DNA from: Pedobacter chinensis
GTDB taxonomy: Bacteria; Bacteroidota; Bacteroidia; Sphingobacteriales; Sphingobacteriaceae
Assembly: GCF_003339865.1 (NCBI RefSeq)
Contig: NZ_QPKV01000003.1
Coordinates: 248,001 to 312,000, forward strand
Direction: 5' to 3'
Length of the DNA stretch: 64,000 nucleotides
Within the stretch, counting starts at the first letter, position 1. Every line of letters starts with the position of its first letter. The notes beneath the pieces are model-generated. The model was not told the DNA's origin and ran no database searches. It saw only the letters and a list, made by a program, of their open reading frames with translations. The translations under genes and the position numbers were made by a program. This document shows positions 1 through 64,000 of this stretch, piece after piece.

Positions 1-2064
1 AACGATATTATCTCCATGAACTCTCTTTTGCAGCAATTGGGTAAAACACCTTTTTTTAATAAAAAATCACCAACACCTGTTGATGAAGCACTGAATTTAG
101 CCTGGTTTTTAGAGAATACCTTTTATTTCGCTGCGGCAAATATTCAGGAAGAAATTGACCAGAACCTGGATGAATATAATCTGGAAACGAAAAAGATTTT
201 AGAGCTGGGCTTTTGGCCTGGAGGTGACAGAGATGGAAATCCAAATATTCATGCAGATACCACTTTGGAGGTTTCTAAAATGTTGCGTCAAATTCTTTTC
301 CGTTGCTACTATCGTGATTTTAGGGTAATTAAACGCCGCATTACTTTTAGAGGCGTAGAAGAAAATATAGCGAACCTGCACGATGTTCTTTATAGAAATG
401 CTTTCGATCAAAGCTGTGAATTACACGATATCTCTGATGAATTAAAAGAAAACCTGAATAAAATAAAAGAAACTTTATTAGCTGAACACGAAGGTTTGTT
501 CGTTGATTTGGTAAACGATTTGATTCGTAAAATTGATCTATACGGAAACTATTTTGCTTCACTGGATATTCGTCAGGATAGCCGAGTGTTAAGAAACGTT
601 CATGCATATTGTCGTCAAAATAAACCCATTTCATCATTATATCCTGATAATTATGATCAACTTACAGAAACTGAAAAGCTAAAACTGATTTCTTTTAAGG
701 AAGCAACAATTGTTTATGCAACCGAGGGAGATGATTTAATTAAAGACACGATTCAAACCATTAAAGAAATTAAAGGCATCCAGAAACGTAATGGCGAAAA
801 AGCCTGTCACCGATTCATCATTAGTAACTGTCAGCAGGCCAGTGATATTCTTCAATTGATTGAACTTTTCTTGTGGAATGGCTGGAGCAAGGATAACCTG
901 ACGATTGATTTCGTGCCCTTGTTTGAAACCGTAAACGATTTAAAGGGTGCTGCGGCAATTATGGATACACTTTACAGTAATCCATTTTACAAAGCACATT
1001 TGGCAAGCCGGGGCAATAAGCAAGATATCATGTTGGGTTATTCTGATAGTACGAAAGATGGAGGTTATTTAATGGCCAACTGGTCTATTTTTAATGGTAA
1101 AACATCGCTATCGGCAGTAGCTAAAAAACATAATATTCAATTGGCGTTTTTTGATGGCCGTGGTGGGCCACCTGCTCGTGGTGGTGGTAAAACGCATCGT
1201 TTTTATGCCTCAATGGGGAAGGAGATTGCCAATAAAAACATGCAATTAACTGTTCAGGGACAAACGATCAGTTCACAATATGGCTCTGTTGAAAGCGCTG
1301 AATTTAACATTGAACAACTCATTAATGCCGGATTAACTTCCGGTTTGAAAGAAAGGCACAACATTCTTTTGGATGAAGAAAATAAAGCTTTGCTGGATGA
1401 AATGGCCGAAGAAAGCTATAAGGCTTTTGTCGATCTGCGTGAGCATCCTTTATTTGTGAGTTATCTGGAAAAACTTTCTCCACTAAAATTATTGTCTCAG
1501 GCGAATATCAGCAGTCGCCCGGTAAAAAGAAATGGTGGCGGCGAAATGAAGCTTGAAGATTTAAGAGCGATTAGTTTTGTGACCGCCTGGAGCATGTTAA
1601 AGCAAAATGTTCCGGGTTTCTTTGGAATGGGAACAGCATTGAAAAGCCAGGAAAAAGCTGGAAACTGGGATAAAGTAGTTAAGGTTTACCAGGATTCTGA
1701 TTATTTGAAAACGATTGTGGACAACTGCATGATGAGCATGAGCAAATCAGACTTTGTAATCACTGCACATTTAGCCAGCGATAAAGAGTTTGGTAATTTC
1801 TGGACGCAGCTACATGATGAATTTGAATTGACGAAATCAATGCTCTTAAAGCTATCAGGACAGCCTTCGCTTATGGCAAACTATCCAATTGATAAAAAAT
1901 CCATTGCCACGCGTGAGCGGATTATTTTGCCTTTGGTTTTAATTCAGCACTTTGCTTTAGAGAAACTGCAACATGATCATAATGAAAAAGATCAAACAGC
2001 ATTAGAGAAACTGGCTGTTAGAACGGTTTTCGGGATTGTAAATGCGGGCAGGAATTTGGCGTAA
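1..2064 (+). CDS. ppc: Phosphoenolpyruvate carboxylase, 5'-truncated by window edge
   Basis: Converts PEP and bicarbonate to oxaloacetate, replenishing the TCA cycle in the cytoplasm. The frame is open from base 1 with no stop, so the ATG at 16 is probably internal: about 688 codons are present, against roughly 860-880 residues for the family, and the missing N-terminus lies upstream. Visible motifs are GGDRDGNPN (about 224-250), the catalytic loop GYSDSTKDGG (about 1036-1065), the glycine-rich FFDGRGGPPARGGG (about 1150-1191), SSRPVKR, and a C-terminus ending VNAGRNLA, close to the conserved family end. Identity is secure; only the start is unknown. Confidence 0.95.
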   Translation, partial: NDIISMNSLLQQLGKTPFFNKKSPTPVDEALNLAWFLENTFYFAAANIQEEIDQNLDEYNLETKKILELGFWPGGDRDGNPNIHADTTLEVSKMLRQILFRCYYRDFRVIKRRITFRGVEENIANLHDVLYRNAFDQSCELHDISDELKENLNKIKETLLAEHEGLFVDLVNDLIRKIDLYGNYFASLDIRQDSRVLRNVHAYCRQNKPISSLYPDNYDQLTETEKLKLISFKEATIVYATEGDDLIKDTIQTIKEIKGIQKRNGEKACHRFIISNCQQASDILQLIELFLWNGWSKDNLTIDFVPLFETVNDLKGAAAIMDTLYSNPFYKAHLASRGNKQDIMLGYSDSTKDGGYLMANWSIFNGKTSLSAVAKKHNIQLAFFDGRGGPPARGGGKTHRFYASMGKEIANKNMQLTVQGQTISSQYGSVESAEFNIEQLINAGLTSGLKERHNILLDEENKALLDEMAEESYKAFVDLREHPLFVSYLEKLSPLKLLSQANISSRPVKRNGGGEMKLEDLRAISFVTAWSMLKQNVPGFFGMGTALKSQEKAGNWDKVVKVYQDSDYLKTIVDNCMMSMSKSDFVITAHLASDKEFGNFWTQLHDEFELTKSMLLKLSGQPSLMANYPIDKKSIATRERIILPLVLIQHFALEKLQHDHNEKDQTALEKLAVRTVFGIVNAGRNLA

Positions 2065-2077
2065 AATTGGCCGTTTT

Positions 2078-2228
2078 GTCATTCTGAGGAACGAAGGATC
2101 CCTAACATAGCGGCAGAAGTTTTGGTTACCGGTTACCGTTGATTTTGTGATTCTTCGGTTGCAGATTATTCATTAATAACGTTATTTTAATTGCATTCAT
2201 GGCTTGCTTCACAAGTATTCAGAATGAC
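2078..2228. repeat. MITE-like palindromic intergenic element
   Basis: A 151-bp non-coding stretch bounded by perfect 10-bp terminal inverted repeats, GTCATTCTGA at 2078-2087 and TCAGAATGAC at 2219-2228. It lies between ppc and the thiol operon terminator. No transposase gene is present, so it would be a non-autonomous or REP-type element. The rest of the 2065-2489 gap shows no convincing gene; a further fragment of the same style (GATTGCTTCGTG...GAATGACG) is seen near 2455-2480. Confidence 0.5.
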
Positions 2229-2489
2229 AGAGCGCTTACGAAGCGCTATAAAAAACTATTAGTTCCATGCTCTGTATCCACACAAGCTTTTTTACACCAG
2301 TCAAAACCGATCGTTACCCTGAATTTTTCATTTGTTTTTAAGTTTTTATTGGTATTCAAGAGGGCTGCGCCGTTTATTTCAGGGTCTTAACAGCGATGTG
2401 GCAGAGCGTCAAGAAGAGTACAAAATAATATAGCAAAAAACCCCTCGCATTAAGATTGCTTCGTGTCTCAGGAATGACGTGATGCCTAA

Positions 2490-2533
2490 AAAACAGAAAA
2501 CCCTTTGCAAATCTGCAAAGGGTTTTCTGTTTT
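2490..2533 (-). terminator. Rho-independent terminator of the peroxiredoxin operon
   Basis: Perfect 20-bp stem (2490-2509 with 2514-2533) around a 4-base loop, flanked by A/T runs on both sides, so it could act in both directions. It sits 20 bp downstream of the last gene of the minus-strand operon. Confidence 0.85.
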
Positions 2534-2553
2534 AAAGAGCCTGATTAAAGAAA

Positions 2554-2802
2554 TTATCTATCAATCGAACCCATTACCTTTTGGCCAAAAGCATTTAATG
2601 CATCTTTTTCAGCAGCGCCTTCGCTCACCATTTGATGTACTTCAAGCGCACCACAAATATTGGTAATCATTTCGCCTGCAACATCAACCTCATGCTCACT
2701 AACGCCTCTGAACTCGCAGAAAGCCTCCAAAACCTCCAGAGTTGTCTCCAGTTGTGCCGGAGTGGTGTTTTGAAATAATTGTCTTATAACCGGAATCTTC
2801 AT
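2554..2802 (-). CDS. Small conserved protein of the DUF6952 type
   Basis: 82-residue acidic, helical protein with no signal peptide or membrane segment and two cysteines (in EAFCEF and TNICGAL). It is the last gene of a peroxiredoxin-thioredoxin operon. Its ATG overlaps the thioredoxin stop codon (TAATG, base 2802), which implies translational coupling. I recall the family as DUF6952, found beside thioredoxin and peroxiredoxin genes in Bacteroidota; that name is from memory. A role as an accessory factor of the thiol-peroxidase pathway is inferred only from context. Confidence 0.75.
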   Translation of the reverse strand: MKIPVIRQLFQNTTPAQLETTLEVLEAFCEFRGVSEHEVDVAGEMITNICGALEVHQMVSEGAAEKDALNAFGQKVMGSIDR

Positions 2803-3110
2803 TACTTTATCTTGTTAAATAGTTCAATTAAACCATCTGCTTTGTTGGTTTGTACCTGATCAACCAAATTTCCCCCTTCAAAAGCTGCAAAAGTTGGTAA
2901 ATTATCAACGTTTGCAAATTTGCGTGAGTTTGGAAGTTTTTCGGCATCAACAATCAGGAAAGCCACGTCTTCATTTTCTGAAGCTAATTTTTTAAACTTA
3001 GGTTTCATGATTCTGCAGTTACCGCACCAGGATGCAGCATACTGAACCATAACCTTCTGGTTATCAGCCAGGTATTGTTGAAGATTATCTTCTGTTAATT
3101 CTAAAAACAT
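2802..3110 (-). CDS. Thioredoxin-family protein
   Basis: 102-residue single-domain thioredoxin fold protein. The active site is CGNC with cysteines at residues 29 and 32, preceded by SW and followed by KPKF; the cis-proline region is DNLPTFAAF. There is no signal peptide, so it acts in the cytoplasm. The intervening GN instead of the classical GP suggests a dedicated reductant rather than the housekeeping thioredoxin. It lies 14 bp downstream of the peroxiredoxin gene and is coupled to the following small gene, so it is probably the electron donor or partner of that peroxiredoxin (inference). Confidence 0.9.
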   Translation of the reverse strand: MFLELTEDNLQQYLADNQKVMVQYAASWCGNCRIMKPKFKKLASENEDVAFLIVDAEKLPNSRKFANVDNLPTFAAFEGGNLVDQVQTNKADGLIELFNKIK

Positions 3111-3124
3111 AACGTTTTGCTTAA

Positions 3125-3757
3125 TTAGTTAGCGGCTAAATATTCAGCAACGCCAGTTCTGTTTGCGTTCATTGCTTCTTTTCCTTCTTCCCAGTTTGCA
3201 GGACAAACTTCGCCATGTTTTTGAACGTGAGCATAAGCGTCAATTAAGCGTAAATATTCTTTAACGTTTCTGCCAAGTGGCATATCGTTAACACTTTCGT
3301 GGAAAACTTTACCGGTTTCATCAATTAAATAAGTAGCTCTGAAAGTTACATTTGAACCAGAGAAAGATTCATTTCCTTCTTCATCGTAGTTAACTTCCTG
3401 ATCTAAAATATCTAAAATACCAGATAATTGTCTGTGTGTATCAGCTAAAATTGGATAAGTAACTCCCTCAATACCACCGTTATCTTTTGGTGTATTCAAC
3501 CAGGCGAAGTGAACCTCATTCGTATCGCAGGATGCACCAATTACAATTGTGTTTCTTTTTTCAAACTCAGGTAAAGCCGCCTGGAAAGCGTGTAATTCTG
3601 TAGGGCAAACGAAAGTAAAATCTTTTGGATACCAGAATAATAACACTTTACTATTTTTGTTTACAGCTTCTTCAAATACATTGATTTTCAAGTCATCACC
3701 CATGTCTGACATTGCATCAATACTAACACTCGGGAATTTTTTACCTACTATTGCCAT
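3125..3757 (-). CDS. 2-Cys peroxiredoxin (AhpC/Prx1 type)
   Basis: 210-residue cytoplasmic peroxidase that reduces hydrogen peroxide and organic peroxides. The peroxidatic Cys51 lies in DFTFVCPTE and the resolving Cys185 in GEVCPANW, the arrangement of typical 2-Cys enzymes; length fits the family. It is the first gene of a three-gene operon with a thioredoxin and a small partner. A well-formed Bacteroidota-type promoter lies upstream (3784-3814). No ahpF is adjacent, so the thioredoxin is the likely reductant. Annotation pipelines may call it ahpC-like or tsa-like. Confidence 0.95.
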   Translation of the reverse strand: MAIVGKKFPSVSIDAMSDMGDDLKINVFEEAVNKNSKVLLFWYPKDFTFVCPTELHAFQAALPEFEKRNTIVIGASCDTNEVHFAWLNTPKDNGGIEGVTYPILADTHRQLSGILDILDQEVNYDEEGNESFSGSNVTFRATYLIDETGKVFHESVNDMPLGRNVKEYLRLIDAYAHVQKHGEVCPANWEEGKEAMNANRTGVAEYLAAN

Positions 3758-3783
3758 AATTTTTTGTCTTTAATTTTGTGCTG

Positions 3784-3814
3784 CAAAGGTAACGTTAAAT
3801 CACTCTCGAATCAA
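3784..3814 (-). promoter_or_regulatory. Bacteroidota-type promoter of the peroxiredoxin operon
   Basis: Read on the minus strand: TTG (3814-3812), 20-bp spacer, then TACCTTTG (3791-3784) followed by C. This matches the Bacteroidota vegetative consensus TTG / TAnnTTTG. The predicted transcription start is about 20 bp before the ATG at 3757. Confidence 0.65.
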
Positions 3815-4191
3815 CCCGATTTTATTAATTATCAATTGTATTTATTGATATCGATATAGTCAAAAACTATAATTGTTCAAAACTATATAACATTTCGCTA
3901 TTTTTAATTATCTGGAAACGAATCAAAGCTGCTTTTGGTTTTGTGATGCTCCATCCATAACTGGAAATCATAATCTTTTTTAAGCATCTCTCACGCTGGG
4001 ACACAAAGTATCTGTTTCATCGGTTGCAGATGCTTTGTTCCTCAGCATGACAGCAAATTCAAGTCCGAAGGACTGATACAGTGCTGGAAAATTTATGAAT
4101 TTATCGATTTTAACCTCTAAAGGGTATCTTATCTCTTATCCCGAACTCACGTTCTTTAAGGAGAAAACAAAAAATAATTGTGAATCCTGAA
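3815..4191. other. Gene-free spacer with degenerate repeat fragments
   Basis: No credible coding or RNA gene. It is AT-rich and contains a decayed repeat around 3990-4055 (CACAAAGTATCTG ... CCTCAGCATGAC) resembling the other intergenic elements of this window. Confidence 0.4.
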
Positions 4192-4340
4192 GATAATTTA
4201 TTTTGCCTCGCAGTTACTTCGTGGTGATGAAAATCAAGATGAATGACGTTGAGATTCTTCAGGTATTTCCCGCAGATGCCACTGATTACGCAGATAAAAT
4301 AAAGTCTGTGTAATTTCTTGAATCTGCGGGATATTTCTTT
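4192..4340 (+). repeat. Solitary copy of the CCCGCAGAT double-hairpin repeat
   Basis: About 150 bp homologous to the unit of the tandem array at 11.8-12.6 kb: a leader (ataatttattttgcc...) followed by the palindromic part that opens with CCCGCAGAT (4269) and closes with ATCTGCGGG (ending 4330). The inner arms are ATTACGCAGA and TCTGTGTAAT. It lies just downstream of the S9 peptidase gene. Confidence 0.7.
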
Positions 4341-4352
4341 AAGACTTAATTC

Positions 4353-6734
4353 TTATTTCTTCAGTGTATTTTCATACAATTTAAATATCCGTTTATATTC
4401 ATCTGTCCAGCTGCTCGGTTCAATAAAACCGTGATCTTCCACCGGATAAACGGCCAGTTCCCAATTGTTTTTTCCAAGTTCAATAAAGCGCTGTGTGATA
4501 CGCACAATATCCTGAAAGTGAACATTCACGTCAACCATTCCATGAGCCATTAGCAGGTTGCCCTTAAGCTTATCGGCAAAATATATCGGAGAACTTTTTT
4601 TGTAAGCAATTGGGTCGTTAAAAGGCTCATTTAAAATATTCGAAGTATAACCATGATTATAATGCGCCCAATCGGTAACTGATCGTAAAGCAGCACCGCT
4701 TGCAAAAACGTCAGATTCATTGAACATGGCCATTAAAGTAATAAAGCCACCATAAGAACCCCCATATAAACCAACATGTTTAGGATTAACACCATATTTT
4801 TCAACCAAAAATTTAACGCCATCAACCTGGTCAGTCAAATCTTTACCACCCATGTGGCGGTAAATCCCTGTACGATGGTCGCGGCCATAACCAGAACTTC
4901 CGGTATAATCGATATCAATTACGGTATATCCATGATCAGCTAACAAATTGTTAAACATAAACTCCCGGAAGTAAGTGCTCCATCCAAAGTGAACATTTTG
5001 TAAGTAGCCGGCACCGTGAACAAAAACCACTGCCGGATGATTAGGATGCGGCTGATCTGATTGATAAACCCTTGCATAAATATCGGCTCCATACCGGTTT
5101 TTGAAAGTTACCATATCAGGCTGGCGCCATTTGTAGGAATTAAATTCTGCCGAAGCAGATTGTGTAATCTTTATTGCTTTTGCCCCAACCTTATTTGCCT
5201 GAAGATATAATTCTCCAGGCTTATCCATATAAGAGTAATTAATGGCGATATGCTTTTCATCAGGAGAAAGTGTAATATTATTCAGGCCTTTCATGGTTGT
5301 GATTTGAACCGGTTCGCCGCCATTTACGCCAATTTTAAAAAAATTAGTAATGCCGGGATGTTCCTTATTTGCCGTAAAATAAAATGTGCTTTTATCTTTC
5401 GATAACTTTAAAGATTGTACTTCCCATTTACCCGATGTCAATTGTTTTTTATCGCCTGTATTAACATTAACCGTATAAAGATGAGCATATCCGGTAGCCT
5501 CGCTTTGATAGTAAAAACGGTTATTGTCAATCCAACCTGTGTTTCCCTGGAAAAATCCGCTAATGCCTGGGCCACCAATCCACGCCTCGTCATGTTGACG
5601 GTCAATTAAATTGAACTTGCCTGTAGGGGCATCTAATTTTAAAATCCAACGGTCTTTATTATCAGCAGAAGTGGCAACTATAACTCCTGTGCTGCCATTT
5701 TCATTCCAAAGCGGCCCAAAGAAATTAACCAATCGGTCGGCATTTTTCTTCTTTAATGTATCAAGTTCTTTTGGGTAGTCTTTATAAAATTCAGGAATAT
5801 CCTTTATACCAGGAATTGTTGAGGTTTGAATTGCATAAACTGAATCTCTTTGTGTATCGTATATAAAGCCTTGCGTAATGTTTTCGTTTTCGCCAACTTT
5901 GGTTCTCCCTGGTATATCTTCTGTATAGCCCGAAGCTGTTACATAATTTGGAACAATGGTACTGTGGTTGTTTTGAGCTGGAGTAGTGAGTTTATATGTA
6001 ATAAAACGTCCGTCAGGGCTAATGACCACATTGTTCAAAAATTTATCTTCTGTATAAATTTCCTTTAAAGATTTTGTATCTGCTGATGGCAATCCAAAAC
6101 GGGTTCTTCCTCCTCGTCCTCCACCGGTTTCAGCATTTCTTTTTTTGATGATATCAAAAAGTTCTGTTTGTTGTGCCTTTAGCCAATTATCTTGTTCGGA
6201 AGAAGATTTTGCAGGAATTCTTGGCGCTTTTTTGCCTTTAACGAAATTGGTTAATTGCTTGGTTTCAGCAGTTTTTAAGTTAAGCTGAAACAGATTGTCG
6301 CCCAATTGATAAACAATATCGCCATTGGTTAAGAAAACCGGATTGCTTTCTCTTTCCATGGTGTTTGTTAATCGGGTTTCTTTATTGGTTTTGAAATTCT
6401 GTAAATAGATATCTCCACTTTTTTCAACTAATCCCAGTGAATTATCTTTACCGTAAATATAATTTAAGCTCAATAATTTCTCATCTTCTTTATCAACCGC
6501 CTTTATAGGGGTTGTTGAAGTTGTTGCGACTTTGTATAGCGCTTCCTTTTCCTTGTTTTCAGGATTCCAATTAAAATATAAAGTTTTACCATCTGCTGTC
6601 CAGCGAAAATTTGTTGGAGAAGTACCCATCCATTTTGGATCTCTCATGATTTTCTCTACAGTTAAGGGTGCAAGTTGTTGCGCAAAAGTATATTTGCCTG
6701 TGCAAAGCAAAAGGAAAAGTAAATATTTCTTCAT
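4353..6734 (-). CDS. Secreted S9-family prolyl oligopeptidase / dipeptidyl-peptidase
   Basis: 793-residue exported serine peptidase expected to cleave peptides next to proline or alanine in the periplasm. A signal peptide (MKKYLLFLLLC...TFAQ) is followed by a WD40/DPP-IV-like beta-propeller and a C-terminal alpha/beta-hydrolase domain. The catalytic triad is visible: Ser660 in GGSYGG, Asp735 in HGMVDVNV and His768 in VEDHGF, in the order and spacing of family S9. A Gly/Arg-rich loop (GGGRGGRTRFG) in the propeller is a local peculiarity. It is monocistronic, with no recognisable promoter box. Confidence 0.93.
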   Translation of the reverse strand: MKKYLLFLLLCTGKYTFAQQLAPLTVEKIMRDPKWMGTSPTNFRWTADGKTLYFNWNPENKEKEALYKVATTSTTPIKAVDKEDEKLLSLNYIYGKDNSLGLVEKSGDIYLQNFKTNKETRLTNTMERESNPVFLTNGDIVYQLGDNLFQLNLKTAETKQLTNFVKGKKAPRIPAKSSSEQDNWLKAQQTELFDIIKKRNAETGGGRGGRTRFGLPSADTKSLKEIYTEDKFLNNVVISPDGRFITYKLTTPAQNNHSTIVPNYVTASGYTEDIPGRTKVGENENITQGFIYDTQRDSVYAIQTSTIPGIKDIPEFYKDYPKELDTLKKKNADRLVNFFGPLWNENGSTGVIVATSADNKDRWILKLDAPTGKFNLIDRQHDEAWIGGPGISGFFQGNTGWIDNNRFYYQSEATGYAHLYTVNVNTGDKKQLTSGKWEVQSLKLSKDKSTFYFTANKEHPGITNFFKIGVNGGEPVQITTMKGLNNITLSPDEKHIAINYSYMDKPGELYLQANKVGAKAIKITQSASAEFNSYKWRQPDMVTFKNRYGADIYARVYQSDQPHPNHPAVVFVHGAGYLQNVHFGWSTYFREFMFNNLLADHGYTVIDIDYTGSSGYGRDHRTGIYRHMGGKDLTDQVDGVKFLVEKYGVNPKHVGLYGGSYGGFITLMAMFNESDVFASGAALRSVTDWAHYNHGYTSNILNEPFNDPIAYKKSSPIYFADKLKGNLLMAHGMVDVNVHFQDIVRITQRFIELGKNNWELAVYPVEDHGFIEPSSWTDEYKRIFKLYENTLKK

Positions 6735-6824
6735 GAAGTTTATTTTGGATGTTGCAATTTAAAGAATGCAGATACCAAATCATTAAGGAAATGGAAATGT
6801 TACAACGGATTATCCTGAAAAAGC

Positions 6825-6895
6825 TTGCCACGGAAGCGCAGAACGCCCGGAGACTATGATTCAATTCCGTGCCACTCCCCGTGTTTCCGTGACAA
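6825..6895. repeat. Short inverted-repeat element (CCACGGAA family)
   Basis: A 71-bp non-coding element with arms TTGCCACGGAA and TTCCGTGACAA (one mismatch). The right half recurs at 9715-9734. It lies between the peptidase gene and the FAD-like gene, both on the minus strand, and could be transcribed as a hairpin. Confidence 0.5.
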
Positions 6896-6925
6896 AAAAA
6901 GCTAATAGATCCGGAGGTTAAAAGC

Positions 6926-8116
6926 CTATCGGATTATTCTTCCTGTTCTATCCACATTTACATCATCGAATGGTTTTAAATATTCATTAATGATAACGGA
7001 GAATTCCCTGCGGGTTAAAATCTTTTTCAAATCATATTTAGAGGAAAATCCATAATTCTTGTTCCATTTTTTTGCAAGGTCTGTTTTAGTTGCCTCAATC
7101 GCTTTATTGCCTACATAACTAACCATTGCAATCGTGTTTTCTAAATTGATCGGAATGTTTTGATGGTCATCAAACCAGATTTGAGCTTTGTAGTAATAAT
7201 CCTTAACCGGTTGTTTAATTTCATCATAAGAAACTTCTTTTTCAGGATTGAAATATGCTTTCCCGTTTCTGATCTCTGCTTTAATAATTCCAGTAATTCC
7301 GATTTTTTGAATCGCCAGCCAATTTGAATCGGCAATTTTTACATCTTCGAAAGGCATTAAAGCGTGTTTATAGCTTAATAATTCTCCCTGAATCCTCTTT
7401 AGGTTGGATAAACTGGTTTTGGTTTGGAAAAAAGCAGCATAAGCCGCTGTTGCACCAGCAGCAGGACCGATTTCAAAATGATCAGAAGGAATGTACAATA
7501 GATTCTCCTGTTTGGGGATGAGCAAATTATATAAGGATAAAAAGCCTGCACCAGCAGAAGTTGCACCAGCAATTGTGGTGCGATAAAGATTTTCGTTATA
7601 ATTCAATTGGCTCAACACAGCTGGATTTAAAGAAGCGATTTTTAGTGCAGCCATTAACTTATCAGGATTATCTGCAAGGATTAAAACCTTTGCTTTAATA
7701 CTTTTATTTTTAGTCAGCCTCAACTCCCAGCCATTGCCCGAACGTTTGATTTCATGGTATGGTGCATTGTTGATTACATCAAAAAGCTTCGAGCTATCCG
7801 ACCAGTTTTTAATAACCGCGGTCGCTATTTGATTGGTTATTTCTGGCAACGGAACGCTGTCGGCAAGTTTTAAAGATTTTCTGGCTCTTTTTTCAAAGGC
7901 TTTAGTTACACCACTTGCAGGGATGGATTTATAATCCTGTAATTTGAAACCATCGCTCTGTGTTAAGACAATAGTCTTTACACCAGATTCTAATGCTTGA
8001 ACCCCGGCCGAAAAAGCGGCTGCAGTATTTCCAACGACCAACACATCTGTTTTAACCGTTTGTGCGTTGATGATCAAAGGAATCATGAATGCGAAAACAA
8101 AAAACAATCTCTTCAT
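6926..8116 (-). CDS. Secreted FAD-dependent-oxidoreductase-like protein
   Basis: 396-residue exported protein: signal peptide MKRLFFVFAFMIPLIINAQ, then VLVVGNTAAAFSAG, which has the beta-alpha-beta outline of an FAD/NAD-binding Rossmann fold, and a later strand VLILADNPDK. It resembles the secreted FAD-dependent oxidoreductases common in Bacteroidota. The usual GxGxxG is reduced to GNTAAA, so cofactor binding may be weak or lost. It includes a small Ala/Gly-rich segment (AGATSAGAG). The substrate is unknown. It is a single gene, divergent from the aldehyde dehydrogenase gene. Confidence 0.6.
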   Translation of the reverse strand: MKRLFFVFAFMIPLIINAQTVKTDVLVVGNTAAAFSAGVQALESGVKTIVLTQSDGFKLQDYKSIPASGVTKAFEKRARKSLKLADSVPLPEITNQIATAVIKNWSDSSKLFDVINNAPYHEIKRSGNGWELRLTKNKSIKAKVLILADNPDKLMAALKIASLNPAVLSQLNYNENLYRTTIAGATSAGAGFLSLYNLLIPKQENLLYIPSDHFEIGPAAGATAAYAAFFQTKTSLSNLKRIQGELLSYKHALMPFEDVKIADSNWLAIQKIGITGIIKAEIRNGKAYFNPEKEVSYDEIKQPVKDYYYKAQIWFDDHQNIPINLENTIAMVSYVGNKAIEATKTDLAKKWNKNYGFSSKYDLKKILTRREFSVIINEYLKPFDDVNVDRTGRIIR

Positions 8117-8275
8117 TTGCGAAATTTAAAATTATTTGCAATATGCTTTAAATGAATGAATTTTTAATGAAATGATTGTATTTTAACTAAATTTAACTGA
8201 CAAGCCAGAGATGTCAACCTCTAGTTATCGAAGATTCTCATAAGCCTTCGGGCTCAGGATTGACCATGATATAAA

Positions 8276-9667
8276 ATGGAAGAAAAAATAAAATCAGTTT
8301 TTGATTTACAACAGAAACACAAATTTGATTTACGCAAAACGAATTCAAAAACGCGAATTGAGAAATTGAAATTGCTCAAACAAGCTTTAGAGAATGCTGA
8401 AGAGGAGATTTATGCTGCTTTAGAAGGGGATTTGCGTAAAAACCGTTTCGAAACAGCTGTAACGGAGCTATTTTTTACTTATGCTGAAATAGACCACGCT
8501 ATTAAAAAGCTAAAAGGCTGGATGAAGCCAAAAACGGCTGGTAAAACAATGAGCAATTTGTTCGCCCGTAATAAAATCTATTATGAGCCAAAGGGCGTTT
8601 GCCTGATTATTGCACCTTGGAATTATCCTTTGCAATTAATAATGAGTCCGTTGATTTCGGCGATTGCGGCTGGAAATTGTGTGATTTTAAAACCTTCAGA
8701 GTTGAGCAATGCCACTGCCGCGGTGATCAGCAAAATCATCTCAAGTACTTTTGATGAAAAGGAAATTGCTTGTTTTGAGGGCGATGCAGAAGTTTCAACC
8801 ATACTATTAAAATACCCCTTTGACCATATATTTTTTACCGGAAGTACAGCTATTGGTAAAGTGGTTATGGAGGCCGCTGCTACAAACCTCACTTCGGTTA
8901 CATTAGAATTGGGCGGCAAGTCGCCGGCAATTGTTGATGTAACCTGTGATCTGAAAACAGCGGCAGAAAAAATTGCCTGGGGCAAATTAGTAAATGCCGG
9001 GCAAACCTGCATTGCTCCTGATTATGTTTTAATTGATGAAAAGCTGGAAATAAATTTCATTGAATATTATAAATCTGCCGTCCAAAAGATGTTTTTCAAT
9101 GAAAATGGTATAAATCGGGAGGTTTATGGAAAAATCATCAATGAAAAACAGTTTCAACGGTTAATTAATCTGATTAAAAGAGCTACAGATGACGGTGCTA
9201 AAGTATTCTGGGGTGGAGAAGTCAACGAAAAAGATTTAACAATAAATCCAACCGTTCTCACTTCGGTTAATGCCCGAAATGCGATCATGCAGGAAGAAAT
9301 TTTTGGTCCTGTTTTACCGGTAGTTACTTATAAAAATCTACAGGAAGCCATTGATTTTATTAATGCAAAAGATAAACCATTAGCATTTTATATCTTTTCT
9401 GAAAACTCAGAAAATCAACGTAAAATCATTAACGAAACCAGTGCTGGTGGTACTTGCGTAAATGATGTACTGGTTCACATCAGCAATCCGAACCTGCCTT
9501 TTGGAGGCGTAAATAGCAGCGGTGTTGGAAGTTGCCATGGTATTTTTGGTTTCAAAACTTTCTCGCACGAAAGGGCGGTGGTTTTTCAATCAAAACTCGG
9601 CATGACGAAAATGATTTACCCACCTTATCAAATGGGTTTGTTGAAATGGTTAAAGAAATTAATGTAG
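8276..9667 (+). CDS. NAD(P)-dependent aldehyde dehydrogenase (class 3-like)
   Basis: 463-residue cytoplasmic enzyme oxidising aldehydes to acids. The general base Glu211 is in LELGGKSP and the nucleophile Cys245 in NAGQTCIAPDY; PWNYPLQL near residue 115 and EEIFGPVLP near residue 342 are also typical. The short length and a hydrophobic C-terminal tail (QMGLLKWLKKLM) resemble the class 3 / fatty-aldehyde dehydrogenase branch, where such tails associate with membranes. It is monocistronic. The exact substrate cannot be told from sequence. Confidence 0.93.
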   Translation: MEEKIKSVFDLQQKHKFDLRKTNSKTRIEKLKLLKQALENAEEEIYAALEGDLRKNRFETAVTELFFTYAEIDHAIKKLKGWMKPKTAGKTMSNLFARNKIYYEPKGVCLIIAPWNYPLQLIMSPLISAIAAGNCVILKPSELSNATAAVISKIISSTFDEKEIACFEGDAEVSTILLKYPFDHIFFTGSTAIGKVVMEAAATNLTSVTLELGGKSPAIVDVTCDLKTAAEKIAWGKLVNAGQTCIAPDYVLIDEKLEINFIEYYKSAVQKMFFNENGINREVYGKIINEKQFQRLINLIKRATDDGAKVFWGGEVNEKDLTINPTVLTSVNARNAIMQEEIFGPVLPVVTYKNLQEAIDFINAKDKPLAFYIFSENSENQRKIINETSAGGTCVNDVLVHISNPNLPFGGVNSSGVGSCHGIFGFKTFSHERAVVFQSKLGMTKMIYPPYQMGLLKWLKKLM

Positions 9668-9714
9668 ATCAGGATTAAGGGATTATCAGGATAAATGAGA
9701 TTTTAATTCCGTGT

Positions 9715-9734
9715 ATTCTGTGTTTCCGTGGCAA
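9715..9734. repeat. Half copy of the CCACGGAA inverted-repeat family
   Basis: A 20-bp motif (AATTCCGTG...TTTCCGTGGCAA) matching the right half of the element at 6825-6895. The left arm is absent. It lies in the leader of the DinB-like gene. Confidence 0.35.
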
Positions 9735-9763
9735 ATAACCTTTAATAATGTTATTTTGGTTTC

Positions 9764-10285
9764 ATGGATTTAGAACAACTTAAATACCCAATTGGAAAAT
9801 TTTCAATGCCCGATATTTTTAGTGAACACCAGGCTGAAATCTGGATTTCAGAGATTGAAGCACTGCCCGAGCAAATCAAAAAGGCAACCGAAAATTTAAC
9901 TGATGAACAACTGAGCCAAACTTATCGCCCCGAAGGCTGGACGCTTAGACAGGTTGTCCATCACATTCCCGATAGCCACATGAATGCATATATTCGTTTC
10001 AAGCAAGCAATTACTGAAGATATTCCCATCATCAGGCCATACCATGAGGAACGTTGGGCAGAAACTGAAGAAGGGAAAAACGGCGATATACAAATGTCTA
10101 TTGCATTATTGAACGGGCTTCATCAACGGTGGGTTGCCTTTCTTAAAACGCTCAAACTGGAAGATTATCAGCGAAAATATATTCATCCAGCCCAAGGGAA
10201 AGAGCTTACTTTAGCGCATATGTTGGGCACTTATGCCTGGCATGGGAAACATCATTTGGCGCATATTGTTAATACTGTAAAATGA
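9764..10285 (+). CDS. DinB/YfiT-family putative metal-dependent hydrolase
   Basis: 173-residue four-helix-bundle protein of the DinB superfamily, YfiT branch. The histidines expected to bind a divalent metal are present in RQVVHHIPDSH and in AWHGKHHLAH near the C-terminus. In Firmicutes YfiT-like enzymes act as thiol S-transferases for bacillithiol; the related role here is inferred. It is cytoplasmic, with no signal peptide. It follows the aldehyde dehydrogenase gene on the same strand after a 96-bp gap and is likely independent. Confidence 0.88.
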   Translation: MDLEQLKYPIGKFSMPDIFSEHQAEIWISEIEALPEQIKKATENLTDEQLSQTYRPEGWTLRQVVHHIPDSHMNAYIRFKQAITEDIPIIRPYHEERWAETEEGKNGDIQMSIALLNGLHQRWVAFLKTLKLEDYQRKYIHPAQGKELTLAHMLGTYAWHGKHHLAHIVNTVK

Positions 10286-10287
10286 GT

Positions 10288-10324
10288 TTGACAATTTAAA
10301 ATACAACACGTATATTTGAATATA
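10288..10324 (+). promoter_or_regulatory. Promoter with overlapping palindrome for the PIN toxin-antitoxin operon
   Basis: TTG at 10288-10290, 20-bp spacer, TATATTTG at 10311-10318, a full match to the Bacteroidota TTG / TAnnTTTG promoter. The -7 box is embedded in the palindrome TATATT-TG-AATATA (10311-10324), itself flanked by two direct ACACGTAT motifs. This is a plausible autoregulatory operator for the antitoxin. Confidence 0.6.
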
Positions 10325-10335
10325 TCACACGTATT

Positions 10336-10575
10336 ATGGTAACGAAACTCACTTTAACCGTTGAAAAAGCTACTATTGAAAAAGCTAAATCTTATGCTAA
10401 ACGAACAGGAAGGAGTTTATCTGAATTGGTTGGAAAGTATTTAGAAACAATAACGCTTGATGAGAAACCTGTCATTTCTTCGAAGTTGAAAGGAATTGTT
10501 GGAGCAGTAAAATTACCTGATGATTTTGATGAAGAAACTGCGATTAGAGAATATTTTGAAAACAAACATTTATGA
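10336..10575 (+). CDS. DUF6364-type antitoxin
   Basis: 79-residue protein with an N-terminal ribbon-helix-helix pattern (KLTLTVEKATIEKAKSYAKRTGRSLSEL, given here only in part), as in small DNA-binding antitoxins, and an acidic C-terminus (DDFDEETAI) that would bind the toxin. The stop codon overlaps the start of the PIN gene (ATGA, 4 bp). DUF6364 is recalled from memory. It probably represses its own promoter through the palindrome just upstream. Confidence 0.85.
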   Translation: MVTKLTLTVEKATIEKAKSYAKRTGRSLSELVGKYLETITLDEKPVISSKLKGIVGAVKLPDDFDEETAIREYFENKHL

Positions 10576-10985
10576 AAAAAATATTTGTTGACACCAACAT
10601 CATCGTTGACTTAATTGCAGATAGAAAACCATTCAGTAAATTTGCCATAGAAATTTTCGAAAAGGCTGAGAGAAAAGAAATCCAATTATTTACATCATCT
10701 CATACAATTGCTGCTACTCACTATTTACTTAAAAAATATTTAGAAGAAAAGCAGCTAAGACAAGTACTTTATGAAGTCTTGGAATATGTTCAAATCATTG
10801 CTGTAGATCAGAATATTATCAAAAGGGGATTAAAATCAAAGCATAATGATTTTGAAGATGCATTACAAATTCTTTGTGCTTACAATGCTGAAAAACTAGA
10901 TTATATAGTAACTAGAAATATTAAGGACTTCAAAGCGGCTGAAATCCCGGTGTTTCCACCAGATGAGTTGTTAGGAAAGCTATAA
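10572..10985 (+). CDS. PIN-domain ribonuclease toxin (VapC-like)
   Basis: 137-residue PIN nuclease. Conserved acidic residues are visible: Asp7 in FVDTN, and the later acidic cluster in NDFEDALQ, with a further TRNIKDF segment near the C-terminus. Such toxins cleave RNA, often tRNA or rRNA, with Mg2+. It is translationally coupled to the preceding antitoxin. The stop codon (10983-10985) abuts the stop of the convergent HMA-MauE gene with zero spacing, so no room remains for separate terminators. Confidence 0.88.
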   Translation: MKKIFVDTNIIVDLIADRKPFSKFAIEIFEKAERKEIQLFTSSHTIAATHYLLKKYLEEKQLRQVLYEVLEYVQIIAVDQNIIKRGLKSKHNDFEDALQILCAYNAEKLDYIVTRNIKDFKAAEIPVFPPDELLGKL

Positions 10986-11705
10986 TTACATCAACACCAG
11001 CATCGCGGCGCTCATGGCTATCATGATAGCATCTTCAACAATCGTTACCGTACTCATTGGTAAGTTAAATACCGCACCTAAACAAGCACATTGAATCTTT
11101 TTCTTATTCAAAACACTTTCTAAAACACCAAGAACACTTACTGTCATAACAATAAGTGTTACCCAATTCACCACAACAGGAGATAAATTAAGGGCAAAAC
11201 TTAATCCCAATCCGAGTTCTATAAAAGCATAAATGTAACCCCATGCGTTAAATTTTTTAGCAACAATATCATACATGGCATAACTTTCGGCAAAAGCTTT
11301 TAGGTTTAGCAACTTGAAAAATGAAAACGTGAGGAAAAAGCCAGCCATAAAAATGCGCATGAAAACCATAAAATTTACAGCGTTATCTTGCCATGAAACC
11401 AAAAGAGAAACCGCAGTTACATAACCAAAAATTAATAAGATTGGCTTATAGGTTTCTACCCATGATTTTGTTTCTTCAAGAATTTCCTTATGTTCAGTCG
11501 CAGAGATTTGATATTTGCTTTCAGAACCGCCCAACGCTTGTTGAAGTGCATTTAAAGCGACGTGTTGATTCATAATGATTGTTGCCGAATGGGTATCTTT
11601 TGAAACCTCAACAGCAGTCACATCTGGTAAAACCAACAGGTTATTTTTTACTTTATTTTCGCAACTGCTGCAAGTCATGCCGGTCAGTTGATAAGTATGC
11701 GTCAT
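10986..11705 (-). CDS. HMA domain fused to a MauE/DoxX-like membrane protein
   Basis: 239 residues from the ATG at 11705; the frame extends 18 bp further to a TTG, but a TAnnTTTG box (11721-11728) lies over that extension, favouring the ATG. Residues 1-65 form a heavy-metal-associated domain with GMTCSSC (Cys12, Cys15). The rest is a four-helix MauE/DoxX-like membrane domain with a conserved CAC pair near its end (KIQCACLGAVF). MauE proteins are linked to thiol/disulfide handling; joined to HMA this suggests a membrane metal or redox relay, probably for copper (inference). Confidence 0.8.
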   Translation of the reverse strand: MTHTYQLTGMTCSSCENKVKNNLLVLPDVTAVEVSKDTHSATIIMNQHVALNALQQALGGSESKYQISATEHKEILEETKSWVETYKPILLIFGYVTAVSLLVSWQDNAVNFMVFMRIFMAGFFLTFSFFKLLNLKAFAESYAMYDIVAKKFNAWGYIYAFIELGLGLSFALNLSPVVVNWVTLIVMTVSVLGVLESVLNKKKIQCACLGAVFNLPMSTVTIVEDAIMIAMSAAMLVLM

Positions 11706-11720
11706 GATAAAATTTTTATG

Positions 11721-11728
11721 CAAATTTA
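11721..11728 (-). promoter_or_regulatory. -7 box for the HMA-MauE gene
   Basis: TAAATTTG on the minus strand followed by C, a full TAnnTTTG match, placing the transcript start about 9 bp before the ATG at 11705. No TTG is visible at the right distance upstream. Confidence 0.4.
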
Positions 11729-11806
11729 CCTATTGGGCAGGCGGGAACCGTTATAGAATAATCATAAAATGTTATAGAATTTCGACAATGAGATTTCCTT
11801 GTTTTT

Positions 11807-12577
11807 CCCGCAGATGCCGCGATTACGCAGAAAAAAATAAAATCTGCATGATCTTCTTAAATCTGCGGGATGTTCTTTTAAAATAAATTAAAACAAACAT
11901 GTTAATGGTATAGTGATAATTTATTTGCTTCGCAGCTACTTCGTGATCATCAAAATTAATATGAATGGCTTTGAGATTTTCCTGGTATTTCCCGCAGATG
12001 CCGCTGATTACGCAGAAAAAAATAAAATCTGCGTAATTTTCTTAAATCTGCGGGATGTTCTTTTAAAAATAAATTAAAAAAAACATGTTAATGGTATAGT
12101 GATAATTTATTTGCCTTGCAGCTACTTCGTGATCATAAAAATCAATATGAATGGCTTTGAGATTTTCCTGGTATTTCCCGCAGATTATGCAGAAAAAAAT
12201 AAAATCTGCGTGATCTTCTTAAATCTGCGGGATGTTCTTTTAAAAATAAATTACAAAAACATGTTAATGATATAGTGATAATTTATTTGCTTCGCAGCTA
12301 CTTCGTGATCATCAAAATCAATATAAATGGCTTTGAGATTTTCCTGGTATTTCCCGCAGATTATGCAGAAAAAAATAAAATCTGCGTGATCTTCTTAAAT
12401 CTGCGGGATGTTCTTTTAAAAATAAATTACAAAAACATGTTAATGATATAGTGATAATTTATTTGCTTCGCAGCTACTTCGTGATCATAAAAATCAATAT
12501 AAATGGCTTTGAGATTTTCCTGGTATTTCCCGCAGATGCCGCTGATTACGCAGAAAAAAATAAAATCTGCGGGATGT
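11807..12577 (+). repeat. Five-copy tandem array of a double-hairpin palindromic repeat
   Basis: Palindromic cores start with CCCGCAGAT at 11807, 11991, 12177, 12353 and 12529, giving periods of 184, 186, 176 and 176 bp. Each core has outer arms CCCGCAGAT/ATCTGCGGG and, in copies 1, 2 and 5, an inner pair around ATTACGCAGA / TCTGCGTAAT with an A-rich loop; copies 3 and 4 share a short deletion in the left arm. Linkers of about 110 bp (gttaatg...gatttt) are highly similar. The last copy lacks part of the right arm. The 11729-12715 gap holds no credible gene apart from this array. Solitary relatives lie at 4192-4340 and 38391-38499. Confidence 0.92.
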
Positions 12578-12715
12578 TCTTTATTTAAAAACTCAACTCG
12601 TGATTAACAGTAAATTACGAAAAACGCCAATCGTAGAACAAAGTATCTGTTGTTGCAACAAAAGTATTTCCGGTCCAATCAGGTTGATAAACAAAGAAAT
12701 CTCTTCCTGGCCCAA

Positions 12716-13540
12716 TTACCCCACCAAAACCGAAGTCATGGTTAAAGAACCGCCAACCGCTTTATCATTGAAGAAAGAAACCTCTTCCTTTTCATTTTTT
12801 AAGCCCATGGTATAAATTAATGGTAAATAATGCTCAGGAGTAGGGATGGCCAGCATGGCATCAGCACCTAAATTGCGATAATTGATCAATGGTTTATGGT
12901 CGCCGTTTGCAATGAGATTTTTGAACTTGTCGTTTATTTCAATTGCCCAATCGTAACCGCCGCCATTAATCATTTCCCAACTCAACATCCTAAGGTTGTG
13001 CACCATATTTCCACTACCAATAACCAGCACGCCCTTTTTGCGAAGCGCATAAATCTCTTTCGCGATTTCATAATGTTGCTCTGGAGATTTCGTGTAATCG
13101 ATGCTCAATTGTAAAACGGGAATGTTTGCATCAGGATACATGTGTTTTACAACCGTCCAGGTTCCGTGATCCAGGCCCCAATCATGATCTAAGCCAACAT
13201 TTGTAGAGTGAACCAGATTCGGGATTTGTGCTGCCAATTCCGTATCGCCAGGGGCAGGATATTGCACATCGAAAAGGCTTTGCGGGAAACCACCAAAATC
13301 ATGAATAGTAGTTGGGAAATCCATAGCGGTCACGAAAGTTCCATGCGTGTACCAATGTGCTGAAACAACCAGAACGGCCTTCGGAACAGGAATATTCCTG
13401 GCCAAATCCATCCAACCCTCACTAAACTCATTATGTTCAATGCCATTCATTGGCGAACCATGACCAATAAAAACCGTTGGCATTAACTCCGTTTGAGGCA
13501 AACGCTGAGTAAAATTTCTGAATTGTGATAAAGTTGACAT
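12716..13540 (-). CDS. ygiD: 4,5-DOPA-extradiol-dioxygenase-like protein (LigB superfamily)
   Basis: 274 residues from the ATG at 13540 (a TTG six codons upstream is disfavoured by a TAnnTTTG box at 13558-13565). Class III extradiol ring-cleaving dioxygenase: metal-ligand histidines appear in FIGHGSP, VVSAHWYTHG and GLDHDWGLDHGTW, and a later GSGNMVHNL. It is cytoplasmic and uses Fe(II) or Zn(II). The natural substrate is unknown; homologues open catechol-type rings such as DOPA. It lies between the metal cluster genes and the repeat array, and may be an independent unit. Confidence 0.9.
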   Translation of the reverse strand: MSTLSQFRNFTQRLPQTELMPTVFIGHGSPMNGIEHNEFSEGWMDLARNIPVPKAVLVVSAHWYTHGTFVTAMDFPTTIHDFGGFPQSLFDVQYPAPGDTELAAQIPNLVHSTNVGLDHDWGLDHGTWTVVKHMYPDANIPVLQLSIDYTKSPEQHYEIAKEIYALRKKGVLVIGSGNMVHNLRMLSWEMINGGGYDWAIEINDKFKNLIANGDHKPLINYRNLGADAMLAIPTPEHYLPLIYTMGLKNEKEEVSFFNDKAVGGSLTMTSVLVG

Positions 13541-13557
13541 CTTGAAAAACTTATACA

Positions 13558-13565
13558 CAAAAGTA
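13558..13565 (-). promoter_or_regulatory. -7 box for the extradiol dioxygenase gene
   Basis: TACTTTTG read on the minus strand, a TAnnTTTG match. The implied transcript start lies about 10 bp before the ATG at 13540, which decides that start. No clear TTG partner is seen. Confidence 0.35.
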
Positions 13566-13640
13566 CAGTACTAATTAAAGCATCGACTTGATTTATGATA
13601 AGAAAACATAATAGCGTTCGAAAGCTATTATGTTCTTAGC

Positions 13641-14201
13641 TCATATTTCGTCTAATGTTTTTCTGCTATCTTTTGACTGGGCCTTGTAATTTGATGGTGT
13701 TAAACCTGCAACTTTTTTAAACTGCGCAGAAAGATGGGCAACGCTGCTATAGTTCAATTGATAAGCGATTTCACTTAACGTAAGTTCGCCATAAGTAAGC
13801 ATTTCCTTCGCCTTTTCAATTTTTTGTGCGATGAAATATTTTTCGATGGTTTGGTTTTCAACCTCTGAAAAAACTGCACTAAGCTGAGCATATTCCAGAT
13901 TAAGCTTTTCACTTAAGTAGGAAGACAGATTAATTTTTAACGGTTCATCGGTATAATGAACCAGGTTTATTATTGCAGTTTTTATCTGTTCAGCAATTTG
14001 AGTTTTTTTATCTTCCAGTAATTCAAAACCAAAGCTTTTTAAGCTTCTACCGATTGTGATTTTATCATCCGCAGAAATGGTTTCCGTTAACAAAACTTTA
14101 CCGAGTTCTACAGAAACAGGGTTAAAGCCAAGCTTTTCAAGCTCAGCTTTAACCACCATTTTGCAACGGTTGCATACCATATTTTTGATATGCAGGTTCA
14201 T
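13641..14201 (-). CDS. AraC-family regulator with N-terminal HMA-like CxxC domain
   Basis: 186 residues from the ATG at 14201, chosen because it overlaps the preceding stop codon by one base (TAATG). Residues 1-65 resemble a heavy-metal-associated fold: MNLHIKNMVCNRCKMVVK-like start with Cys10 and Cys13 and the alternating strand/helix pattern. Residues about 90-186 carry an AraC/XylS helix-turn-helix pair (LTLSEIAYQLNYSSVAHLS and GLTPSNYK). It is translationally coupled to the DUF3347 gene, so it is probably the metal-responsive regulator of this cluster (inference). Confidence 0.85.
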   Translation of the reverse strand: MNLHIKNMVCNRCKMVVKAELEKLGFNPVSVELGKVLLTETISADDKITIGRSLKSFGFELLEDKKTQIAEQIKTAIINLVHYTDEPLKINLSSYLSEKLNLEYAQLSAVFSEVENQTIEKYFIAQKIEKAKEMLTYGELTLSEIAYQLNYSSVAHLSAQFKKVAGLTPSNYKAQSKDSRKTLDEI

Positions 14202-14704
14202 TATTTCGATTTTATGGTTTCCGTAACATCGCCACAATCAAACATCATGCTTCCATAATATGGGTTTTCAATGTTTTCTTTTTCATTTAACCAACTTGCT
14301 TTCGCCATTGGGCAATGCTGAATGTAAACGGTGGTATTGTTAAATTTGATGTTTCTAACAGTTTTAATCATAGCATAAGAAATACCCTCAAAAGATTTTC
14401 TTTGTGCTTTGATGTCTTTTCCCGAAGCCAGTTCAGCTGCTTTGGTTTTGATGATTTTAGATTGCTCCATCCAAAGGGTATGTTGTGAAGCAGGTAAATC
14501 CTGATGTGGAATAGCATCAATCCTGGCAGATAAAATTTTTGCTTTTTCTGTCGCCACATCTTTTTTATCAGTAGCCAATGCGTTTTTCACATCGTAATAA
14601 GCTGTTAATAGCTGATTGAAAGCTGCATCAGCTTTAACTTGTGCGAAAGTTATTTTAGTGGTTGCGATGACCATTACAGCCATCATCATCATTACTTTTT
14701 TCAT
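14201..14704 (-). CDS. Exported DUF3347 protein (CusB-like metal-binding motif)
   Basis: 167 residues with a signal peptide (to about residue 22, TFAQ). The C-terminal motif YIQHCPMA (His130, Cys131, Met133) followed by NPYYGSMMFDCG (Met and Cys157) is the signature of DUF3347. It resembles metal-binding tails found next to or within CusB-type efflux adaptors, rich in the soft ligands Cys, Met and His. A periplasmic copper or silver chaperone role is inferred from these ligands and from neighbouring HMA genes. It is coupled by overlapping codons to the AraC regulator. Confidence 0.85.
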   Translation of the reverse strand: MKKVMMMMAVMVIATTKITFAQVKADAAFNQLLTAYYDVKNALATDKKDVATEKAKILSARIDAIPHQDLPASQHTLWMEQSKIIKTKAAELASGKDIKAQRKSFEGISYAMIKTVRNIKFNNTTVYIQHCPMAKASWLNEKENIENPYYGSMMFDCGDVTETIKSK

Positions 14705-14793
14705 CTGTATAAATTTGTTTTAATTGTGATGAAGCGATCAGGTTTATTCATACCACTATGTGGCTTGAAAAATCATGATGGTTTCAAGATATT

Positions 14794-15606
14794 TTATTTT
14801 AAAACGTTAAAAAAATTAAATTCTGCCCTGATCAGGTACATGTTTTTAGTATATCGATTGGCTATGTTGCCTGCAGCCTGAAAACGGTATCCTAAATCAA
14901 TACGGGTAGTACTGTTCAAAATCATCTGTATTGCTGGTGCCAAATCTAAATAAGATTGACCACTACCGGGGTCAGTTTTACCCAGTAACTCAAAATAAAC
15001 ATTAAAGTTGGGTTGTCTGTAATCTTTATAAACAACAGGCAAAACTAAGTATCCTGAAGATAAACTATAGGAAAGCATATTGTTTGGCTCAGGCATTCCG
15101 GCTCTTTGCTTTTCACTGTCATTGAAAGCGTGAGCATAACCCAATGTTGCTGAAAGAGCCAGTTTATGCAAAAGTTGAGTAAAAATTAATCCGCCCTGAA
15201 TGCCACTGTTGTCCCCTTCTAAGTTAATGTCTCTTGTAAATGTTGGGCGTTTACTGGTGCTTATTCTTCCAAATGCCGCTGCCCTGAAATGGCTTTGTAC
15301 ATTATCCAGTGAAAGGAAACGATATTTCCCATATAAACTCCCTCCTTCTAAACGATATTGACCATCCATATCTGATAAGAAGGCTTGCGCATGCATCATC
15401 AGGTTTTTGTTAAAACCAATCATTACTTCCGGAATAGTTCTGCTCACAAACCCGGGATTGTTGAACATGCCCTCATTGGTTAAACGAGCACCAATCGATT
15501 TCGTTGGCATATTGCTCGCAGGTTCAGTAAAAACATAAAGTTCCTGACTGTGAACATTTAAAATGGAGCCAGCCCAAAGCAGCGCCAGAATTAAAATCCT
15601 CTTCAT
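14794..15606 (-). CDS. Outer-membrane beta-barrel-like protein of the metal cluster
   Basis: 270 residues, signal peptide MKRILILALLWAGSILNVHS, then alternating amphipathic strands with many aromatic and glycine residues and a C-terminus ending in strand FNFFNVLK, typical of small outer-membrane barrels or barrel-like transport-associated proteins. It is not assigned to a named family. It starts one base after the stop of the secreted HMA gene and precedes the DUF3347 gene, so it probably shares their transcript and metal-related job (inference). Confidence 0.7.
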   Translation of the reverse strand: MKRILILALLWAGSILNVHSQELYVFTEPASNMPTKSIGARLTNEGMFNNPGFVSRTIPEVMIGFNKNLMMHAQAFLSDMDGQYRLEGGSLYGKYRFLSLDNVQSHFRAAAFGRISTSKRPTFTRDINLEGDNSGIQGGLIFTQLLHKLALSATLGYAHAFNDSEKQRAGMPEPNNMLSYSLSSGYLVLPVVYKDYRQPNFNVYFELLGKTDPGSGQSYLDLAPAIQMILNSTTRIDLGYRFQAAGNIANRYTKNMYLIRAEFNFFNVLK

Positions 15607-15607
15607 T

Positions 15608-16144
15608 TTATGAAAGGACTAAATGATATACGCGGGTTTTTTTGCCATTAACAACTGTTGTTCCGCTTGCATAGGCATCAGAATCAACGGAAGTCGCTTG
15701 CTTTTTAAATGCTGAACCTGAGATGAAATTTTTATCAACCAAAGATGCTTTAACCGTTCCGTTTAAAGTTTTGTTTTTTGCATTTATAAAGCGATAAACA
15801 TTGCCATCAACAATCGCCTGGCCTTTATCATCTATTTTAACCTGGTTAAAGTTAAAATCTGCGGTTAGGCCACCAACGGAGAAGCCTGCATCCTGAACTT
15901 TCTTGCGCACTAAATCCAGGTTGATGTTCGCCTCTTTTTTGAAAGTTAAAACAAAGATGTTTTTATTTAAATCGGGTTTTACTGAACTGATAAAACTTAA
16001 TGTTTCCAGTGATTTTTGCGTTGCATTGGAACACATTGAGCAGGTTAATCCCGTTACCTGTAAATCTGCCGTTGAAATTTGCTGAGCCGAAACTTTAACG
16101 GCGAAAAGAAGCATAATAATGCTGAATATTTTTATTGTTTTCAT
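15608..16144 (-). CDS. Secreted heavy-metal-associated (HMA) domain protein
   Basis: 178 residues from the ATG at 16144, which puts a signal peptide (ending VSAQ, about residue 21) at the N-terminus; a longer frame to 16180 would hide it. The HMA domain spans about 25-95 with GLTCSMC (Cys35, Cys38). The remaining 80 residues form a second unassigned beta-rich domain ending in YHLVLS. Expected to bind Cu(I) or a similar ion in the periplasm. It is the first gene of a tight unit with the barrel protein. Confidence 0.85.
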   Translation of the reverse strand: MKTIKIFSIIMLLFAVKVSAQQISTADLQVTGLTCSMCSNATQKSLETLSFISSVKPDLNKNIFVLTFKKEANINLDLVRKKVQDAGFSVGGLTADFNFNQVKIDDKGQAIVDGNVYRFINAKNKTLNGTVKASLVDKNFISGSAFKKQATSVDSDAYASGTTVVNGKKTRVYHLVLS

Positions 16145-16251
16145 AATTTTTGAATTGGAATTAAACGGACTATCAAACACTGAATTTATTTCAGCGGCTT
16201 AATAGCAAAGTAGATGCTGAACTTGCTCAGCATAATGGATTTCATTTAATC

Positions 16252-16656
16252 CTAATTCCTAAAAATGCAATTGAAAACATGTAAAGCAACTCTGGTGGAG
16301 AGTGGAGGGGCTTTGTTCGTAATTTTGTTAAAAAATTGCGGAGTGATGTTGGAGAGGAATTCTAAAACAGGAGAATGAAGAAAAAGCTGAATGGAAAACA
16401 ACTTCGGCATTTCAATTTTCGCCGCAGTTTGATGGCTGTCTTTGACTTTAACAGTAACTTGTGTATTCTTGCAGCAGCCATCATCTTTTATCTTTTCAGC
16501 GGGAATATCCATGCAAAATTTGCAGGAAACTTCATCACTAAATAGTTTTACATTTTCTAATTTACCACCACAAAAGTGTAAACTTAAAGCCAAACCCATA
16601 ACACTTACTGCATATAATACAGTTAAAGAAAGTGCTATTTTTTGTTTTAACTTCAT
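16252..16656 (-). CDS. HYC_CC_PP-type small membrane or exported protein
   Basis: 134 residues from the ATG at 16656; a TACCTTTG box (16662-16669) overlapping the longer frame argues against an upstream start. An N-terminal hydrophobic helix runs into LHFCGG (Cys29), then CKFC (Cys45, Cys48), a CC pair (Cys61-62) and a late APPLS. This layout matches the family I recall as HYC_CC_PP from Bacteroidota, function unknown. The conserved cysteines suit soft-metal binding or redox, in keeping with the downstream HMA genes. Confidence 0.75.
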   Translation of the reverse strand: MKLKQKIALSLTVLYAVSVMGLALSLHFCGGKLENVKLFSDEVSCKFCMDIPAEKIKDDGCCKNTQVTVKVKDSHQTAAKIEMPKLFSIQLFLHSPVLEFLSNITPQFFNKITNKAPPLSTRVALHVFNCIFRN

Positions 16657-16661
16657 GAGTA

Positions 16662-16669
16662 CAAAGGTA
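16662..16669 (-). promoter_or_regulatory. -7 box for the metal cluster
   Basis: TACCTTTG on the minus strand, a TAnnTTTG match. The predicted start of transcription falls within a few bases of the ATG at 16656, so the message may be nearly leaderless. No TTG at ideal spacing. Confidence 0.4.
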
Positions 16670-16750
16670 AAGCAAAAAATTTCAAATAATGAGTTCATTT
16701 ATTTATTGAATTTCATTTTTTAGCTTAATTTAGCCTCAAACACCATTCAA

Positions 16751-17473
16751 ATGAAGAAATTAATCTTGTTCATCTGTACATTTTCAGTGCTTTCTGTCTT
16801 TGCCGCAAAGCCGAAAAATCAATACATCCGAATCAAAACCGAGTTTGGCGAATGCATTATAAAATTATATAATGAAACGCCTTTACATCGTGATAATTTT
16901 TTAAAACTTACAAAAGAAGGTTACTACAATGGTACACTCTTTCATCGGGTAATAAAAGATTTTATGATTCAGGGAGGCGATCCTGATTCAAGAAATGCAA
17001 AGCCCGATTCTTTGTTAGGAGATGGCGGACCGAAATACACTATTCCTGCAGAATTTAGAGATAGTTTGTTCCATAAGAAAGGTGTTTTGGCTGCGGCAAG
17101 AGAAGGAGACGGCATCAATCCCGAAAAGGCATCTAGCGGTAGTCAGTTTTATCTGGTTCAGGGAAAAGTTTTTACAGATGAACAGCTAAACAGTTTAGAA
17201 GAAAAACGCCTGAAGTTTAAAATACCAGAATGGCAGAGACAAGTTTACAAAACCCTGGGCGGAACACCGCATCTGGACAGAAATTATACCGTTTATGGCG
17301 AAATTGTTATCGGTTTGGAAATGGTTGATCAAATAGCTTCAGTAGTAACAGACAAAAATAATCGGCCAAAACAGGATATTAAAATGGATATTACAATATT
17401 GAAAAAAAGAGAGGTAAAGAAATTGGAAAAACAGTTGGCCGCAGATTCTTTAAAACAAAAAACTACTATGTAA
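16751..17473 (+). CDS. Exported cyclophilin-type peptidyl-prolyl isomerase
   Basis: 240 residues, signal peptide MKKLILFICTFSVLSVFA, then a cyclophilin fold: FHRVIKDFMIQGGDP (catalytic Arg in FHRV), GSQFYLVQG and YTVYGEIVIGLEMVDQIA. Assists folding of proteins in the periplasm. Some residues are inserted relative to minimal cyclophilins (EEKRLKFKIPEW...), as in other Bacteroidota. The 3' end overlaps the stop end of the convergent ParE-like toxin gene by 8 bp. Confidence 0.92.
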   Translation: MKKLILFICTFSVLSVFAAKPKNQYIRIKTEFGECIIKLYNETPLHRDNFLKLTKEGYYNGTLFHRVIKDFMIQGGDPDSRNAKPDSLLGDGGPKYTIPAEFRDSLFHKKGVLAAAREGDGINPEKASSGSQFYLVQGKVFTDEQLNSLEEKRLKFKIPEWQRQVYKTLGGTPHLDRNYTVYGEIVIGLEMVDQIASVVTDKNNRPKQDIKMDITILKKREVKKLEKQLAADSLKQKTTM

Positions 17474-17756
17474 TCAGAGGCTCTTGTCTGTTATCAAAAA
17501 AGAATAAAATTCTTATTTCTTCCTGATGAATTTGGTAGTAGAAAGATGTATATTTCGAAATAACACCCTTTCTTACCGTGTTATTAAAAGAAATGGGCTC
17601 GTAGATAAAAGGTTGTTGTGCTACCAAATCGATTTTTTGATATGTGCTATGAATAAATTTTCGAGCATATTCATACCCCCAATTTTCCTCGATAAAAATA
17701 GCGATTGCTAACAATGTTTCGTAAGCTTCTTCAGAAAAGGAAACGCTTAATTCCAT
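17466..17756 (-). CDS. ParE/RelE-family toxin
   Basis: 96-residue basic-aromatic protein with the RelE/ParE outline: N-terminal helices (SEEAYETLLAIAIFIEENWG), then strands with VRKGVISKYTSFYYQI and a terminal EIRILFFFDNRQEP. ParE-type members poison gyrase while RelE-type members cut mRNA; sequence alone does not decide. The gene overlaps its upstream antitoxin by 10 bp and the convergent cyclophilin gene by 8 bp. Confidence 0.82.
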   Translation of the reverse strand: MELSVSFSEEAYETLLAIAIFIEENWGYEYARKFIHSTYQKIDLVAQQPFIYEPISFNNTVRKGVISKYTSFYYQIHQEEIRILFFFDNRQEPLIT

Positions 17757-17974
17757 TTCTCAGAAAGTCTTTTCTTAACTTCATTGAAAGGAATTAGTTT
17801 TCCCTGTTTTGCTTGTTCTAAACCTTTATTAATTCCTTGTTTAACCTTTTCAGGTAATATATCATTTTCTGAATTAATATTTGAAAGGATTGTTTCTACC
17901 CGAACTAAAAGATTTTCGTCATCAGTCTCAAATACTTTTTTTGCGATTTCTATTTTCAACTCTTCAATGCTCAT
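17747..17974 (-). CDS. Antitoxin partner of the ParE-like toxin
   Basis: 75 residues from the ATG at 17974; the frame extends nine codons upstream, but MSIEELKIEI is the more usual beginning for this kind of protein. It is acidic and helical, with a C-terminal segment (IPFNEVKKRLSEKWN) like the toxin-binding tail of small addiction-module antitoxins. No clear helix-turn-helix or ribbon-helix-helix is visible, so DNA binding is uncertain. It overlaps the toxin gene, toxin second, the usual type II order. Confidence 0.78.
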   Translation of the reverse strand: MSIEELKIEIAKKVFETDDENLLVRVETILSNINSENDILPEKVKQGINKGLEQAKQGKLIPFNEVKKRLSEKWN

Positions 17975-18064
17975 AAACAAATTTAACAAAAGGAAAATCA
18001 ATTACTAAGCATTTATTCAATTAATTTCTAAATTTACCCATTACGATAATTCTGACACTATTGA

Positions 18065-18832
18065 ATGAAAATCATCTCCTATAACGTTAACGGCATCAGG
18101 GCCGCAAGTACCAAAAACTTTTTCGGATGGTTGCAGGCTACGAATGCCGATATGGTCTGCTTGCAGGAAGTAAAAGCTTTTCCCATACAAATCCCTGAAA
18201 TTATTGCATTAGTTGAGCAACTTGGTTATTATCATTACTGGTTTCCTGCAGAAAAAAAAGGTTATAGCGGAGTAGCAATTTTAACCAAAATAAAACCAAA
18301 CAACGTAGCATTTGGCTGTGGCGAAGAATGGATAGATAAAGAAGGAAGAATTTTAAGAGCAGATTTTGATGATTTTTCATTGATGAGCTTGTATATGCCA
18401 TCGGGTTCGAGCGGAGACGAACGTCAGCTTAAAAAATATGCTTTCATGGCGTTCTTCGATGCATATATTGGAGCATTACGTAAAGAAATTCCTAACTTAA
18501 TTGTCAGCGGAGACTATAACATCTGCCACACTTCAATTGATATTCATAATCCTAAATCAAACGCAAATTCATCAGGTTTTTTACCAGAAGAACGGGAATG
18601 GATGCAATTATTTTTAGATAATGGTTTTATTGATGCTTTCCGTCATTTTAATAAAGACCCTCATCATTATACCTGGTGGAGCTACAGAGCGGGTTCAAGA
18701 GGTAAAAACCTGGGTTGGCGAATCGACTACCACCTGGCTACCCGATCAATGGAGCATAGATTAAAAAATGTAAGGATTTTGCCAGATGCGATCCATTCAG
18801 ATCATTGCCCGGTTTTGTTAGAAATGGATTAA
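18065..18832 (+). CDS. xth: Exodeoxyribonuclease III / AP endonuclease
   Basis: 255-residue endonuclease/exonuclease/phosphatase-fold enzyme that nicks abasic sites and trims 3' ends in base-excision repair. Motifs: SYNVNGIRAA at the N-terminus, CLQEVKA with the metal-binding Glu, SGDYNICHTSIDI with the catalytic Asp/Asn, LGWRIDYHLA and the terminal SDHCPVLLEM with catalytic Asp-His. Full length. It is followed by an inverted-repeat element that fills the gap to hutI. Confidence 0.95.
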   Translation: MKIISYNVNGIRAASTKNFFGWLQATNADMVCLQEVKAFPIQIPEIIALVEQLGYYHYWFPAEKKGYSGVAILTKIKPNNVAFGCGEEWIDKEGRILRADFDDFSLMSLYMPSGSSGDERQLKKYAFMAFFDAYIGALRKEIPNLIVSGDYNICHTSIDIHNPKSNANSSGFLPEEREWMQLFLDNGFIDAFRHFNKDPHHYTWWSYRAGSRGKNLGWRIDYHLATRSMEHRLKNVRILPDAIHSDHCPVLLEMD

Positions 18833-18833
18833 T

Positions 18834-18924
18834 TTTGGTTAGGCGGTTAATTGTTGAATCGGTTAACTGTTGTGCTAAATAACGATTAACCAATTTATAA
18901 AATTTAACCATTAACCTAACCAAA
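18834..18924. repeat. Inverted-repeat element spanning the xth-hutI gap
   Basis: Terminal arms TTTGGTTAGG (18834-18843) and CCTAACCAAA (18915-18924) are perfect inverted repeats; the last A is the first base of the hutI ATG. Inside, two GGTTAA on the left face two TTAACC on the right. The whole intergenic region can fold into one long hairpin. Confidence 0.7.
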
Positions 18925-20171
18925 TGCTAATCACAAATATTAAAGGTCTCGTTGGCTTACATCCCAAAGAAAAATCAGTTATTCGGGGCAATGAGATGCA
19001 TCATTTGCCTGTTTTAGAAAACGCATGGCTTTTAATTGAAGATGATTTGATTAAAGATTTTGGCGAAATGAATTCGATTCCGCCTCAAATCTCAAGTTTG
19101 CCATCTCAACTCTCCGTAAAAGGCAAATATGTTTTTCCATCCTGGTGTGATAGCCACACGCATATTGTTTTTGCAGCTTCAAGGGAGGAAGAATTTGCAA
19201 TGAAAATTCAAGGCAAAACCTATGAAGAAATTGCAGCAGCTGGGGGTGGTATCTTAAATTCGGCAAATAAATTACAACACACTACTGAAGATGAGTTGTT
19301 TGAAAGCGCATCGGCAAGGTTGAAAAAAATGATTTTACAGGGAACGGGTGCCGTGGAAATTAAAAGTGGTTATGGTTTAACTGTTGAAAGCGAACTCAAA
19401 ATGTTAAAGGTAATCAGTCGATTGAAGGCTAGTTTTCCAATCCCGATAAAAGCGACTTTTCTGGCTGCTCATGCTTATCCAAAAGAGTTTCAGAATAACC
19501 ATCAGGCATATCTCGATTTAATCATTAATGAAATGCTGCCGCAAATTGCAGCCGAAAATCTGGCTGATTATATTGATGTTTTCTGTGAGAAAGGCTTTTT
19601 TTCAGTTGAAGAAACGGATCAGATTTTAAAAGCAGGCGCAAAATATGGTTTAAAACCTAAAATCCATGCAAACCAGCTTTCGGTTTCAGGAGCGGTAGAG
19701 GTTGCCGTAAAAAACAATGCTGTTTCTGTTGACCACCTGGAAGAAACCAACGCTGATACGATAGAAAATTTAAGAAATTCAGAAACCATTGTAACGTTGT
19801 TGCCATCATGCTCGTTTTACTTAGGGATTCCGTTTGCTAATGCAAAAGGCTTTCTTGCGGCAGATTTACCCGTTGCATTGGCTACAGATTTTAACCCTGG
19901 TTCAACTCCATCTGGCAACATGAATTTTGTGGTTTCATTAGGTTGTATTAAACTTAAAATGCAGCCAGAGCAAGCAATTAATGCAGCAACATTAAATGGC
20001 GCTGCTGCTATGGAAATCAGTAACAATTATGGAAGCATTGCGATTGGCAAGCGAGCCAACTTATTTATCACACAACCAATGCCCTCAATTGCGTATTTGC
20101 CTTACAGTTTTGGCGAAACGCAAATAGAGACAGTTATTTTAAATGGCGAAATTTACAATGGACAACCTTAA
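18924..20171 (+). CDS. hutI: Imidazolonepropionase
   Basis: 415-residue amidohydrolase that opens the imidazolone ring in the third step of histidine degradation, giving N-formimino-glutamate. Metal-site motifs: DSHTHIVFA near residue 74, KIHANQLS with the central His, and ATDFNPGS with the conserved Asp; EIKSGYGLT is typical of HutI. It is cytoplasmic. The gene overlaps hutG by 14 bp. The first two pathway genes (hutH, hutU) are not in the window. Confidence 0.96.
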   Translation: MLITNIKGLVGLHPKEKSVIRGNEMHHLPVLENAWLLIEDDLIKDFGEMNSIPPQISSLPSQLSVKGKYVFPSWCDSHTHIVFAASREEEFAMKIQGKTYEEIAAAGGGILNSANKLQHTTEDELFESASARLKKMILQGTGAVEIKSGYGLTVESELKMLKVISRLKASFPIPIKATFLAAHAYPKEFQNNHQAYLDLIINEMLPQIAAENLADYIDVFCEKGFFSVEETDQILKAGAKYGLKPKIHANQLSVSGAVEVAVKNNAVSVDHLEETNADTIENLRNSETIVTLLPSCSFYLGIPFANAKGFLAADLPVALATDFNPGSTPSGNMNFVVSLGCIKLKMQPEQAINAATLNGAAAMEISNNYGSIAIGKRANLFITQPMPSIAYLPYSFGETQIETVILNGEIYNGQP

Positions 20172-21150
20172 AATATATTCGCAAAGCGATATCAATAACC
20201 TGATTATTTATCGCGATGGCGAAACTAAACTCGGAGAAAAGGTTGAAATATATAGTCATTTGAAAGAAAATACTTCGTCAATAGCAGCAATCTCACTCGA
20301 AGGATTGGCGGCTAGCAAGTCGAGGTTTGTGCTTTTGGGTATTCCTGAAGATATTGGTGTTCGGGCAAATTTAGGCATCGCAGGGGCATCAACTACCTGG
20401 CGATCAAGTTTGATAGCTTTTCTTAATATCCAGAGTAATCGCTTTTTAACTGGAGATGAGGTTTTAATTTTGGGTCATTTTGAAATAGAGGAACCAGAAG
20501 ATTCATCAATAAATGGCTTGAGAAGTAAAGTTGCTCAAATGGATGATTTGGTTTACCCTGTTATTGAAAAAATTGTAGCTTCTGGCAAAATCCCAATTGT
20601 TATTGGAGGTGGGCACAACAACGCTTATCCAATAATTAAAGGTACGTCCATTGCAAAAAAAGAAGCTATTGATGTTTTGAATATTGATGCACATGCAGAT
20701 TTACGCGGGCTGGAGGGAAGACACAGTGGAAATGGATTTACTTATGCCCTGGCTGAAAACTACCTTGACCATTATTTCATGTACGGCCTTCATCAAAGTT
20801 ATAATAACGAAGCAATTCTGAATCAGATCGAAATCAATCCCAAACTTAAAGCCGTGTTTTTTGATGATATTTTAAAAGGGAAAGATGATCAGGATCTGCT
20901 TTCTGAAATTAATGCTGCGGCAGGATTAGAGATAGATTTAGATTGCGTTCAAAATGTGCTTTCCAGTGCAGAAACGCCATCAGGTTTTGCTGTAAATGAT
21001 ATTCGAAAATTAATTTTAACCAACGAAAAGAAATTCTCCTATCTACACATCAGCGAGGGCGCAACAAGATTGCTTGATGGCAGAGTAAGTAAATTAACCT
21101 CAAAATTGATTGCATATTTGGTCAGTGACTTTGTTAAGACGCAGCGATAA
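20158..21150 (+). CDS. hutG: Formimidoylglutamase / arginase-family hydrolase
   Basis: 330 residues from the ATG at 20158 (another ATG lies five codons upstream; the chosen start gives the usual MDNLKIYSQ beginning). Ureohydrolase fold with two-manganese motifs: GGGHNNAY, NIDAHADLR and LEIDLDCV; the last begins Glu instead of Asp. Acts after HutI to split formimino-glutamate to glutamate and formamide. It overlaps hutI, so the pair is translationally coupled. The specific substrate is inferred from the partner. Confidence 0.9.
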   Translation: MDNLKIYSQSDINNLIIYRDGETKLGEKVEIYSHLKENTSSIAAISLEGLAASKSRFVLLGIPEDIGVRANLGIAGASTTWRSSLIAFLNIQSNRFLTGDEVLILGHFEIEEPEDSSINGLRSKVAQMDDLVYPVIEKIVASGKIPIVIGGGHNNAYPIIKGTSIAKKEAIDVLNIDAHADLRGLEGRHSGNGFTYALAENYLDHYFMYGLHQSYNNEAILNQIEINPKLKAVFFDDILKGKDDQDLLSEINAAAGLEIDLDCVQNVLSSAETPSGFAVNDIRKLILTNEKKFSYLHISEGATRLLDGRVSKLTSKLIAYLVSDFVKTQR

Positions 21151-21182
21151 TTCAGTATGATGAGTGACCGAAAAATCCAATT

Positions 21183-21341
21183 CTATAAATGCTCTGCTTC
21201 GTATTTTTCGCCTGCTTTTAACATCAATTCAATTTGCTTTAAATCATCGGCAGTAAGCTCTTCCTTTTCCTGCAATTCAAATAACGCGATCATGTTGTCT
21301 TCGTATTGCTTTTCGGTTTTAATAACGATCTCCTGTGCCAT
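21183..21341 (-). CDS. Small acidic protein resembling the N-terminus of HigA-type antitoxins
   Basis: 52 residues from the ATG at 21341 (a longer frame would run into the upstream gene). Highly acidic, helical, with the pattern TEKQYEDNMIALFEL ... LKAGEKYEAEHL. This looks like the first part of COG5499-type HigA antitoxins, which have a similar TE-x-Y-E...YEEEH segment before the helix-turn-helix; here the protein stops at that point. It lies 10 bp downstream of the folate cyclo-ligase gene. It may instead be an ordinary small housekeeping protein. Confidence 0.55.
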   Translation of the reverse strand: MAQEIVIKTEKQYEDNMIALFELQEKEELTADDLKQIELMLKAGEKYEAEHL

Positions 21342-21351
21342 GATGTTAAAC

Positions 21352-21912
21352 TTAAAATTTGATGGTTTCTGTTGGTGTAATGCAAAAATCCAAACGAATG
21401 TCGTGTTGATCAACATCATCGATCTGATCGATTGCAGGATGCAAAGATAAGCCTATTTTTTGAGCATTTATATTTTCAAGAAAGCGGTCGTAAAAGCCTT
21501 TGCCATAACCAACCCGATAACCTTTTTTATCAAAAGCGAGCAACGGTACCAAAACCAGATCTATTTCGCCATCATGAACATTTCCTTTTTGAGGTTCCAG
21601 GATATTGTAGAGGTTCTTCTGCAGATCGTAAATACCCAAATATTCATGATGTGACATCAATGCCGTTTCAAAATCAGCTTTCGGGACAATAATTTTAATT
21701 TCTGGATGATGTTCTGCCAGCCATTCGATCAGCAAAAATGTATTTGGTTCTCGCTTATCCGTAATTGGCAAAAAGATATGCAGTGTTTTTATAGCGCTGA
21801 AATCCAGGGTAACGAATTGCCTTAACAATCCGGCGTTCAGAAATTCATAATCTTTATCATTTATCGATAATCTATCTTTTAACGCTTGTTTTCTGATTTG
21901 AGCTTTCACCAT
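21352..21912 (-). CDS. 5-formyltetrahydrofolate cyclo-ligase
   Basis: 186-residue enzyme that recycles 5-formyl-THF to 5,10-methenyl-THF using ATP. The family signature LVPLLAFDKKGYRVGYGKGFYDRFL is present (quoted here in pieces: LVPLLAFDKKGYRVGYGK, GFYDRFL), as is the N-terminal KAQIRKQALKDR that begins these proteins. Full length and cytoplasmic. A TAACTTTG box (21918-21925) lies just upstream of the ATG. Confidence 0.94.
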   Translation of the reverse strand: MVKAQIRKQALKDRLSINDKDYEFLNAGLLRQFVTLDFSAIKTLHIFLPITDKREPNTFLLIEWLAEHHPEIKIIVPKADFETALMSHHEYLGIYDLQKNLYNILEPQKGNVHDGEIDLVLVPLLAFDKKGYRVGYGKGFYDRFLENINAQKIGLSLHPAIDQIDDVDQHDIRLDFCITPTETIKF

Positions 21913-22087
21913 AATAACAAAGTTAGCTATTTATAACAATTCGATTGATGGCTTGTTTCGGGCGTTAATATCTATCTGTTAATCATTGTTGTTGCTTTTA
22001 ATCATCAGAAAAAACCTTTTACTCGACCTGTGTTTAGATGAATTCAGAATGAAATTTGGTTGATAATAGGTCATTTGCGCAAATAAA

Positions 22088-22128
22088 TACCGTAAAAAAA
22101 CGGTACACAATACCTATTTGTAGGTATT
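22088..22128. promoter_or_regulatory. Two adjacent perfect hairpins upstream of the YcxB-like gene
   Basis: TACCGT-6-ACGGTA (22088-22105) is followed three bases later by AATACCTA-TTTG-TAGGTATT (22109-22128). Both are perfect dyads, 45 bp and more before the next gene's ATG at 22173. The second has the form of an operator for a response regulator; no regulator is identified. Confidence 0.45.
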
Positions 22129-22172
22129 TGAATAACGTTTATATGGCTTTACCTTAGTATTAATTAAGCCAG

Positions 22173-22694
22173 ATGAATTCTTTTCAATTAAAATATCATA
22201 AAAGCAACGTATTAATTGCTGCGTTAATTGGAGTTCCATCCATCGGAGCACTACTCATGCTCATGATTTTATTTTGCTTACCCATAAATGCACCATTATG
22301 GGCCATCACACTGCTTATTTTTTCTTTCTTATTGGTAATGATTCTGGCATTGAGATGGATTATTAAAAATCAGGTCTTCGTACCCTGCACGGTTACGATT
22401 AACAGACAAGGATTGCGCTTTAATATTGAAAAAGCCAGTCTTTTTTATGATAAAAAAAATTTCTTCTCAGCCTGGGAAAATATTGCATCTATATCAGAGA
22501 AGTTTGATGATCAAAATGGCGGTTATTATTATCAAATAAGGTTTAGAAAATCTTTCATCAAAGTCAATTTAAGTGCCCAAATAAATTGTGAGGAAGAGGC
22601 TGAACTTTTCTTTAAAGAATTAAGTTGTTTTCAAGACATACTTGATCTGTCAAAAATTGAATTTCCAGATAACTATAATCCTGTTTATATATAA
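22173..22694 (+). CDS. Membrane protein with YcxB-like domain
   Basis: 173 residues: two transmembrane helices in the first 70 residues (IAALIGVPSIGALLML and ITLLIFSFLLVMILAL), then a soluble region with strand-rich sequence (CTVTINRQGLRFNIEKA, WENIASISEKFD) as in YcxB-like / PH-like domains. No function known. It is monocistronic and preceded by two perfect hairpins. Confidence 0.65.
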   Translation: MNSFQLKYHKSNVLIAALIGVPSIGALLMLMILFCLPINAPLWAITLLIFSFLLVMILALRWIIKNQVFVPCTVTINRQGLRFNIEKASLFYDKKNFFSAWENIASISEKFDDQNGGYYYQIRFRKSFIKVNLSAQINCEEEAELFFKELSCFQDILDLSKIEFPDNYNPVYI

Positions 22695-22784
22695 TAGCCT
22701 TATTCCAAAAACGAGTGGAATAAAGCGGTTTGTTTACTAACAATTTTAGTTTTATTGGCTATGTTTGTTAGTAAATATCTTCCT

Positions 22785-24044
22785 ATGTCTTTTGATCGAA
22801 TTCGTGAAAAATTAAATATTCTTGCCGATGCCGCAAAGTATGATGTGTCATGCTCGTCAAGCGGTGGAAATAGAAAAAATGAAAACAAGGGACTTGGCAA
22901 CAGTCATGCTTCAGGCATTTGCCACACTTACACTGAAGATGGTCGCTGTGTATCCTTATTAAAAATTTTGTTAACCAATCATTGTATTTACGATTGTCTT
23001 TTTTGTGTTTCAAGAAAAAGCAATGATGTAAAAAGGGCTGCCTTTACGGTTGATGAAGTGGTGGAGCTTACCATGAACTTTTATCGCCGAAATTATATCG
23101 AGGGATTGTTTCTTAGTTCAGGGATTTTTAAGAATGCTGATTTTACCATGGAACGTTTGCTGTTGGTTTGTAAAAAGCTTCGGTTAGAACAAAAATATAA
23201 TGGTTACATCCACCTTAAAACCATTCCCGGAGCAAGTGACGATTTGATTAAAGAGGCGGGATTATATGCAGATCGCATGAGCATTAATTTGGAAATGCCT
23301 ACTGAAGCCGGACTAAAACTTTTAGCTCCTGAAAAAAACCATGCAGATGTAATTAAACCATTGGATTTTGTTCAGCAAAACATTGTTCAATTTGCAGCTG
23401 ATAAAAAACTGATCAAACATGTCCCTAAATTTGTTCCTGCTGGGCAAAGCACGCAAATGGTTATTGGAGCTACGCCAGAAAGTGATAAAGAAATTATGTA
23501 TACAGCCAATGCTTTTTACAAAAACTTTTCGCTAAAAAGAGTGTACTATTCTGGCTACGTGCCTATCAGCAACGATAACCGAATGCCCGTTTTGGGAACA
23601 CAACCACCGCTTTTACGCGAAAACAGATTATATCAAACCGACTGGCTCATGCGCTTTTACGGCTTTAAAGTCCAGGAAATTCTCAATGATGCAAATCCCA
23701 ATCTCGATATTGATATTGACCCGAAGCTGAGCTGGGCGATCAGAAATATGCAGCATTTTCCGGTGGATATCAATCAGGCTGATTACAAAATGATTTTACG
23801 TATTCCGGGAATCGGCGTAATGTCGGCACAAAAAATTGTTCAGGCCCGAAAGTTCGGAAAACTTAGAATTGATCAGTTGAAGAAAATTGGCGTGGCTTAT
23901 AACCGGGCCAGGCATTTTATCCGGTGTGCAGATAGTCCATATCAGTTGAAAGATTATCAAGGCACACAAATCAAAGCCTTTATTTTGGCAGAAAGTCAAA
24001 GTAAATACTTAAAAACAGATAATAATCAATTGATTCTTTTCTGA
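22785..24044 (+). CDS. Radical-SAM putative DNA modification/repair protein (TIGR03916 type)
   Basis: 419 residues from the ATG at 22785; two earlier candidate starts (TTG 22755, ATG 22761) are disfavoured because TATGTTTG (22760-22767) looks like a -7 box and because relatives begin near this ATG. The [4Fe-4S]-binding cluster is Cys67-x3-Cys71-x2-Cys74. The C-terminal third contains a helix-hairpin-helix (RIPGIGVMSAQKIVQARK). Related to spore-photoproduct lyase; it is usually encoded with the following gene, as here (TIGR03915). It overlaps that gene by one base. Confidence 0.9.
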   Translation: MSFDRIREKLNILADAAKYDVSCSSSGGNRKNENKGLGNSHASGICHTYTEDGRCVSLLKILLTNHCIYDCLFCVSRKSNDVKRAAFTVDEVVELTMNFYRRNYIEGLFLSSGIFKNADFTMERLLLVCKKLRLEQKYNGYIHLKTIPGASDDLIKEAGLYADRMSINLEMPTEAGLKLLAPEKNHADVIKPLDFVQQNIVQFAADKKLIKHVPKFVPAGQSTQMVIGATPESDKEIMYTANAFYKNFSLKRVYYSGYVPISNDNRMPVLGTQPPLLRENRLYQTDWLMRFYGFKVQEILNDANPNLDIDIDPKLSWAIRNMQHFPVDINQADYKMILRIPGIGVMSAQKIVQARKFGKLRIDQLKKIGVAYNRARHFIRCADSPYQLKDYQGTQIKAFILAESQSKYLKTDNNQLILF

Positions 24045-24808
24045 TGATTTACATTTTCGATGGATCTTTGCCTGGTCTTTTAACGGCTGTATTTGAATGG
24101 TTTGAAAGAAAACCCGGTCCTGTTAATCTCATGTTAACAACGGTTTTTCAACCCGATGCGTTCACTGAAGGTTTTACTGTTATCACAAATGCAGAAAAAG
24201 CCGACCGTGTTTGGGCCGGATTACAAAAGAGGTTGAAAAAAGATTGGTTGAGAAAATTTTATTGCACTTATTTATCTGAAATTCCTGATGCTTATCAACA
24301 CCTTTTTCAGTTTACCATTTATATTTTTCAAAGTGCGCCTGGTGCTCAGAGTAATTATGGCAATGATCATGTAATGGCGTTGGCAAAATATGCCAAAAGT
24401 GTGGAACGGGAAAAGCATCGCATGGAAGCTTTTATTCGTTTTCAAAAAACCGGAGATGGAATGTTTTATGCGGCCATCGATCCTGATTTTAATGTTTTAC
24501 CTTTAATCAGTAACCACTTTAAAAACAGATATGCCGACCAGCAATGGATCATTTATGACCTGAAAAGAAAATATGGCCTTTACTACGATTTACAGACCGT
24601 TGAAGAAATCACCGTTGATTTTTCAGCGGATGTGAACCAGAAAAATCCAGCCACAATATTGATGGATGAAAAAGAAGAACTTTATGCTGTTTTGTGGAAG
24701 GATTATTTCAAAAGTGCCAATATCGTTGCCCGTAAAAACACCAAACTTCACATCAAACATGTTCCGAAAAGATATTGGAAATATTTAACTGAAAAGCAAC
24801 CGGGATAA
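24044..24808 (+). CDS. TIGR03915-type DNA metabolism partner protein
   Basis: 254 residues, cytoplasmic, starts on the stop codon of the radical-SAM gene (coupled). Sequence features (IYIFDGSLPGLLTAVFEWF at the start, MEAFIRFQKT, PDFNVLPLISNHFKNRYADQ) are those of the DUF4130 / TIGR03915 family that always accompanies the radical-SAM protein. The pair is annotated as putative DNA repair or modification; the substrate lesion is not established. Confidence 0.88.
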   Translation: MIYIFDGSLPGLLTAVFEWFERKPGPVNLMLTTVFQPDAFTEGFTVITNAEKADRVWAGLQKRLKKDWLRKFYCTYLSEIPDAYQHLFQFTIYIFQSAPGAQSNYGNDHVMALAKYAKSVEREKHRMEAFIRFQKTGDGMFYAAIDPDFNVLPLISNHFKNRYADQQWIIYDLKRKYGLYYDLQTVEEITVDFSADVNQKNPATILMDEKEELYAVLWKDYFKSANIVARKNTKLHIKHVPKRYWKYLTEKQPG

Positions 24809-24842
24809 CATTGCCTTAACATAAAAAACTTTAAATTGCACC

Positions 24843-25868
24843 ATGAAATTAAGTGTGCTGGTTTTATTTACTGCGCTTGCGGTTGGAATTTCCATCGGCA
24901 TGGTCAATTTTTATTTTCAGCACAGCTGGTATTATTTGGCCATTTCTTTCGGTGTTTCTTTTTTATGCAGCTTTCTGGTTTTCTATTATTTGCTTGAAAA
25001 ATACATTTACACTAAAATTAAGCTGATTTATAAACTCATCCATAACTTAAAATTGGGTAAGGATTTAAAAGATGCGCTTGGAGAGTATGTCAGTTCAGAT
25101 CCGATTAATGATGTAGAACAAGAAGTTAAAGAGTGGGCTGGTGCAAAAAAAAGAGAAATTGATTTGTTGAAAAAGCAAGAGCAATTTCGCCGGGAATTTC
25201 TATCAAATGTTTCTCATGAGTTTAAAACACCACTTTTTGCTATCCAGGGTTATGTAGAAACGTTACAGGATTGTATTGCTGATGACCCGGAAATGGCCAT
25301 GAAGTTTCTTAAAAAAGCCGAAAATAATGTAGAGCGTTTAAGTTATCTCATTAACGATTTAGATGTGATAGCTAAGCTTGAAACAGGCGAATCGCCCATT
25401 AATTATCAGAAATTTGATTTCGTTGCACTGGCCAAAGAGGTCATGGAAAATTTAGAAGATCGGGCAAAGGCAAAAAACATTAAGCTCTTTTTTAAGGATA
25501 AATATACGGCTAACACAATGGTTAATGCTGATCGGGAGAAAATCCGCCAGGTGTTGATTAACCTGATTGTGAACAGCATTAAATACGGAATTGAAAATGG
25601 CGAAACCGCGATAAAAATATTTGAACTTCATGATCAGTTCCTCATTGAAGTTACTGATAATGGAATCGGAATTGAAGAAAAACATTTGCTTCGCTTGTTT
25701 GAGCGTTTTTATCGGATTGATAATCACCGGGCAAGAGAGGTAGGCGGCACCGGCCTCGGATTGGCCATTGTAAAGCATATTTTAGAAGCCCATCAACAAA
25801 CCATCTCTGTGAGAAGCACGCCGGGAATAGGAACTACTTTCGCTTTTACGCTTCAAAAAATAGGCTAA
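24843..25868 (+). CDS. Orphan sensor histidine kinase (PhoR-like)
   Basis: 341 residues: two transmembrane helices within the first 55 residues separated by a very short loop, a linker, then HisKA with the phosphoacceptor His in FLSNVSHEFKTPL (about residue 127) and HATPase_c (LINLIVNSIKYG, TDNGIGIEE, GGTGLGLAIVKH). No HAMP or large periplasmic sensor is apparent. No response-regulator gene is adjacent, so the partner is elsewhere. Domain order resembles PhoR-type kinases. Spacing of 34 bp to the preceding gene allows cotranscription. Confidence 0.9.
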   Translation: MKLSVLVLFTALAVGISIGMVNFYFQHSWYYLAISFGVSFLCSFLVFYYLLEKYIYTKIKLIYKLIHNLKLGKDLKDALGEYVSSDPINDVEQEVKEWAGAKKREIDLLKKQEQFRREFLSNVSHEFKTPLFAIQGYVETLQDCIADDPEMAMKFLKKAENNVERLSYLINDLDVIAKLETGESPINYQKFDFVALAKEVMENLEDRAKAKNIKLFFKDKYTANTMVNADREKIRQVLINLIVNSIKYGIENGETAIKIFELHDQFLIEVTDNGIGIEEKHLLRLFERFYRIDNHRAREVGGTGLGLAIVKHILEAHQQTISVRSTPGIGTTFAFTLQKIG

Positions 25869-25963
25869 TCCCATCCTGCTATTATTTTATAGCTAAACAA
25901 GATTTTAAGCCATGCAACGAGATTTTCAATTCTATTGTAAACATTGAAACAAAACGTGCCAAT

Positions 25964-25995
25964 TTGTCACTTTTAATTTTATTTGTGTATTTTTG
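25964..25995 (+). promoter_or_regulatory. Bacteroidota-type promoter of the miaB operon
   Basis: TTG at 25964-25966, 21-bp spacer, TATTTTTG at 25988-25995 followed by C: consensus TTG / TAnnTTTG. The predicted start of transcription is about 18 bp before the miaB ATG. Confidence 0.7.
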
Positions 25996-26019
25996 CAATC
26001 CCCAAAATCTTTTTAAAGA

Positions 26020-27435
26020 ATGATTGATTTACAAGTACAGGATAAAACGCATGATGAAGCAAGACAAGGTGAAGCTTTGATTTTAGATGCACCCGTTAAA
26101 GCAGATGCCCGCAAATTATATATTGAAAGTTATGGCTGTGCGATGAACTTTGCTGATAGCGAAATCGTTGCCTCTATTCTATCAGAAACAGGATTTGAAA
26201 CTACCGGCGATTATCATCAGGCAGATGTGATTTTCATTAATACTTGTTCTATTCGCGAAAATGCAGAAACCAGGGTTAGAAATCGTCTTTCGCAATTTGG
26301 GGTAGAAAAACGCCGCAATCCAAAGTTAATTGTTGGTGTTTTAGGCTGTATGGCAGAGCGTTTAAAATCTAAGTTTTTAGAAGAAGAACGTTTGGTTGAT
26401 GTAGTGGTTGGACCAGATGCTTACCGCGATTTACCTAATTTAATTGAGCAGGTAGAAAGTGGGCATAAAGCCGTTAACGTATTATTATCTCGTGAGGAAA
26501 CCTATGCAGATATTAGTCCGGTTCGTTTAAACAGCAACGGCATCACCGCTTTCATTTCCATTACGCGTGGTTGCAATAACATGTGTTCATTCTGCGTAGT
26601 GCCATTTACCCGCGGTCGTGAGCGTAGTCGTGATGCACATTCTATTGTTGAAGAAGCAAAAACATTATTTGAAGCAGGTTATCGTGAGGTTACACTTTTA
26701 GGACAAAACGTAGATTCATATACCTGGACTTCTGAAGACGGAACCGAAACCGTAAATTTCGCTCAACTTTTAGAGCAAACGGCATTGGTAAATCCAGCTT
26801 TAAGAGTTCGTTTCTCTACTTCGCATCCAAAAGATATTACAGACGAAGTTTTACATACCATCGCTAAATACGACAACATTTGCAATTATATTCATTTACC
26901 TGTTCAATCAGGCAATACGCGGGTTTTAGAGTTAATGAACAGAACTTATACCCGTGAATGGTATATAAACCGTATTGATGCCATTCGCCGTATTATTCCT
27001 GGCTGTGCAATTTCAACAGATATTATCGCCGGTTTCTGTACAGAAACGGAAGAAGAACACCAGGAAACCTTGAGTATGATGGATTACGTTCAATATGATT
27101 TTGCGTATAACTTCACTTATTCGGAAAGACCAGGAACTTTGGCCGCACGTAAATTAGCAGATGATATTCCGGAGGATGTTAAAAAACGTCGTTTAGCTGA
27201 AATTTTAGCAAAACAACAGGCGCACTCTTTAATGCGCTTACAAGAATGGGTTGGCAAAACCATCCGAGTGTTAATAGAAGGCACTTCAAAAAAATCAGAT
27301 CAGGATTACTGTGGTCGGGGAGATAGTGGTGCAATGGCAATTTTTCCGGCCGTTGAGGGCGTTAAGCCTGGCGAATATGCCAACGTATATATCGAAAGAT
27401 GTACATCTGCTACGCTAATTGGAAAAATTGTTTAA
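26020..27435 (+). CDS. miaB: tRNA-2-methylthio-N6-dimethylallyladenosine synthase
   Basis: 471-residue methylthiotransferase modifying A37 of tRNAs that read UNN codons. The N-terminal MTTase domain has Cys40, Cys76 and Cys110; the radical-SAM domain has Cys185-x3-Cys189-x2-Cys192; the C-terminal TRAM domain follows (about 405-470). The first 30 residues are an extension common in Bacteroidota. First gene of the miaB / sigma-54 regulator / lptE / hypothetical / secG series. Confidence 0.97.
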
Positions 27436-27466
27436 AAGGTAGAAGGCTTTAAAATCAATCGCTAAA

Positions 27467-27499
27467 CTTAGCTGCTCTTAGCTGTCTTAGGTGGTAAAA
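27467..27499 (+). repeat. Short AGGTGGTAAAA repeat, copy 1
   Basis: A 33-bp motif (CTTAGCTG...GTCTTAGGTGGTAAAA) in the gap before the sigma-54 regulator. Similar copies occur at 32147-32179 (+), 50232-50264 (-), and within the array at 50.2-50.9 kb. Confidence 0.55.
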
Positions 27500-27534
27500 T
27501 GAAACCGCAAACTGAAAAATTGGATACTTAAAGA

Positions 27535-28776
27535 ATGGATACACAAAATATTAAACAACGATTCGGGATTATCGGCAATTCGCCATTACTTAATCGTGCT
27601 ATAGATATTGCAAGTCAGGTTGCGCCAACCGATATGTCGGTATTAATTACAGGCGAAAGTGGAAGTGGGAAAGAGGTTTTTTCTCAAATCATACATCAAA
27701 TGAGTGTCCGCAAACATGGTGCTTTTATAGCAGTAAACTGTGGTGCCATTCCTGAAGGAACAATAGATTCAGAGCTTTTTGGCCATGAAAAAGGCTCTTT
27801 CACGGGAGCGCATGAAGCCCGTAAAGGTTACTTCGAGGTAGCGAACGGCGGAACAATTTTTTTAGATGAAGTTGCAGAATTACCTTTAGGCACGCAGGCC
27901 CGTTTACTGAGAATTTTAGAAAGTGGAGAATATCTGCGTGTGGGTTCATCAAAAGTTCAGAAAACTGATGTTCGCATTATTGCAGCCACCAACGTTGATG
28001 TTTACAACCGTGTTAAAAATGGAAAATTCCGTGAAGATTTGTACTACCGGTTAAACACAGTTCCATTACGTATCCCTGCTTTACATGAGCGTAAGGAAGA
28101 TATCTATTTACTGTTCCGAAAATTCGCAGCTGACTTTAGTGACAAATACCGTAGCCCTGCATTACACCTGGAGCCTGATGCGATACAAATTTTAACCAAT
28201 TATAGCTGGCCCGGAAATGTTCGCCAATTGAAAAATATTGCAGAACAGATTTGTGTTTTGGAGAAAGACCGCAACGTTACCGCCCAGGCCATTTTAAATT
28301 ACATTCCAAATGAAGCCGGAAGTAATTTACCAATGACCATCAATTCACAATCAAAAGAGGATTTTACTGAAAGGGATATTCTTTATAAAGTTCTTTTTGA
28401 TATGAAGAAAGATATGGTCGAACTTAAGAAACTGGTTGCTGAAATCATTCAGCATGGAGGTAATACCGCTACTGTTTTAGCAGATAACCCACAATATATC
28501 AACCAACTTTACAGAGATGTAGAGTTGCCCGCGGGGCAGGAACACGCCTTTACCATTCAACAACCTACACCAAACAGTAATATCAGCAATAACAATTCAG
28601 ATTATTTTGCCCATGAAGCAGAAGAGGTTGAAGAATCCCTTTCGCTTGTTGATAAAGAATCCGATTTAATAAAGAAAGCCCTAAAAAAACACAAAGGTAA
28701 GCGGAAGTTCGCAGCTCAGGAGCTCGGAATATCTGAACGTACACTTTACAGAAAAATTAAAGAGCTTAATTTATAA
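27535..28776 (+). CDS. Sigma-54-dependent transcriptional activator
   Basis: 413 residues without an N-terminal receiver or sensor domain: the AAA+ module starts almost at once (Walker A GESGSGKE at about 40-47, GSFTGA loop at 87-92, Walker B around 107-113, WPGNVRQL near 232) and a Fis-type helix-turn-helix closes the protein (AAQELGISERTLYRKI). The GAFTGA loop contacts RpoN. The lack of a sensory domain implies control by abundance or by a partner. A gap of 99 bp after miaB carries the short repeat. Confidence 0.93.
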   Translation: MDTQNIKQRFGIIGNSPLLNRAIDIASQVAPTDMSVLITGESGSGKEVFSQIIHQMSVRKHGAFIAVNCGAIPEGTIDSELFGHEKGSFTGAHEARKGYFEVANGGTIFLDEVAELPLGTQARLLRILESGEYLRVGSSKVQKTDVRIIAATNVDVYNRVKNGKFREDLYYRLNTVPLRIPALHERKEDIYLLFRKFAADFSDKYRSPALHLEPDAIQILTNYSWPGNVRQLKNIAEQICVLEKDRNVTAQAILNYIPNEAGSNLPMTINSQSKEDFTERDILYKVLFDMKKDMVELKKLVAEIIQHGGNTATVLADNPQYINQLYRDVELPAGQEHAFTIQQPTPNSNISNNNSDYFAHEAEEVEESLSLVDKESDLIKKALKKHKGKRKFAAQELGISERTLYRKIKELNL

Positions 28777-28810
28777 TACGTAGGATTCGCAAAACAACAT
28801 TAAAACACTT

Positions 28811-29317
28811 ATGAAAGTTAAAATATTCGCTTTATTTCTAATTGCTGCGCTAACCTCTTGTTCTTACAAATTTAGCGGGGCATCAACAGAAGGATTAAAA
28901 ACAGTGGTTGTGCGTACTTTTGAAAACAATGCGCCGCTTGTTGTGCCTAACTTAAATAATCAATTTACCGAAGCATTAAAAACAAGAATTCGTAATCAAA
29001 CAAATTTAAGCATAACAACTACCGAAGGAGATGCTGTTTTTGAAGGTAGAATAACCGGATATGATATTAAACCAGTTGCACTTCAATCAAGCTCCACCCC
29101 AACAGCCGGAGCCAATCGTTTAACTGTAACCGTTTCAGTAAAATACACCAATAATACCACAGGGAAAGAAAAAGAAAGCTTTGAAGAAAGTTTTACCAAA
29201 TATTTCGATTTTCCTTTAAATGGAGCATCTATACAGGCTGCATTACCCAATGCACTGGATCAGATCAATAAGCAATTAACTGAAGATATTTTCAACAGGG
29301 CATTTGCACAATGGTAA
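28811..29317 (+). CDS. lptE: LPS assembly lipoprotein LptE
   Basis: 168-residue lipoprotein: signal peptide with lipobox LTSC (Cys about residue 17), followed by YKFSGAS and a beta-rich domain. Partners LptD to insert LPS into the outer membrane. The short size and the position between a sigma-54 regulator and secG are typical for the Bacteroidota LptE-like family. The sequence is weakly conserved with the proteobacterial protein, so context matters for the call. Confidence 0.85.
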   Translation: MKVKIFALFLIAALTSCSYKFSGASTEGLKTVVVRTFENNAPLVVPNLNNQFTEALKTRIRNQTNLSITTTEGDAVFEGRITGYDIKPVALQSSSTPTAGANRLTVTVSVKYTNNTTGKEKESFEESFTKYFDFPLNGASIQAALPNALDQINKQLTEDIFNRAFAQW

Positions 29318-29403
29318 ATTTCTGTTAATTCAAAAATCACAGACTTAGAATCTTTTTCAAAAAAACCGCCTACATTTTTTAACTTAGCGGCAAAGCATCA
29401 ATA

Positions 29404-30450
29404 ATGGATAACAAACAGCTACTGGCAGATTTACTTGCACAACCTGGAAAGGTTGAGTCAGCTCATATATCCATGCTGAAGGAAATGGCAGAACAATTTC
29501 CCTATGCGCAACCGATTCATCTGCTGTTGGCAAAAGCCGGGGCTGCTTTTGTTCCCAAAGCTGCGTTATACACCCAGGGAAATGTTTTATTTCACATCTT
29601 GAATATCGTTCCAATACAAAACGAAGCTGAAGAAACAGCTATTCTAGATATCCGGATTGAGGAAGAATTTACCCCGGAACATGAGGTTTTCGATGAGATT
29701 GGGGAAATTGATGCCCAATCTGTACCAAAGGTTGTTAAACCTGTTGAGATTGAAACACCAAATCATTTACCAGGCGTTGATAGTCATCTTTTAGATTTAC
29801 CTACCAACGAAAATGACTTTATTGAAAGCGTTGCAGCAACTGATTTCTTTGCATTTGAACAGAAATTAAGTACCGATGTAGCAGAAGCTCCGCAAATTGA
29901 AACTGTTGTCCCTGATGAACCTGAAATACATCGGATTTCTAAGTATGATGATGATCAGTTGCCTTATACTTTTTTATGGTGGTTGGCTAAAACCAGAAAA
30001 GAACATGAGCAGATTTTTCAACCTTATGCTCAACCAAAACCAGCAATAAGAAAACAACAAACTGGTCAGCAACAGGAAAGAGCGGAATTTCAGCAACAAT
30101 ATGTGGAACACATTTTTCACATTCAAACGCCTTTTGAGGTGGCAGACCATTTAGCTGAATATCCTGCTGCTGAAGTTAAAGATGCAAAAGGTGCTGAAAT
30201 TATTGAGAAGTTTCTTAAAGAAGATCCCACAATAAAACCGCCCAAACCTGAGCAAATTGATAATGAAAATAAAGCTAAAAAAAGCGCAGAAGATCATTAC
30301 GACCTGGTTTCAGAAACTTTAGCCAAAATTTATATCGAGCAAATGCTTTATCACAAAGCCATAGATACTTATAAAAAATTAAGTTTGAAATATCCAGAAA
30401 AAAGCCGTTACTTTGCCGACCTTATCCAATCTATAGAAAAGAAATTTTAA
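29404..30450 (+). CDS. Conserved hypothetical protein with C-terminal TPR-like helices
   Basis: 348 residues, no signal peptide or membrane segment. The N-terminal 70 residues are helical (LLADLLAQPGKVESAH), the middle is long, acidic and low complexity, and the end has a TPR-like pair (SETLAKIYIEQMLYHKAIDTYKKL followed by PEKSRYF). Always in this neighbourhood in related genomes as far as I recall; function unknown. It lies 14 bp upstream of secG, so cotranscription is likely. Confidence 0.8.
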   Translation: MDNKQLLADLLAQPGKVESAHISMLKEMAEQFPYAQPIHLLLAKAGAAFVPKAALYTQGNVLFHILNIVPIQNEAEETAILDIRIEEEFTPEHEVFDEIGEIDAQSVPKVVKPVEIETPNHLPGVDSHLLDLPTNENDFIESVAATDFFAFEQKLSTDVAEAPQIETVVPDEPEIHRISKYDDDQLPYTFLWWLAKTRKEHEQIFQPYAQPKPAIRKQQTGQQQERAEFQQQYVEHIFHIQTPFEVADHLAEYPAAEVKDAKGAEIIEKFLKEDPTIKPPKPEQIDNENKAKKSAEDHYDLVSETLAKIYIEQMLYHKAIDTYKKLSLKYPEKSRYFADLIQSIEKKF

Positions 30451-30464
30451 AATATAATATTACG

Positions 30465-30821
30465 ATGGTAACCTTTTTAATCATTTTATTAATTGTTGTG
30501 TGTATAGCTTTAGGCCTGTTTGTATTAATACAAAACCCTAAAGGTGGTGGTTTAGCAACAGGCGGTGGCACAAGCAATATGTTTGGCGTTCAACGTACGG
30601 GCGATGTTTTAGAAAAAGGATCGTGGATTTTATTAGCACTAATTGTTGTTTTAACATTAGGCATTACTACCATTACTAAAAATGGCGGTGGTGCTACTGC
30701 TGTAGGAAATTCAGCTATTCAGGAGCGTTTAGATAAAACACCTTCACCATCTCCACTTGGCGGATCATTAAACAACACAGCTCCGGCTAAACCTGCAACA
30801 ACAGATACAACTAAAAAATAG
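30465..30821 (+). CDS. secG: Preprotein translocase subunit SecG
   Basis: 118 residues with two transmembrane helices (about 2-22 and 52-74) separated by the conserved cytoplasmic loop LIQNPKGGGLATGGGTSNMFG, quoted here only as NPKGGGLATGGG. The C-terminus (TPSPSPLGG... DTTKK) is Pro/Thr-rich, as in Bacteroidota SecG. Part of SecYEG in the inner membrane. Followed by a strong terminator. Confidence 0.95.
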   Translation: MVTFLIILLIVVCIALGLFVLIQNPKGGGLATGGGTSNMFGVQRTGDVLEKGSWILLALIVVLTLGITTITKNGGGATAVGNSAIQERLDKTPSPSPLGGSLNNTAPAKPATTDTTKK

Positions 30822-30843
30822 TTAAATGCTGAAGCATTCAAAA

Positions 30844-30875
30844 AAGCTTTCCTCAAAAAGGAGAGCTTTTTTTTT
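30844..30875 (+). terminator. Terminator of the miaB-secG operon
   Basis: Ten-pair stem AAGCTTTCCT / AGGAGAGCTT (one G-U pair) with a 5-base loop and a run of nine T (30867-30875), 22 bp past the secG stop. Confidence 0.85.
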
Positions 30876-31000
30876 GCCGGTAAATAGCCCTTTCAGAGTA
30901 ATGAGTTTCCAAACCATTGCTACGCCTTTTCGAAAAAAAAGAAAAAAATTTAGAGTAATATTGAATCTCATCCGTTTACTGGTTTACAAAGCAACAAATA

Positions 31001-31552
31001 GTGCCGACAAACGAACCGCAAAATATCATTTCAACTGTTTCCAATTATGGAAAACGCTTATTCAGCTTCATTCGGGGCAGGGTAAACACAGATGAGGATG
31101 CAGAAGATATTTTACAAGACGTTTGGTATCAACTGAGTAACCAACCCGAGGCGAATGCAATTGAACAAATAAGCGGATGGTTGTATCGTGTTGCCAGAAA
31201 TAAAATCACAGATAAATATCGAAAACAGAAAGATGAACATCTGGAAGATTTAAGTTTTGAAGGCGAAGACGGAGAAATTAATTTCAAAGAGATTTTATTG
31301 GCCGACGCTTATTCGCCCGAAGAAGAAGGTTTAAAAAAGCTTTTTTGGGATCAACTATTCCTCGCGCTGGAAGAATTACCTGAAAATCAACGCTACGTTT
31401 TTGTTCAGAATGAACTTGAAGAACGAACTTTTCAAGAACTGGCAGATGAAACAGGAGAAAACATTAAAACATTAATATCAAGAAAGGGTTATGCAGTAAA
31501 ACACCTGCGTAGCCGTTTACAAAATTTATATCAGGAATTTATTAACTATTAA
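31001..31552 (+). CDS. ECF-type RNA polymerase sigma factor
   Basis: 183 residues beginning at a GTG (MPTNEPQNI). Region 2 is seen in DAEDILQDVWYQLSN and ISGWLYRVARNKITD, region 4 in LEELPENQRYVFVQNELE and FQELADETGENIKTLISR (helix-turn-helix). No anti-sigma with a zinc motif is adjacent; the next gene is a small two-helix membrane protein that could sequester it (inference). Gap of 125 bp after the secG terminator. Confidence 0.92.
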   Translation: MPTNEPQNIISTVSNYGKRLFSFIRGRVNTDEDAEDILQDVWYQLSNQPEANAIEQISGWLYRVARNKITDKYRKQKDEHLEDLSFEGEDGEINFKEILLADAYSPEEEGLKKLFWDQLFLALEELPENQRYVFVQNELEERTFQELADETGENIKTLISRKGYAVKHLRSRLQNLYQEFINY

Positions 31553-31563
31553 ATTAGCAGGCA

Positions 31564-31905
31564 ATGAGAAATGGGAAATTTAATCGAGGCTGGAAATTTG
31601 TTTTCTTTCTACCAATTGCAGCATTAATTATTGCAATATTGGGTTATGTGGTTATGTTTTTATGGAATTGGATTTTGCCGGAAGTGGCCCACGCTGGGCG
31701 ACTAAATTTTTGGCAAGCACTGGGTTTGTTGATTTTATGCCGGTTGCTATTTGGTAATTTTAAAAAAGGCGGCGGCCAACATTTTAAAGAAAGAGCCAGA
31801 GGAATGCGTGAGAAATGGCAAAACATGAACGAGGAAGAAAGAGCCAGATTTAAAGAAGAATACAAAAGGCGATGTGGTGGATGGGGACATAGGAACAAAG
31901 AATAA
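31564..31905 (+). CDS. Small two-helix membrane protein next to the ECF sigma gene
   Basis: 113 residues: two transmembrane segments (about 11-33 and 46-63), then a basic, charged tail (KERARGMREKWQNMNEEERARFKEEYKRR). The tail is helical, with a short EERARF motif recalling sensors that have a Spy/RseA-like helical tail. Eleven bp separate it from the sigma gene, so it is likely to be in the same transcript. Candidate membrane anti-sigma, unproven. Confidence 0.7.
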   Translation: MRNGKFNRGWKFVFFLPIAALIIAILGYVVMFLWNWILPEVAHAGRLNFWQALGLLILCRLLFGNFKKGGGQHFKERARGMREKWQNMNEEERARFKEEYKRRCGGWGHRNKE

Positions 31906-31910
31906 TTTAA

Positions 31911-31939
31911 AGCCAGCTTCAAAAAAGCTGGCTTTTTTT
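31911..31939 (+). terminator. Terminator of the ECF sigma operon
   Basis: Perfect nine-pair stem AGCCAGCTT / AAGCTGGCT with a short A-rich loop and T7 tail, five bp past the stop. Confidence 0.88.
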
Positions 31940-32243
31940 GTATACCCGTTGTGAATTTAACAAGAATGGTCGTTTTCCTGAACCTGTTTCAGGATCTAAA
32001 TAGCGGGAAAGATGCTGATCACGAAGTGGCTACAATTAATACTTGCTGTTGTAAAATGAATGATGAGTGTACTATTTGGGTGCAGATAAAGACAAGTTCA
32101 GCAATCTTTTTTGCCTTGCTGTCCTTGTTTTACCAGAAGGCGGCTACTCAGATGTTCTTAGCCGTCTTAGGTGGTAAAAAAATTCAAATTATTTAAAGTA
32201 AAAATAAAATCCCTTCGTCTACCCTATTAAATAACAAGAAATC
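31940..32243. other. Gene-free spacer with repeat fragments
   Basis: No convincing gene. It holds CCTGTTTCAGGATCT-type and AGGTGGTAAAA-type repeat fragments (copy at 32147-32179). The following small-protein operon begins at 32244 with no strong promoter box visible. Confidence 0.4.
32147..32179 (+). repeat. Short AGGTGGTAAAA repeat, copy 2
   Basis: Same motif as at 27467-27499, here CTCAGATGTTCTTAGCC followed by GTCTTAGGTGGTAAAA. Confidence 0.5.
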
Positions 32244-32528
32244 ATGAAACAGATATTAAAAACCATAACATTCGGAATCATACTTGGTGCAACTGCTTTC
32301 TTCATCCCTTTTATATTCAAATTTATATTAGCCTTAATGATAATCGGATTTGTATTTAAAATGATTTTAGGAGGCGGAAGACGTCGTCACTTTGCCAACC
32401 GATTTGAAGGATTTGATCATAATTATTCACCGATAGTTCCAATTGACAATCAATGGTACAAACCAACAGTACAAGGTAACGGATCAGTTAATCAAATCAA
32501 CATCAATTATAATCATGAGAGCATTTAG
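32244..32528 (+). CDS. Small membrane protein of unknown function
   Basis: 94 residues: two adjacent hydrophobic stretches in the first 45 (FGIILGATAFFIPFIF and FILALMIIGFVFKMIL), a glycine/arginine turn (GGGRRRH) and a polar Asn-rich tail. Overlaps the next gene by 14 bp. Not assigned to a family; it belongs to a four-gene small-protein operon ending with Hsp20. Confidence 0.7.
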   Translation: MKQILKTITFGIILGATAFFIPFIFKFILALMIIGFVFKMILGGGRRRHFANRFEGFDHNYSPIVPIDNQWYKPTVQGNGSVNQININYNHESI

Positions 32529-32751
32529 AATATTATTAGCACTGGCTGTTGCAGGCGCAACTTTTTATAGCTTAAATGTCTTGGCCGTTCAGTACGGGCA
32601 TCGCGATCGGCTGGACTTCAGGAACAGGCATTACCATGAAAATGATTGCGAACAAGCACATTACCGAAATCATGGCTTTAACCACCATAATAAAAAATCG
32701 GTTGATACCATCATCACTCCGATTGATAGTACAAACAAAATAAACAACTAA
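32515..32751 (+). CDS. Small exported histidine-rich protein
   Basis: 78 residues from the ATG at 32515 (an in-frame ATG 24 codons earlier lies inside the previous gene). A signal-peptide-like start (MRAFRILLALAVAGATFYSLN) is followed by a short His-rich mature part (RHYHENDCEQAHYRNHGFNHH) with one Cys, which could bind metal. Not recognised. Overlap with the previous gene by 14 bp points to coupled translation. Confidence 0.65.
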   Translation: MRAFRILLALAVAGATFYSLNVLAVQYGHRDRLDFRNRHYHENDCEQAHYRNHGFNHHNKKSVDTIITPIDSTNKINN

Positions 32752-32755
32752 GTAA

Positions 32756-33142
32756 ATGTCACAGGTTTTAGTTTTAAGCAATCCATCTCCAGGCGATGTG
32801 AAGCCAATTTTGGGCTTGGCGAGTGAATTAATTACCCGCGGAGAGAAAGTTACTTTCTTTAGTTCTGATGAATTCAAAACACCAATAGAAAATATTGGTG
32901 CCGAGTTTAAAGCTTATACTCAAGATTTGAGTGTTTTCAAAAAGGAAGAAAATGACGATGAAAAGCCCAAATCCGGATTAATCAGTGCATTACTGGAACC
33001 AATGAAGTTTATTGATGACATTATGGTACAGATAAGAGGTTTGAAATTCGATTACGCCGTTTTATCGCCATCCTATCCTTATGCAAACATCATTACGCAA
33101 TTACTGGGTATTTCGAGAACCCAGCAAATCATCTCGGATTAA
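32756..33142 (+). CDS. Isolated N-terminal glycosyltransferase (MGT/GT1) domain
   Basis: 128 residues that look like the N-terminal quarter of a macrolide-type GT1 glycosyltransferase: SNPSPGDVKPILGLASEL, then VTFFSSDEFKTPIENIGAEFKAY. Full enzymes are about 400 residues with the UDP-sugar site in the C-terminal domain; here a stop follows and no continuation is found in any nearby frame. It may be a remnant or a small protein of independent use. Fits the operon with the upstream His-rich protein (4-bp gap) and Hsp20. Confidence 0.6.
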   Translation: MSQVLVLSNPSPGDVKPILGLASELITRGEKVTFFSSDEFKTPIENIGAEFKAYTQDLSVFKKEENDDEKPKSGLISALLEPMKFIDDIMVQIRGLKFDYAVLSPSYPYANIITQLLGISRTQQIISD

Positions 33143-33195
33143 ATATTGGCCAGGCCGATGAATTAACAAATTAATAACAATTAGAAATTAACACC

Positions 33196-33645
33196 ATGTA
33201 TAACGAAAATAGATGCCGTACAGACAAAATGAACAGTTTTTTCGAGGCTAAAGGTAGAAGATTCGGTGCGCATCATAGAAGATTTGCAAGACATGCACAC
33301 GAAATGTTCGGACACGGTTTTAGGCGTGTTCCGGTAAACATCGAAGAAACAGAAGAAAGTTTTATCATTTACCTTTACGCACCAGCCTTAAGCAAAGAAC
33401 ACTTAAAAGTGGTCACAAAAGATGATGTTTTAACCATTTCTTACACGCCACAGGAAGATTCAGAATCCACAGAAAAGTTTAACAGAAGAGAATATAGCAA
33501 CGGGGCTTTCGAGCGAGCTTTTGCTTTAAATGGAAAGGTACTTCATGAAAATATATCGGCTGGTTATGCCGATGGAATTTTGAAAGTAACACTACCAAAA
33601 AATCCCGAAACGAATATACCGGCGAAAGATATCGCCGTAAACTAA
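33196..33645 (+). CDS. Small heat-shock protein, Hsp20/alpha-crystallin family
   Basis: 149 residues: N-terminal arm with many basic and His residues (HHRRFARHAHEMFG), then the alpha-crystallin domain from about residue 50 (VPVNIEETEESFIIYL...) with FNRREYSNGAFERAFAL and the C-terminal GILKVTLPKNPE. Holds unfolded proteins under heat or oxidative stress. Last gene of the operon before a strong terminator. Confidence 0.92.
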   Translation: MYNENRCRTDKMNSFFEAKGRRFGAHHRRFARHAHEMFGHGFRRVPVNIEETEESFIIYLYAPALSKEHLKVVTKDDVLTISYTPQEDSESTEKFNRREYSNGAFERAFALNGKVLHENISAGYADGILKVTLPKNPETNIPAKDIAVN

Positions 33646-33667
33646 GTTTCGTCTATTATAATTTCTG

Positions 33668-33700
33668 AAGCCTCAATTCTTATACGATTGAGGCTTTTTT
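33668..33700 (+). terminator. Terminator after the Hsp20 gene
   Basis: Nine-pair stem AGCCTCAAT / ATTGAGGCT followed by T6, 23 bp after the stop codon. Confidence 0.88.
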
Positions 33701-33736
33701 GTCTATTTTAATCATCATCATATCCGAAAATTTAAT

Positions 33737-33764
33737 TTGCATTTTTATCAAAACGTTATCTTTG
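33737..33764 (+). promoter_or_regulatory. Bacteroidota-type promoter of the DUF4197 gene
   Basis: TTG at 33737-33739, 17-bp spacer, TATCTTTG at 33757-33764. The predicted 5' leader is about 60 nt to the ATG at 33830. Confidence 0.6.
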
Positions 33765-33829
33765 TTTAAATAATTAAGCTGCATAAATTTTGTGGCAGTT
33801 ATTTTGCTTAATACAGCTAAATACAAATA

Positions 33830-34588
33830 ATGAAAAGAATTAATATTTTAACCACCTCATTCCTGGCATTGATATTACTTGCAAATCTGCAAGGTTGTGC
33901 CGAGATTAAGCCCAGTGATATCTTTAACAAGGTTAACGAAAAACAAGGCACAGGAGCTGCCGGCACCCCAACAAGCCTGGAAATTAGCCAGGGTATAAAA
34001 GAAGCTTTGCAAATAGGTGTTTCTGCGGGAGCAGATAGATTATCTGTAAAAGATGGGTTTTTCGGTAATTTGGCTGTTAAGATCCTGATGCCGCCAGAAG
34101 CTCAAAAAGTTGAAAAAACCTTACGTGGCATTGGCTTAAATACACTTTGCGACAATGTAATTGTAAGTTTAAATCGTGCGGCAGAAGATGCCGCTACAGA
34201 AGCGAAACCAATATTTATTGCTGCAATTAAACAAATGACATTGGCAGATGCCACAAATATCTTACTAGGAAATAATGATGCCGCAACAACTTACTTCAAA
34301 CGGGTTACAACCACACAATTAATGCAAAAATTTAGTCCGATTGTTACCAATAGCTTAAACAAAGTTAATGCGACAAAGTATTATTCAGATTTGACCACAC
34401 AATATAATCGTTTACCACTTGTTAAACCCATAAACACCAATTTAACCGAGTACGTTACGCAGAAAGCAATTGATGGTTTATTTATCGAAGTGGCTAAAGA
34501 AGAGCTAAAAATAAGAGGAAACTTAAATGCCCGCAGCACAACCTTATTACAAAAAGTATTTGGTTATGCAGATAAGAAAAAAGGTTAG
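33830..34588 (+). CDS. DUF4197 lipoprotein
   Basis: 252 residues: signal peptide ending in the lipobox-like LQGC (Cys about 23), then a helix-rich DUF4197 domain (EISQGIKEALQIGVSAGADRL, LRGIGLNTLCDN, EAKPIFIAAIKQMTLADA, TKYYSDLTTQYNRLP). Function not known; it occurs widely in Bacteroidota and Proteobacteria as a predicted envelope lipoprotein. Monocistronic between its own promoter and terminator. Confidence 0.88.
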   Translation: MKRINILTTSFLALILLANLQGCAEIKPSDIFNKVNEKQGTGAAGTPTSLEISQGIKEALQIGVSAGADRLSVKDGFFGNLAVKILMPPEAQKVEKTLRGIGLNTLCDNVIVSLNRAAEDAATEAKPIFIAAIKQMTLADATNILLGNNDAATTYFKRVTTTQLMQKFSPIVTNSLNKVNATKYYSDLTTQYNRLPLVKPINTNLTEYVTQKAIDGLFIEVAKEELKIRGNLNARSTTLLQKVFGYADKKKG

Positions 34589-34602
34589 GCCTCATTAAAA
34601 AT

Positions 34603-34648
34603 AAACAAAGAAGATCTGGGTTTAAATAAACCGGGTCTTCTTTGTTTA
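34603..34648 (+). terminator. Terminator after the DUF4197 gene
   Basis: Long near-perfect inverted repeat: AAACAAAGAAGA-TCTGGGTTTA and TAAACCGGG-TCTTCTTTGTTT, centred at 34625. It could terminate in both directions. Confidence 0.8.
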
Positions 34649-34669
34649 AAACAATTCGTAAAATTGTAC

Positions 34670-35605
34670 ATGACTACATTCAAATCACATTTAACGTTGG
34701 CCATTATTCCATGCCTGGTCATTTTTGCTTCCTGTAATCCGAACAATAACGATCAAACAAAATCTACTGCGATTTTGGATACGGTTTCCTTGAGCAGTAA
34801 AAATTTTGCGTTGGCCTATCAGGATGGGCAAAAAATTGTGGCCACCAGCATAGATACCATGAAACAGATTTCGTTTGGCGGAGCCACCAATCCTTCAATT
34901 TCACCAGATGGAAATAAATTGGCTTATACCGTAACTGATTCTGCGGGTTCCAGAACCATTTGGGTGGCCGATCTGGAGAATAAAAGCCAGTCGCAATTGC
35001 AGGTAAACAGCAATAATTATTACCAGGCAATGTGGTCTCCTGATGGCAACTCCATTGCTTTTAACATTTTCAACAGCAAAAATTTGTGGAAAGTTGGGGT
35101 GATTAAATCGGATAATACAGGTTATATAATGCTCGATAATGCTTCAACACTAAACGTTTATTCGCCCACCTGGAAAAATGAAAATGAGTTGGTTGCACAC
35201 GATTTGACAAATCTTTATACTTTCAATACTTCAGGAAAATTAATTGATACGAAAGCCATTGCCGATTTGATTGGAGGGGATTTTGCCCTTGCAAGCAGTA
35301 ATCATTTCTTCTATACAAAAGATGGCAGGAAAATCATTTTCAACGCAGGAAATGCTGACTCTTTGGAAGGCTTAACCGGGCCATCTGAAGCCGTATATAT
35401 TTTAGATTTGGCGAGTAAAAAAGTCGACCGTATTTCGCCAAAAGGCATAAATGTCCCATATGTATTTTTAACTGCTGATGATCGTATTTTTTACAGCGGG
35501 TATGAAAAACCTTTTATCCAAAGTAAAATTTATGTTTCTGATTTAAGTGGAACCATTAAAACCGTAGTTGATAAGGGAACAAATCCAACGGGAGCACTGA
35601 AATAA
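34670..35605 (+). CDS. Lipoprotein with TolB-like beta-propeller
   Basis: 311 residues from the ATG at 34670 (a TTG two codons earlier is less likely). Lipobox IFASC (Cys about 23). The rest is made of repeated TolB/WD40-type blades (SPDGNKLAYT, SPDGNSIAFN, WVADLENKSQ, YVSDLSGTIK). The role is probably a periplasmic scaffold; no enzyme residues are seen. Single gene. Confidence 0.75.
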   Translation: MTTFKSHLTLAIIPCLVIFASCNPNNNDQTKSTAILDTVSLSSKNFALAYQDGQKIVATSIDTMKQISFGGATNPSISPDGNKLAYTVTDSAGSRTIWVADLENKSQSQLQVNSNNYYQAMWSPDGNSIAFNIFNSKNLWKVGVIKSDNTGYIMLDNASTLNVYSPTWKNENELVAHDLTNLYTFNTSGKLIDTKAIADLIGGDFALASSNHFFYTKDGRKIIFNAGNADSLEGLTGPSEAVYILDLASKKVDRISPKGINVPYVFLTADDRIFYSGYEKPFIQSKIYVSDLSGTIKTVVDKGTNPTGALK

Positions 35606-35662
35606 ATCGCGTTGCTCCACCAATAAATTCCTCTTGGTACAACTTAGAAAGGTGTTGATATT

Positions 35663-36589
35663 ATGGCAACTAAAATAAAACTTGTAATTGTAGGAATTGG
35701 TGGCGTTGGAGGATATTTCGGTGGCTTATTGTCTAAAAAATATTCCGGAAGCACAGATGTGGAAATTATTTTTGTTGCCCGGGGCGCGCACCTGAAGCAC
35801 ATCAAAGAAAATGGCTTAAAGGTTATAACAGGCAAACATGAATTTATAACCCGACCAGATCTGGCAACAGCTAATTTTAATGAGATTGGCATTGCCGATT
35901 ATATCATTATTTGTACAAAGAGTTATGATTTAGCGGAAACCATTCAGCAATTAAAACCTTGTGTCGATAAAAACACCATCCTCTTGCCGCTATTGAATGG
36001 TGTTGATGCAACGGATAGGATTAAAGAAATTTTGCCGGAAGCAACTGTTTTAAAGGGTTGTGCATTTATTGTTTCGCGTTTAAAAGCCGCAGGTGTTATC
36101 GAAAATTCGGGTAGCATTCAAAAGCTATCATTTGGCTTGGATACCCCGCTCACTGAAAAAATTATTCTACTTGAGCATTTGTGCTTGAATGCTGGCATTG
36201 CAGCCAATTGTACAGATAAAATTGCCAAAGCGATTTGGGAAAAATTCATCTTCATTTCAGCGACAGCAACTGCGACCTCTTATTTCAATAGCCCGATAGG
36301 TAAAGTTCTTGAAGAAAATAATGAAACGATCATCAAACTTATTGATGAAGTTAAAAACCTTGCCCTTGCTAAGGAAATTTCGATAAGCAGTGATATTTCA
36401 GAAAAAACCCTTCACACCATGAAATCGATGAAATATGAGGTGACCTCATCTATGCACAGCGATTACCTCAATAGAAAGCCCGAAACGGAAGTGGAGTCTT
36501 TAACTGGTTATGTTGTTCATGAAGGAATAAAAATGGGTATTGAAATCCCAACTTTCGCTTTGCTTTATAAAGGATTGATTAAAGCTTAA
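35663..36589 (+). CDS. panE: Ketopantoate reductase-family protein
   Basis: 308-residue NADPH-dependent 6-phosphogluconate-dehydrogenase-like enzyme: N-terminal Rossmann GIGGVGGYFGG, CTKSYDL, LLNGVDA and the C-terminal helix domain with SSMHSDYLNRKPETEVESL that contains the catalytic-type residues. It reduces 2-dehydropantoate to pantoate for CoA synthesis. Bacteroidota often hold several paralogues, so the pantoate role is likely but not certain. Confidence 0.85.
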   Translation: MATKIKLVIVGIGGVGGYFGGLLSKKYSGSTDVEIIFVARGAHLKHIKENGLKVITGKHEFITRPDLATANFNEIGIADYIIICTKSYDLAETIQQLKPCVDKNTILLPLLNGVDATDRIKEILPEATVLKGCAFIVSRLKAAGVIENSGSIQKLSFGLDTPLTEKIILLEHLCLNAGIAANCTDKIAKAIWEKFIFISATATATSYFNSPIGKVLEENNETIIKLIDEVKNLALAKEISISSDISEKTLHTMKSMKYEVTSSMHSDYLNRKPETEVESLTGYVVHEGIKMGIEIPTFALLYKGLIKA

Positions 36590-36831
36590 GTCAGCTAAGC
36601 GAGCGATCGGTAATACATTCTTTCGTGCTTTTCCTAACCTCTGTTATTTGAAAATAAACAGGCTGCTAATAAATTTTTACGACGGATAGCAGAAGCTTTG
36701 TTATGATTAGGGGATATAGTGCATACAGTAAAAAAACAACTATTAAGCAATTCCTGAGCCTGATATTTCATCAAGTTTTAAAAATTAGTATCTTTAAAAC
36801 AGATAAGGCCGTTTAATTAAACTTCTTTGGG

Positions 36832-38208
36832 ATGAAAAAATGCTCCTCAAATTTTCTAATCGCTATTATCATTATTGTTTTCTCCCAAAGCACACGAGCT
36901 CAACGAATCGAGGTTTTAGATAGCAGCATTGTAGAAAACAACTTCTTTAAATCAAAAGCGGTCCGCATTTCTGCGGTTCCGGTAATTTTATTAGCAGGAA
37001 GTGCTGCAACCTGGGGAATTAGAAAAGATGTTCGTGAATTTCGAAATCGTTATCTCCCAACCTTTCGTTATCACTACGATGATTATTTACAATATGCTCC
37101 TGTAGCCACTGTTTTTGCACTGAATGCGGCTGGTGTGAAAGGAAAGCATAAAATGGGGAGAACGCTGGCATCATATGCTTTTTCTGCCGTAATTATGGCT
37201 TCGGTGGTAAATACCGTAAAATATAGTGCCAAAGTAGAGCGACCAGATGGAAGTACGCGTAACTCCTTTCCTTCAGGGCATACTGCTAACTCATTTATGA
37301 ATGCAACCCTCTTGCATAAAGAATATGGCCAATACCGATCTCCTTTGTATAGCATTGGCGCTTATACGGCTGCAACCGCAACGGCCGTTGGTAGAGAACT
37401 AAACAACAGACATTGGATTTCTGATGTTTTGGCTGGTGCAGGAATTGGAATTTTATCTACTGAAGTAGGATATGTTATTGCCGATAAAATTTTCAAGGAA
37501 CGCGGAGAACATATTAAGCTCAACAATAATCCTGTTCCTGTAAGTTTAAAACCCAGTTTTATAGAGCTTCGATTGGGTTACGCAGAAGCCCTGAGTAAAG
37601 ATTTAACCAATAAAAACAGTGGCTTATTTGCCAAAAGAGGATTCAATTTTGGTTTAGAGAGCGCCTGGTTTTTCTCTAAAAACATTGGCATTGGCGGGGA
37701 GTTTGCATTCTCTAGTTTCCCGATGAATGATGATGAGCTTGATTTTGATGATCCGGATATTGCTACCGTTAGTAATAGCCATTACACCCAGCCAATGGGA
37801 ATAAGATATATTCAAGCCGGGCCATACTTTAGTGTGCCGTTGCCAAGAAACTGGTTTATTACCGGAAAACTTACAGCAGGAAGATCTGCTGGTGCACAAG
37901 GCGAGGTGATTTTAAAGATCAGGGATGAGTACCAGGATATTTTTCAAGGACAAGAGCTGCCTTATTTCCGTTATAAACCAGAATCAGCTTTTGGCTGGTC
38001 TGTAGGTTTAGGCATTCAAAAACAGGTTAAAAGAAACATCGGTGTGAAAGCTTATGTAAGTTATTTCGATTCAGACAATGATTTTTCAGTTGATATAATC
38101 GATCAAATAAATGCCGCTGGAAGTTATACATTCAAAAACCTGGGAATGGAAAAAGTGAGGTTTAACCACATTACTTTCGGCTTAGGATTAACAGCGTTTT
38201 TGTGGTAG
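36832..38208 (+). CDS. PAP2 phosphatase fused to an outer-membrane-barrel-like domain
   Basis: 458 residues. A signal peptide (to TRAQ, about 24) precedes a PAP2 lipid-phosphate-phosphatase domain: K130-x6-R137P138, PSGH at 147-150, and R188-x5-H194-x3-D198 complete the catalytic signature. From about residue 240 the sequence turns to alternating beta strands (SFIELRLGYAEAL, GFNFGLESAWFFS, GIRYIQAGPYFSVPL) and ends FGLGLTAFLW, characteristic of a beta-barrel. Predicted to act on lipid phosphates of the envelope, perhaps lipid A; location inferred. Confidence 0.85.
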   Translation: MKKCSSNFLIAIIIIVFSQSTRAQRIEVLDSSIVENNFFKSKAVRISAVPVILLAGSAATWGIRKDVREFRNRYLPTFRYHYDDYLQYAPVATVFALNAAGVKGKHKMGRTLASYAFSAVIMASVVNTVKYSAKVERPDGSTRNSFPSGHTANSFMNATLLHKEYGQYRSPLYSIGAYTAATATAVGRELNNRHWISDVLAGAGIGILSTEVGYVIADKIFKERGEHIKLNNNPVPVSLKPSFIELRLGYAEALSKDLTNKNSGLFAKRGFNFGLESAWFFSKNIGIGGEFAFSSFPMNDDELDFDDPDIATVSNSHYTQPMGIRYIQAGPYFSVPLPRNWFITGKLTAGRSAGAQGEVILKIRDEYQDIFQGQELPYFRYKPESAFGWSVGLGIQKQVKRNIGVKAYVSYFDSDNDFSVDIIDQINAAGSYTFKNLGMEKVRFNHITFGLGLTAFLW

Positions 38209-38390
38209 GCCTGAAAATAGCAGTTTTCTTAGCAAACTTACCCAATCTCCACAATCTGGCTTGATCGGATTTGAATTATCAATTTAGTCGTTGCAAAGTA
38301 CGAAGCCATCCCAAAATAATGCTGGGCTAAAACCATCGCTTTAAGATTTATCGCCTTGCTCCTTTGATCAGGAAGATATACGAAAACTTA
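38209..38390. other. Spacer without features
   Basis: Part of the 560-bp gap between the PAP2 gene and groES. Nothing recognisable here, before the truncated repeat. Confidence 0.35.
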
Positions 38391-38499
38391 TTTTTTTCTG
38401 TGTAATCAGTGGCATCTGCGGGAAATACCTGAAAAATCTCAACGCCATTTACATTGATTCTCATGACAACGAAGTAGCTGCGAAGCAAAATAAATTATC
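38391..38499 (-). repeat. Truncated reverse copy of the CCCGCAGAT repeat
   Basis: Read on the minus strand this matches the leader of the array unit (ataatttattttgcttcgcag...), the outer arm CCCGCAGATGCC and part of the inner arm, then breaks off; the right-hand half is missing. Same family as 4192-4340 and 11807-12577. Confidence 0.65.
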
Positions 38500-38770
38500 C
38501 CTTAGAATTAACAGATATTTAAAAACGCGCAACCAAAATTCTAAAGTTGCTTCGACCAAGCGCAACACAAAAACTCCTTAAGCACCTTTCAAAACCCCAA
38601 TTATTGGCAATTACTAAATCCTCACTGCCAAGCTGACATTCACATTCCTGATTAGCGTGAAAAAATTGACAGTTTGGTGCAAATTTGTCCCTGAAAACCT
38701 ATTGGCATAAAAAGTGTTAATTGAATGCTTAGTTAAAAAACTTAAATCAAAATAAAAAATAATAAAAGTT
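38500..38770. other. groES upstream region
   Basis: About 270 bp without coding signal. There is no perfect CIRCE (TTAGCACTC-N9-GAGTGCTAA) element, and no clear TTG / TAnnTTTG pair, so groES control is not evident from sequence. Confidence 0.35.
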
Positions 38771-39061
38771 ATGGCGTTAAACCTAAAACCAATTGCTGGC
38801 AGTTCGAACAGAGTTATTGTTGAACCAGCTGCGGCAGAAGAAAAAACTGCATCGGGTTTGTATATCCCTGATACTGCTAAAGAAAAACCATCTAAAGGAA
38901 CTGTAGTTTCGGTTTCTGAAGAAGATTCTGAAGGTAAAAAAGCGAGTGTAAAAGTTGGCGATGTTGTAATCTATGGTAAATACGGTGGTACCGAGTTCCC
39001 TTATGAAGGTAAAGACTACTTAATCATGCGTGAAACCGATATTTACGCTGTTGTTGGGTAA
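38771..39061 (+). CDS. groS: Co-chaperonin GroES
   Basis: 96-residue Hsp10: MALNLKPIAGSSNRVIVEP, the mobile loop EEKTASGLYIPDTAKEKPS and GDVVIYGKYGGTEF near the end are family signatures. Forms a heptameric lid for GroEL. Start of the groESL operon; a 100-bp spacer with palindromes follows. Confidence 0.97.
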   Translation: MALNLKPIAGSSNRVIVEPAAAEEKTASGLYIPDTAKEKPSKGTVVSVSEEDSEGKKASVKVGDVVIYGKYGGTEFPYEGKDYLIMRETDIYAVVG

Positions 39062-39111
39062 AAATTAAAATGTTGCAACGTTAAATGTTGTAATGTTGTA
39101 TAGAGCGGATG

Positions 39112-39127
39112 GTTGAAATGTTTCAAC
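39112..39127. other. Perfect palindrome in the groES-groEL spacer
   Basis: GTTGAAA-TG-TTTCAAC, 16 bp, 34 bp before the groEL ATG. Several AATGTTG / CAACATT motifs surround it. Confidence 0.45.
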
Positions 39128-39161
39128 TTTCCAACATTAAAACTTTAAAACAATCTTTAAA

Positions 39162-40799
39162 ATGTCAAAACAAGTAAAATATAACGTAGAAGCACGCGAC
39201 GCCCTGAAAAGAGGAGTTGATATTCTTGCAAATGCAGTAAAAGTAACTTTAGGTCCGAAAGGCCGTAATGTAATCATCGATAAAAAATTCGGTTCTCCGG
39301 CTATTACCAAAGATGGTGTTACCGTTGCTAAAGAAATCGAATTGAAAGATGCGGTTGAAAACATGGGTGCTCAAATGGTTAAAGAAGTAGCATCAAAAAC
39401 AGCTGATATTGCTGGTGATGGAACAACTACTGCTACTGTTTTAGCTCAGGCTATTATCACTACTGGGATTAAAAATGTTGCTGCCGGTGCAAATCCAATG
39501 GATTTAAAACGCGGTATCGATAAAGCAGTTGCTGCTGTTGTAGAAAACTTAAGAGCTCAATCGCAAACTGTTGGTGAAGACAACAATAAAATCAAACAAG
39601 TTGCATCGATCTCAGCGAACAACGATGAGGTTATCGGCGCCTTAATTGCTGAGGCAATGGGTAAAGTTGGTAAAGATGGTGTAATTACTGTTGAAGAAGC
39701 AAAAGGTACTGAAACTGAAGTGAAAACAGTTGAAGGTATGCAATTTGACAGAGGTTACTTATCTCCATATTTCGTGACCAATGCAGATAAAATGGAAGCT
39801 GAATTAGATAATCCTTACATTTTAATCTACGATAAAAAAATCAGCAACATGAAAGAATTGTTGCCGGTTTTAGAAAAAACTGTTCAAACTGGTAAACCAT
39901 TGGTTATCATTTCTGAAGATTTAGACGGTGAAGCTTTAGCTACCCTGGTAGTTAACAAAATCCGTGGTTCTTTAAAAGTTGTTGCTGTTAAAGCTCCGGG
40001 TTTTGGTGATAGAAGAAAAGCAATGTTGGAAGATATCGCGATCTTAACTGGCGGTATCGTTGTATCAGAGGAAAGAGGTTATAAATTAGAAAATGCTGAT
40101 TTAACTTATTTAGGTTCTGCTGAGAAGGTTGTTGTTGATAAAGACAATACAACCGTGATTAATGGCGCTGGAAACACTGATGACATTAAATCTCGTGTTA
40201 GCCAAATCAAAGCTCAGATTGAAACAACCACTTCAGATTACGATAAAGAAAAATTACAAGAACGCCTGGCTAAATTAGCTGGTGGTGTGGCAGTTCTTTA
40301 CGTTGGAGCGGCTAGTGAGGTTGAAATGAAAGAGAAAAAAGATCGTGTTGATGATGCTTTACATGCTACACGCGCTGCTGTAGAAGAAGGTATTGTTGCT
40401 GGTGGTGGTGTTGCTTTCATCCGTGCTGTGGCTTCTATTGCTGATTTAAAAGGGTCTAACGAAGATGAGAATACCGGTATTCAAATCATTCGCCGTGCAA
40501 TTGAAGAGCCATTACGCCAAATCTGCGAAAACGCTGGTATTGAAGGCTCTATTGTTGTTCAAAAAGTTAAAGAAGGAACAGCTGATTACGGTTACAATGC
40601 CCGTACAGATGTTTATGAAAACTTAATTGGTGCAGGTGTTATCGATCCTACTAAAGTAAGTCGTGTGGCATTAGAAAATGCAGCATCTATCGCAGCCATG
40701 TTATTAACTACTGAAGTTGTTCTGGCAGACGAACCTGAAGAAGGTGGCGCTCCGGCAATGCCTCCAATGGGCGGCGGTGGCATGGGTGGCATGATGTAA
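39162..40799 (+). CDS. groL: Chaperonin GroEL
   Basis: 545-residue Hsp60: [15 protein letters not shown] start, [25 protein letters not shown] (nucleotide-binding), GGGVAFIRA and the C-terminal GGGGMGGMM tail. Folds proteins inside a 14-mer ring with GroES. Single-copy context, full length. Codon use is that of a highly expressed gene. Confidence 0.98.
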
Positions 40800-41109
40800 T
40801 TATCCATTCAAATAACATAAAATTAAATTTCGTGTAAAATTATTCCCTCAAGGCTTAAAGGCTTTGGGGGTTTTTTGTGCCCTGATGACATCAAAACTGA
40901 GGTTTTTTCCGTTTTGCAACTTGTTCATTTTGTTCGAGTTGGTGTAAAGTTTTGCAGCTGTAACCTAAAAATTACGTATTTTGTACTTGAATGTTTATGA
41001 AAGCGTAGCTTTAATTAATACACATATTTAAGTAGGTTAATCAGAAGATCAAGCTAAATACTTTGATTTAACACATAAACTAAATCGTTCCGAGCGCTAG
41101 AGAGATTTA
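40800..41109. other. Spacer between groEL and the 1975-residue gene, with terminator
   Basis: A weak stem (40845-40876; CCCTCAAGGC and GCTTTGGGGG, T6 tail) probably ends the groESL transcript. The rest is AT-rich leader without recognised promoter boxes. Confidence 0.5.
40845..40876 (+). terminator. Terminator of groESL
   Basis: Imperfect stem of about nine pairs, CCCTCAAGGC / GCTTTGGGGG, with a TTTTTT tail, about 45 bp past the groEL stop. Confidence 0.65.
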
Positions 41110-44100
41110 ATGAAGACCTGTTTGAAAAGGAAATGGCTTTTTTATGCCCTGATTTTGGGGCTTTTACTTATTACTACAACAGGTTTCGCCCAAATTAATA
41201 TTGGAACCGTCGATCCGGGCCCTTTTACGCCTGGGAGTACTATTGCTGTACCATTTAACATCATCTCAGACTGTACATCTCAGGGAAATACTTTTCAATT
41301 ATACTTATCAGATGAAAATGGAAATTTTGGCGCTGAAAAACTAATAGGAACATACAACGGCTTTTATAGTACTTATGTAAACGGCTTAATCCCAGCTACC
41401 GGAATTATTCCGGGAACAGGGTATAAGTTGAGGATAAAAACGACCATCCCCGTCTCAATAAGTACAGAATCTGGTCCGTTTGAAATCATAGCCGGTGCAC
41501 CCACAGAAGCAAAGTTAACATCAAGTTACCTGGATCCAACCAATACAGAAACTTTTGGAACATGTACCAGCAGGGCAGATAACTCATTCTTTATCACGAA
41601 TGAATCAACTCCAGCAAGCACAGTTACCGCAACCATTACAGATGAATTGAATGGTGGAATTACCACCTTAAGTTTTCCAACCCCAATACAAACTTTTATC
41701 GCTCAACAAGCACATTATACCATTTTAACAAAGGCGGTTACGCCGAGCGGAACAGTCGCTACAAAAGCGTATTTGCTAATCAATAATAAAACGATAACTG
41801 CTTTCGGAACATCTGGAAATAATGTTGTTTGCCTGCCAATGGGTGCACTTGAGTTTAATGTTGACATTACTTCATCCGCAGGGATTCAGAATAACTTCCC
41901 GGGTGATAGTTACACCATTACCTGGGGAGATAATACTAGTTCTGTTTATACTCTTTGCGATATTAAAGCGATGGGAGGTAAGGTAACACATACCTATTTG
42001 AAATCATCTTGTGGGAGCACCTATACCTCAAGTGCCGGAACCATATACAACGCCTTTGACGTAACCATCAACGTATCTAATGCCTTTTGCGGAAATGTTG
42101 GAACCCCGGTTTCATCATCAGCAAGGGTTGTAGAAAAGCCTGTAAACTCCTTTACTTTTAATGATCTGGGGTGTACCAATACCGATATTACCTTTACTAA
42201 CACTTCGGTTTTAGGTGAAAATCCAAATACCAACACACCCGGCTGTACATCAAATGTGGTTACTTATAACTGGTTTGTAGATGGTGTTCCTGTTGAAGTT
42301 AATAAACCAAGATCTTACAATTTGGTAACGAAATTTTTGACTCACGGAGAACATATTATCCGCCTGGAATCCAATACCTCTGGTGCTTGTGGTGCCGATC
42401 CCGTGGAGATGAAAATTTGTATTCAAGATCCTCCAAAACCCGCCTTTACACTGCCAGGCACAATATTGTGTTCGGGCGGATCATTAAAAGCAAATGATAA
42501 TTCAATTTTGGATAATATCTGTAATGCTGCAAATACGTATTCGTGGAGCGTATCTCCTGCGGTCAGCTATGCTAATGGCACAGATGCCTCAAGCAAAGAG
42601 CCGGAATTTGTATTTAACAGCGCCGGGGTTTATACAATTATTTTAACCATCTCTACACCATCATGCGGATTGGTTTCTACAGCACCACAAACGGTTGTTG
42701 TAAATTCCTCCCCAACAGCAACGCTCTCACCTGATGTTACTCTTTGTAATTTAGCTACTTATGATTTTAACAACACCACATCAGGCCCTACCAGAACCAT
42801 ATTAGAAGGAACCTCAAAAGATGTTGCCGACACTTACACCTGGGTAGTTACCGCTGCTGGAACCGGAACTTATAATTTTACCGGCGGAACAACTGCAAAT
42901 TCAAAATATCCATCAATTAAATTCAACGATTATGATGAATATACAGTTACCGTTACACATCAGAACAATTGTGGAACCGTAACCACAACACAAAAACTAA
43001 CCTTCTCCACGGCACCTGTTGTAAACGCCGGGCCAGATCAAAGCATTTGCTTTGATGAGTCTGGTTTTACCTTATCGGGAACAGTAACGGGGACAACAAC
43101 AACTCACACCTGGGTGGGTGGCTCAGGAACCTTTTCGACAAACAGAAACGATTTAAATGCGGTTTACACCCCTAGTTTAGCTGAAAGAAATGCCGGAACT
43201 GTTACTTTAATATTAAGAGCCACCACTGCGTTGACCGCTCCCTGTGATCAAATCGATGATGATGTTATCCTGACGATAAAACCTGATATCAGCTTAACAA
43301 GTGCAGCCAATGAAACGATTTGTACGGGAAAAAGCGTCGCGTATATTCCTACATCAGCCGCCGCGGGAACAACTTTTACCTGGACCGCTACCGGAACTTC
43401 AAACGCTGCCGGATTTACGCCAAGCGGTAGCGGAACTATTAATGATGTGCTAACCAATTCAGATTTAACAAACGCTGCGACTGTAACTTATGTGATCACA
43501 CCTGCCAGAGATGGCTGTGTGGGAACACCGTTTAATTTTGTCGTAACCGTTAACCCAAATCCATCAGTTACTGCCACAGCTCCAAATCTTACCATCTGCA
43601 ATAATACTTCTACAGCTATCACATTATCATCGGCAATGCCAAATGTGAGCTACATCTATTCAAGCGTTGTTTCCGGTGACATCACAGGTAACAGCAATAG
43701 AGCAGCCGCAGCACCAGGTACGGCAATTAATGATGTTTTAACTAATTCTGGCACAACACCAGGAACTGTAACTTATACCATCACACCAGTTTCTGAGGGG
43801 AGCTGCACTGGAACACCAACTTCAATAATCATTACGGTATTACCGGGAGCCACTTTGGCTAATGCGGGAATGGATGAATCTATTTGTAATGTAACATCGC
43901 ATACCCTGAATGGCAATTTACCCGAAGTAGGTTCTGGAAAGTGGTCGATTGTTTCTGCGCCAACAGCCATTACTTTCGCTGATGATACTAAAAATAACAC
44001 TACAATTTCCGGCTTACAGGCAGGCAACAGTTATGTGTTTAGGTGGACCATAAGCGATGCCGGGTGTTCAACATCTGGTGATGACGTTCAAATAACCGTT

Positions 44101-47037
44101 AATCCTGAAAGTGTTGGTGGAACAACTACTGGAAGCGAGACTGTATGCGCTGGTTCAAATAGCGGGAACATCACTTTGTCCGGGCAAGTTGGAAACATTA
44201 TAAGATGGGAACGTTCTATCGATAATGGTCAAACCTGGTCAGTCATTACCTCAACTACAAATCCATTTGTTTTCACAGGATTAACCATTACCACTCAATA
44301 CAGGGCAATTGTGCAAAGTGGAAGTTGTGCGGAAGCAATCTCATCGGTTTCGATCATTACCGTTAGTCCTGGTACAGTTACAGCCAATGCAGGTACTGAT
44401 CAAAATTTATGCAGTGGTACTGGTGTTACATTAAATGGAAATAACCCCGCTCCAAATAACGGGTTATGGACATTAATTTCGGGGCAAACAGGCATCACTA
44501 TTACTGATCCGACACTTTATAACACTAGCGTAACAGGTTTAACCCCTGGTGAAATCTATAAATTCAGATGGACTATTTCAGGCTTTACCGGCTGTCCTTC
44601 ATCATCATCAGAAGTAACGATAACGTACTATTCGCCAATAACCAATAATATTACGGCTCCTGCAGCACCAATTTGTGCCGGTCAAAGCGTTACCATAACC
44701 GGCGACGTACCAACTGGTGGATCGGGAAGTTTCAGTTATCAATGGCAAAGCAGTACTGACGGAAGTACCTGGGTAAATGTTCCTTCGGCTGTTGGTAAAG
44801 ATTTAACATTCAGCGCAACGGCATCATTATCTTACAGAAGATTGGTTAACAGTACCATCTGCACCTCAATAAGCAATACTATTCAGGTAAATGTTTTACC
44901 GGAATTAACGAATAACCTGATTTCTGCAGATCAGCAAATTTGCGTTGGCTCAGCGGCAGCAATGTTAACAGGTTCTACTCCATCAGGGGGAGATGGTAAT
45001 TTTATGTACCAATGGCAATCGAGCTTGAATGGAACTGCCTGGAGCGATGTCCTTGGTGCAAATGGCTTAAACTTTACTCCGCCAATTCCAACTACCACTA
45101 TCTATTACAGGCGATTGGTAAGCAGTAGTTCATGTGCCGGCAGTGTGAGTAATCAGATCAAGCTAACCGTGAATCCTCCGGCGAAAGCAGAGATTACCTT
45201 TACTCAGGATAAAGGTTGTGCACCATTCCAAATAACCTCTACAAACGTCGCGGCAACATTATATCCCGATCGTAACGCAACATACTCCTGGTTTGCCAAT
45301 GGCGTGCAAATAGGTACGGGCGCAAATTTTCCTGGCTATACCTTAGCAACAGAGAACCAGAGTGTGATAATTAAACTGGTAGTAACAAGTAGCTTAGGTT
45401 GCGAAAGTGCTGAGACAAGCCATACTTTTACTACACAACAAGATGTAACGGCGGCTTATACGCAAAACATAACGAATGGCTGCGGACCATTAAATGTAAC
45501 CTTCACAAACACTTCAAATTCATTAACGGCTGCTACTTTTAAATGGGATTTTGGCAATGGTGTCACTTCTAATCTGGCTCAGCCTTCAGCAGTGACTTAT
45601 CAGGCCGATCCAGCGGGAAAAGACGTGATTTATACCGTTACCCTCGAGGCAATAACCCCTTGTGGAACTACAACTCAAACATCAGAAGTTTTGGTTAAAG
45701 CAAAGCCAGTATCTATATTTTCTCCTGATAAAACGGCTGGTTGTTCTCCATTCACAGTAACCTTCAGCAATACATCTCCAGGAAGTTCAGGCAGCTACAC
45801 TTACGATTTTGGAGATGGAACAATACTTACTGTTACCGATAAAAACAGTGTTACACACACTTACAACACTATTATCGTTAACGATTATATTGTTAAAATG
45901 ACTGCCACGAATGAGTGCGGAACGAATGAATCCCAATATTCTATCCACGTTTCTCCAAATACAATTGTTCCCGAATTGGTGGTAAACAGCAATCAGCTTA
46001 AAGGTTGTGCGCCACTTAAAGTCGATTTTTATAACAATACAAAAGGCGCAAGCAGTTTTGTTTATGATTTTGGAGATGGCAGTACAGCTTTAACCAATTC
46101 AGCACCAGAAGTGGTTACACACACTTTTACCAGAGCTGGTAAATACACAATTACTTTATACGCATCAAATGGTTGTTCAAATGCATCCACAACCGAGGTT
46201 GTAGAAGTGTTGGAACAACCTACAGTTAGCTTTACGGCAGACAAAACCAGTGGCTGTGATGGTGTGGTTGTGAAGTTTAAAAATAACAGTCAAAATGCCA
46301 TTGCCTATATCTGGGATTTTGGAGATGGAACTACTTCCAACAGTTTTGAACCAACCCACACATTTACCGGGTCTGATAAAAATTTTACTGTAAGTTTAAC
46401 CGCAACCAACATTTTAGGATGTACAAGTACAGTTACACTACCTGGCTACATTAACATTGTAAATCTACCGGTTGCCACTTTCACGGTTAGTCCCGGCAAT
46501 GAGCTATCCATTCCTAATTATACATTTGGGTTTAAAGACGCCAGTGTTGGTGCGGTAAGCTGGGAATGGACTTTCGGAGATGGGGCAAGATCTACCCTTC
46601 AAAACCCGAATCATACCTACGCAGAAGACGGGGTTTACACAGTAACCTTAAAAATTTTAAATAAAGAAGGCTGTGAGGCCATAAGTACTCAATCCGTTAG
46701 AATTATTGGTGTGCCAGGAAACTTAAACCTACCCAATTCATTTATGCCTGCAAGCTCAAAGAACGAACTTCGAACTTTTAAAGCTAAGGGCAGGGGGATT
46801 AAAGAATGGCGCATGAGTATTTTTAACAAATGGGGGCAATTGCTTTGGGAAACCACTAAACTGGATGACGGCGCCCCGCTTGAGGGATGGGATGGAACAT
46901 TTAACGGACAAGAACAGCCGCAAGGCATTTACTACTGGAAAGTAGACATCAAATTTATAAATGGCAGTGATTGGAAAGGGATGACTTACGATTCATCTCC
47001 ACCCAGGAAAACAGGCGTAATATATTTAATAAGATGA
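41110..47037 (+). CDS. Large type IX secretion cargo: PKD/Ig repeats with gliding-type C-terminal domain
   Basis: 1975 residues. Signal peptide (to TTTGFAQ, about 28). A long array of Ig/PKD-like repeats: early units are Cys-containing and Thr/Ser-rich (NAGxDxxxC...LNGN motifs near 640, 920 and 1095), later units are classical PKD with DFG(D/N)G near 1478, 1565, 1647, 1735 and 1820. The end (about 1875-1975) is a CHU_C / type B C-terminal domain, FNKWGQLLWE ... GWDGTFNG ... GIYYWKV, the signal for type IX secretion and surface attachment. Expected on the cell surface as an adhesin-like filament. Coupled to a PorP/SprF gene. Confidence 0.92.
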   Translation: MKTCLKRKWLFYALILGLLLITTTGFAQINIGTVDPGPFTPGSTIAVPFNIISDCTSQGNTFQLYLSDENGNFGAEKLIGTYNGFYSTYVNGLIPATGIIPGTGYKLRIKTTIPVSISTESGPFEIIAGAPTEAKLTSSYLDPTNTETFGTCTSRADNSFFITNESTPASTVTATITDELNGGITTLSFPTPIQTFIAQQAHYTILTKAVTPSGTVATKAYLLINNKTITAFGTSGNNVVCLPMGALEFNVDITSSAGIQNNFPGDSYTITWGDNTSSVYTLCDIKAMGGKVTHTYLKSSCGSTYTSSAGTIYNAFDVTINVSNAFCGNVGTPVSSSARVVEKPVNSFTFNDLGCTNTDITFTNTSVLGENPNTNTPGCTSNVVTYNWFVDGVPVEVNKPRSYNLVTKFLTHGEHIIRLESNTSGACGADPVEMKICIQDPPKPAFTLPGTILCSGGSLKANDNSILDNICNAANTYSWSVSPAVSYANGTDASSKEPEFVFNSAGVYTIILTISTPSCGLVSTAPQTVVVNSSPTATLSPDVTLCNLATYDFNNTTSGPTRTILEGTSKDVADTYTWVVTAAGTGTYNFTGGTTANSKYPSIKFNDYDEYTVTVTHQNNCGTVTTTQKLTFSTAPVVNAGPDQSICFDESGFTLSGTVTGTTTTHTWVGGSGTFSTNRNDLNAVYTPSLAERNAGTVTLILRATTALTAPCDQIDDDVILTIKPDISLTSAANETICTGKSVAYIPTSAAAGTTFTWTATGTSNAAGFTPSGSGTINDVLTNSDLTNAATVTYVITPARDGCVGTPFNFVVTVNPNPSVTATAPNLTICNNTSTAITLSSAMPNVSYIYSSVVSGDITGNSNRAAAAPGTAINDVLTNSGTTPGTVTYTITPVSEGSCTGTPTSIIITVLPGATLANAGMDESICNVTSHTLNGNLPEVGSGKWSIVSAPTAITFADDTKNNTTISGLQAGNSYVFRWTISDAGCSTSGDDVQITVNPESVGGTTTGSETVCAGSNSGNITLSGQVGNIIRWERSIDNGQTWSVITSTTNPFVFTGLTITTQYRAIVQSGSCAEAISSVSIITVSPGTVTANAGTDQNLCSGTGVTLNGNNPAPNNGLWTLISGQTGITITDPTLYNTSVTGLTPGEIYKFRWTISGFTGCPSSSSEVTITYYSPITNNITAPAAPICAGQSVTITGDVPTGGSGSFSYQWQSSTDGSTWVNVPSAVGKDLTFSATASLSYRRLVNSTICTSISNTIQVNVLPELTNNLISADQQICVGSAAAMLTGSTPSGGDGNFMYQWQSSLNGTAWSDVLGANGLNFTPPIPTTTIYYRRLVSSSSCAGSVSNQIKLTVNPPAKAEITFTQDKGCAPFQITSTNVAATLYPDRNATYSWFANGVQIGTGANFPGYTLATENQSVIIKLVVTSSLGCESAETSHTFTTQQDVTAAYTQNITNGCGPLNVTFTNTSNSLTAATFKWDFGNGVTSNLAQPSAVTYQADPAGKDVIYTVTLEAITPCGTTTQTSEVLVKAKPVSIFSPDKTAGCSPFTVTFSNTSPGSSGSYTYDFGDGTILTVTDKNSVTHTYNTIIVNDYIVKMTATNECGTNESQYSIHVSPNTIVPELVVNSNQLKGCAPLKVDFYNNTKGASSFVYDFGDGSTALTNSAPEVVTHTFTRAGKYTITLYASNGCSNASTTEVVEVLEQPTVSFTADKTSGCDGVVVKFKNNSQNAIAYIWDFGDGTTSNSFEPTHTFTGSDKNFTVSLTATNILGCTSTVTLPGYINIVNLPVATFTVSPGNELSIPNYTFGFKDASVGAVSWEWTFGDGARSTLQNPNHTYAEDGVYTVTLKILNKEGCEAISTQSVRIIGVPGNLNLPNSFMPASSKNELRTFKAKGRGIKEWRMSIFNKWGQLLWETTKLDDGAPLEGWDGTFNGQEQPQGIYYWKVDIKFINGSDWKGMTYDSSPPRKTGVIYLIR

Positions 47038-48056
47038 CGGGAAGAAAGATGATATTATTTATGCTTGTAATGGCATTGCCACTAATCTCACTAGGGCAAG
47101 ACCACATTTACTCGCAGTTTTACAACGCACCAATTTACCTTAACCCAGCGCTTACAGGACAGTTTGAAGGTGACATTAGATTTAATGCTCTATACAGAAA
47201 TCAGTGGACAGGCTTAGCCGGTGATTTTTCTTATATGAGTGCTTCCGGAGATTTAAATCTCGACAAAATAAACAGTGGTGTGGGATTAATATTTAACCGA
47301 AGTACTGAAGGAACAGCGTATCTGGTAAAAAACAATATCGCAGCAAGTTATTCTTATATTATCGGTGGAGATGATTTTACTCTATCCTTTGGGTTACAGG
47401 CCGGAATTACCAATCAAAAATTAAACTGGGATAAACTGGTGTTTGGTGATCAGATTGACATTGGCACGGGTTATATACCTGGCAGTGTTTCGGGTGCAGA
47501 AAGACCAACGATAGACAGCCGTTTTTATTTTGATGCAAATGCCGGAACGAACTTTGTTTATGGCAAATTTATGTTGGGTGTTGCCGCCCATCATCTTAAC
47601 CGGCCTGATGAGTCTTTATCTGGGTTTCAGACAAAATTACCCATGCGTATTTCTGCCAACGTGAGTTACAAACTAACTTTAATCCCAGATCAATATGACC
47701 GCGATGGGAGTTACCTCATTCCATCAATTGTGGCTTACAAACAGCAAAATGTATCTTCATATAGTGTAGGCATGCAATACAAATATGCAGGAATTAACGC
47801 AGGCATTTGGTATCGTGGAGGTGGAAACTCAAACGGGAATGATGCCATCGTATTTTCTGTAATCTTTGATATTTTCAATAGAAGAACGAACGGCGAAAAA
47901 TTCAGGTTAGGCATCAGTCATGACGCTACCACATCAAAAATAAACTACACCAATACAAACGGAACCTCAGAGATTGGCATTGGTTATGAAAAATATTTTC
48001 AGAATAGTTCAAAAGGTGGTCGTGCAAATGGCCTGAGATGTTATGATTTTTATTAA
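47034..48056 (+). CDS. PorP/SprF family type IX secretion system membrane protein
   Basis: 340 residues from the ATG at 47034, whose bases overlap the previous stop (ATGA). Signal peptide MTGRKMILFMLVMALPLISLG, then the family start QDHIYSQFYNAPIYLNPAL and a beta-barrel pattern with RNQWTGL near residue 60, as in PorP/SprF. Such proteins help secrete or anchor partner cargo with type B C-terminal domains, here most likely the giant protein encoded just before it. Several paralogues are normal in Bacteroidota. Confidence 0.93.
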   Translation: MTGRKMILFMLVMALPLISLGQDHIYSQFYNAPIYLNPALTGQFEGDIRFNALYRNQWTGLAGDFSYMSASGDLNLDKINSGVGLIFNRSTEGTAYLVKNNIAASYSYIIGGDDFTLSFGLQAGITNQKLNWDKLVFGDQIDIGTGYIPGSVSGAERPTIDSRFYFDANAGTNFVYGKFMLGVAAHHLNRPDESLSGFQTKLPMRISANVSYKLTLIPDQYDRDGSYLIPSIVAYKQQNVSSYSVGMQYKYAGINAGIWYRGGGNSNGNDAIVFSVIFDIFNRRTNGEKFRLGISHDATTSKINYTNTNGTSEIGIGYEKYFQNSSKGGRANGLRCYDFY

Positions 48057-48079
48057 TTTGCCTTTGTTAACTCAAGGCA

Positions 48080-48739
48080 ATGAACAATATCCTGGAAAAT
48101 AGTTATTTCATCACACAAAGTGAAGTCAATAAGTTTTTATTAGCCACACTGCTATGCGGTTTAATCGGTGCTGAACGAGAGTACCGAAGCAAATCTGCAG
48201 GGTTAAAAACAATGATGATGATTGGCTTAGGCGCAACCTTGTTTACAATACTTTCCATAAAGATAGGGCAGGCCAGTCAGGATAGAATTGCATCAAACAT
48301 TGTTACAGGAATTGGTTTTCTGGGTGCAGGGGTAATCTTTAAGGAAGAGAACCGGGTTAAAGGCTTAACAACAGCTTGCATTATCTGGATTGTTGCAGCT
48401 ATCGGAATGGCAGTAGGTGGTGGTTATTATGAGCAGGCTATCGGTGTTACAGGTGTTGTGCTCCTTGCGCTTATCGTTTTTCCTTTTTTAGAGGAGGTTG
48501 GTGATCGTCGTTTTACCAAAAGAGTTTACCGGATTGTAAAGAAGCAACATGCTCATGGTAATTTAGAAAGCTATGAAGAGGCTTTTAAAGAAAATAAACT
48601 TAAACCGCAGCGTGGAAAACACCAATTAGTAGATAATATTATTACAGGAAACTGGACCGCGACCGGAACCCCAAAAAACCATCAAAAGTTTGTGGAGCAA
48701 ATGTTAAAGGATGATGACATTTTAGAGTTTGATTTTTAA
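48080..48739 (+). CDS. MgtC/SapB-family inner-membrane protein
   Basis: 219 residues; four to five hydrophobic helices in the first 140 with the MgtC signature CGLIGAEREYRSKSAGLKT and GIGFLGAGVIF, followed by a soluble C-terminal tail of about 75 residues (KRVYRIVKKQH...). MgtC proteins are linked to magnesium and acid stress; the molecular role is unsettled. 24 bp after the PorP/SprF gene, so may be on its transcript, though functions look unrelated. Confidence 0.9.
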   Translation: MNNILENSYFITQSEVNKFLLATLLCGLIGAEREYRSKSAGLKTMMMIGLGATLFTILSIKIGQASQDRIASNIVTGIGFLGAGVIFKEENRVKGLTTACIIWIVAAIGMAVGGGYYEQAIGVTGVVLLALIVFPFLEEVGDRRFTKRVYRIVKKQHAHGNLESYEEAFKENKLKPQRGKHQLVDNIITGNWTATGTPKNHQKFVEQMLKDDDILEFDF

Positions 48740-48774
48740 AACTTTCAACTACAGAATATCTGTAAAACAAATCA

Positions 48775-48782
48775 TAGATTTG
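48775..48782 (+). promoter_or_regulatory. -7 box for the serine dehydratase gene
   Basis: TAGATTTG followed by C, a TAnnTTTG match, 18 bp before the ATG at 48800. No TTG partner at ideal distance. Confidence 0.35.
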
Positions 48783-48799
48783 CATAACTAACTTGCTTC

Positions 48800-50227
48800 A
48801 TGATTAAGGAACAAATTTCAGTTTTCGATATTTTTAAAATAGGCATTGGTCCATCAAGCTCACACACGCTTGGCCCGTGGCGGGCTGCCCAACAATTTAC
48901 CGCATCTCTATCTCGGCAAGGGCTGATTGCCGATGTGGAAATGATAAAAATATTGCTTTATGGTTCACTTGCCAAAACGGGTAAAGGCCATGGAACTGAT
49001 GTGGCTATTTTACTTGGTTTAACAGGGGCCGATCCTGTAACTTTCGATGTTGAGGCAGTTACGCCAACATTTGAGAATATTCAAATCCAAAAGAAGCTTA
49101 ATCTTGCCGAAAACCGGGTAATAGACTTTGATTATGACAATGATTTATTATTTCTTTTTGCAGAAAGCCTTCCTTTTCACCCAAATGCAGTTACGTTTCA
49201 GGCTTTTCTAAAAAATGGAAAAGCTTTCTCTGAAACTTATTATTCGATTGGAGGCGGTTTTGTGGTAAAAGAAGGAGAAGATAACAGCCAAAAAGCTCAG
49301 GTAGATTTACCTTTTCCCATAGAGAAGGCAAAAGAGCTTTTACATTGGTGTTTATCTACCGGATTAAAAGTGAGCGAAATTGTACTGGAAAACGAACTCG
49401 CCTGGCGACCGGAATCTGTTACAAAGGCCGGAATTTTGCAACACTTTTTTGTAATGCGGGATTGCATTTATCGTGGCTGTCATACCACTGGTTTTTTGCC
49501 GGGCGGTTTAGATGTTGCAAGAAGGGCATTCCCATTGAATAAGCGATTGATTGGCCAGGCTGAATATAATGATTACAATTCATGGGTTGAAGCGATCAGA
49601 AAAGGTGGAAACGGCTTCAACTACATTTTAGATTGGGTAAGTTGTTTTGCTTTGGCGGTTAATGAAGAAAATGCATCTTTTGGTCGCGTGGTTACTGCGC
49701 CAACAAATGGTGCCGCTGGTGTAATTCCTGCTGTATTGCAGTATTTTATTACTTTTTGCGATGGTTATTCAGAGGATAAAATCATTCAGTTTATTGCCTG
49801 CGCATCAGAAATAGGAAGTATTTTTAAAAAAGGCGCCACAATTTCGGCTGCAATGGGTGGCTGTCAGGCAGAAATAGGTGTTTCTTCAGCAATGGCTGCA
49901 GCGGCTTTAACCGAATGTTTAGGCGGTTCTCAAAGACAAGTTTTAATGGCCGCAGAAATTGCAATGGAGCATCATTTGGGTTTAACCTGCGATCCAATTG
50001 GAGGACTGGTGCAAATTCCTTGCATTGAGCGGAACACAATGGGTGCAATAAAAGCGATTACAGCAAGTCAATTGGCTTTACAAAGTAATCCTGACAAGGC
50101 AAAGGTAAGTTTAGATGCCGTGGTAAATACCATGTGGGAGACCGCATTGGATATGAATGCTAAGTACAAAGAAACATCAGACGGAGGCCTTGCAACAAAT
50201 ATTCCGATTAGCTTGCCGGAGTGTTAG
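48800..50227 (+). CDS. sdaA: L-serine ammonia-lyase (iron-sulfur, single chain)
   Basis: 475-residue enzyme converting L-serine to pyruvate and ammonia. N-terminal beta domain starts with [12 protein letters not shown]; the C-terminal alpha domain carries [15 protein letters not shown] and cysteines expected to hold the [4Fe-4S] cluster: [24 protein letters not shown]. Fused alpha-beta arrangement as in Bacteroidota and Gammaproteobacteria. The last eleven codons have been copied twice into the repeat downstream. Confidence 0.96.
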
Positions 50228-50960
50228 TTTGTTTTACCACCTGAGACATCCAAGTTCAGCTAAGGCATGGCTTAAATTATAGTTAAAACGCGTCTAATAG
50301 TTTTAGAACATTAAACTTATATTTCTTTAAACGCTGCAAATGGTAAAGACTTTTGCGGGCTTTGCGGAAAACTTTGCATTCTTTGCGGTTAAATTAAACC
50401 TTCACACCAAAAAAAATAAAAAAGGGAGATTGCCACAAATATTCCAATTAGCTTGCCGGAGTGTTAGTTAGTTTGTTTTACCACCTGAGACATCTAAGTT
50501 CAGCTAAGGCATGGTTTAAATTACAGTTAAGAAACCTATCTATATAATAGTTTTAGAACATTAAACTTATATTTCTTTAAACGCTGCAAATGGTAAAGAC
50601 TTTTGCGGACTTTGCGGTTAAACTAAACCTTCACACCAAAAAAAAATAAAAAAGGGAGATTGCCACAAATATTCCCATTAGCTTGCCGGAGTGTTAGTTA
50701 GTTTGTTTTACCACCTGAGACACCTAGGTTCAGCTAAGGCATGGTTTAAATTACAGTTAAGAAACCTATCTATATAGTTTTAGAACATCAAACTTATATT
50801 TCTTTAAACGCTCCAAATGATAAAGGCTTTGCGAAAAACTTTGTGTTCTTTGCGGTTAAACTAAACCTTCACACCAGAAAAAATAAGAAGGAGATTGCTC
50901 GCGAGGACGACCGTTCATGGTTTAGAGCAAAAGCTTCGTGTTCTTTGCGGTTAACCACTA
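50190..50960 (+). repeat. Tandem repeat that has captured the 3' end of sdaA
   Basis: Three direct copies with period 240 then 230 bp, starting at the codons for [11 protein letters not shown]-stop: the original (50190), then 50429 and 50659. Copies 2 and 3 keep the same reading ([12 protein letters not shown]-stop) though no start codon precedes them. Each unit contains the AGGTGGTAAAA motif (minus sense), CGCAAAG-rich tracts and a poly-A tail. The array decays past 50890. No gene in 50228-50957. Confidence 0.9.
50232..50264 (-). repeat. Short AGGTGGTAAAA repeat, copy 3 (reverse)
   Basis: Minus-sense version of the motif at 27467-27499; it is multiplied as part of the downstream tandem array. 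Confidence 0.5.
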
Positions 50961-51869
50961 AAACAACCCTGCATAAGTTAAAACCAACCACCATAAACCA
51001 GTTGTAATAAACGACAATAATATCCCTATCCCAACCACTAAATTTGAAAGTTTCGGATTTAAATTATATTGATCGGCGACAACACCCGCTGTCAATAAAG
51101 TTGGCATCGCCATTTCGAAGATGGTTATTTTAGCAATCATTCCATTCATCCCCAGAAATAATGCAATAATCAGGATTGAAAGTGGCGCTAAAATCAGTTT
51201 GTATAATAAGGCAAAACTAATGTGCCTAATCTCTCCAAACCAGCCACCAAATCTCAGTTGCAAACCAATTGAAAACAAAGCCAACGGACCAACCGTTCCA
51301 GCTAATTTATCAAACAATACATCAAAAGAAGATAAATCTAAATAATGTGGTAAAATCAACGCAAGTATGCAACCAATTAAGGGTGGAAAGGTCAGCACTT
51401 TTTTAAATACCATTTTTGCAGTCAGTTTTTGCTGTTGAGATGAACGAATGGCCACAATTATCCCAATGGTTGATAGTAAGGTAAAAGTGATCTGATCGCA
51501 GATTATGGCAATAGCCAATTCCTTTTCACTAAAATAAGCGATGATTAAAGGAAAACCGATAAATGAGGTATTACTCAATGAACTTACCAGTTTTAAACCT
51601 CCGGAAGTTGCATGACTAATTTTATTAAATCCCGAATAAACAGTTACAAACAACCAGCCGAGCAACCAAATAAAAATAGGTGCTAAAACAGGGAAAAGTA
51701 AATCTTTTGTCCAGATAATATGTGGTAAATACTTAAAAGAAACCGCAGGAAGCGCGATGTAGATAATCCATGCATTGATACCTTTATGAGCATCTTTGGG
51801 TAAGGTTTTACTTTTTCTGAAAAGAATTCCTGCCAGAATGCATAAACCGATGAGGATAAAATTTGCCAT
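50958..51869 (-). CDS. AEC-family (auxin efflux carrier-like) transporter
   Basis: 303 residues, about ten transmembrane helices evenly spread. N-terminal FILIGLCILAGILFRKSK and the repeated half-molecule with LSNTSFIGFPLI and AMPTLLTAGVVADQY are typical of AEC permeases. Substrates in bacteria are organic acids or amino acids; not predictable here. The transcript seems nearly leaderless (see promoter). Confidence 0.9.
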   Translation of the reverse strand: MANFILIGLCILAGILFRKSKTLPKDAHKGINAWIIYIALPAVSFKYLPHIIWTKDLLFPVLAPIFIWLLGWLFVTVYSGFNKISHATSGGLKLVSSLSNTSFIGFPLIIAYFSEKELAIAIICDQITFTLLSTIGIIVAIRSSQQQKLTAKMVFKKVLTFPPLIGCILALILPHYLDLSSFDVLFDKLAGTVGPLALFSIGLQLRFGGWFGEIRHISFALLYKLILAPLSILIIALFLGMNGMIAKITIFEMAMPTLLTAGVVADQYNLNPKLSNLVVGIGILLSFITTGLWWLVLTYAGLF

Positions 51870-51877
51870 TATTGCCG

Positions 51878-51906
51878 CAAAGATAGCGATAAAAGAAAAA
51901 CGCCAA
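51878..51906 (-). promoter_or_regulatory. Promoter of the AEC transporter gene, nearly leaderless
   Basis: Minus strand TTG (51906-51904), 18-bp spacer, TATCTTTG (51885-51878) followed by C. Expected transcript start is only a few bases before the ATG (51869). The -33 element lies inside the terminator of the upstream helicase gene. Confidence 0.6.
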
Positions 51907-51925
51907 TCAGAAAAAATGATTGGCG
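51891..51925 (-). terminator. Terminator of the DEAD helicase gene
   Basis: Nine-pair perfect stem CGCCAATCA / TGATTGGCG with an A-rich loop, followed on the minus strand by a T-rich run. Overlaps the AEC promoter. Confidence 0.85.
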
Positions 51926-51933
51926 CTTACCGA

Positions 51934-53166
51934 TTAGCCTGGATTTGAAGGTTTGTTTTTTTTCTTAAACCAAACCTTTTTCTGACCATTATTTTTTGGA
52001 TGATGAGGTCGTTTCTCCTCTATATGTTTAATTTCCATTGAAGCAATATGCTCGGGCAATGCCATCCGCGGAACTTCTTTTTCAATTAACTTTTCAATGT
52101 TTTCAAACTTGCGTTTATCTCTGCTATTAACCAGAGTAATTGCTGTTCCTTTTGTTTCTGCCCTTGCAGTTCTGCCAATTCTATGCACATAATCTGCGGG
52201 GTCGCCAGGAACATCATAATTGATCACTAAATCGATTCCTTCCACATCAATTCCACGAGATAAAACATCCGTTCCAATTAAAATTGGCAACCGTCTGTTT
52301 TTAAACGCCAGAAGAATACCCTCGCGTTCTTTCTGATCTAAATCTGAATGGAAAGCTTCTGCTTTCATTCCTAAACTTTTAAAGGCTTTAAAAAGCGCTT
52401 TAACTTTCTCCTTTGTAGATGCGAAGATAATGCTGCTTTTATACGTTCCATCTTTAAAAATGTCAGTCAATAACGCCTGTTTCTGCTGATCGTGAATATT
52501 ATAGGCTTGCTGATCGATGCCCTCGGCAGGCTTAGCAATTGAAATGGTTATCTGTTGCGGTTCATGTAAAATGCTGCCTGCCATTTTCCTTATTTTCGGC
52601 GCCATAGTGGCTGAAAACAACAATGTTTGCCTTTTTTTAGGCAAATAGCTTACAATACGCATAATATCATCATAAAAACCCATATCCAACATTCTATCAG
52701 CTTCATCCAAAATTAAATGTTGCAGATGTTCAAGTTTTAAAACGCCTGATGATAAGTGAGCCATCAAACGGCCAGGAGTGGCTATGATAATATCTACCCC
52801 TTCACGCATCGAGCGTTTTTGCTGTTCATAAGCAATTCCATCCCCGCCACCGTAAACTGCTAATGAACTGATGTTGGTAAAATAAGCAAGTGCTTCCACC
52901 TGTAAATCAATTTGCTGAGCAAGTTCTCGTGTTGGTGCTAAAATCAGGGTATTGTTATGACGATCTTTAGCACGGCTGATTTTGTCCATTACCGGTAAAA
53001 GATAACTAGCCGTTTTTCCTGTTCCTGTTTGAGCACAGGCAATAAGATCGTGATTATCTAAAATTACAGGAATAGCTTGTTTTTGTATTGGAGTGGCAGT
53101 TTTATATCCCATTGCCATAAGGCCTTCGTATAAATCGGGATTAAAATTAAAGTTGTTAAAATTCAA
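51934..53166 (-). CDS. rhlE: DEAD-box RNA helicase (RhlE-like)
   Basis: 410 residues with all motifs: Q motif (TPIQKQAIP), AQTGTGKT, PTRELAQQ, DEAD at about 149-152, SAT, TDVLSRGIDV and HRIGRTAR, followed by a short basic tail (KVWFKKKNKPSNPG). Remodels rRNA or mRNA structures, often cold-responsive. Single gene with its own promoter and terminator. The rhlE name is by similarity. Confidence 0.93.
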   Translation of the reverse strand: MNFNNFNFNPDLYEGLMAMGYKTATPIQKQAIPVILDNHDLIACAQTGTGKTASYLLPVMDKISRAKDRHNNTLILAPTRELAQQIDLQVEALAYFTNISSLAVYGGGDGIAYEQQKRSMREGVDIIIATPGRLMAHLSSGVLKLEHLQHLILDEADRMLDMGFYDDIMRIVSYLPKKRQTLLFSATMAPKIRKMAGSILHEPQQITISIAKPAEGIDQQAYNIHDQQKQALLTDIFKDGTYKSSIIFASTKEKVKALFKAFKSLGMKAEAFHSDLDQKEREGILLAFKNRRLPILIGTDVLSRGIDVEGIDLVINYDVPGDPADYVHRIGRTARAETKGTAITLVNSRDKRKFENIEKLIEKEVPRMALPEHIASMEIKHIEEKRPHHPKNNGQKKVWFKKKNKPSNPG

Positions 53167-53189
53167 TCTGTTGGGTTTATGTGTTTTAG

Positions 53190-53220
53190 CAAAAGTACCT
53201 CAAATTACAACGAATAGCAA
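53190..53220 (-). promoter_or_regulatory. Bacteroidota-type promoter of the DEAD helicase gene
   Basis: Minus strand TTG (53220-53218), 20-bp spacer, TACTTTTG (53197-53190) followed by C; start of transcription about 17 bp before the ATG at 53166. Confidence 0.65.
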
Positions 53221-53334
53221 ACGGTACCAAATATCAATTTTATCAATTATTTTGACAGCCAAATTTTAGTTATTTCCTTCTTACTGAAAAATATTATTTA
53301 TACTTGAAGATAATTATTATAGCTACCCAATTTT

Positions 53335-53913
53335 TTGAAGTTTATTAAAAACATAGCTGGAAATCAGCAGAAAGAAGATGCAGACTTAATCGCCGAGTAT
53401 AAGCGTACCGGCGATTTGGATGCATTGGGTACGCTATACAACAAATATATGCACCTGGTATTTGGGGTTTGCTTAAATTATTTCAAAGATGAAGAGTTGA
53501 GTAAAGATGCGGTAATGCAAATTTTTGAAGAACTGGTCAGGAAGCTTAAAATTCATGAGGTTCAGAATTTTAAAAGTTGGCTGCATGTATTGACACGGAA
53601 TCACTGTTTAATGGCTTTAAGGAAATCTTCGAAACAAAATAACGTTTCTATTGATGATACTTTTGTGGAAAACAGCGAGTTTGTGCATCTGGATATTGAC
53701 GACACAAAAGAAACGCAGCTTACCATTATGGAAAAGTGCATGGAAACCTTGCCCGAAGAACAGCGAAAAAGCGTAGATTTATTTTATTTACAAGAGAAAT
53801 GCTATAAAGAAGTGGCCGAAATAACGGGCTATGACATGCTGAAGGTAAAGAGTTATATCCAAAATGGAAAGCGGAATTTAAAGATTTGTATAGAAAAAAA
53901 TAGTAGTGAATAA
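53335..53913 (+). CDS. ECF-type sigma factor with a TTG start
   Basis: 192 residues. An in-frame TAG at 53320-53322 precludes any upstream start, and region 2 (LIAEYKRTGDLDALGTLYNKYMH) begins within 20 codons, so the TTG at 53335 is the only start that keeps the domain whole. Region 2 continues through VFGVCLNYF and FKSWLHVLTRNHCLM, region 4 through METLPEEQRKSVDLFY and YKEVAEITGYDMLKVKSYI. It overlaps the next gene by 8 bp. Confidence 0.88.
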   Translation: MKFIKNIAGNQQKEDADLIAEYKRTGDLDALGTLYNKYMHLVFGVCLNYFKDEELSKDAVMQIFEELVRKLKIHEVQNFKSWLHVLTRNHCLMALRKSSKQNNVSIDDTFVENSEFVHLDIDDTKETQLTIMEKCMETLPEEQRKSVDLFYLQEKCYKEVAEITGYDMLKVKSYIQNGKRNLKICIEKNSSE

Positions 53914-55189
53914 CGACTGGTTAGATATTGATGTTCTGGAGGATTACCTGGATGGTAAACTTGATGCTAAAGCTATGCATTTTGTTGAACGTCAGGCGCT
54001 GGAAGATCCATTTGTTGCCGAGGCTCTCGAAGGTTTACGCCAATCGCCGAAACGGAAACAAAGCATTTCTATTTTACAAAAACGACTTTACGATAGAATT
54101 TCCGAAAAACCAGTTAAACGTAGAATGTGGAGCATTACCACACAACGTTTAAGTATTGCAGCAACCGCTACAGTCGCTTTTATTGCCGTAAGTATTTTGT
54201 TCTTCATGCGCGAAACCAATCGTAAGAATGCAGAAATTGCGGCCAGAAGATCGGAAGGAGTTGTTGTGAATCTCGATACCAATACAGCTGTCGCAATAAC
54301 AAAACCTAAACAGGAAGATACCAGCGCCGCGCTTTCTAAATCGGCCTTAGTTGATAGGGCAATTGCTGATGCGAGAAATGGCGATTTAGCTAAAAACACC
54401 AAACAAATTCCGGAAACTAAAAATGAAGCCGTAGTTGCTGAAGGCAGAGCAAACATTGTTTTAGGAAAAACAAACGCCGGGGTTTTGCTGTCTGCCAGGA
54501 AGGCGAAGGAAAATCATGCTGCAAATGAAGTGATTATAGCGTCTGAGCCTGTAGTGGCCTCAAATAAGGCTGTCTTTAGCGGTAATGTTTTCGATCAAAG
54601 TAATGGCAAGCCTATTCAAGGTGCTGTCGTTAAACTTGCCGGATCATCTAATGTTACAGCAACAGATTCTAAAGGATATTTTGCTTTACCTGCTGATAGT
54701 AGTGCGAAAGACAAAGATCTCTTAATAAATGCTATCGGATTTAAGGAATTGCCCGTTGCTACCGTTACAGATCCTAATGCCATTCGGAATGCTTTGAATG
54801 GAGATAAATCTTTAAATGAAATTGCCCTGATCACAGGATCTAATGGCCGTAAAAAAGAAAATATTCCGGCACCTAAAATAATGCTTCGTGCAGAGCAGAA
54901 TTTAGATGGGAAATCTATTGAGGAGATCACTAAACCGATTCCTGTTTCAACGATCAATTATAAACAATATTTGGAGAATAATAACAAGCTGTACAATCCT
55001 AAAGGACCAGAACAATTTGTTATTTTAGGTTTTAAAGTTAAAAAGAACGGTCGCCCAACAAATATTAAGATAATTAAATCGCTTAATAAAAAAGCTGATG
55101 CAGAAGCTAAGCGACTTATCCAAACCGGACCTGATTGGGTATTGCCTAAAAACGGTAATAACGAGGTGGAAATGAGTGTGAAGTTTTAG
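53906..55189 (+). CDS. Membrane anti-sigma-like protein with CarboxypepD-reg and TonB-like domains
   Basis: 427 residues starting with GTG inside the end of the sigma gene (overlap 8 bp). N-terminal 60 residues (LEDYLDGKLDAKAMHFVER) look like the sigma-binding part of Bacteroidota anti-sigma factors; a transmembrane helix lies at about 81-101; a carboxypeptidase-regulatory-like beta sandwich spans about 222-290 (SGNVFDQSNGKPIQGAVVKL); a TonB C-terminal-like domain ends the protein from about 365 (EQFVILGFKVKKNGRPTNI). Probably senses envelope signals and restrains the preceding sigma (inference). Confidence 0.78.
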   Translation: MNNDWLDIDVLEDYLDGKLDAKAMHFVERQALEDPFVAEALEGLRQSPKRKQSISILQKRLYDRISEKPVKRRMWSITTQRLSIAATATVAFIAVSILFFMRETNRKNAEIAARRSEGVVVNLDTNTAVAITKPKQEDTSAALSKSALVDRAIADARNGDLAKNTKQIPETKNEAVVAEGRANIVLGKTNAGVLLSARKAKENHAANEVIIASEPVVASNKAVFSGNVFDQSNGKPIQGAVVKLAGSSNVTATDSKGYFALPADSSAKDKDLLINAIGFKELPVATVTDPNAIRNALNGDKSLNEIALITGSNGRKKENIPAPKIMLRAEQNLDGKSIEEITKPIPVSTINYKQYLENNNKLYNPKGPEQFVILGFKVKKNGRPTNIKIIKSLNKKADAEAKRLIQTGPDWVLPKNGNNEVEMSVKF

Positions 55190-55416
55190 TTTAACCGCAA
55201 AGTTCGGAGATTAAACTATGAACGGTCATCATTGCAATGACGTGTGGATTAGGAAAGTTCCCGGTCATTCCCACTTTTCCGTCCTTGCGAGCACATGCTC
55301 CGATCTTTCTGGAATGTTCGTGACAATCTCCTTTTTGGTTTTTGATTCGCTTGCGATAAGACTGCTTCATCGCTGAAATTTTCATCAACGATGATGGAGT
55401 AACAATCATATTAAAC
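55190..55416. repeat. Gene-free spacer with decayed repeats
   Basis: Contains GTTTAACCGCAAAG (also seen near 50935), GTCATCATTGCAATGACG and other fragments of the intergenic repeat families. No gene recognised. Confidence 0.4.
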
Positions 55417-55449
55417 AAAAAAGACCAAAGCAAATGCCTTAGTCTTTCA
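55417..55449 (-). terminator. Terminator of the phosphate transporter operon
   Basis: Stem AAAGACcAAaGCA / TGCcTTaGTCTTT with a 2-base loop, followed on the minus strand by a T-run (TTTTTTG). Confidence 0.65.
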
Positions 55450-55470
55450 ATATGTTATAGACAATAATTC

Positions 55471-56481
55471 CTATTTGAAATAATAGATTGCCGCATAAAT
55501 AATAGCTGCCAATGTTGCTGAAACCGGAATGGTTAAAATCCACGCCCAGATGAGGTTGATGGTTACACCCCAACGCACTGCTGAAACACTTTTTACCACA
55601 CCTACACCCACGATTGAACCTGTAATGGTGTGTGTAGTTGAAACAGGAATACCGAAATGCTCCGTTATGCCTAATGTTATCGCACCAGCGCCTTCAGCAG
55701 CAACACCCTCAAGCGCTGTTACTTTAGTGATTTTTGAGCCCATTGTTTTCACGATTTTCCAGCCACCACTCATGGTACCTAAGGAAATGGCAGAATAACA
55801 CGCAATCGGAACCCATGAAGGCATTGACTCAAAATCAGGGATTACATTTGCCGCAATTAATGCTGTAGCTATAATACCCATAACCTTTTGCGCATCGTTA
55901 CCCCCGTGAAAAAAACTTAATGCTGCCGATGATAATAACTGCAAGCGCTTAAACCACTTCTCTGCAGTTGCGGGTTTTGCATAACGGCAAATGTTGATGA
56001 TGATTAAAGTCAAAACAACTGAAATTACCATACCGATTATTGGTGCCAATACAATAAATGATACAATTTTAATTACATAGCCCATGTTTACTGCATCAAG
56101 CGGACTAGCGCCTGTAAGCAGGGCATGTGTCATACCCGCACCAGCAAAACCACCAATTAAAGTGTGCGATGAGCTGGAAGGAATACCATACCACCAGGTA
56201 AGAAGGTTCCATATAATTGCGGCCACTAAACCAGCAAGAATAACTTCTAAAGTAATATAATTTTCAATTACCGTTTTCGCAACCGTGTTGGCCACTTTGT
56301 GATCGGTAAAATAAAAGTAAGCCGCAAAATTGAAAAGCGCAGCCCACAAAACCGCCTGAAAAGGCGTAAGAACTTTTGTAGAAACAACTGTTGCAATTGA
56401 GTTAGCGGCATCGTGGAAGCCGTTAATGTAATCAAAAGCAATAGCCAGAATTACAACAACAACCAATAAGGTAGTTACCAT
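55471..56481 (-). CDS. pit: PiT-family inorganic phosphate transporter
   Basis: 336 residues, about ten transmembrane helices; duplicated signature FDYINGFHDAANSIATVVST near the N-terminus and GGNDAQKVMGIIATAL in the middle, plus GIPVSSTHTITG. Symports phosphate, usually as a metal-phosphate complex, with protons. It lies 12 bp downstream of a PhoU-like gene, a common pairing. A candidate Pho box precedes the operon. Confidence 0.94.
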   Translation of the reverse strand: MVTTLLVVVVILAIAFDYINGFHDAANSIATVVSTKVLTPFQAVLWAALFNFAAYFYFTDHKVANTVAKTVIENYITLEVILAGLVAAIIWNLLTWWYGIPSSSSHTLIGGFAGAGMTHALLTGASPLDAVNMGYVIKIVSFIVLAPIIGMVISVVLTLIIINICRYAKPATAEKWFKRLQLLSSAALSFFHGGNDAQKVMGIIATALIAANVIPDFESMPSWVPIACYSAISLGTMSGGWKIVKTMGSKITKVTALEGVAAEGAGAITLGITEHFGIPVSTTHTITGSIVGVGVVKSVSAVRWGVTINLIWAWILTIPVSATLAAIIYAAIYYFK

Positions 56482-56493
56482 GTTTGTGTTTTA

Positions 56494-57135
56494 TTAAGCG
56501 TTTTTAACCAGGATAGTTTCAAGCACATTCGCCACATCTTCGCACTTATCTGTCGCTTTTTCTATCGTTTGTAAAACCTCTTTTTGTTTAATTAATTCAA
56601 TCGCATTGGTTTCGTATTCAAACAAACGGGCAACCGCCAATGTAAATACATAATCAGCCTGATTTTCGCCGCTATTGATCCGGATACAAGCATCTGCAAT
56701 AACACGGATGTTTTTGAAACTGCGTAATTCTTTTATTGCTTTATCAATATCAGTACACATTTCTACCAAAAGCTCAGCAATTTTTACAATTGGTTCGCTA
56801 ATAGTGTTCATATTGTACATTTGCATACGGTTTGCGGTACCATAAATATAATCGGCAACATCATCAACAGCAGTAGCCAATTGGTGAATATCCTCTCTAT
56901 CAAACGGCGTAATGAAGTTCCTGCTCAACTCAAGAAAAATTGAATGGGTAATGTCATCTCCAACGTGTTCTAAACGTTCAATTTCCTTAAAAACAGTTTT
57001 TCTACTTTCAGGATCAGCCGTGCTAACCATTTCCAAAAGCGCCTCAGCAATTTTTAATGCATTGGTACCAGCCTGCTCAAAAAGAGGATGAAATTTTCTA
57101 TCTTGAGGAGTAAAGAACTTAAAAATATTGTTCAT
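56494..57135 (-). CDS. PhoU-like DUF47 protein, partner of the PiT transporter
   Basis: 213 residues, all-helical PhoU-type fold with FFTPQDRKFHPLFEQAGTN at the start, EHVGDDITHSIF and DREDIHQLATAVDDVADYIY, typical of DUF47 proteins. These accompany PiT transporters and probably regulate phosphate uptake. First gene of the operon; 12-bp gap to pit. Confidence 0.92.
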   Translation of the reverse strand: MNNIFKFFTPQDRKFHPLFEQAGTNALKIAEALLEMVSTADPESRKTVFKEIERLEHVGDDITHSIFLELSRNFITPFDREDIHQLATAVDDVADYIYGTANRMQMYNMNTISEPIVKIAELLVEMCTDIDKAIKELRSFKNIRVIADACIRINSGENQADYVFTLAVARLFEYETNAIELIKQKEVLQTIEKATDKCEDVANVLETILVKNA

Positions 57136-57154
57136 GTTAATTTCTAATATGTTG

Positions 57155-57188
57155 CAAAGCTACAAGCCCAATGTTAAGTTAATGTTAA
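57155..57188 (-). promoter_or_regulatory. Candidate Pho box and -7 element for the phosphate operon
   Basis: On the minus strand TTAACA-TTAAC-TTAACA (57188-57173) is a direct repeat with 11-bp spacing, ending 10 bp before TAGCTTTG (57162-57155), a TAnnTTTG -7 box followed by C. The repeat occupies the -33 region, and no TTG is present there, as in promoters that need an activator. The form TTAACA-N5-TTAACA is like the PhoP box of Bacillus. Confidence 0.55.
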
Positions 57189-57414
57189 GTTCTTGATTAT
57201 ATTAAGGGATTGCCTCTCATTTTCATCAAGTTCGGCTTTCATATATTATTGTTTATGGTTTTTTAGTCTTCAAAAAGGCCTTATCATTGTGTTTTTTGCA
57301 TTAAAGGCCTGCCAAGATTAACCCATGCAACTTCCCTTACCCCCAATAAGCACTGGGTTGAGTAATACTGAAACAAACCACCGCTCTATCTGTTCTATAC
57401 TGATAAACCATAAA

Positions 57415-59202
57415 ATGATAGCTCAACACAAAAATAAACTTTGGATTTGGATAGGAAGTATTGTTGGTGGGATAATCCTTATACTTGCCTTTGGCGCGAT
57501 GTTTATCAGCGCCAGGTGGAAGCCAATACTTACTGATAAAATAAAGGAGGGGGTTTACAATGGCTCAAAACATCTCTATAAAATTGATTTTAAAAGTATA
57601 AATCTAAATATAATTACCGGAAGCCTGGCCCTGCGGGATGTGACCCTTAAACCTGATACGATGGTTTACGATACTTTAAAGAAACAAAATCTCGCTCCTG
57701 CCCATACCTTTGAGTTGAAATTGGAAAAACTGCAAATCAGCAGAGTTGGCATACTTACAGCCTACTTTAAAAAACGGATGAATGTTAGTGAAATCATTCT
57801 GCAAAACCCATCAATCAATGTGATTTTTAGTAAGGTACCAAAACAAACTGATACAGTTAAACCAGAAAAAACATTATACGAGCAAATTTCCAAAACTTTT
57901 AAATCAATTCATGTAAAAACCATCAAGATTGTTGACGCCGATTTTGATTACATCAATAAGAGCACACCGCAGAAAACAAAAAACAGTATTAAACATTTTA
58001 ACGTAACCATTAACGATTTTCTATTGGATTCGCTTTCTGGAAATGACACCACGCGGTTTTATTATACCAAAGACATCTCTTTTCAAATCGCTGGCTATAA
58101 ATCCATCACAAAGGATAAAATGTACAGTATGAAAATCGATACCATTGATGGTTCTTATACTTCCAAAAAAATCAGCATTAAAGGTTTTACCTTGAAACCA
58201 CTTTATCCTGAACTCACTTTTGCCAGAAAGTACAATATTCAAAAAGATCGTTATGATTTCAGCTTTACCAGAATTGAATTTAATGGTGTGGATTTTATTA
58301 AACTTAATACAGATCAGGAAATCGAAGCCCGCTCAGTCAGAATCGGGCCAGCGAGAGTAGAAGTGTTTATGAGCAGAGAATCGCCTCCTCCACCGGGTTT
58401 TGATAAAGGAAGAAATTATCCGCATGTGGCGCTAAAAAGATTAAATATTCCAACTATCGTAGATACGGTAAAACTTAGAAATATTGATGTAAAATATTCA
58501 GAATACAACCCTGCAAGTAAAAAAATCGGTGCAGTTGAATTTAAATCATTAACAGGGAACATCCTTAATGTAACCAATGATAGTTTACGTTTAACCAAAA
58601 ACCATCATGCCGTAGCAGATTTAAATTCGCTTTTAATGGGAACCGGCAAGCTCAATGTAAAAATAGATTTTAACCTGACCGATAAAAACGGCGCTTTTAC
58701 TTACAGCGGTAGCTTAGGCAAATTTGATTTTAAAAATTTAAACTCTTTATCAAAAAACCTTGGGTTAATAGAAATTGAAAGTGGAAATGTACAACATGTG
58801 GATTTTAAAGCGAATGGAAATTTACGCTCTGCTTCCGGATCAATGAACATGCTGTACAGCAATTTAAAAGTTAAATTATTATCCGATAACATTGATGGTA
58901 AGGGCACAAAAGAAAAAGGCTTTTTATCATTTTTAGCCAATACGCTATTGATTAAAGATGAAAACCCAAGCAAGGGCGACCCACCCAGAACGGCAACGAT
59001 GACGAATACCAGAATTAACTCTGCATCATTTTTTAATTTAATGTGGAAAACGATTTTTGTAGGTATAAAAGATATTGTTGGTGTTGGGATTGTTCCGGAA
59101 AAAAATCCGGTAAAGCAACAAAAGGTCATTGCCGAAAAAATTAAAGCACAAAAAAAGCAAGATCAAAAAGAAGCCCGTAAAGCACGACAAGAGAAAAATT
59201 GA
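57415..59202 (+). CDS. AsmA-like envelope protein, paralogue 1
   Basis: 595 residues from the ATG at 57415, which gives a clean N-terminal anchor helix (WIWIGSIVGGIILILAFGAMF); an upstream ATG at 57325 would add 30 polar residues. The rest is beta-rich like AsmA/DUF748 proteins of lipid transport bridges, e.g. NLNIITGSLALRDVTLKPD, with a C-terminal helix SFFNLMWKTIFVGIKDIVG and a Lys-rich tail. Periplasmic bridge function is inferred from fold. Confidence 0.7.
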   Translation: MIAQHKNKLWIWIGSIVGGIILILAFGAMFISARWKPILTDKIKEGVYNGSKHLYKIDFKSINLNIITGSLALRDVTLKPDTMVYDTLKKQNLAPAHTFELKLEKLQISRVGILTAYFKKRMNVSEIILQNPSINVIFSKVPKQTDTVKPEKTLYEQISKTFKSIHVKTIKIVDADFDYINKSTPQKTKNSIKHFNVTINDFLLDSLSGNDTTRFYYTKDISFQIAGYKSITKDKMYSMKIDTIDGSYTSKKISIKGFTLKPLYPELTFARKYNIQKDRYDFSFTRIEFNGVDFIKLNTDQEIEARSVRIGPARVEVFMSRESPPPPGFDKGRNYPHVALKRLNIPTIVDTVKLRNIDVKYSEYNPASKKIGAVEFKSLTGNILNVTNDSLRLTKNHHAVADLNSLLMGTGKLNVKIDFNLTDKNGAFTYSGSLGKFDFKNLNSLSKNLGLIEIESGNVQHVDFKANGNLRSASGSMNMLYSNLKVKLLSDNIDGKGTKEKGFLSFLANTLLIKDENPSKGDPPRTATMTNTRINSASFFNLMWKTIFVGIKDIVGVGIVPEKNPVKQQKVIAEKIKAQKKQDQKEARKARQEKN

Positions 59203-59263
59203 GCAACATTTTTTAACAATACGTTTATAAATGTATATTGCTATAAAAAAGGTTCCTTGTTAA

Positions 59264-61102
59264 ATGCCAGAAACAAAAAGACATAGATATAAGCTTTTAA
59301 AATGGATTGTTGCAACAATACTTATTGTTTTTGCTTTACTGGCAGGTTTGGCGTGGTTTCTAAATTTAAAATCACAGCCGATGTTAACAGATCGGATAAA
59401 AACGCTGTTGTACAAATCTACCGATAGTTTATACACCATTAGTTTTTCAAAGATTTCCACTAATATTTTAACCGGAAGTGCCACCTTACACAATGTGAAA
59501 ATCATTCCTGATACCAACAGGTTTAATGAGTTGATTGTGCTTAAAAGAGCACCAAATAACCTTTACCATGTATCTTTAAAAAAGCTTCAGGTGAAAAATT
59601 TTCATCCTTTTACGCTTTACAAAGACCAAAAACTTCAGCTTGGTGAAGTTGTTTTTGATAATCCTGAAGTTTTAATGATGAACAGGCAGTTCGAATTTAA
59701 TGACAACAGACCTCCAAGGCCCGTTAAATCCCCCTATGCAATTATCTCTAAAAACCTGAAAGAATTTAGCATCAGGAAGATTCTTTTCAGAGATGTCAGT
59801 TTTAAATATATTAACAAAAACGAACCCCATTCGAAACCTTTCGCAGTTGATGATCTCAATATCACCCTAACCGATTTGCTTGTCGACTCAACCTCTGCAG
59901 ATGACCCTACCAGGTTTTATCTTTTAAAGGATGTGATCATCAACCTTAAAAACTACAATTATCCAACTCCTGATCAAATGTATAACATCAAACTCAGCCA
60001 GTTGGATTTTAGGGCCTCCACCGGGAAGCTCCGCGTAAATAAATTCATAGTTGAACCGCTGTATGATGAAATGAAGTTTGGGCAAGTTGCGGGGTATTCA
60101 AAAGATCGTTTCCATATTCAAATGAACGATATTTTGATGAATGGCATTGACCTTCCGTTGTACATTAGCAAACAGGAATTCCGGGCAAAGGAAATGGCTA
60201 TTGCAAATGGCTTTATTTCTGTTTTTAATGATAACAGTTTAGGGAGAACCTATAAATCAACGGATGCCTTAAATGAAAGCAGAATTGATCGGTTTCCACA
60301 TCAGCTTTTACAAAACATGGGGGCGCCGGTTCTTATCGAAAAAATTCAGCTGAAGGATGTTGATGTTAGTTATGCGGCCTACAATGGCGAAAGCGAACAG
60401 CGTGGTAGAATTTCTTTTGAGCATACATCAGGCATTTTTAAAAATGTTACAAATCTGCCTAAAATAAAAGCCATAAATCCGTTTATGGAAGTTAATTTAA
60501 ACACTTATCTGCTGGGGCAGGGCAAGCTGGATGTTAATTTCAAGTTTGATTTAACATCGAAAAATGGCGATTTTATTTATAATGGACAACTTCATTCCTT
60601 TAATGCCCGCGTATTAAATCAAATTACCAAACCACTGGGACTGGTGCGTATTAACAGAGGTATTGTAGATAAATTAAAGTTCAGTTTTAAAGCAAATAAC
60701 GATGGTGCAAATGGAAAAGTGGATTTCTATTATTACGATCTTTCTGTCGCATTAATGAGAAATGATCCTTCCAAAGATCATTTGGTCACCCGTGGTTTAA
60801 TGTCGATACTGGCAAATGCTTTGATTATCAACTCTGAAAACCCAAACAGAGATGGAAAATTTACTTCTGCCACCGTAAATTATAGCAGGATAAAAAACAC
60901 TTCTTTTTTTAATTTAATTTGGAGAAGCCTGTTCATCGGAATAAAAAACAGCATCGGCATTACCGAAGAAAAGCAAAAAGAAATAAGGCAGCATATCGAA
61001 AACTTCAAAGAAATGCAGGAAAATCATCGCATCAGGAAACAAAAAAGACTGGAGCGAAGACAGCAACGTGAACAGGAACGAGAAAAGAATGAAAAACGCT
61101 AG
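59264..61102 (+). CDS. AsmA-like envelope protein, paralogue 2
   Basis: 612 residues, paralogous to the preceding gene along its length: N-terminal anchor helix (WIVATILIVFALLAGLAWF), ISTNILTGSATLHNVKIIPD, LYKDQKLQLGEVVFDNP, a terminal hydrophobic helix SFFNLIWRSLFIGIKNSIG and an Arg/Lys/Glu-rich coiled tail (RKQKRLERRQQREQERE). Sixty-one bp separate the two, so they likely form one operon created by tandem duplication. Family placement as AsmA/DUF748-like is tentative. Confidence 0.7.
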   Translation: MPETKRHRYKLLKWIVATILIVFALLAGLAWFLNLKSQPMLTDRIKTLLYKSTDSLYTISFSKISTNILTGSATLHNVKIIPDTNRFNELIVLKRAPNNLYHVSLKKLQVKNFHPFTLYKDQKLQLGEVVFDNPEVLMMNRQFEFNDNRPPRPVKSPYAIISKNLKEFSIRKILFRDVSFKYINKNEPHSKPFAVDDLNITLTDLLVDSTSADDPTRFYLLKDVIINLKNYNYPTPDQMYNIKLSQLDFRASTGKLRVNKFIVEPLYDEMKFGQVAGYSKDRFHIQMNDILMNGIDLPLYISKQEFRAKEMAIANGFISVFNDNSLGRTYKSTDALNESRIDRFPHQLLQNMGAPVLIEKIQLKDVDVSYAAYNGESEQRGRISFEHTSGIFKNVTNLPKIKAINPFMEVNLNTYLLGQGKLDVNFKFDLTSKNGDFIYNGQLHSFNARVLNQITKPLGLVRINRGIVDKLKFSFKANNDGANGKVDFYYYDLSVALMRNDPSKDHLVTRGLMSILANALIINSENPNRDGKFTSATVNYSRIKNTSFFNLIWRSLFIGIKNSIGITEEKQKEIRQHIENFKEMQENHRIRKQKRLERRQQREQEREKNEKR

Positions 61103-61156
61103 TGGGTAAATTGTAACGTTTTATTATATTTAATATCTAAACCAAAAACCATAACC

Positions 61157-61714
61157 ATGATCATCGTATTAATCCTTCTCGGCCTTGTATTTCTTTTTGG
61201 AATTTTCTTTTACAACAATCTTATTGGAAAGAAAAATCAGGTTATCAATGCATTTTCTGCAATTGATGTAATGCTTAAAAAACGTTTTGATCTGATTCCT
61301 AATCTGGTTGAAGTGGTTAAACAATATACTACTTATGAACAAGGTACACTCTCCAGAATTGTTGAACTCAGAACCAAAGCAACTTCAGGAGGAATAAGTG
61401 ATGCTGAAAAAGCTCAGATTGACAGTCAGTTAAGTGCGAGTGTTAAAGGCTTAATGGTAAACGTTGAGAATTATCCGGATTTAAAAGCCAACACCAACTT
61501 TATCAACTTACAATCTACCTGGACAGAAAGTGAGGAACAAATTGCTGCGGCAAGAAGAACTTATAATTCGGCTGTTACCGATTATAATAATGCCATTATG
61601 ATGTTTCCGGGTAATTTATTTGCCGGAATGCTGAATTTTCATCCTACACCCGTTTTGGCAACAGCAGAGGAAGAACGAAAAAATATTAGCGCAAAAGAGC
61701 TTTTCAATAATTAA
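61157..61714 (+). CDS. LemA-family protein
   Basis: 185 residues: N-terminal transmembrane helix (IVLILLGLVFLFGIFFYNN), then the LemA helix bundle with LIGKKNQVINAFSAIDVMLKKRFDLIPNLV, VEVVKQYTTYEQGTL, NLQSTWTESEEQIAAARR and YNNAIMMFPGNLFAGM. Membrane-anchored; role unclear. The stop codon overlaps the start of the next gene. Confidence 0.93.
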   Translation: MIIVLILLGLVFLFGIFFYNNLIGKKNQVINAFSAIDVMLKKRFDLIPNLVEVVKQYTTYEQGTLSRIVELRTKATSGGISDAEKAQIDSQLSASVKGLMVNVENYPDLKANTNFINLQSTWTESEEQIAAARRTYNSAVTDYNNAIMMFPGNLFAGMLNFHPTPVLATAEEERKNISAKELFNN

Positions 61715-62670
61715 TGCAGTTTAGTTTAGAAAGCAATGTGGCCTTGCAAAATGTATTGGCTGCAATGGAGGTAGAGCGCAAAAAAATTGCCGCTACCCAA
61801 ACCAAAGGATACATTTTTATTGCTACTGGAATTGCATTAGCTGTTCTTGGCTTTATTATGGGTTTTGCCGGGCCAGCAATTGTTATTGGATTAATCCCCA
61901 TTATTTATGGCGGCGTGGTGCTTTATAAAATTGGCGATGAACTCCATGCCTACAAAGAATCCTATAAGCAAGATGTAATTGGAGAGGCACTCAGGTTTTT
62001 AGACAAAAGCTTAACCATAAAGCCTTACGAAGGAATTTTAGCCAGGGAATTTATATTTTCCCAGCTATTTACAAAAGATCCTGACCGGTATAAAACGGAA
62101 GATTTGGTAAGCGGGAAAGCAGGACAAACAAATTTTTATTTTGCAGAAGTTCATGCAGAATATAAAACCGTTACACACACTAAAAACGGCACCAGAACAG
62201 AGTGGCATGATATTTTTAAAGGAATAATTTTCGTGGCAGATTTTAACAAGCATTTTAATGGTGTAACCATTGTTCGTCCAAAAGATTTTGGAACCGCATT
62301 AGGCGCCTGGTTTTCAAAAAATCTGTTTTCTTTTAGTGATAAAAATCTGATAAAACTGGAAAATGTAGATTTCGATAAGACCTTTGTAACCTATGGAACA
62401 GATCAGGTTGAATCACGTTATTTGCTTACGCCAGCAATGATGGAGCGAATTCTTAAACTTAACCGTGGCACAAAATATACCATCTCTTTATCTTTTATTG
62501 AATCAAGAATGTATATCGGATTTCCATTAAACAGGAATTATTTTGAAGCGCCGGTTTTTAAATCGTTATTAAACCTTGGTTTATTAAATGATGATATTAC
62601 CACCATTAAGTTTATGTATGATATTGTTAAAGAGCTTGATTTAAATACCAGAATTTGGGGTAAGAATTAG
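61714..62670 (+). CDS. DUF3137 membrane protein
   Basis: 318 residues with a pair of helices at about 28-67 (GYIFIATGIALAVLGFIMG, AIVIGLIPIIYGGVVLY) and a C-terminal cytoplasmic domain of DUF3137 (FIFSQLFTKDPDRYKTEDL, FKGIIFVADFNKHF, VESRYLLTPAMMERIL). It starts at base 61714, overlapping the LemA stop (TAATG), and DUF3137 genes usually follow lemA; joint function unknown. Confidence 0.9.
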   Translation: MQFSLESNVALQNVLAAMEVERKKIAATQTKGYIFIATGIALAVLGFIMGFAGPAIVIGLIPIIYGGVVLYKIGDELHAYKESYKQDVIGEALRFLDKSLTIKPYEGILAREFIFSQLFTKDPDRYKTEDLVSGKAGQTNFYFAEVHAEYKTVTHTKNGTRTEWHDIFKGIIFVADFNKHFNGVTIVRPKDFGTALGAWFSKNLFSFSDKNLIKLENVDFDKTFVTYGTDQVESRYLLTPAMMERILKLNRGTKYTISLSFIESRMYIGFPLNRNYFEAPVFKSLLNLGLLNDDITTIKFMYDIVKELDLNTRIWGKN

Positions 62671-62748
62671 TCATCATAACTTAAGGTGAGTTTTGGATGT
62701 TTCCATATTGATGATCAGTTATTTAATTGCTAAACCATATAAAGCTGT

Positions 62749-62895
62749 CGTCATTGCAAGGTTTTTTTCAAGGCCGTGGCAATCTGCCCGTGCAGGGGGC
62801 TTTGTCTTTTGGGCTATTCTGCCATCATGCACATCCTCTCACACAAGCAGATTGCTTCACTCCGCCGCACAGGCCTTTCTTCGTTCGCAATGACG
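62749..62895. repeat. MITE-like palindromic intergenic element
   Basis: Perfect 9-bp terminal inverted repeats CGTCATTGC (62749-62757) and GCAATGACG (62887-62895), with a further GCAATGACG at 62925-62933. It is comparable in size to the element at 2078-2228. No gene in 62671-62954. Confidence 0.5.
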
Positions 62896-62954
62896 GGCTT
62901 GGCGAGATCATTGCGAGACACAAAGCAATGACGGATTAAGACCCAAAACTCACG

Positions 62955-63320
62955 TTAACTTAAATGTTTTTTAACAATTTCCTCTAAAGCCTCTATATCA
63001 AAAGGTTTTGATAAATAACTGTCTGCTCCGGCTTCATCGGCAAGGGCTGAGATATCATTATTTGCAGAGAAATAAATTACCGGAATGTGTTTGAGTTCAG
63101 GATTATTCTTAATTGCTTTGGTCGCCTGGATTCCGCCCAGATCAGGAAGCCAGTTATCCATAAAAATAATATCGGGCATGTAAGCCGCTACCTGATTTTC
63201 AATATCATTAGCATTTTCTGAGGTTTTAATATCGTATCCGGCATCTTCCAGTATGAAGGTACACAGATCTAAAATATCTCTGTTATCATCAAAAACAAAT
63301 ACTTTTTTTGCATCGGCCAT
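62955..63320 (-). CDS. Single-domain response regulator
   Basis: 121 residues, a lone receiver domain: Asp11-Asp12 acid pocket, phosphoacceptor Asp55 in MDNWLPD, Thr/Ser site YFSANND and the C-terminal SKPFD lysine. No output domain, so CheY-like. It follows cheB and has a strong Shine-Dalgarno sequence (63325-63333), unusual for this phylum. Confidence 0.93.
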   Translation of the reverse strand: MADAKKVFVFDDNRDILDLCTFILEDAGYDIKTSENANDIENQVAAYMPDIIFMDNWLPDLGGIQATKAIKNNPELKHIPVIYFSANNDISALADEAGADSYLSKPFDIEALEEIVKKHLS

Positions 63321-63324
63321 AGTA

Positions 63325-63333
63325 ATCTCCTTA
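63325..63333 (-). promoter_or_regulatory. Canonical Shine-Dalgarno site for the response regulator
   Basis: Minus strand TAAGGAGAT, four bases before the ATG at 63320: an 8- of 9-base match to the anti-SD complement. Most genes in this window lack such a site. Confidence 0.7.
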
Positions 63334-63343
63334 AGGCAATCTA

Positions 63344-63928
63344 TTATCTAATTAATTTGTTTATAAACTCAGCCATGTTAAAACTATCCAAAATAACATT
63401 TGGTTTTACATGATCAATGGCTTGTTGAGGCATGTAAGGCATAATGGCGGTATTCGGATTTTGAACAACCACAAAACCACCTGAATTGTTTACACTTTTT
63501 AATCCCTCCACACCATCTGCATTTGAGCCTGAAAGCAACATACACACCAGTTCATCTTTAAAAACCTCTGCCGCAGATTGAAAAGTAACATCTATCGAAG
63601 GTCTGGAATAATTTACTTTTTCAGAGTAATCGAGCGAAATTGTTTTGTCCTCTTCAATTAAAAGATGATAATCTGCCGGGGCGATATAAACATTTCCTTT
63701 CAACATGGGTTCTTTTTCCTCCGCTTCCTGAACGTCTAAGCCTGTTCGGCTTTGTAACAGATCGGTAAGCAACGAATCATTTCCTGATTTTCGATGAGTA
63801 ACCAGGATGATCGGAAAATTAATTTCTTTCTTTAAATCAGGAAATATTTGCAGGAGCACATCTAAGCTCCCGGCAGAGCCACCGATAATCAAAGCGCTGC
63901 ATTTTTCTGGTGTTAAAGTTTGCGCCAT
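63344..63928 (-). CDS. cheB: CheB-type methylesterase domain protein (no receiver)
   Basis: 194 residues, only the catalytic CheB domain: catalytic Ser18 in IIGGSAGS, His45 in LVTHRKSG and Asp138 in SNADGV. Hydrolyses glutamyl-methyl esters on chemotaxis-type receptors. Missing the N-terminal receiver, as in the CheB proteins of hybrid sensor systems. It overlaps the end of cheR by 16 bp and precedes a response regulator. Confidence 0.9.
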   Translation of the reverse strand: MAQTLTPEKCSALIIGGSAGSLDVLLQIFPDLKKEINFPIILVTHRKSGNDSLLTDLLQSRTGLDVQEAEEKEPMLKGNVYIAPADYHLLIEEDKTISLDYSEKVNYSRPSIDVTFQSAAEVFKDELVCMLLSGSNADGVEGLKSVNNSGGFVVVQNPNTAIMPYMPQQAIDHVKPNVILDSFNMAEFINKLIR

Positions 63929-64000
63929 ATTTTCTCAGTTTTAACGCGTTTATATTCTTTTGCCTTCGTCCAAAAATCCAGGCTTTCTTTACTTCCCAAA
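63913..64000 (-). CDS. cheR: CheR methyltransferase, C-terminal fragment at window edge
   Basis: Only the last 28 codons are in the window. They read LGSKESLDFWTKAKEYKRV then KTEKIWRKL-stop. LGSKESL followed by a distal E-K-I-x-R-K is the conserved end of CheR. The stop (63913-63915) lies inside the start of cheB, giving an overlap of 16 bp. The start of the gene lies beyond base 64000. Confidence 0.75.
   Translation of the reverse strand, partial: LGSKESLDFWTKAKEYKRVKTEKIWRKL

Follow-up and report, generated by a model that had tools for sequence, protein, structure and literature searches.

The presumed operon for a PhoU-like protein (PhoU_div, DUF47) and the phosphate transporter Pit in Pedobacter chinensis is preceded by a tandem TTAACAT operator in fixed phase with its promoter. 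From its sequence characters, we conclude that this operator is probably a Pho box, i.e. an activator site for the PhoB-type regulator of Bacteroidota. It lies in the window that was analysed, a 64,000-nt stretch of DNA (G000:C15:248001-312000), in which a preliminary description had placed a candidate Pho box in front of the same genes, and our analysis supports that interpretation. Pho boxes are known as a kind, but a Bacteroidota operator sequence with its promoter phase was not found described in the literature searched, where the TTTAACA motif of Riemerella was the one Bacteroidota phosphate operator sequence. Once an operator is defined in sequence and promoter phase, Pho regulons would become readable from Bacteroidota genomes. 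In addition, the operator led us to a conserved predicted small RNA that may join the phosphate response.

Operator and promoter of the DUF47-pit operon

Read directly on the minus strand from 57188 to 57155, the site is TTAACAT-TAAC-TTAACAT-TGGGCTTG-TAGCTTTG, in which TGGGCTTG is the 8-nt stretch between operator and -7 box. The operator itself (57188 to 57171; TTAACATTAACTTAACAT) comprises two TTAACAT half-sites arranged as direct repeats with an 11-bp period; the spacer TAAC, read with the T that ends the distal half-site, gives a third TTAAC (Table 1). The 11-bp TTAACA-TTAAC-TTAACA repeat claimed in the preliminary description is therefore present, exactly at 57155-57188, but the 10 bp given there to the -7 box are 8 nt when counted from TTAACAT and 9 nt from TTAACA. 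The DUF47 gene starts with an ATG at 57135, 19 nt past the -7 box, and pit follows on the same strand after a gap of 12 nt. Both gene products match their Pfam families above cut-off, consistent with the phosphate-transport targets (PhoU-like/PiT) proposed earlier. The closest named relatives of the DUF47 locus are those of Pedobacter sp. Leaf41 and P. agri, with 99% protein identity.

Table 1. Features of the pit promoter and operon, and the small RNA copy of the same genome
Feature	Coordinates	Strand	Basis or remark
Distal half-site TTAACAT	57182..57188	-	TTAACA columns 97-100% in 37 dereplicated loci
4-nt spacer TAAC, largely conserved	57178..57181	-	columns between half-sites
Proximal half-site TTAACAT, 8 nt before -7 box, near -33 place	57171..57177	-	
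-7 box TAGCTTTG (Bacteroidota consensus TAnnTTTG)	57155..57162	-	sequence and consensus excerpted from PMC7366714
PhoU_div/DUF47 gene, first in presumed operon	56494..57135	-	PF01865, 82.1 bits (cut-off 24.4)
pit, PHO4/PiT-family phosphate transporter, second gene	55471..56481	-	PF01384, 301.2 bits (cut-off 33.7)
Predicted small RNA, own copy, ~80 nt	L332:221-301 = G000:C16:514820-514900		one of a genus-wide family

A PstB model gave 53 matches in the genome and none above cut-off (best 165.3 of 343.2), and Pit is therefore probably a main phosphate importer of this organism. Plant-associated Bacteroidetes are reported to be without PstSABC (PMC8115612, in excerpt), so the control of pit is important there.

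Absence of the motif upstream of orthologous operons had been named beforehand as one observation that would speak against a Pho box. Among the best 80 of 359 related DUF47 loci, TTAACA-N5-TTAACA was found in all 80 (77 exact and three with one mismatch), compared with 0.05 of 80 expected at up to one mismatch from 20 shuffles of each upstream sequence. The spacer from TTAACA to TAnnTT was 9 nt in 75 of these loci and 10 nt in two, with no -7 box recognised in three, and the distance from the box to the gene match was 52-62 nt in 76 loci and 129-140 nt in the other four. In the 37 loci left after dereplication at 88% coding identity, the major base averaged 99.5% over the half-site columns, 87% over the five intervening columns and 42.5% over the upstream flank. 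By these characters the operator is lineage-wide and of Pho type. Pit promoters of the P. cryoconitis type (L077, L079, L082, L088) carry an extra TTAACAC that is located 7 bp, not 11, before the distal half-site.

A phylum survey found the DUF47 family in 37 of 138 genomes. Of 30 loci inspected upstream, the box was clear in five, all from the same family as Pedobacter. Three DUF47 loci of a second family in the class (f4) had the box with one or two mismatches, displaced upstream by roughly a helical turn, and one more had it with three mismatches; in the remaining DUF47 upstream regions of the 30 read phylum-wide, it was not recognised. At DUF47 loci L234, L237 and L240, which come from a family of the class other than that of Pedobacter, box and -7 box are separated by 10-11 nt more than at the Pedobacter loci; this hints at an additional half-site or at an activator working from another distance.

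The operator had also been proposed to cover the place of the -33 element. In agreement, TTTG at a 17-23-nt spacer to TAnnTT was absent from 77/77 promoters with a recognised -7 box. The promoter consensus TAnnTTTG/TTTG is given in the excerpts of PMC7366714, where a -33 motif was likewise not found in F. johnsoniae, and the missing -33 element is therefore weaker evidence than it appears. Two hallmarks of Pho boxes are present at pit: at least two direct repeats with an 11-bp period (seven conserved and four less conserved nucleotides), and a fixed phase to the -7 box with the upstream element replaced. As judged from this layout, an operator that fills the -33 region without TTTG, 8 nt from the -7 box, has the geometry of an activator site. 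Each TTAACAT half-site would be occupied by one PhoB protomer, the two protomers being arranged head to tail at a distance of 11 bp. They would stand at the position where the housekeeping sigma factor normally touches a -33 TTTG, an element that this promoter lacks, and would bring RNA polymerase to the TAnnTTTG -7 box that follows after 8 nt.

Genes behind the box and the candidate regulator

A genome search for the box, with enrichment before phosphate genes, had been suggested as a check, and one half of that expectation held. The bare box was not enriched genome-wide, with 191 sites at up to two mismatches vs 184 for the reversed pattern, and the 29 sites within the window were unremarkable (19.7 expected); the box was, however, found before ppk1, PhoB-like, nuclease and phosphatase genes and one pstS. 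When the box was combined with the -7 box at the fixed spacing, exactly one copy was present in the 5.45-Mb genome, i.e. the pit site. A survey of 201 genomes of the order recovered this composite from 173, and the reversed control matched once in the whole set. At up to three mismatches the composite was mildly enriched in the Pedobacter genome (50 vs 31). Twelve sites had up to two mismatches (the pit site has none), including one before a DoxX-like gene identified by eye (one mismatch), one before an Exo_endo_phos gene (two mismatches), one before a TonB receptor gene (two mismatches) and at least three inside genes; the remaining sites were before genes without a known phosphate link or before no gene.

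Two sites of this genome are recorded separately. Behind the two-mismatch composite at the TonB receptor gene, the lipoprotein encoded next is pectate-lyase-like by eye (L191:7962-12346 = G000:C16:505961-510345), and this pair resembles the low-phosphate PUS clusters of F. johnsoniae. The sole other exact TTAACAT-N4-TTAACAT of the genome (L002:1501-1518 = G000:C22:122030-122047) has no matching -7 box at up to three composite mismatches; a lipoprotein gene, DUF4397-like by eye, follows after 113 bp.

Across the order, 27 of 30 fetched composite loci had DUF47 downstream. A further 34 matches were hand-picked among the matches listed for their unlikeness to the pit site, five of which overlap those 30. 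These 34 comprised, again among the matches listed, six DUF47-type genes by eye, five scavenging enzymes, two TonB receptors (one Pfam-checked), two sigma factors, one site inside an unidentified ORF and 18 sites before a small RNA. The five scavenging genes were assigned by Pfam to Endonuclease_NS (two), Phosphodiest, Metallophos and Phosphoesterase. The low-phosphate genes of F. johnsoniae include nucleases, phosphatases and pectate-lyase-like lipoproteins (PMC8115612, in excerpt), and these resemble the kinds of gene found behind the box here.

The polyphosphate kinase gene ppk1 was represented by 30 loci, including that of P. chinensis, from 61 genomes searched. Within 160 nt upstream, the box was exact in 16 loci and had one mismatch in seven, two in six and three in one, compared with shuffle expectations of 0, 0.1, 1.0 and 7.4, respectively. 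All 16 exact boxes are positioned 10 nt before CAGTTTTG (14 loci) or CAGATTTG (two loci), i.e. in fixed phase. The ppk1 promoter differs from that of pit in having CAnnTTTG at a spacer of 10 rather than TAnnTTTG at 9, i.e. one nucleotide further and with C for T.

Class-wide, the strict composite was rare, with 13 matches in 12 of 247 genomes and one control match; five of the 12 genomes belong to the Pedobacter family. Three of the seven matches outside the family were before phosphate-type genes. One of the seven precedes pstS (TIGR02136, 303.2 bits, cut-off 206.6), one a DUF47 gene of a further family (f56), one a lipoprotein that is pectate-lyase-like by eye with no Pfam match, and two precede small carboxypeptidase-regulatory-like proteins (one Pfam-checked); by eye, one is before a methyltransferase-like protein and one before a secreted protein. 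A third hallmark of a Pho box is that several phosphate genes and the gene of the regulator itself lie behind it, and this was also found, with a -7 box that differs at ppk1.

The genome has 12 OmpR-type regulator genes. TTAAC-N6-TTAAC was found without mismatch in the preceding 250 nt of one of the 12 (G000:C12:182957-183643), the next best having two mismatches, in a scan that leaves outside the operon promoters of at least five other regulator genes located directly behind a kinase gene. Upstream of this gene are three exact TTAAC units and an imperfect fourth (TTACAT) ending 9 nt before TACTTTCG, the same phase as at pit. Across 30 order-level loci (including P. chinensis), three exact TTAAC units at 11 bp were present in 24, two in five and one in one. 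In 30 loci of the class, in which some start codons are uncertain, the repeat was found at up to one mismatch within 170 nt in 16, compared with 0.6 in shuffled sequences. Among the 10 of 12 regulators of the genome that were scanned, the protein is the best match to TIGR02154 and NF053854, but it misses the curated PhoB cut-offs of both (227.6 of 296.2 and 220.5 of 270 bits, respectively). Among solved structures, MtrA, BaeR and RegX3 rank highest, and E. coli PhoB, represented there by its receiver domain, comes far lower. A HELKTP-type kinase motif follows the orthologue in 21 of 30 class loci, and no kinase gene was found adjacent to it in P. chinensis. We therefore use the name PhoB-like, not PhoB, because of the scores below both cut-offs, the structure ranking and the lack of an adjacent kinase here.

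The operator very likely binds a PhoB-like phosphate regulator, and the protein encoded at G000:C12:182957-183643 would be that regulator. Ownership of the box by a different OmpR-family member (RprY-like or other), with TTAAC-type recognition and a non-phosphate signal, is unlikely. The other OmpR-type genes, the promoters beyond the 250-nt scan and the sub-cut-off scores of the PhoB-like protein leave some room for it, as do the 583 DAP-seq peaks of Riemerella PhoP (TTTAACA), many of them non-phosphate, with an ArcA-like motif (excerpts of PMC9603813); however, within the 250 nt scanned before each gene, perfect tandem repeats were found only at the PhoB-like gene, and several targets of the box are phosphate genes.

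We propose that the PhoB-like regulator would activate rather than repress pit, with low phosphate as the probable signal. In Sinorhizobium, orfA-pit is repressed by PhoB in low phosphate, and a protein on the proximal half-site at pit would overlap the expected footprint of RNA polymerase and could block transcription. The regulation of PiT also varies among species, according to an excerpt of PMC4415409. Nevertheless, the same box and regulator acting by repression in low phosphate is slightly less probable still than another regulator: none of the 77 promoters tested has a -33 element, which suggests dependence on an activator; a comparable arrangement recurs at ppk1 and the scavenging genes, where activation would be expected; and pit of B. 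fragilis is lower, not higher, in a phoB mutant (PMC3547664, in excerpt). Finally, it is highly improbable that the repeat arose by chance or decorates the promoter with no regulator acting on it. Bare TTAACA-N5-TTAACA-like sites are common in this AT-rich DNA and not enriched, but the 80/80 conservation, the fixed -7 spacing, the diverged upstream flank and the one control match in 201 genomes refute this reading.

A Pho box from which a PhoB-type regulator would activate pit is therefore our best explanation. The repeats, their fixed -7 phase and conservation, the missing -33 element and the like repeats at ppk1, the PhoB-like gene and other phosphate genes are properties of the sequence alone. 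Against this explanation are the rarity of the strict composite outside the family, the differing -7 box of ppk1, the lack of enrichment of the bare box, the sub-cut-off scores, structural ranking and missing kinase neighbour of the PhoB-like protein, and the B. fragilis pit-type permease, whose wild-type expression did not change when phosphate was limiting.

A predicted small RNA behind a similar operator

Eighteen of the hand-picked composite sites (among the matches listed) precede a conserved stretch of ~80 nt that ends in an intrinsic terminator. A covariance model made from 12 copies of the transcribed part only had matches in 75 of 201 genomes of the order (74/75 of the genus and one weak match elsewhere), with one to five matches per genome of the genus. 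The family has a nearly invariant TTTGGTTA loop, a nearly invariant GTTTAGGTT(T)AGTTGAT linker and the 3′ terminator. All 12 terminator pairs showed at least one compensatory change, 96.5% of cells were paired, and 102 cells were changed on both sides, compared with 27.5 in shuffles, in an alignment that was fitted to the structure and includes seven weak reverse-strand matches; in the unfitted 12-copy alignment, 5/12 pairs showed such change. Rfam searches with four loci returned sub-threshold matches only.

Seventy of the RNA matches listed were examined (30 loci returned, 39 hand-picked and the P. chinensis copy). The box was present within 90 nt at up to two of 12 mismatches in 61 of the 70 and at up to three in 69, compared with 1.9 and 9.8 in shuffles. 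Seven copies are not independent, because the RNA was first found through them, and without these the count at up to two mismatches is 54/63. For 58 of the 70 copies, the start of the best TTAAYA-type box is at -38/-39, and for eight it is upstream by one more repeat, at -49/-50. The TTAAYA form fits 59/70 at up to one mismatch (1.0 in shuffles), and the RNA promoter box is therefore looser than that of pit. The P. chinensis copy has a degenerate box, TTAATC-N5-TTAATA, with the -7 box CATATTTG. No box precedes L352, the single copy from beyond the genus.

A search of the P. chinensis genome for targets complementary to the linker gave 43 sites at up to two mismatches, one of them the RNA gene, vs 103 for the reversed control, and thus showed no enrichment. 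A weak lead is L427 (G000:C24:29136-29149), in which a one-mismatch complement of the linker starts 23 nt before an ATG. Literature searches by title and abstract gave nothing relevant on small RNAs of Pedobacter or on phosphate small RNAs of Bacteroidota; PhoB-dependent small RNAs reportedly exist elsewhere, e.g. in Sinorhizobium. We see about an even chance that the same operator drives this undescribed ~80-nt RNA family as a phosphate-starvation regulatory RNA of Bacteroidota, i.e. a RyhB-like arm of the Pho regulon.

Comparison with known Pho systems

The half-site of the E. coli Pho box is CTGTCAT, located ~10 nt from the -10 box. The E. coli box consists of two 11-nt direct repeat units, each with seven well conserved and four less conserved nucleotides, and PhoB-family proteins bind such units head to tail (PMC4415409, in excerpt). 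The pit operator is alike in its 7+4 architecture, 11-bp period, direct repeats and replacement of the upstream promoter element. In contrast, its half-site is TTAACAT, it stands 8 nt from a Bacteroidota -7 box, and its target is PhoU_div-pit. The Bacillus PhoP box has TTAACA-like repeats with N5, i.e. nearly the same half-site and spacing, but in a different phylum and promoter type.

Within Bacteroidota, the DAP-seq motif of Riemerella anatipestifer PhoP has TTTAACA as its most conserved part, and the protein binds its own promoter in EMSA (PMC9603813, in excerpt). This system shares the core TTAACA and the phylum with ours; it differs in its 583 peaks and ArcA-like motif, and the excerpted text describes no pit operator. 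Putative bioinformatic Pho boxes were also given for marine plcP clusters in a study with a flavobacterium among its isolates (PMC4796936); these have other target genes, and the excerpts of that study contain no motif sequence.

The closest regulon for comparison is that of B. fragilis PhoRB (PMC3547664). The words motif and consensus are absent from that paper, which gives no operator sequence under those names. According to excerpts of the same paper, B. fragilis has Pst, whereas the Pedobacter genome is without PstB above cut-off. Its pit-type permease BF3715 was 52-fold lower in a phoB mutant at low phosphate than in the wild type at high phosphate, and in the wild type it was unchanged (under 4-fold) by phosphate limitation; the authors place it among genes that depend on PhoB but have no relation to the phosphate response. 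Induction of the ppk gene BF2645 (24-fold) required PhoB, whereas the polyphosphate kinase BF3714 was PhoB-independent. B. fragilis therefore offers a counterpart to the genes behind the Pedobacter box, in the form of a PhoB-dependent pit-type permease and the polyphosphate kinase BF2645.
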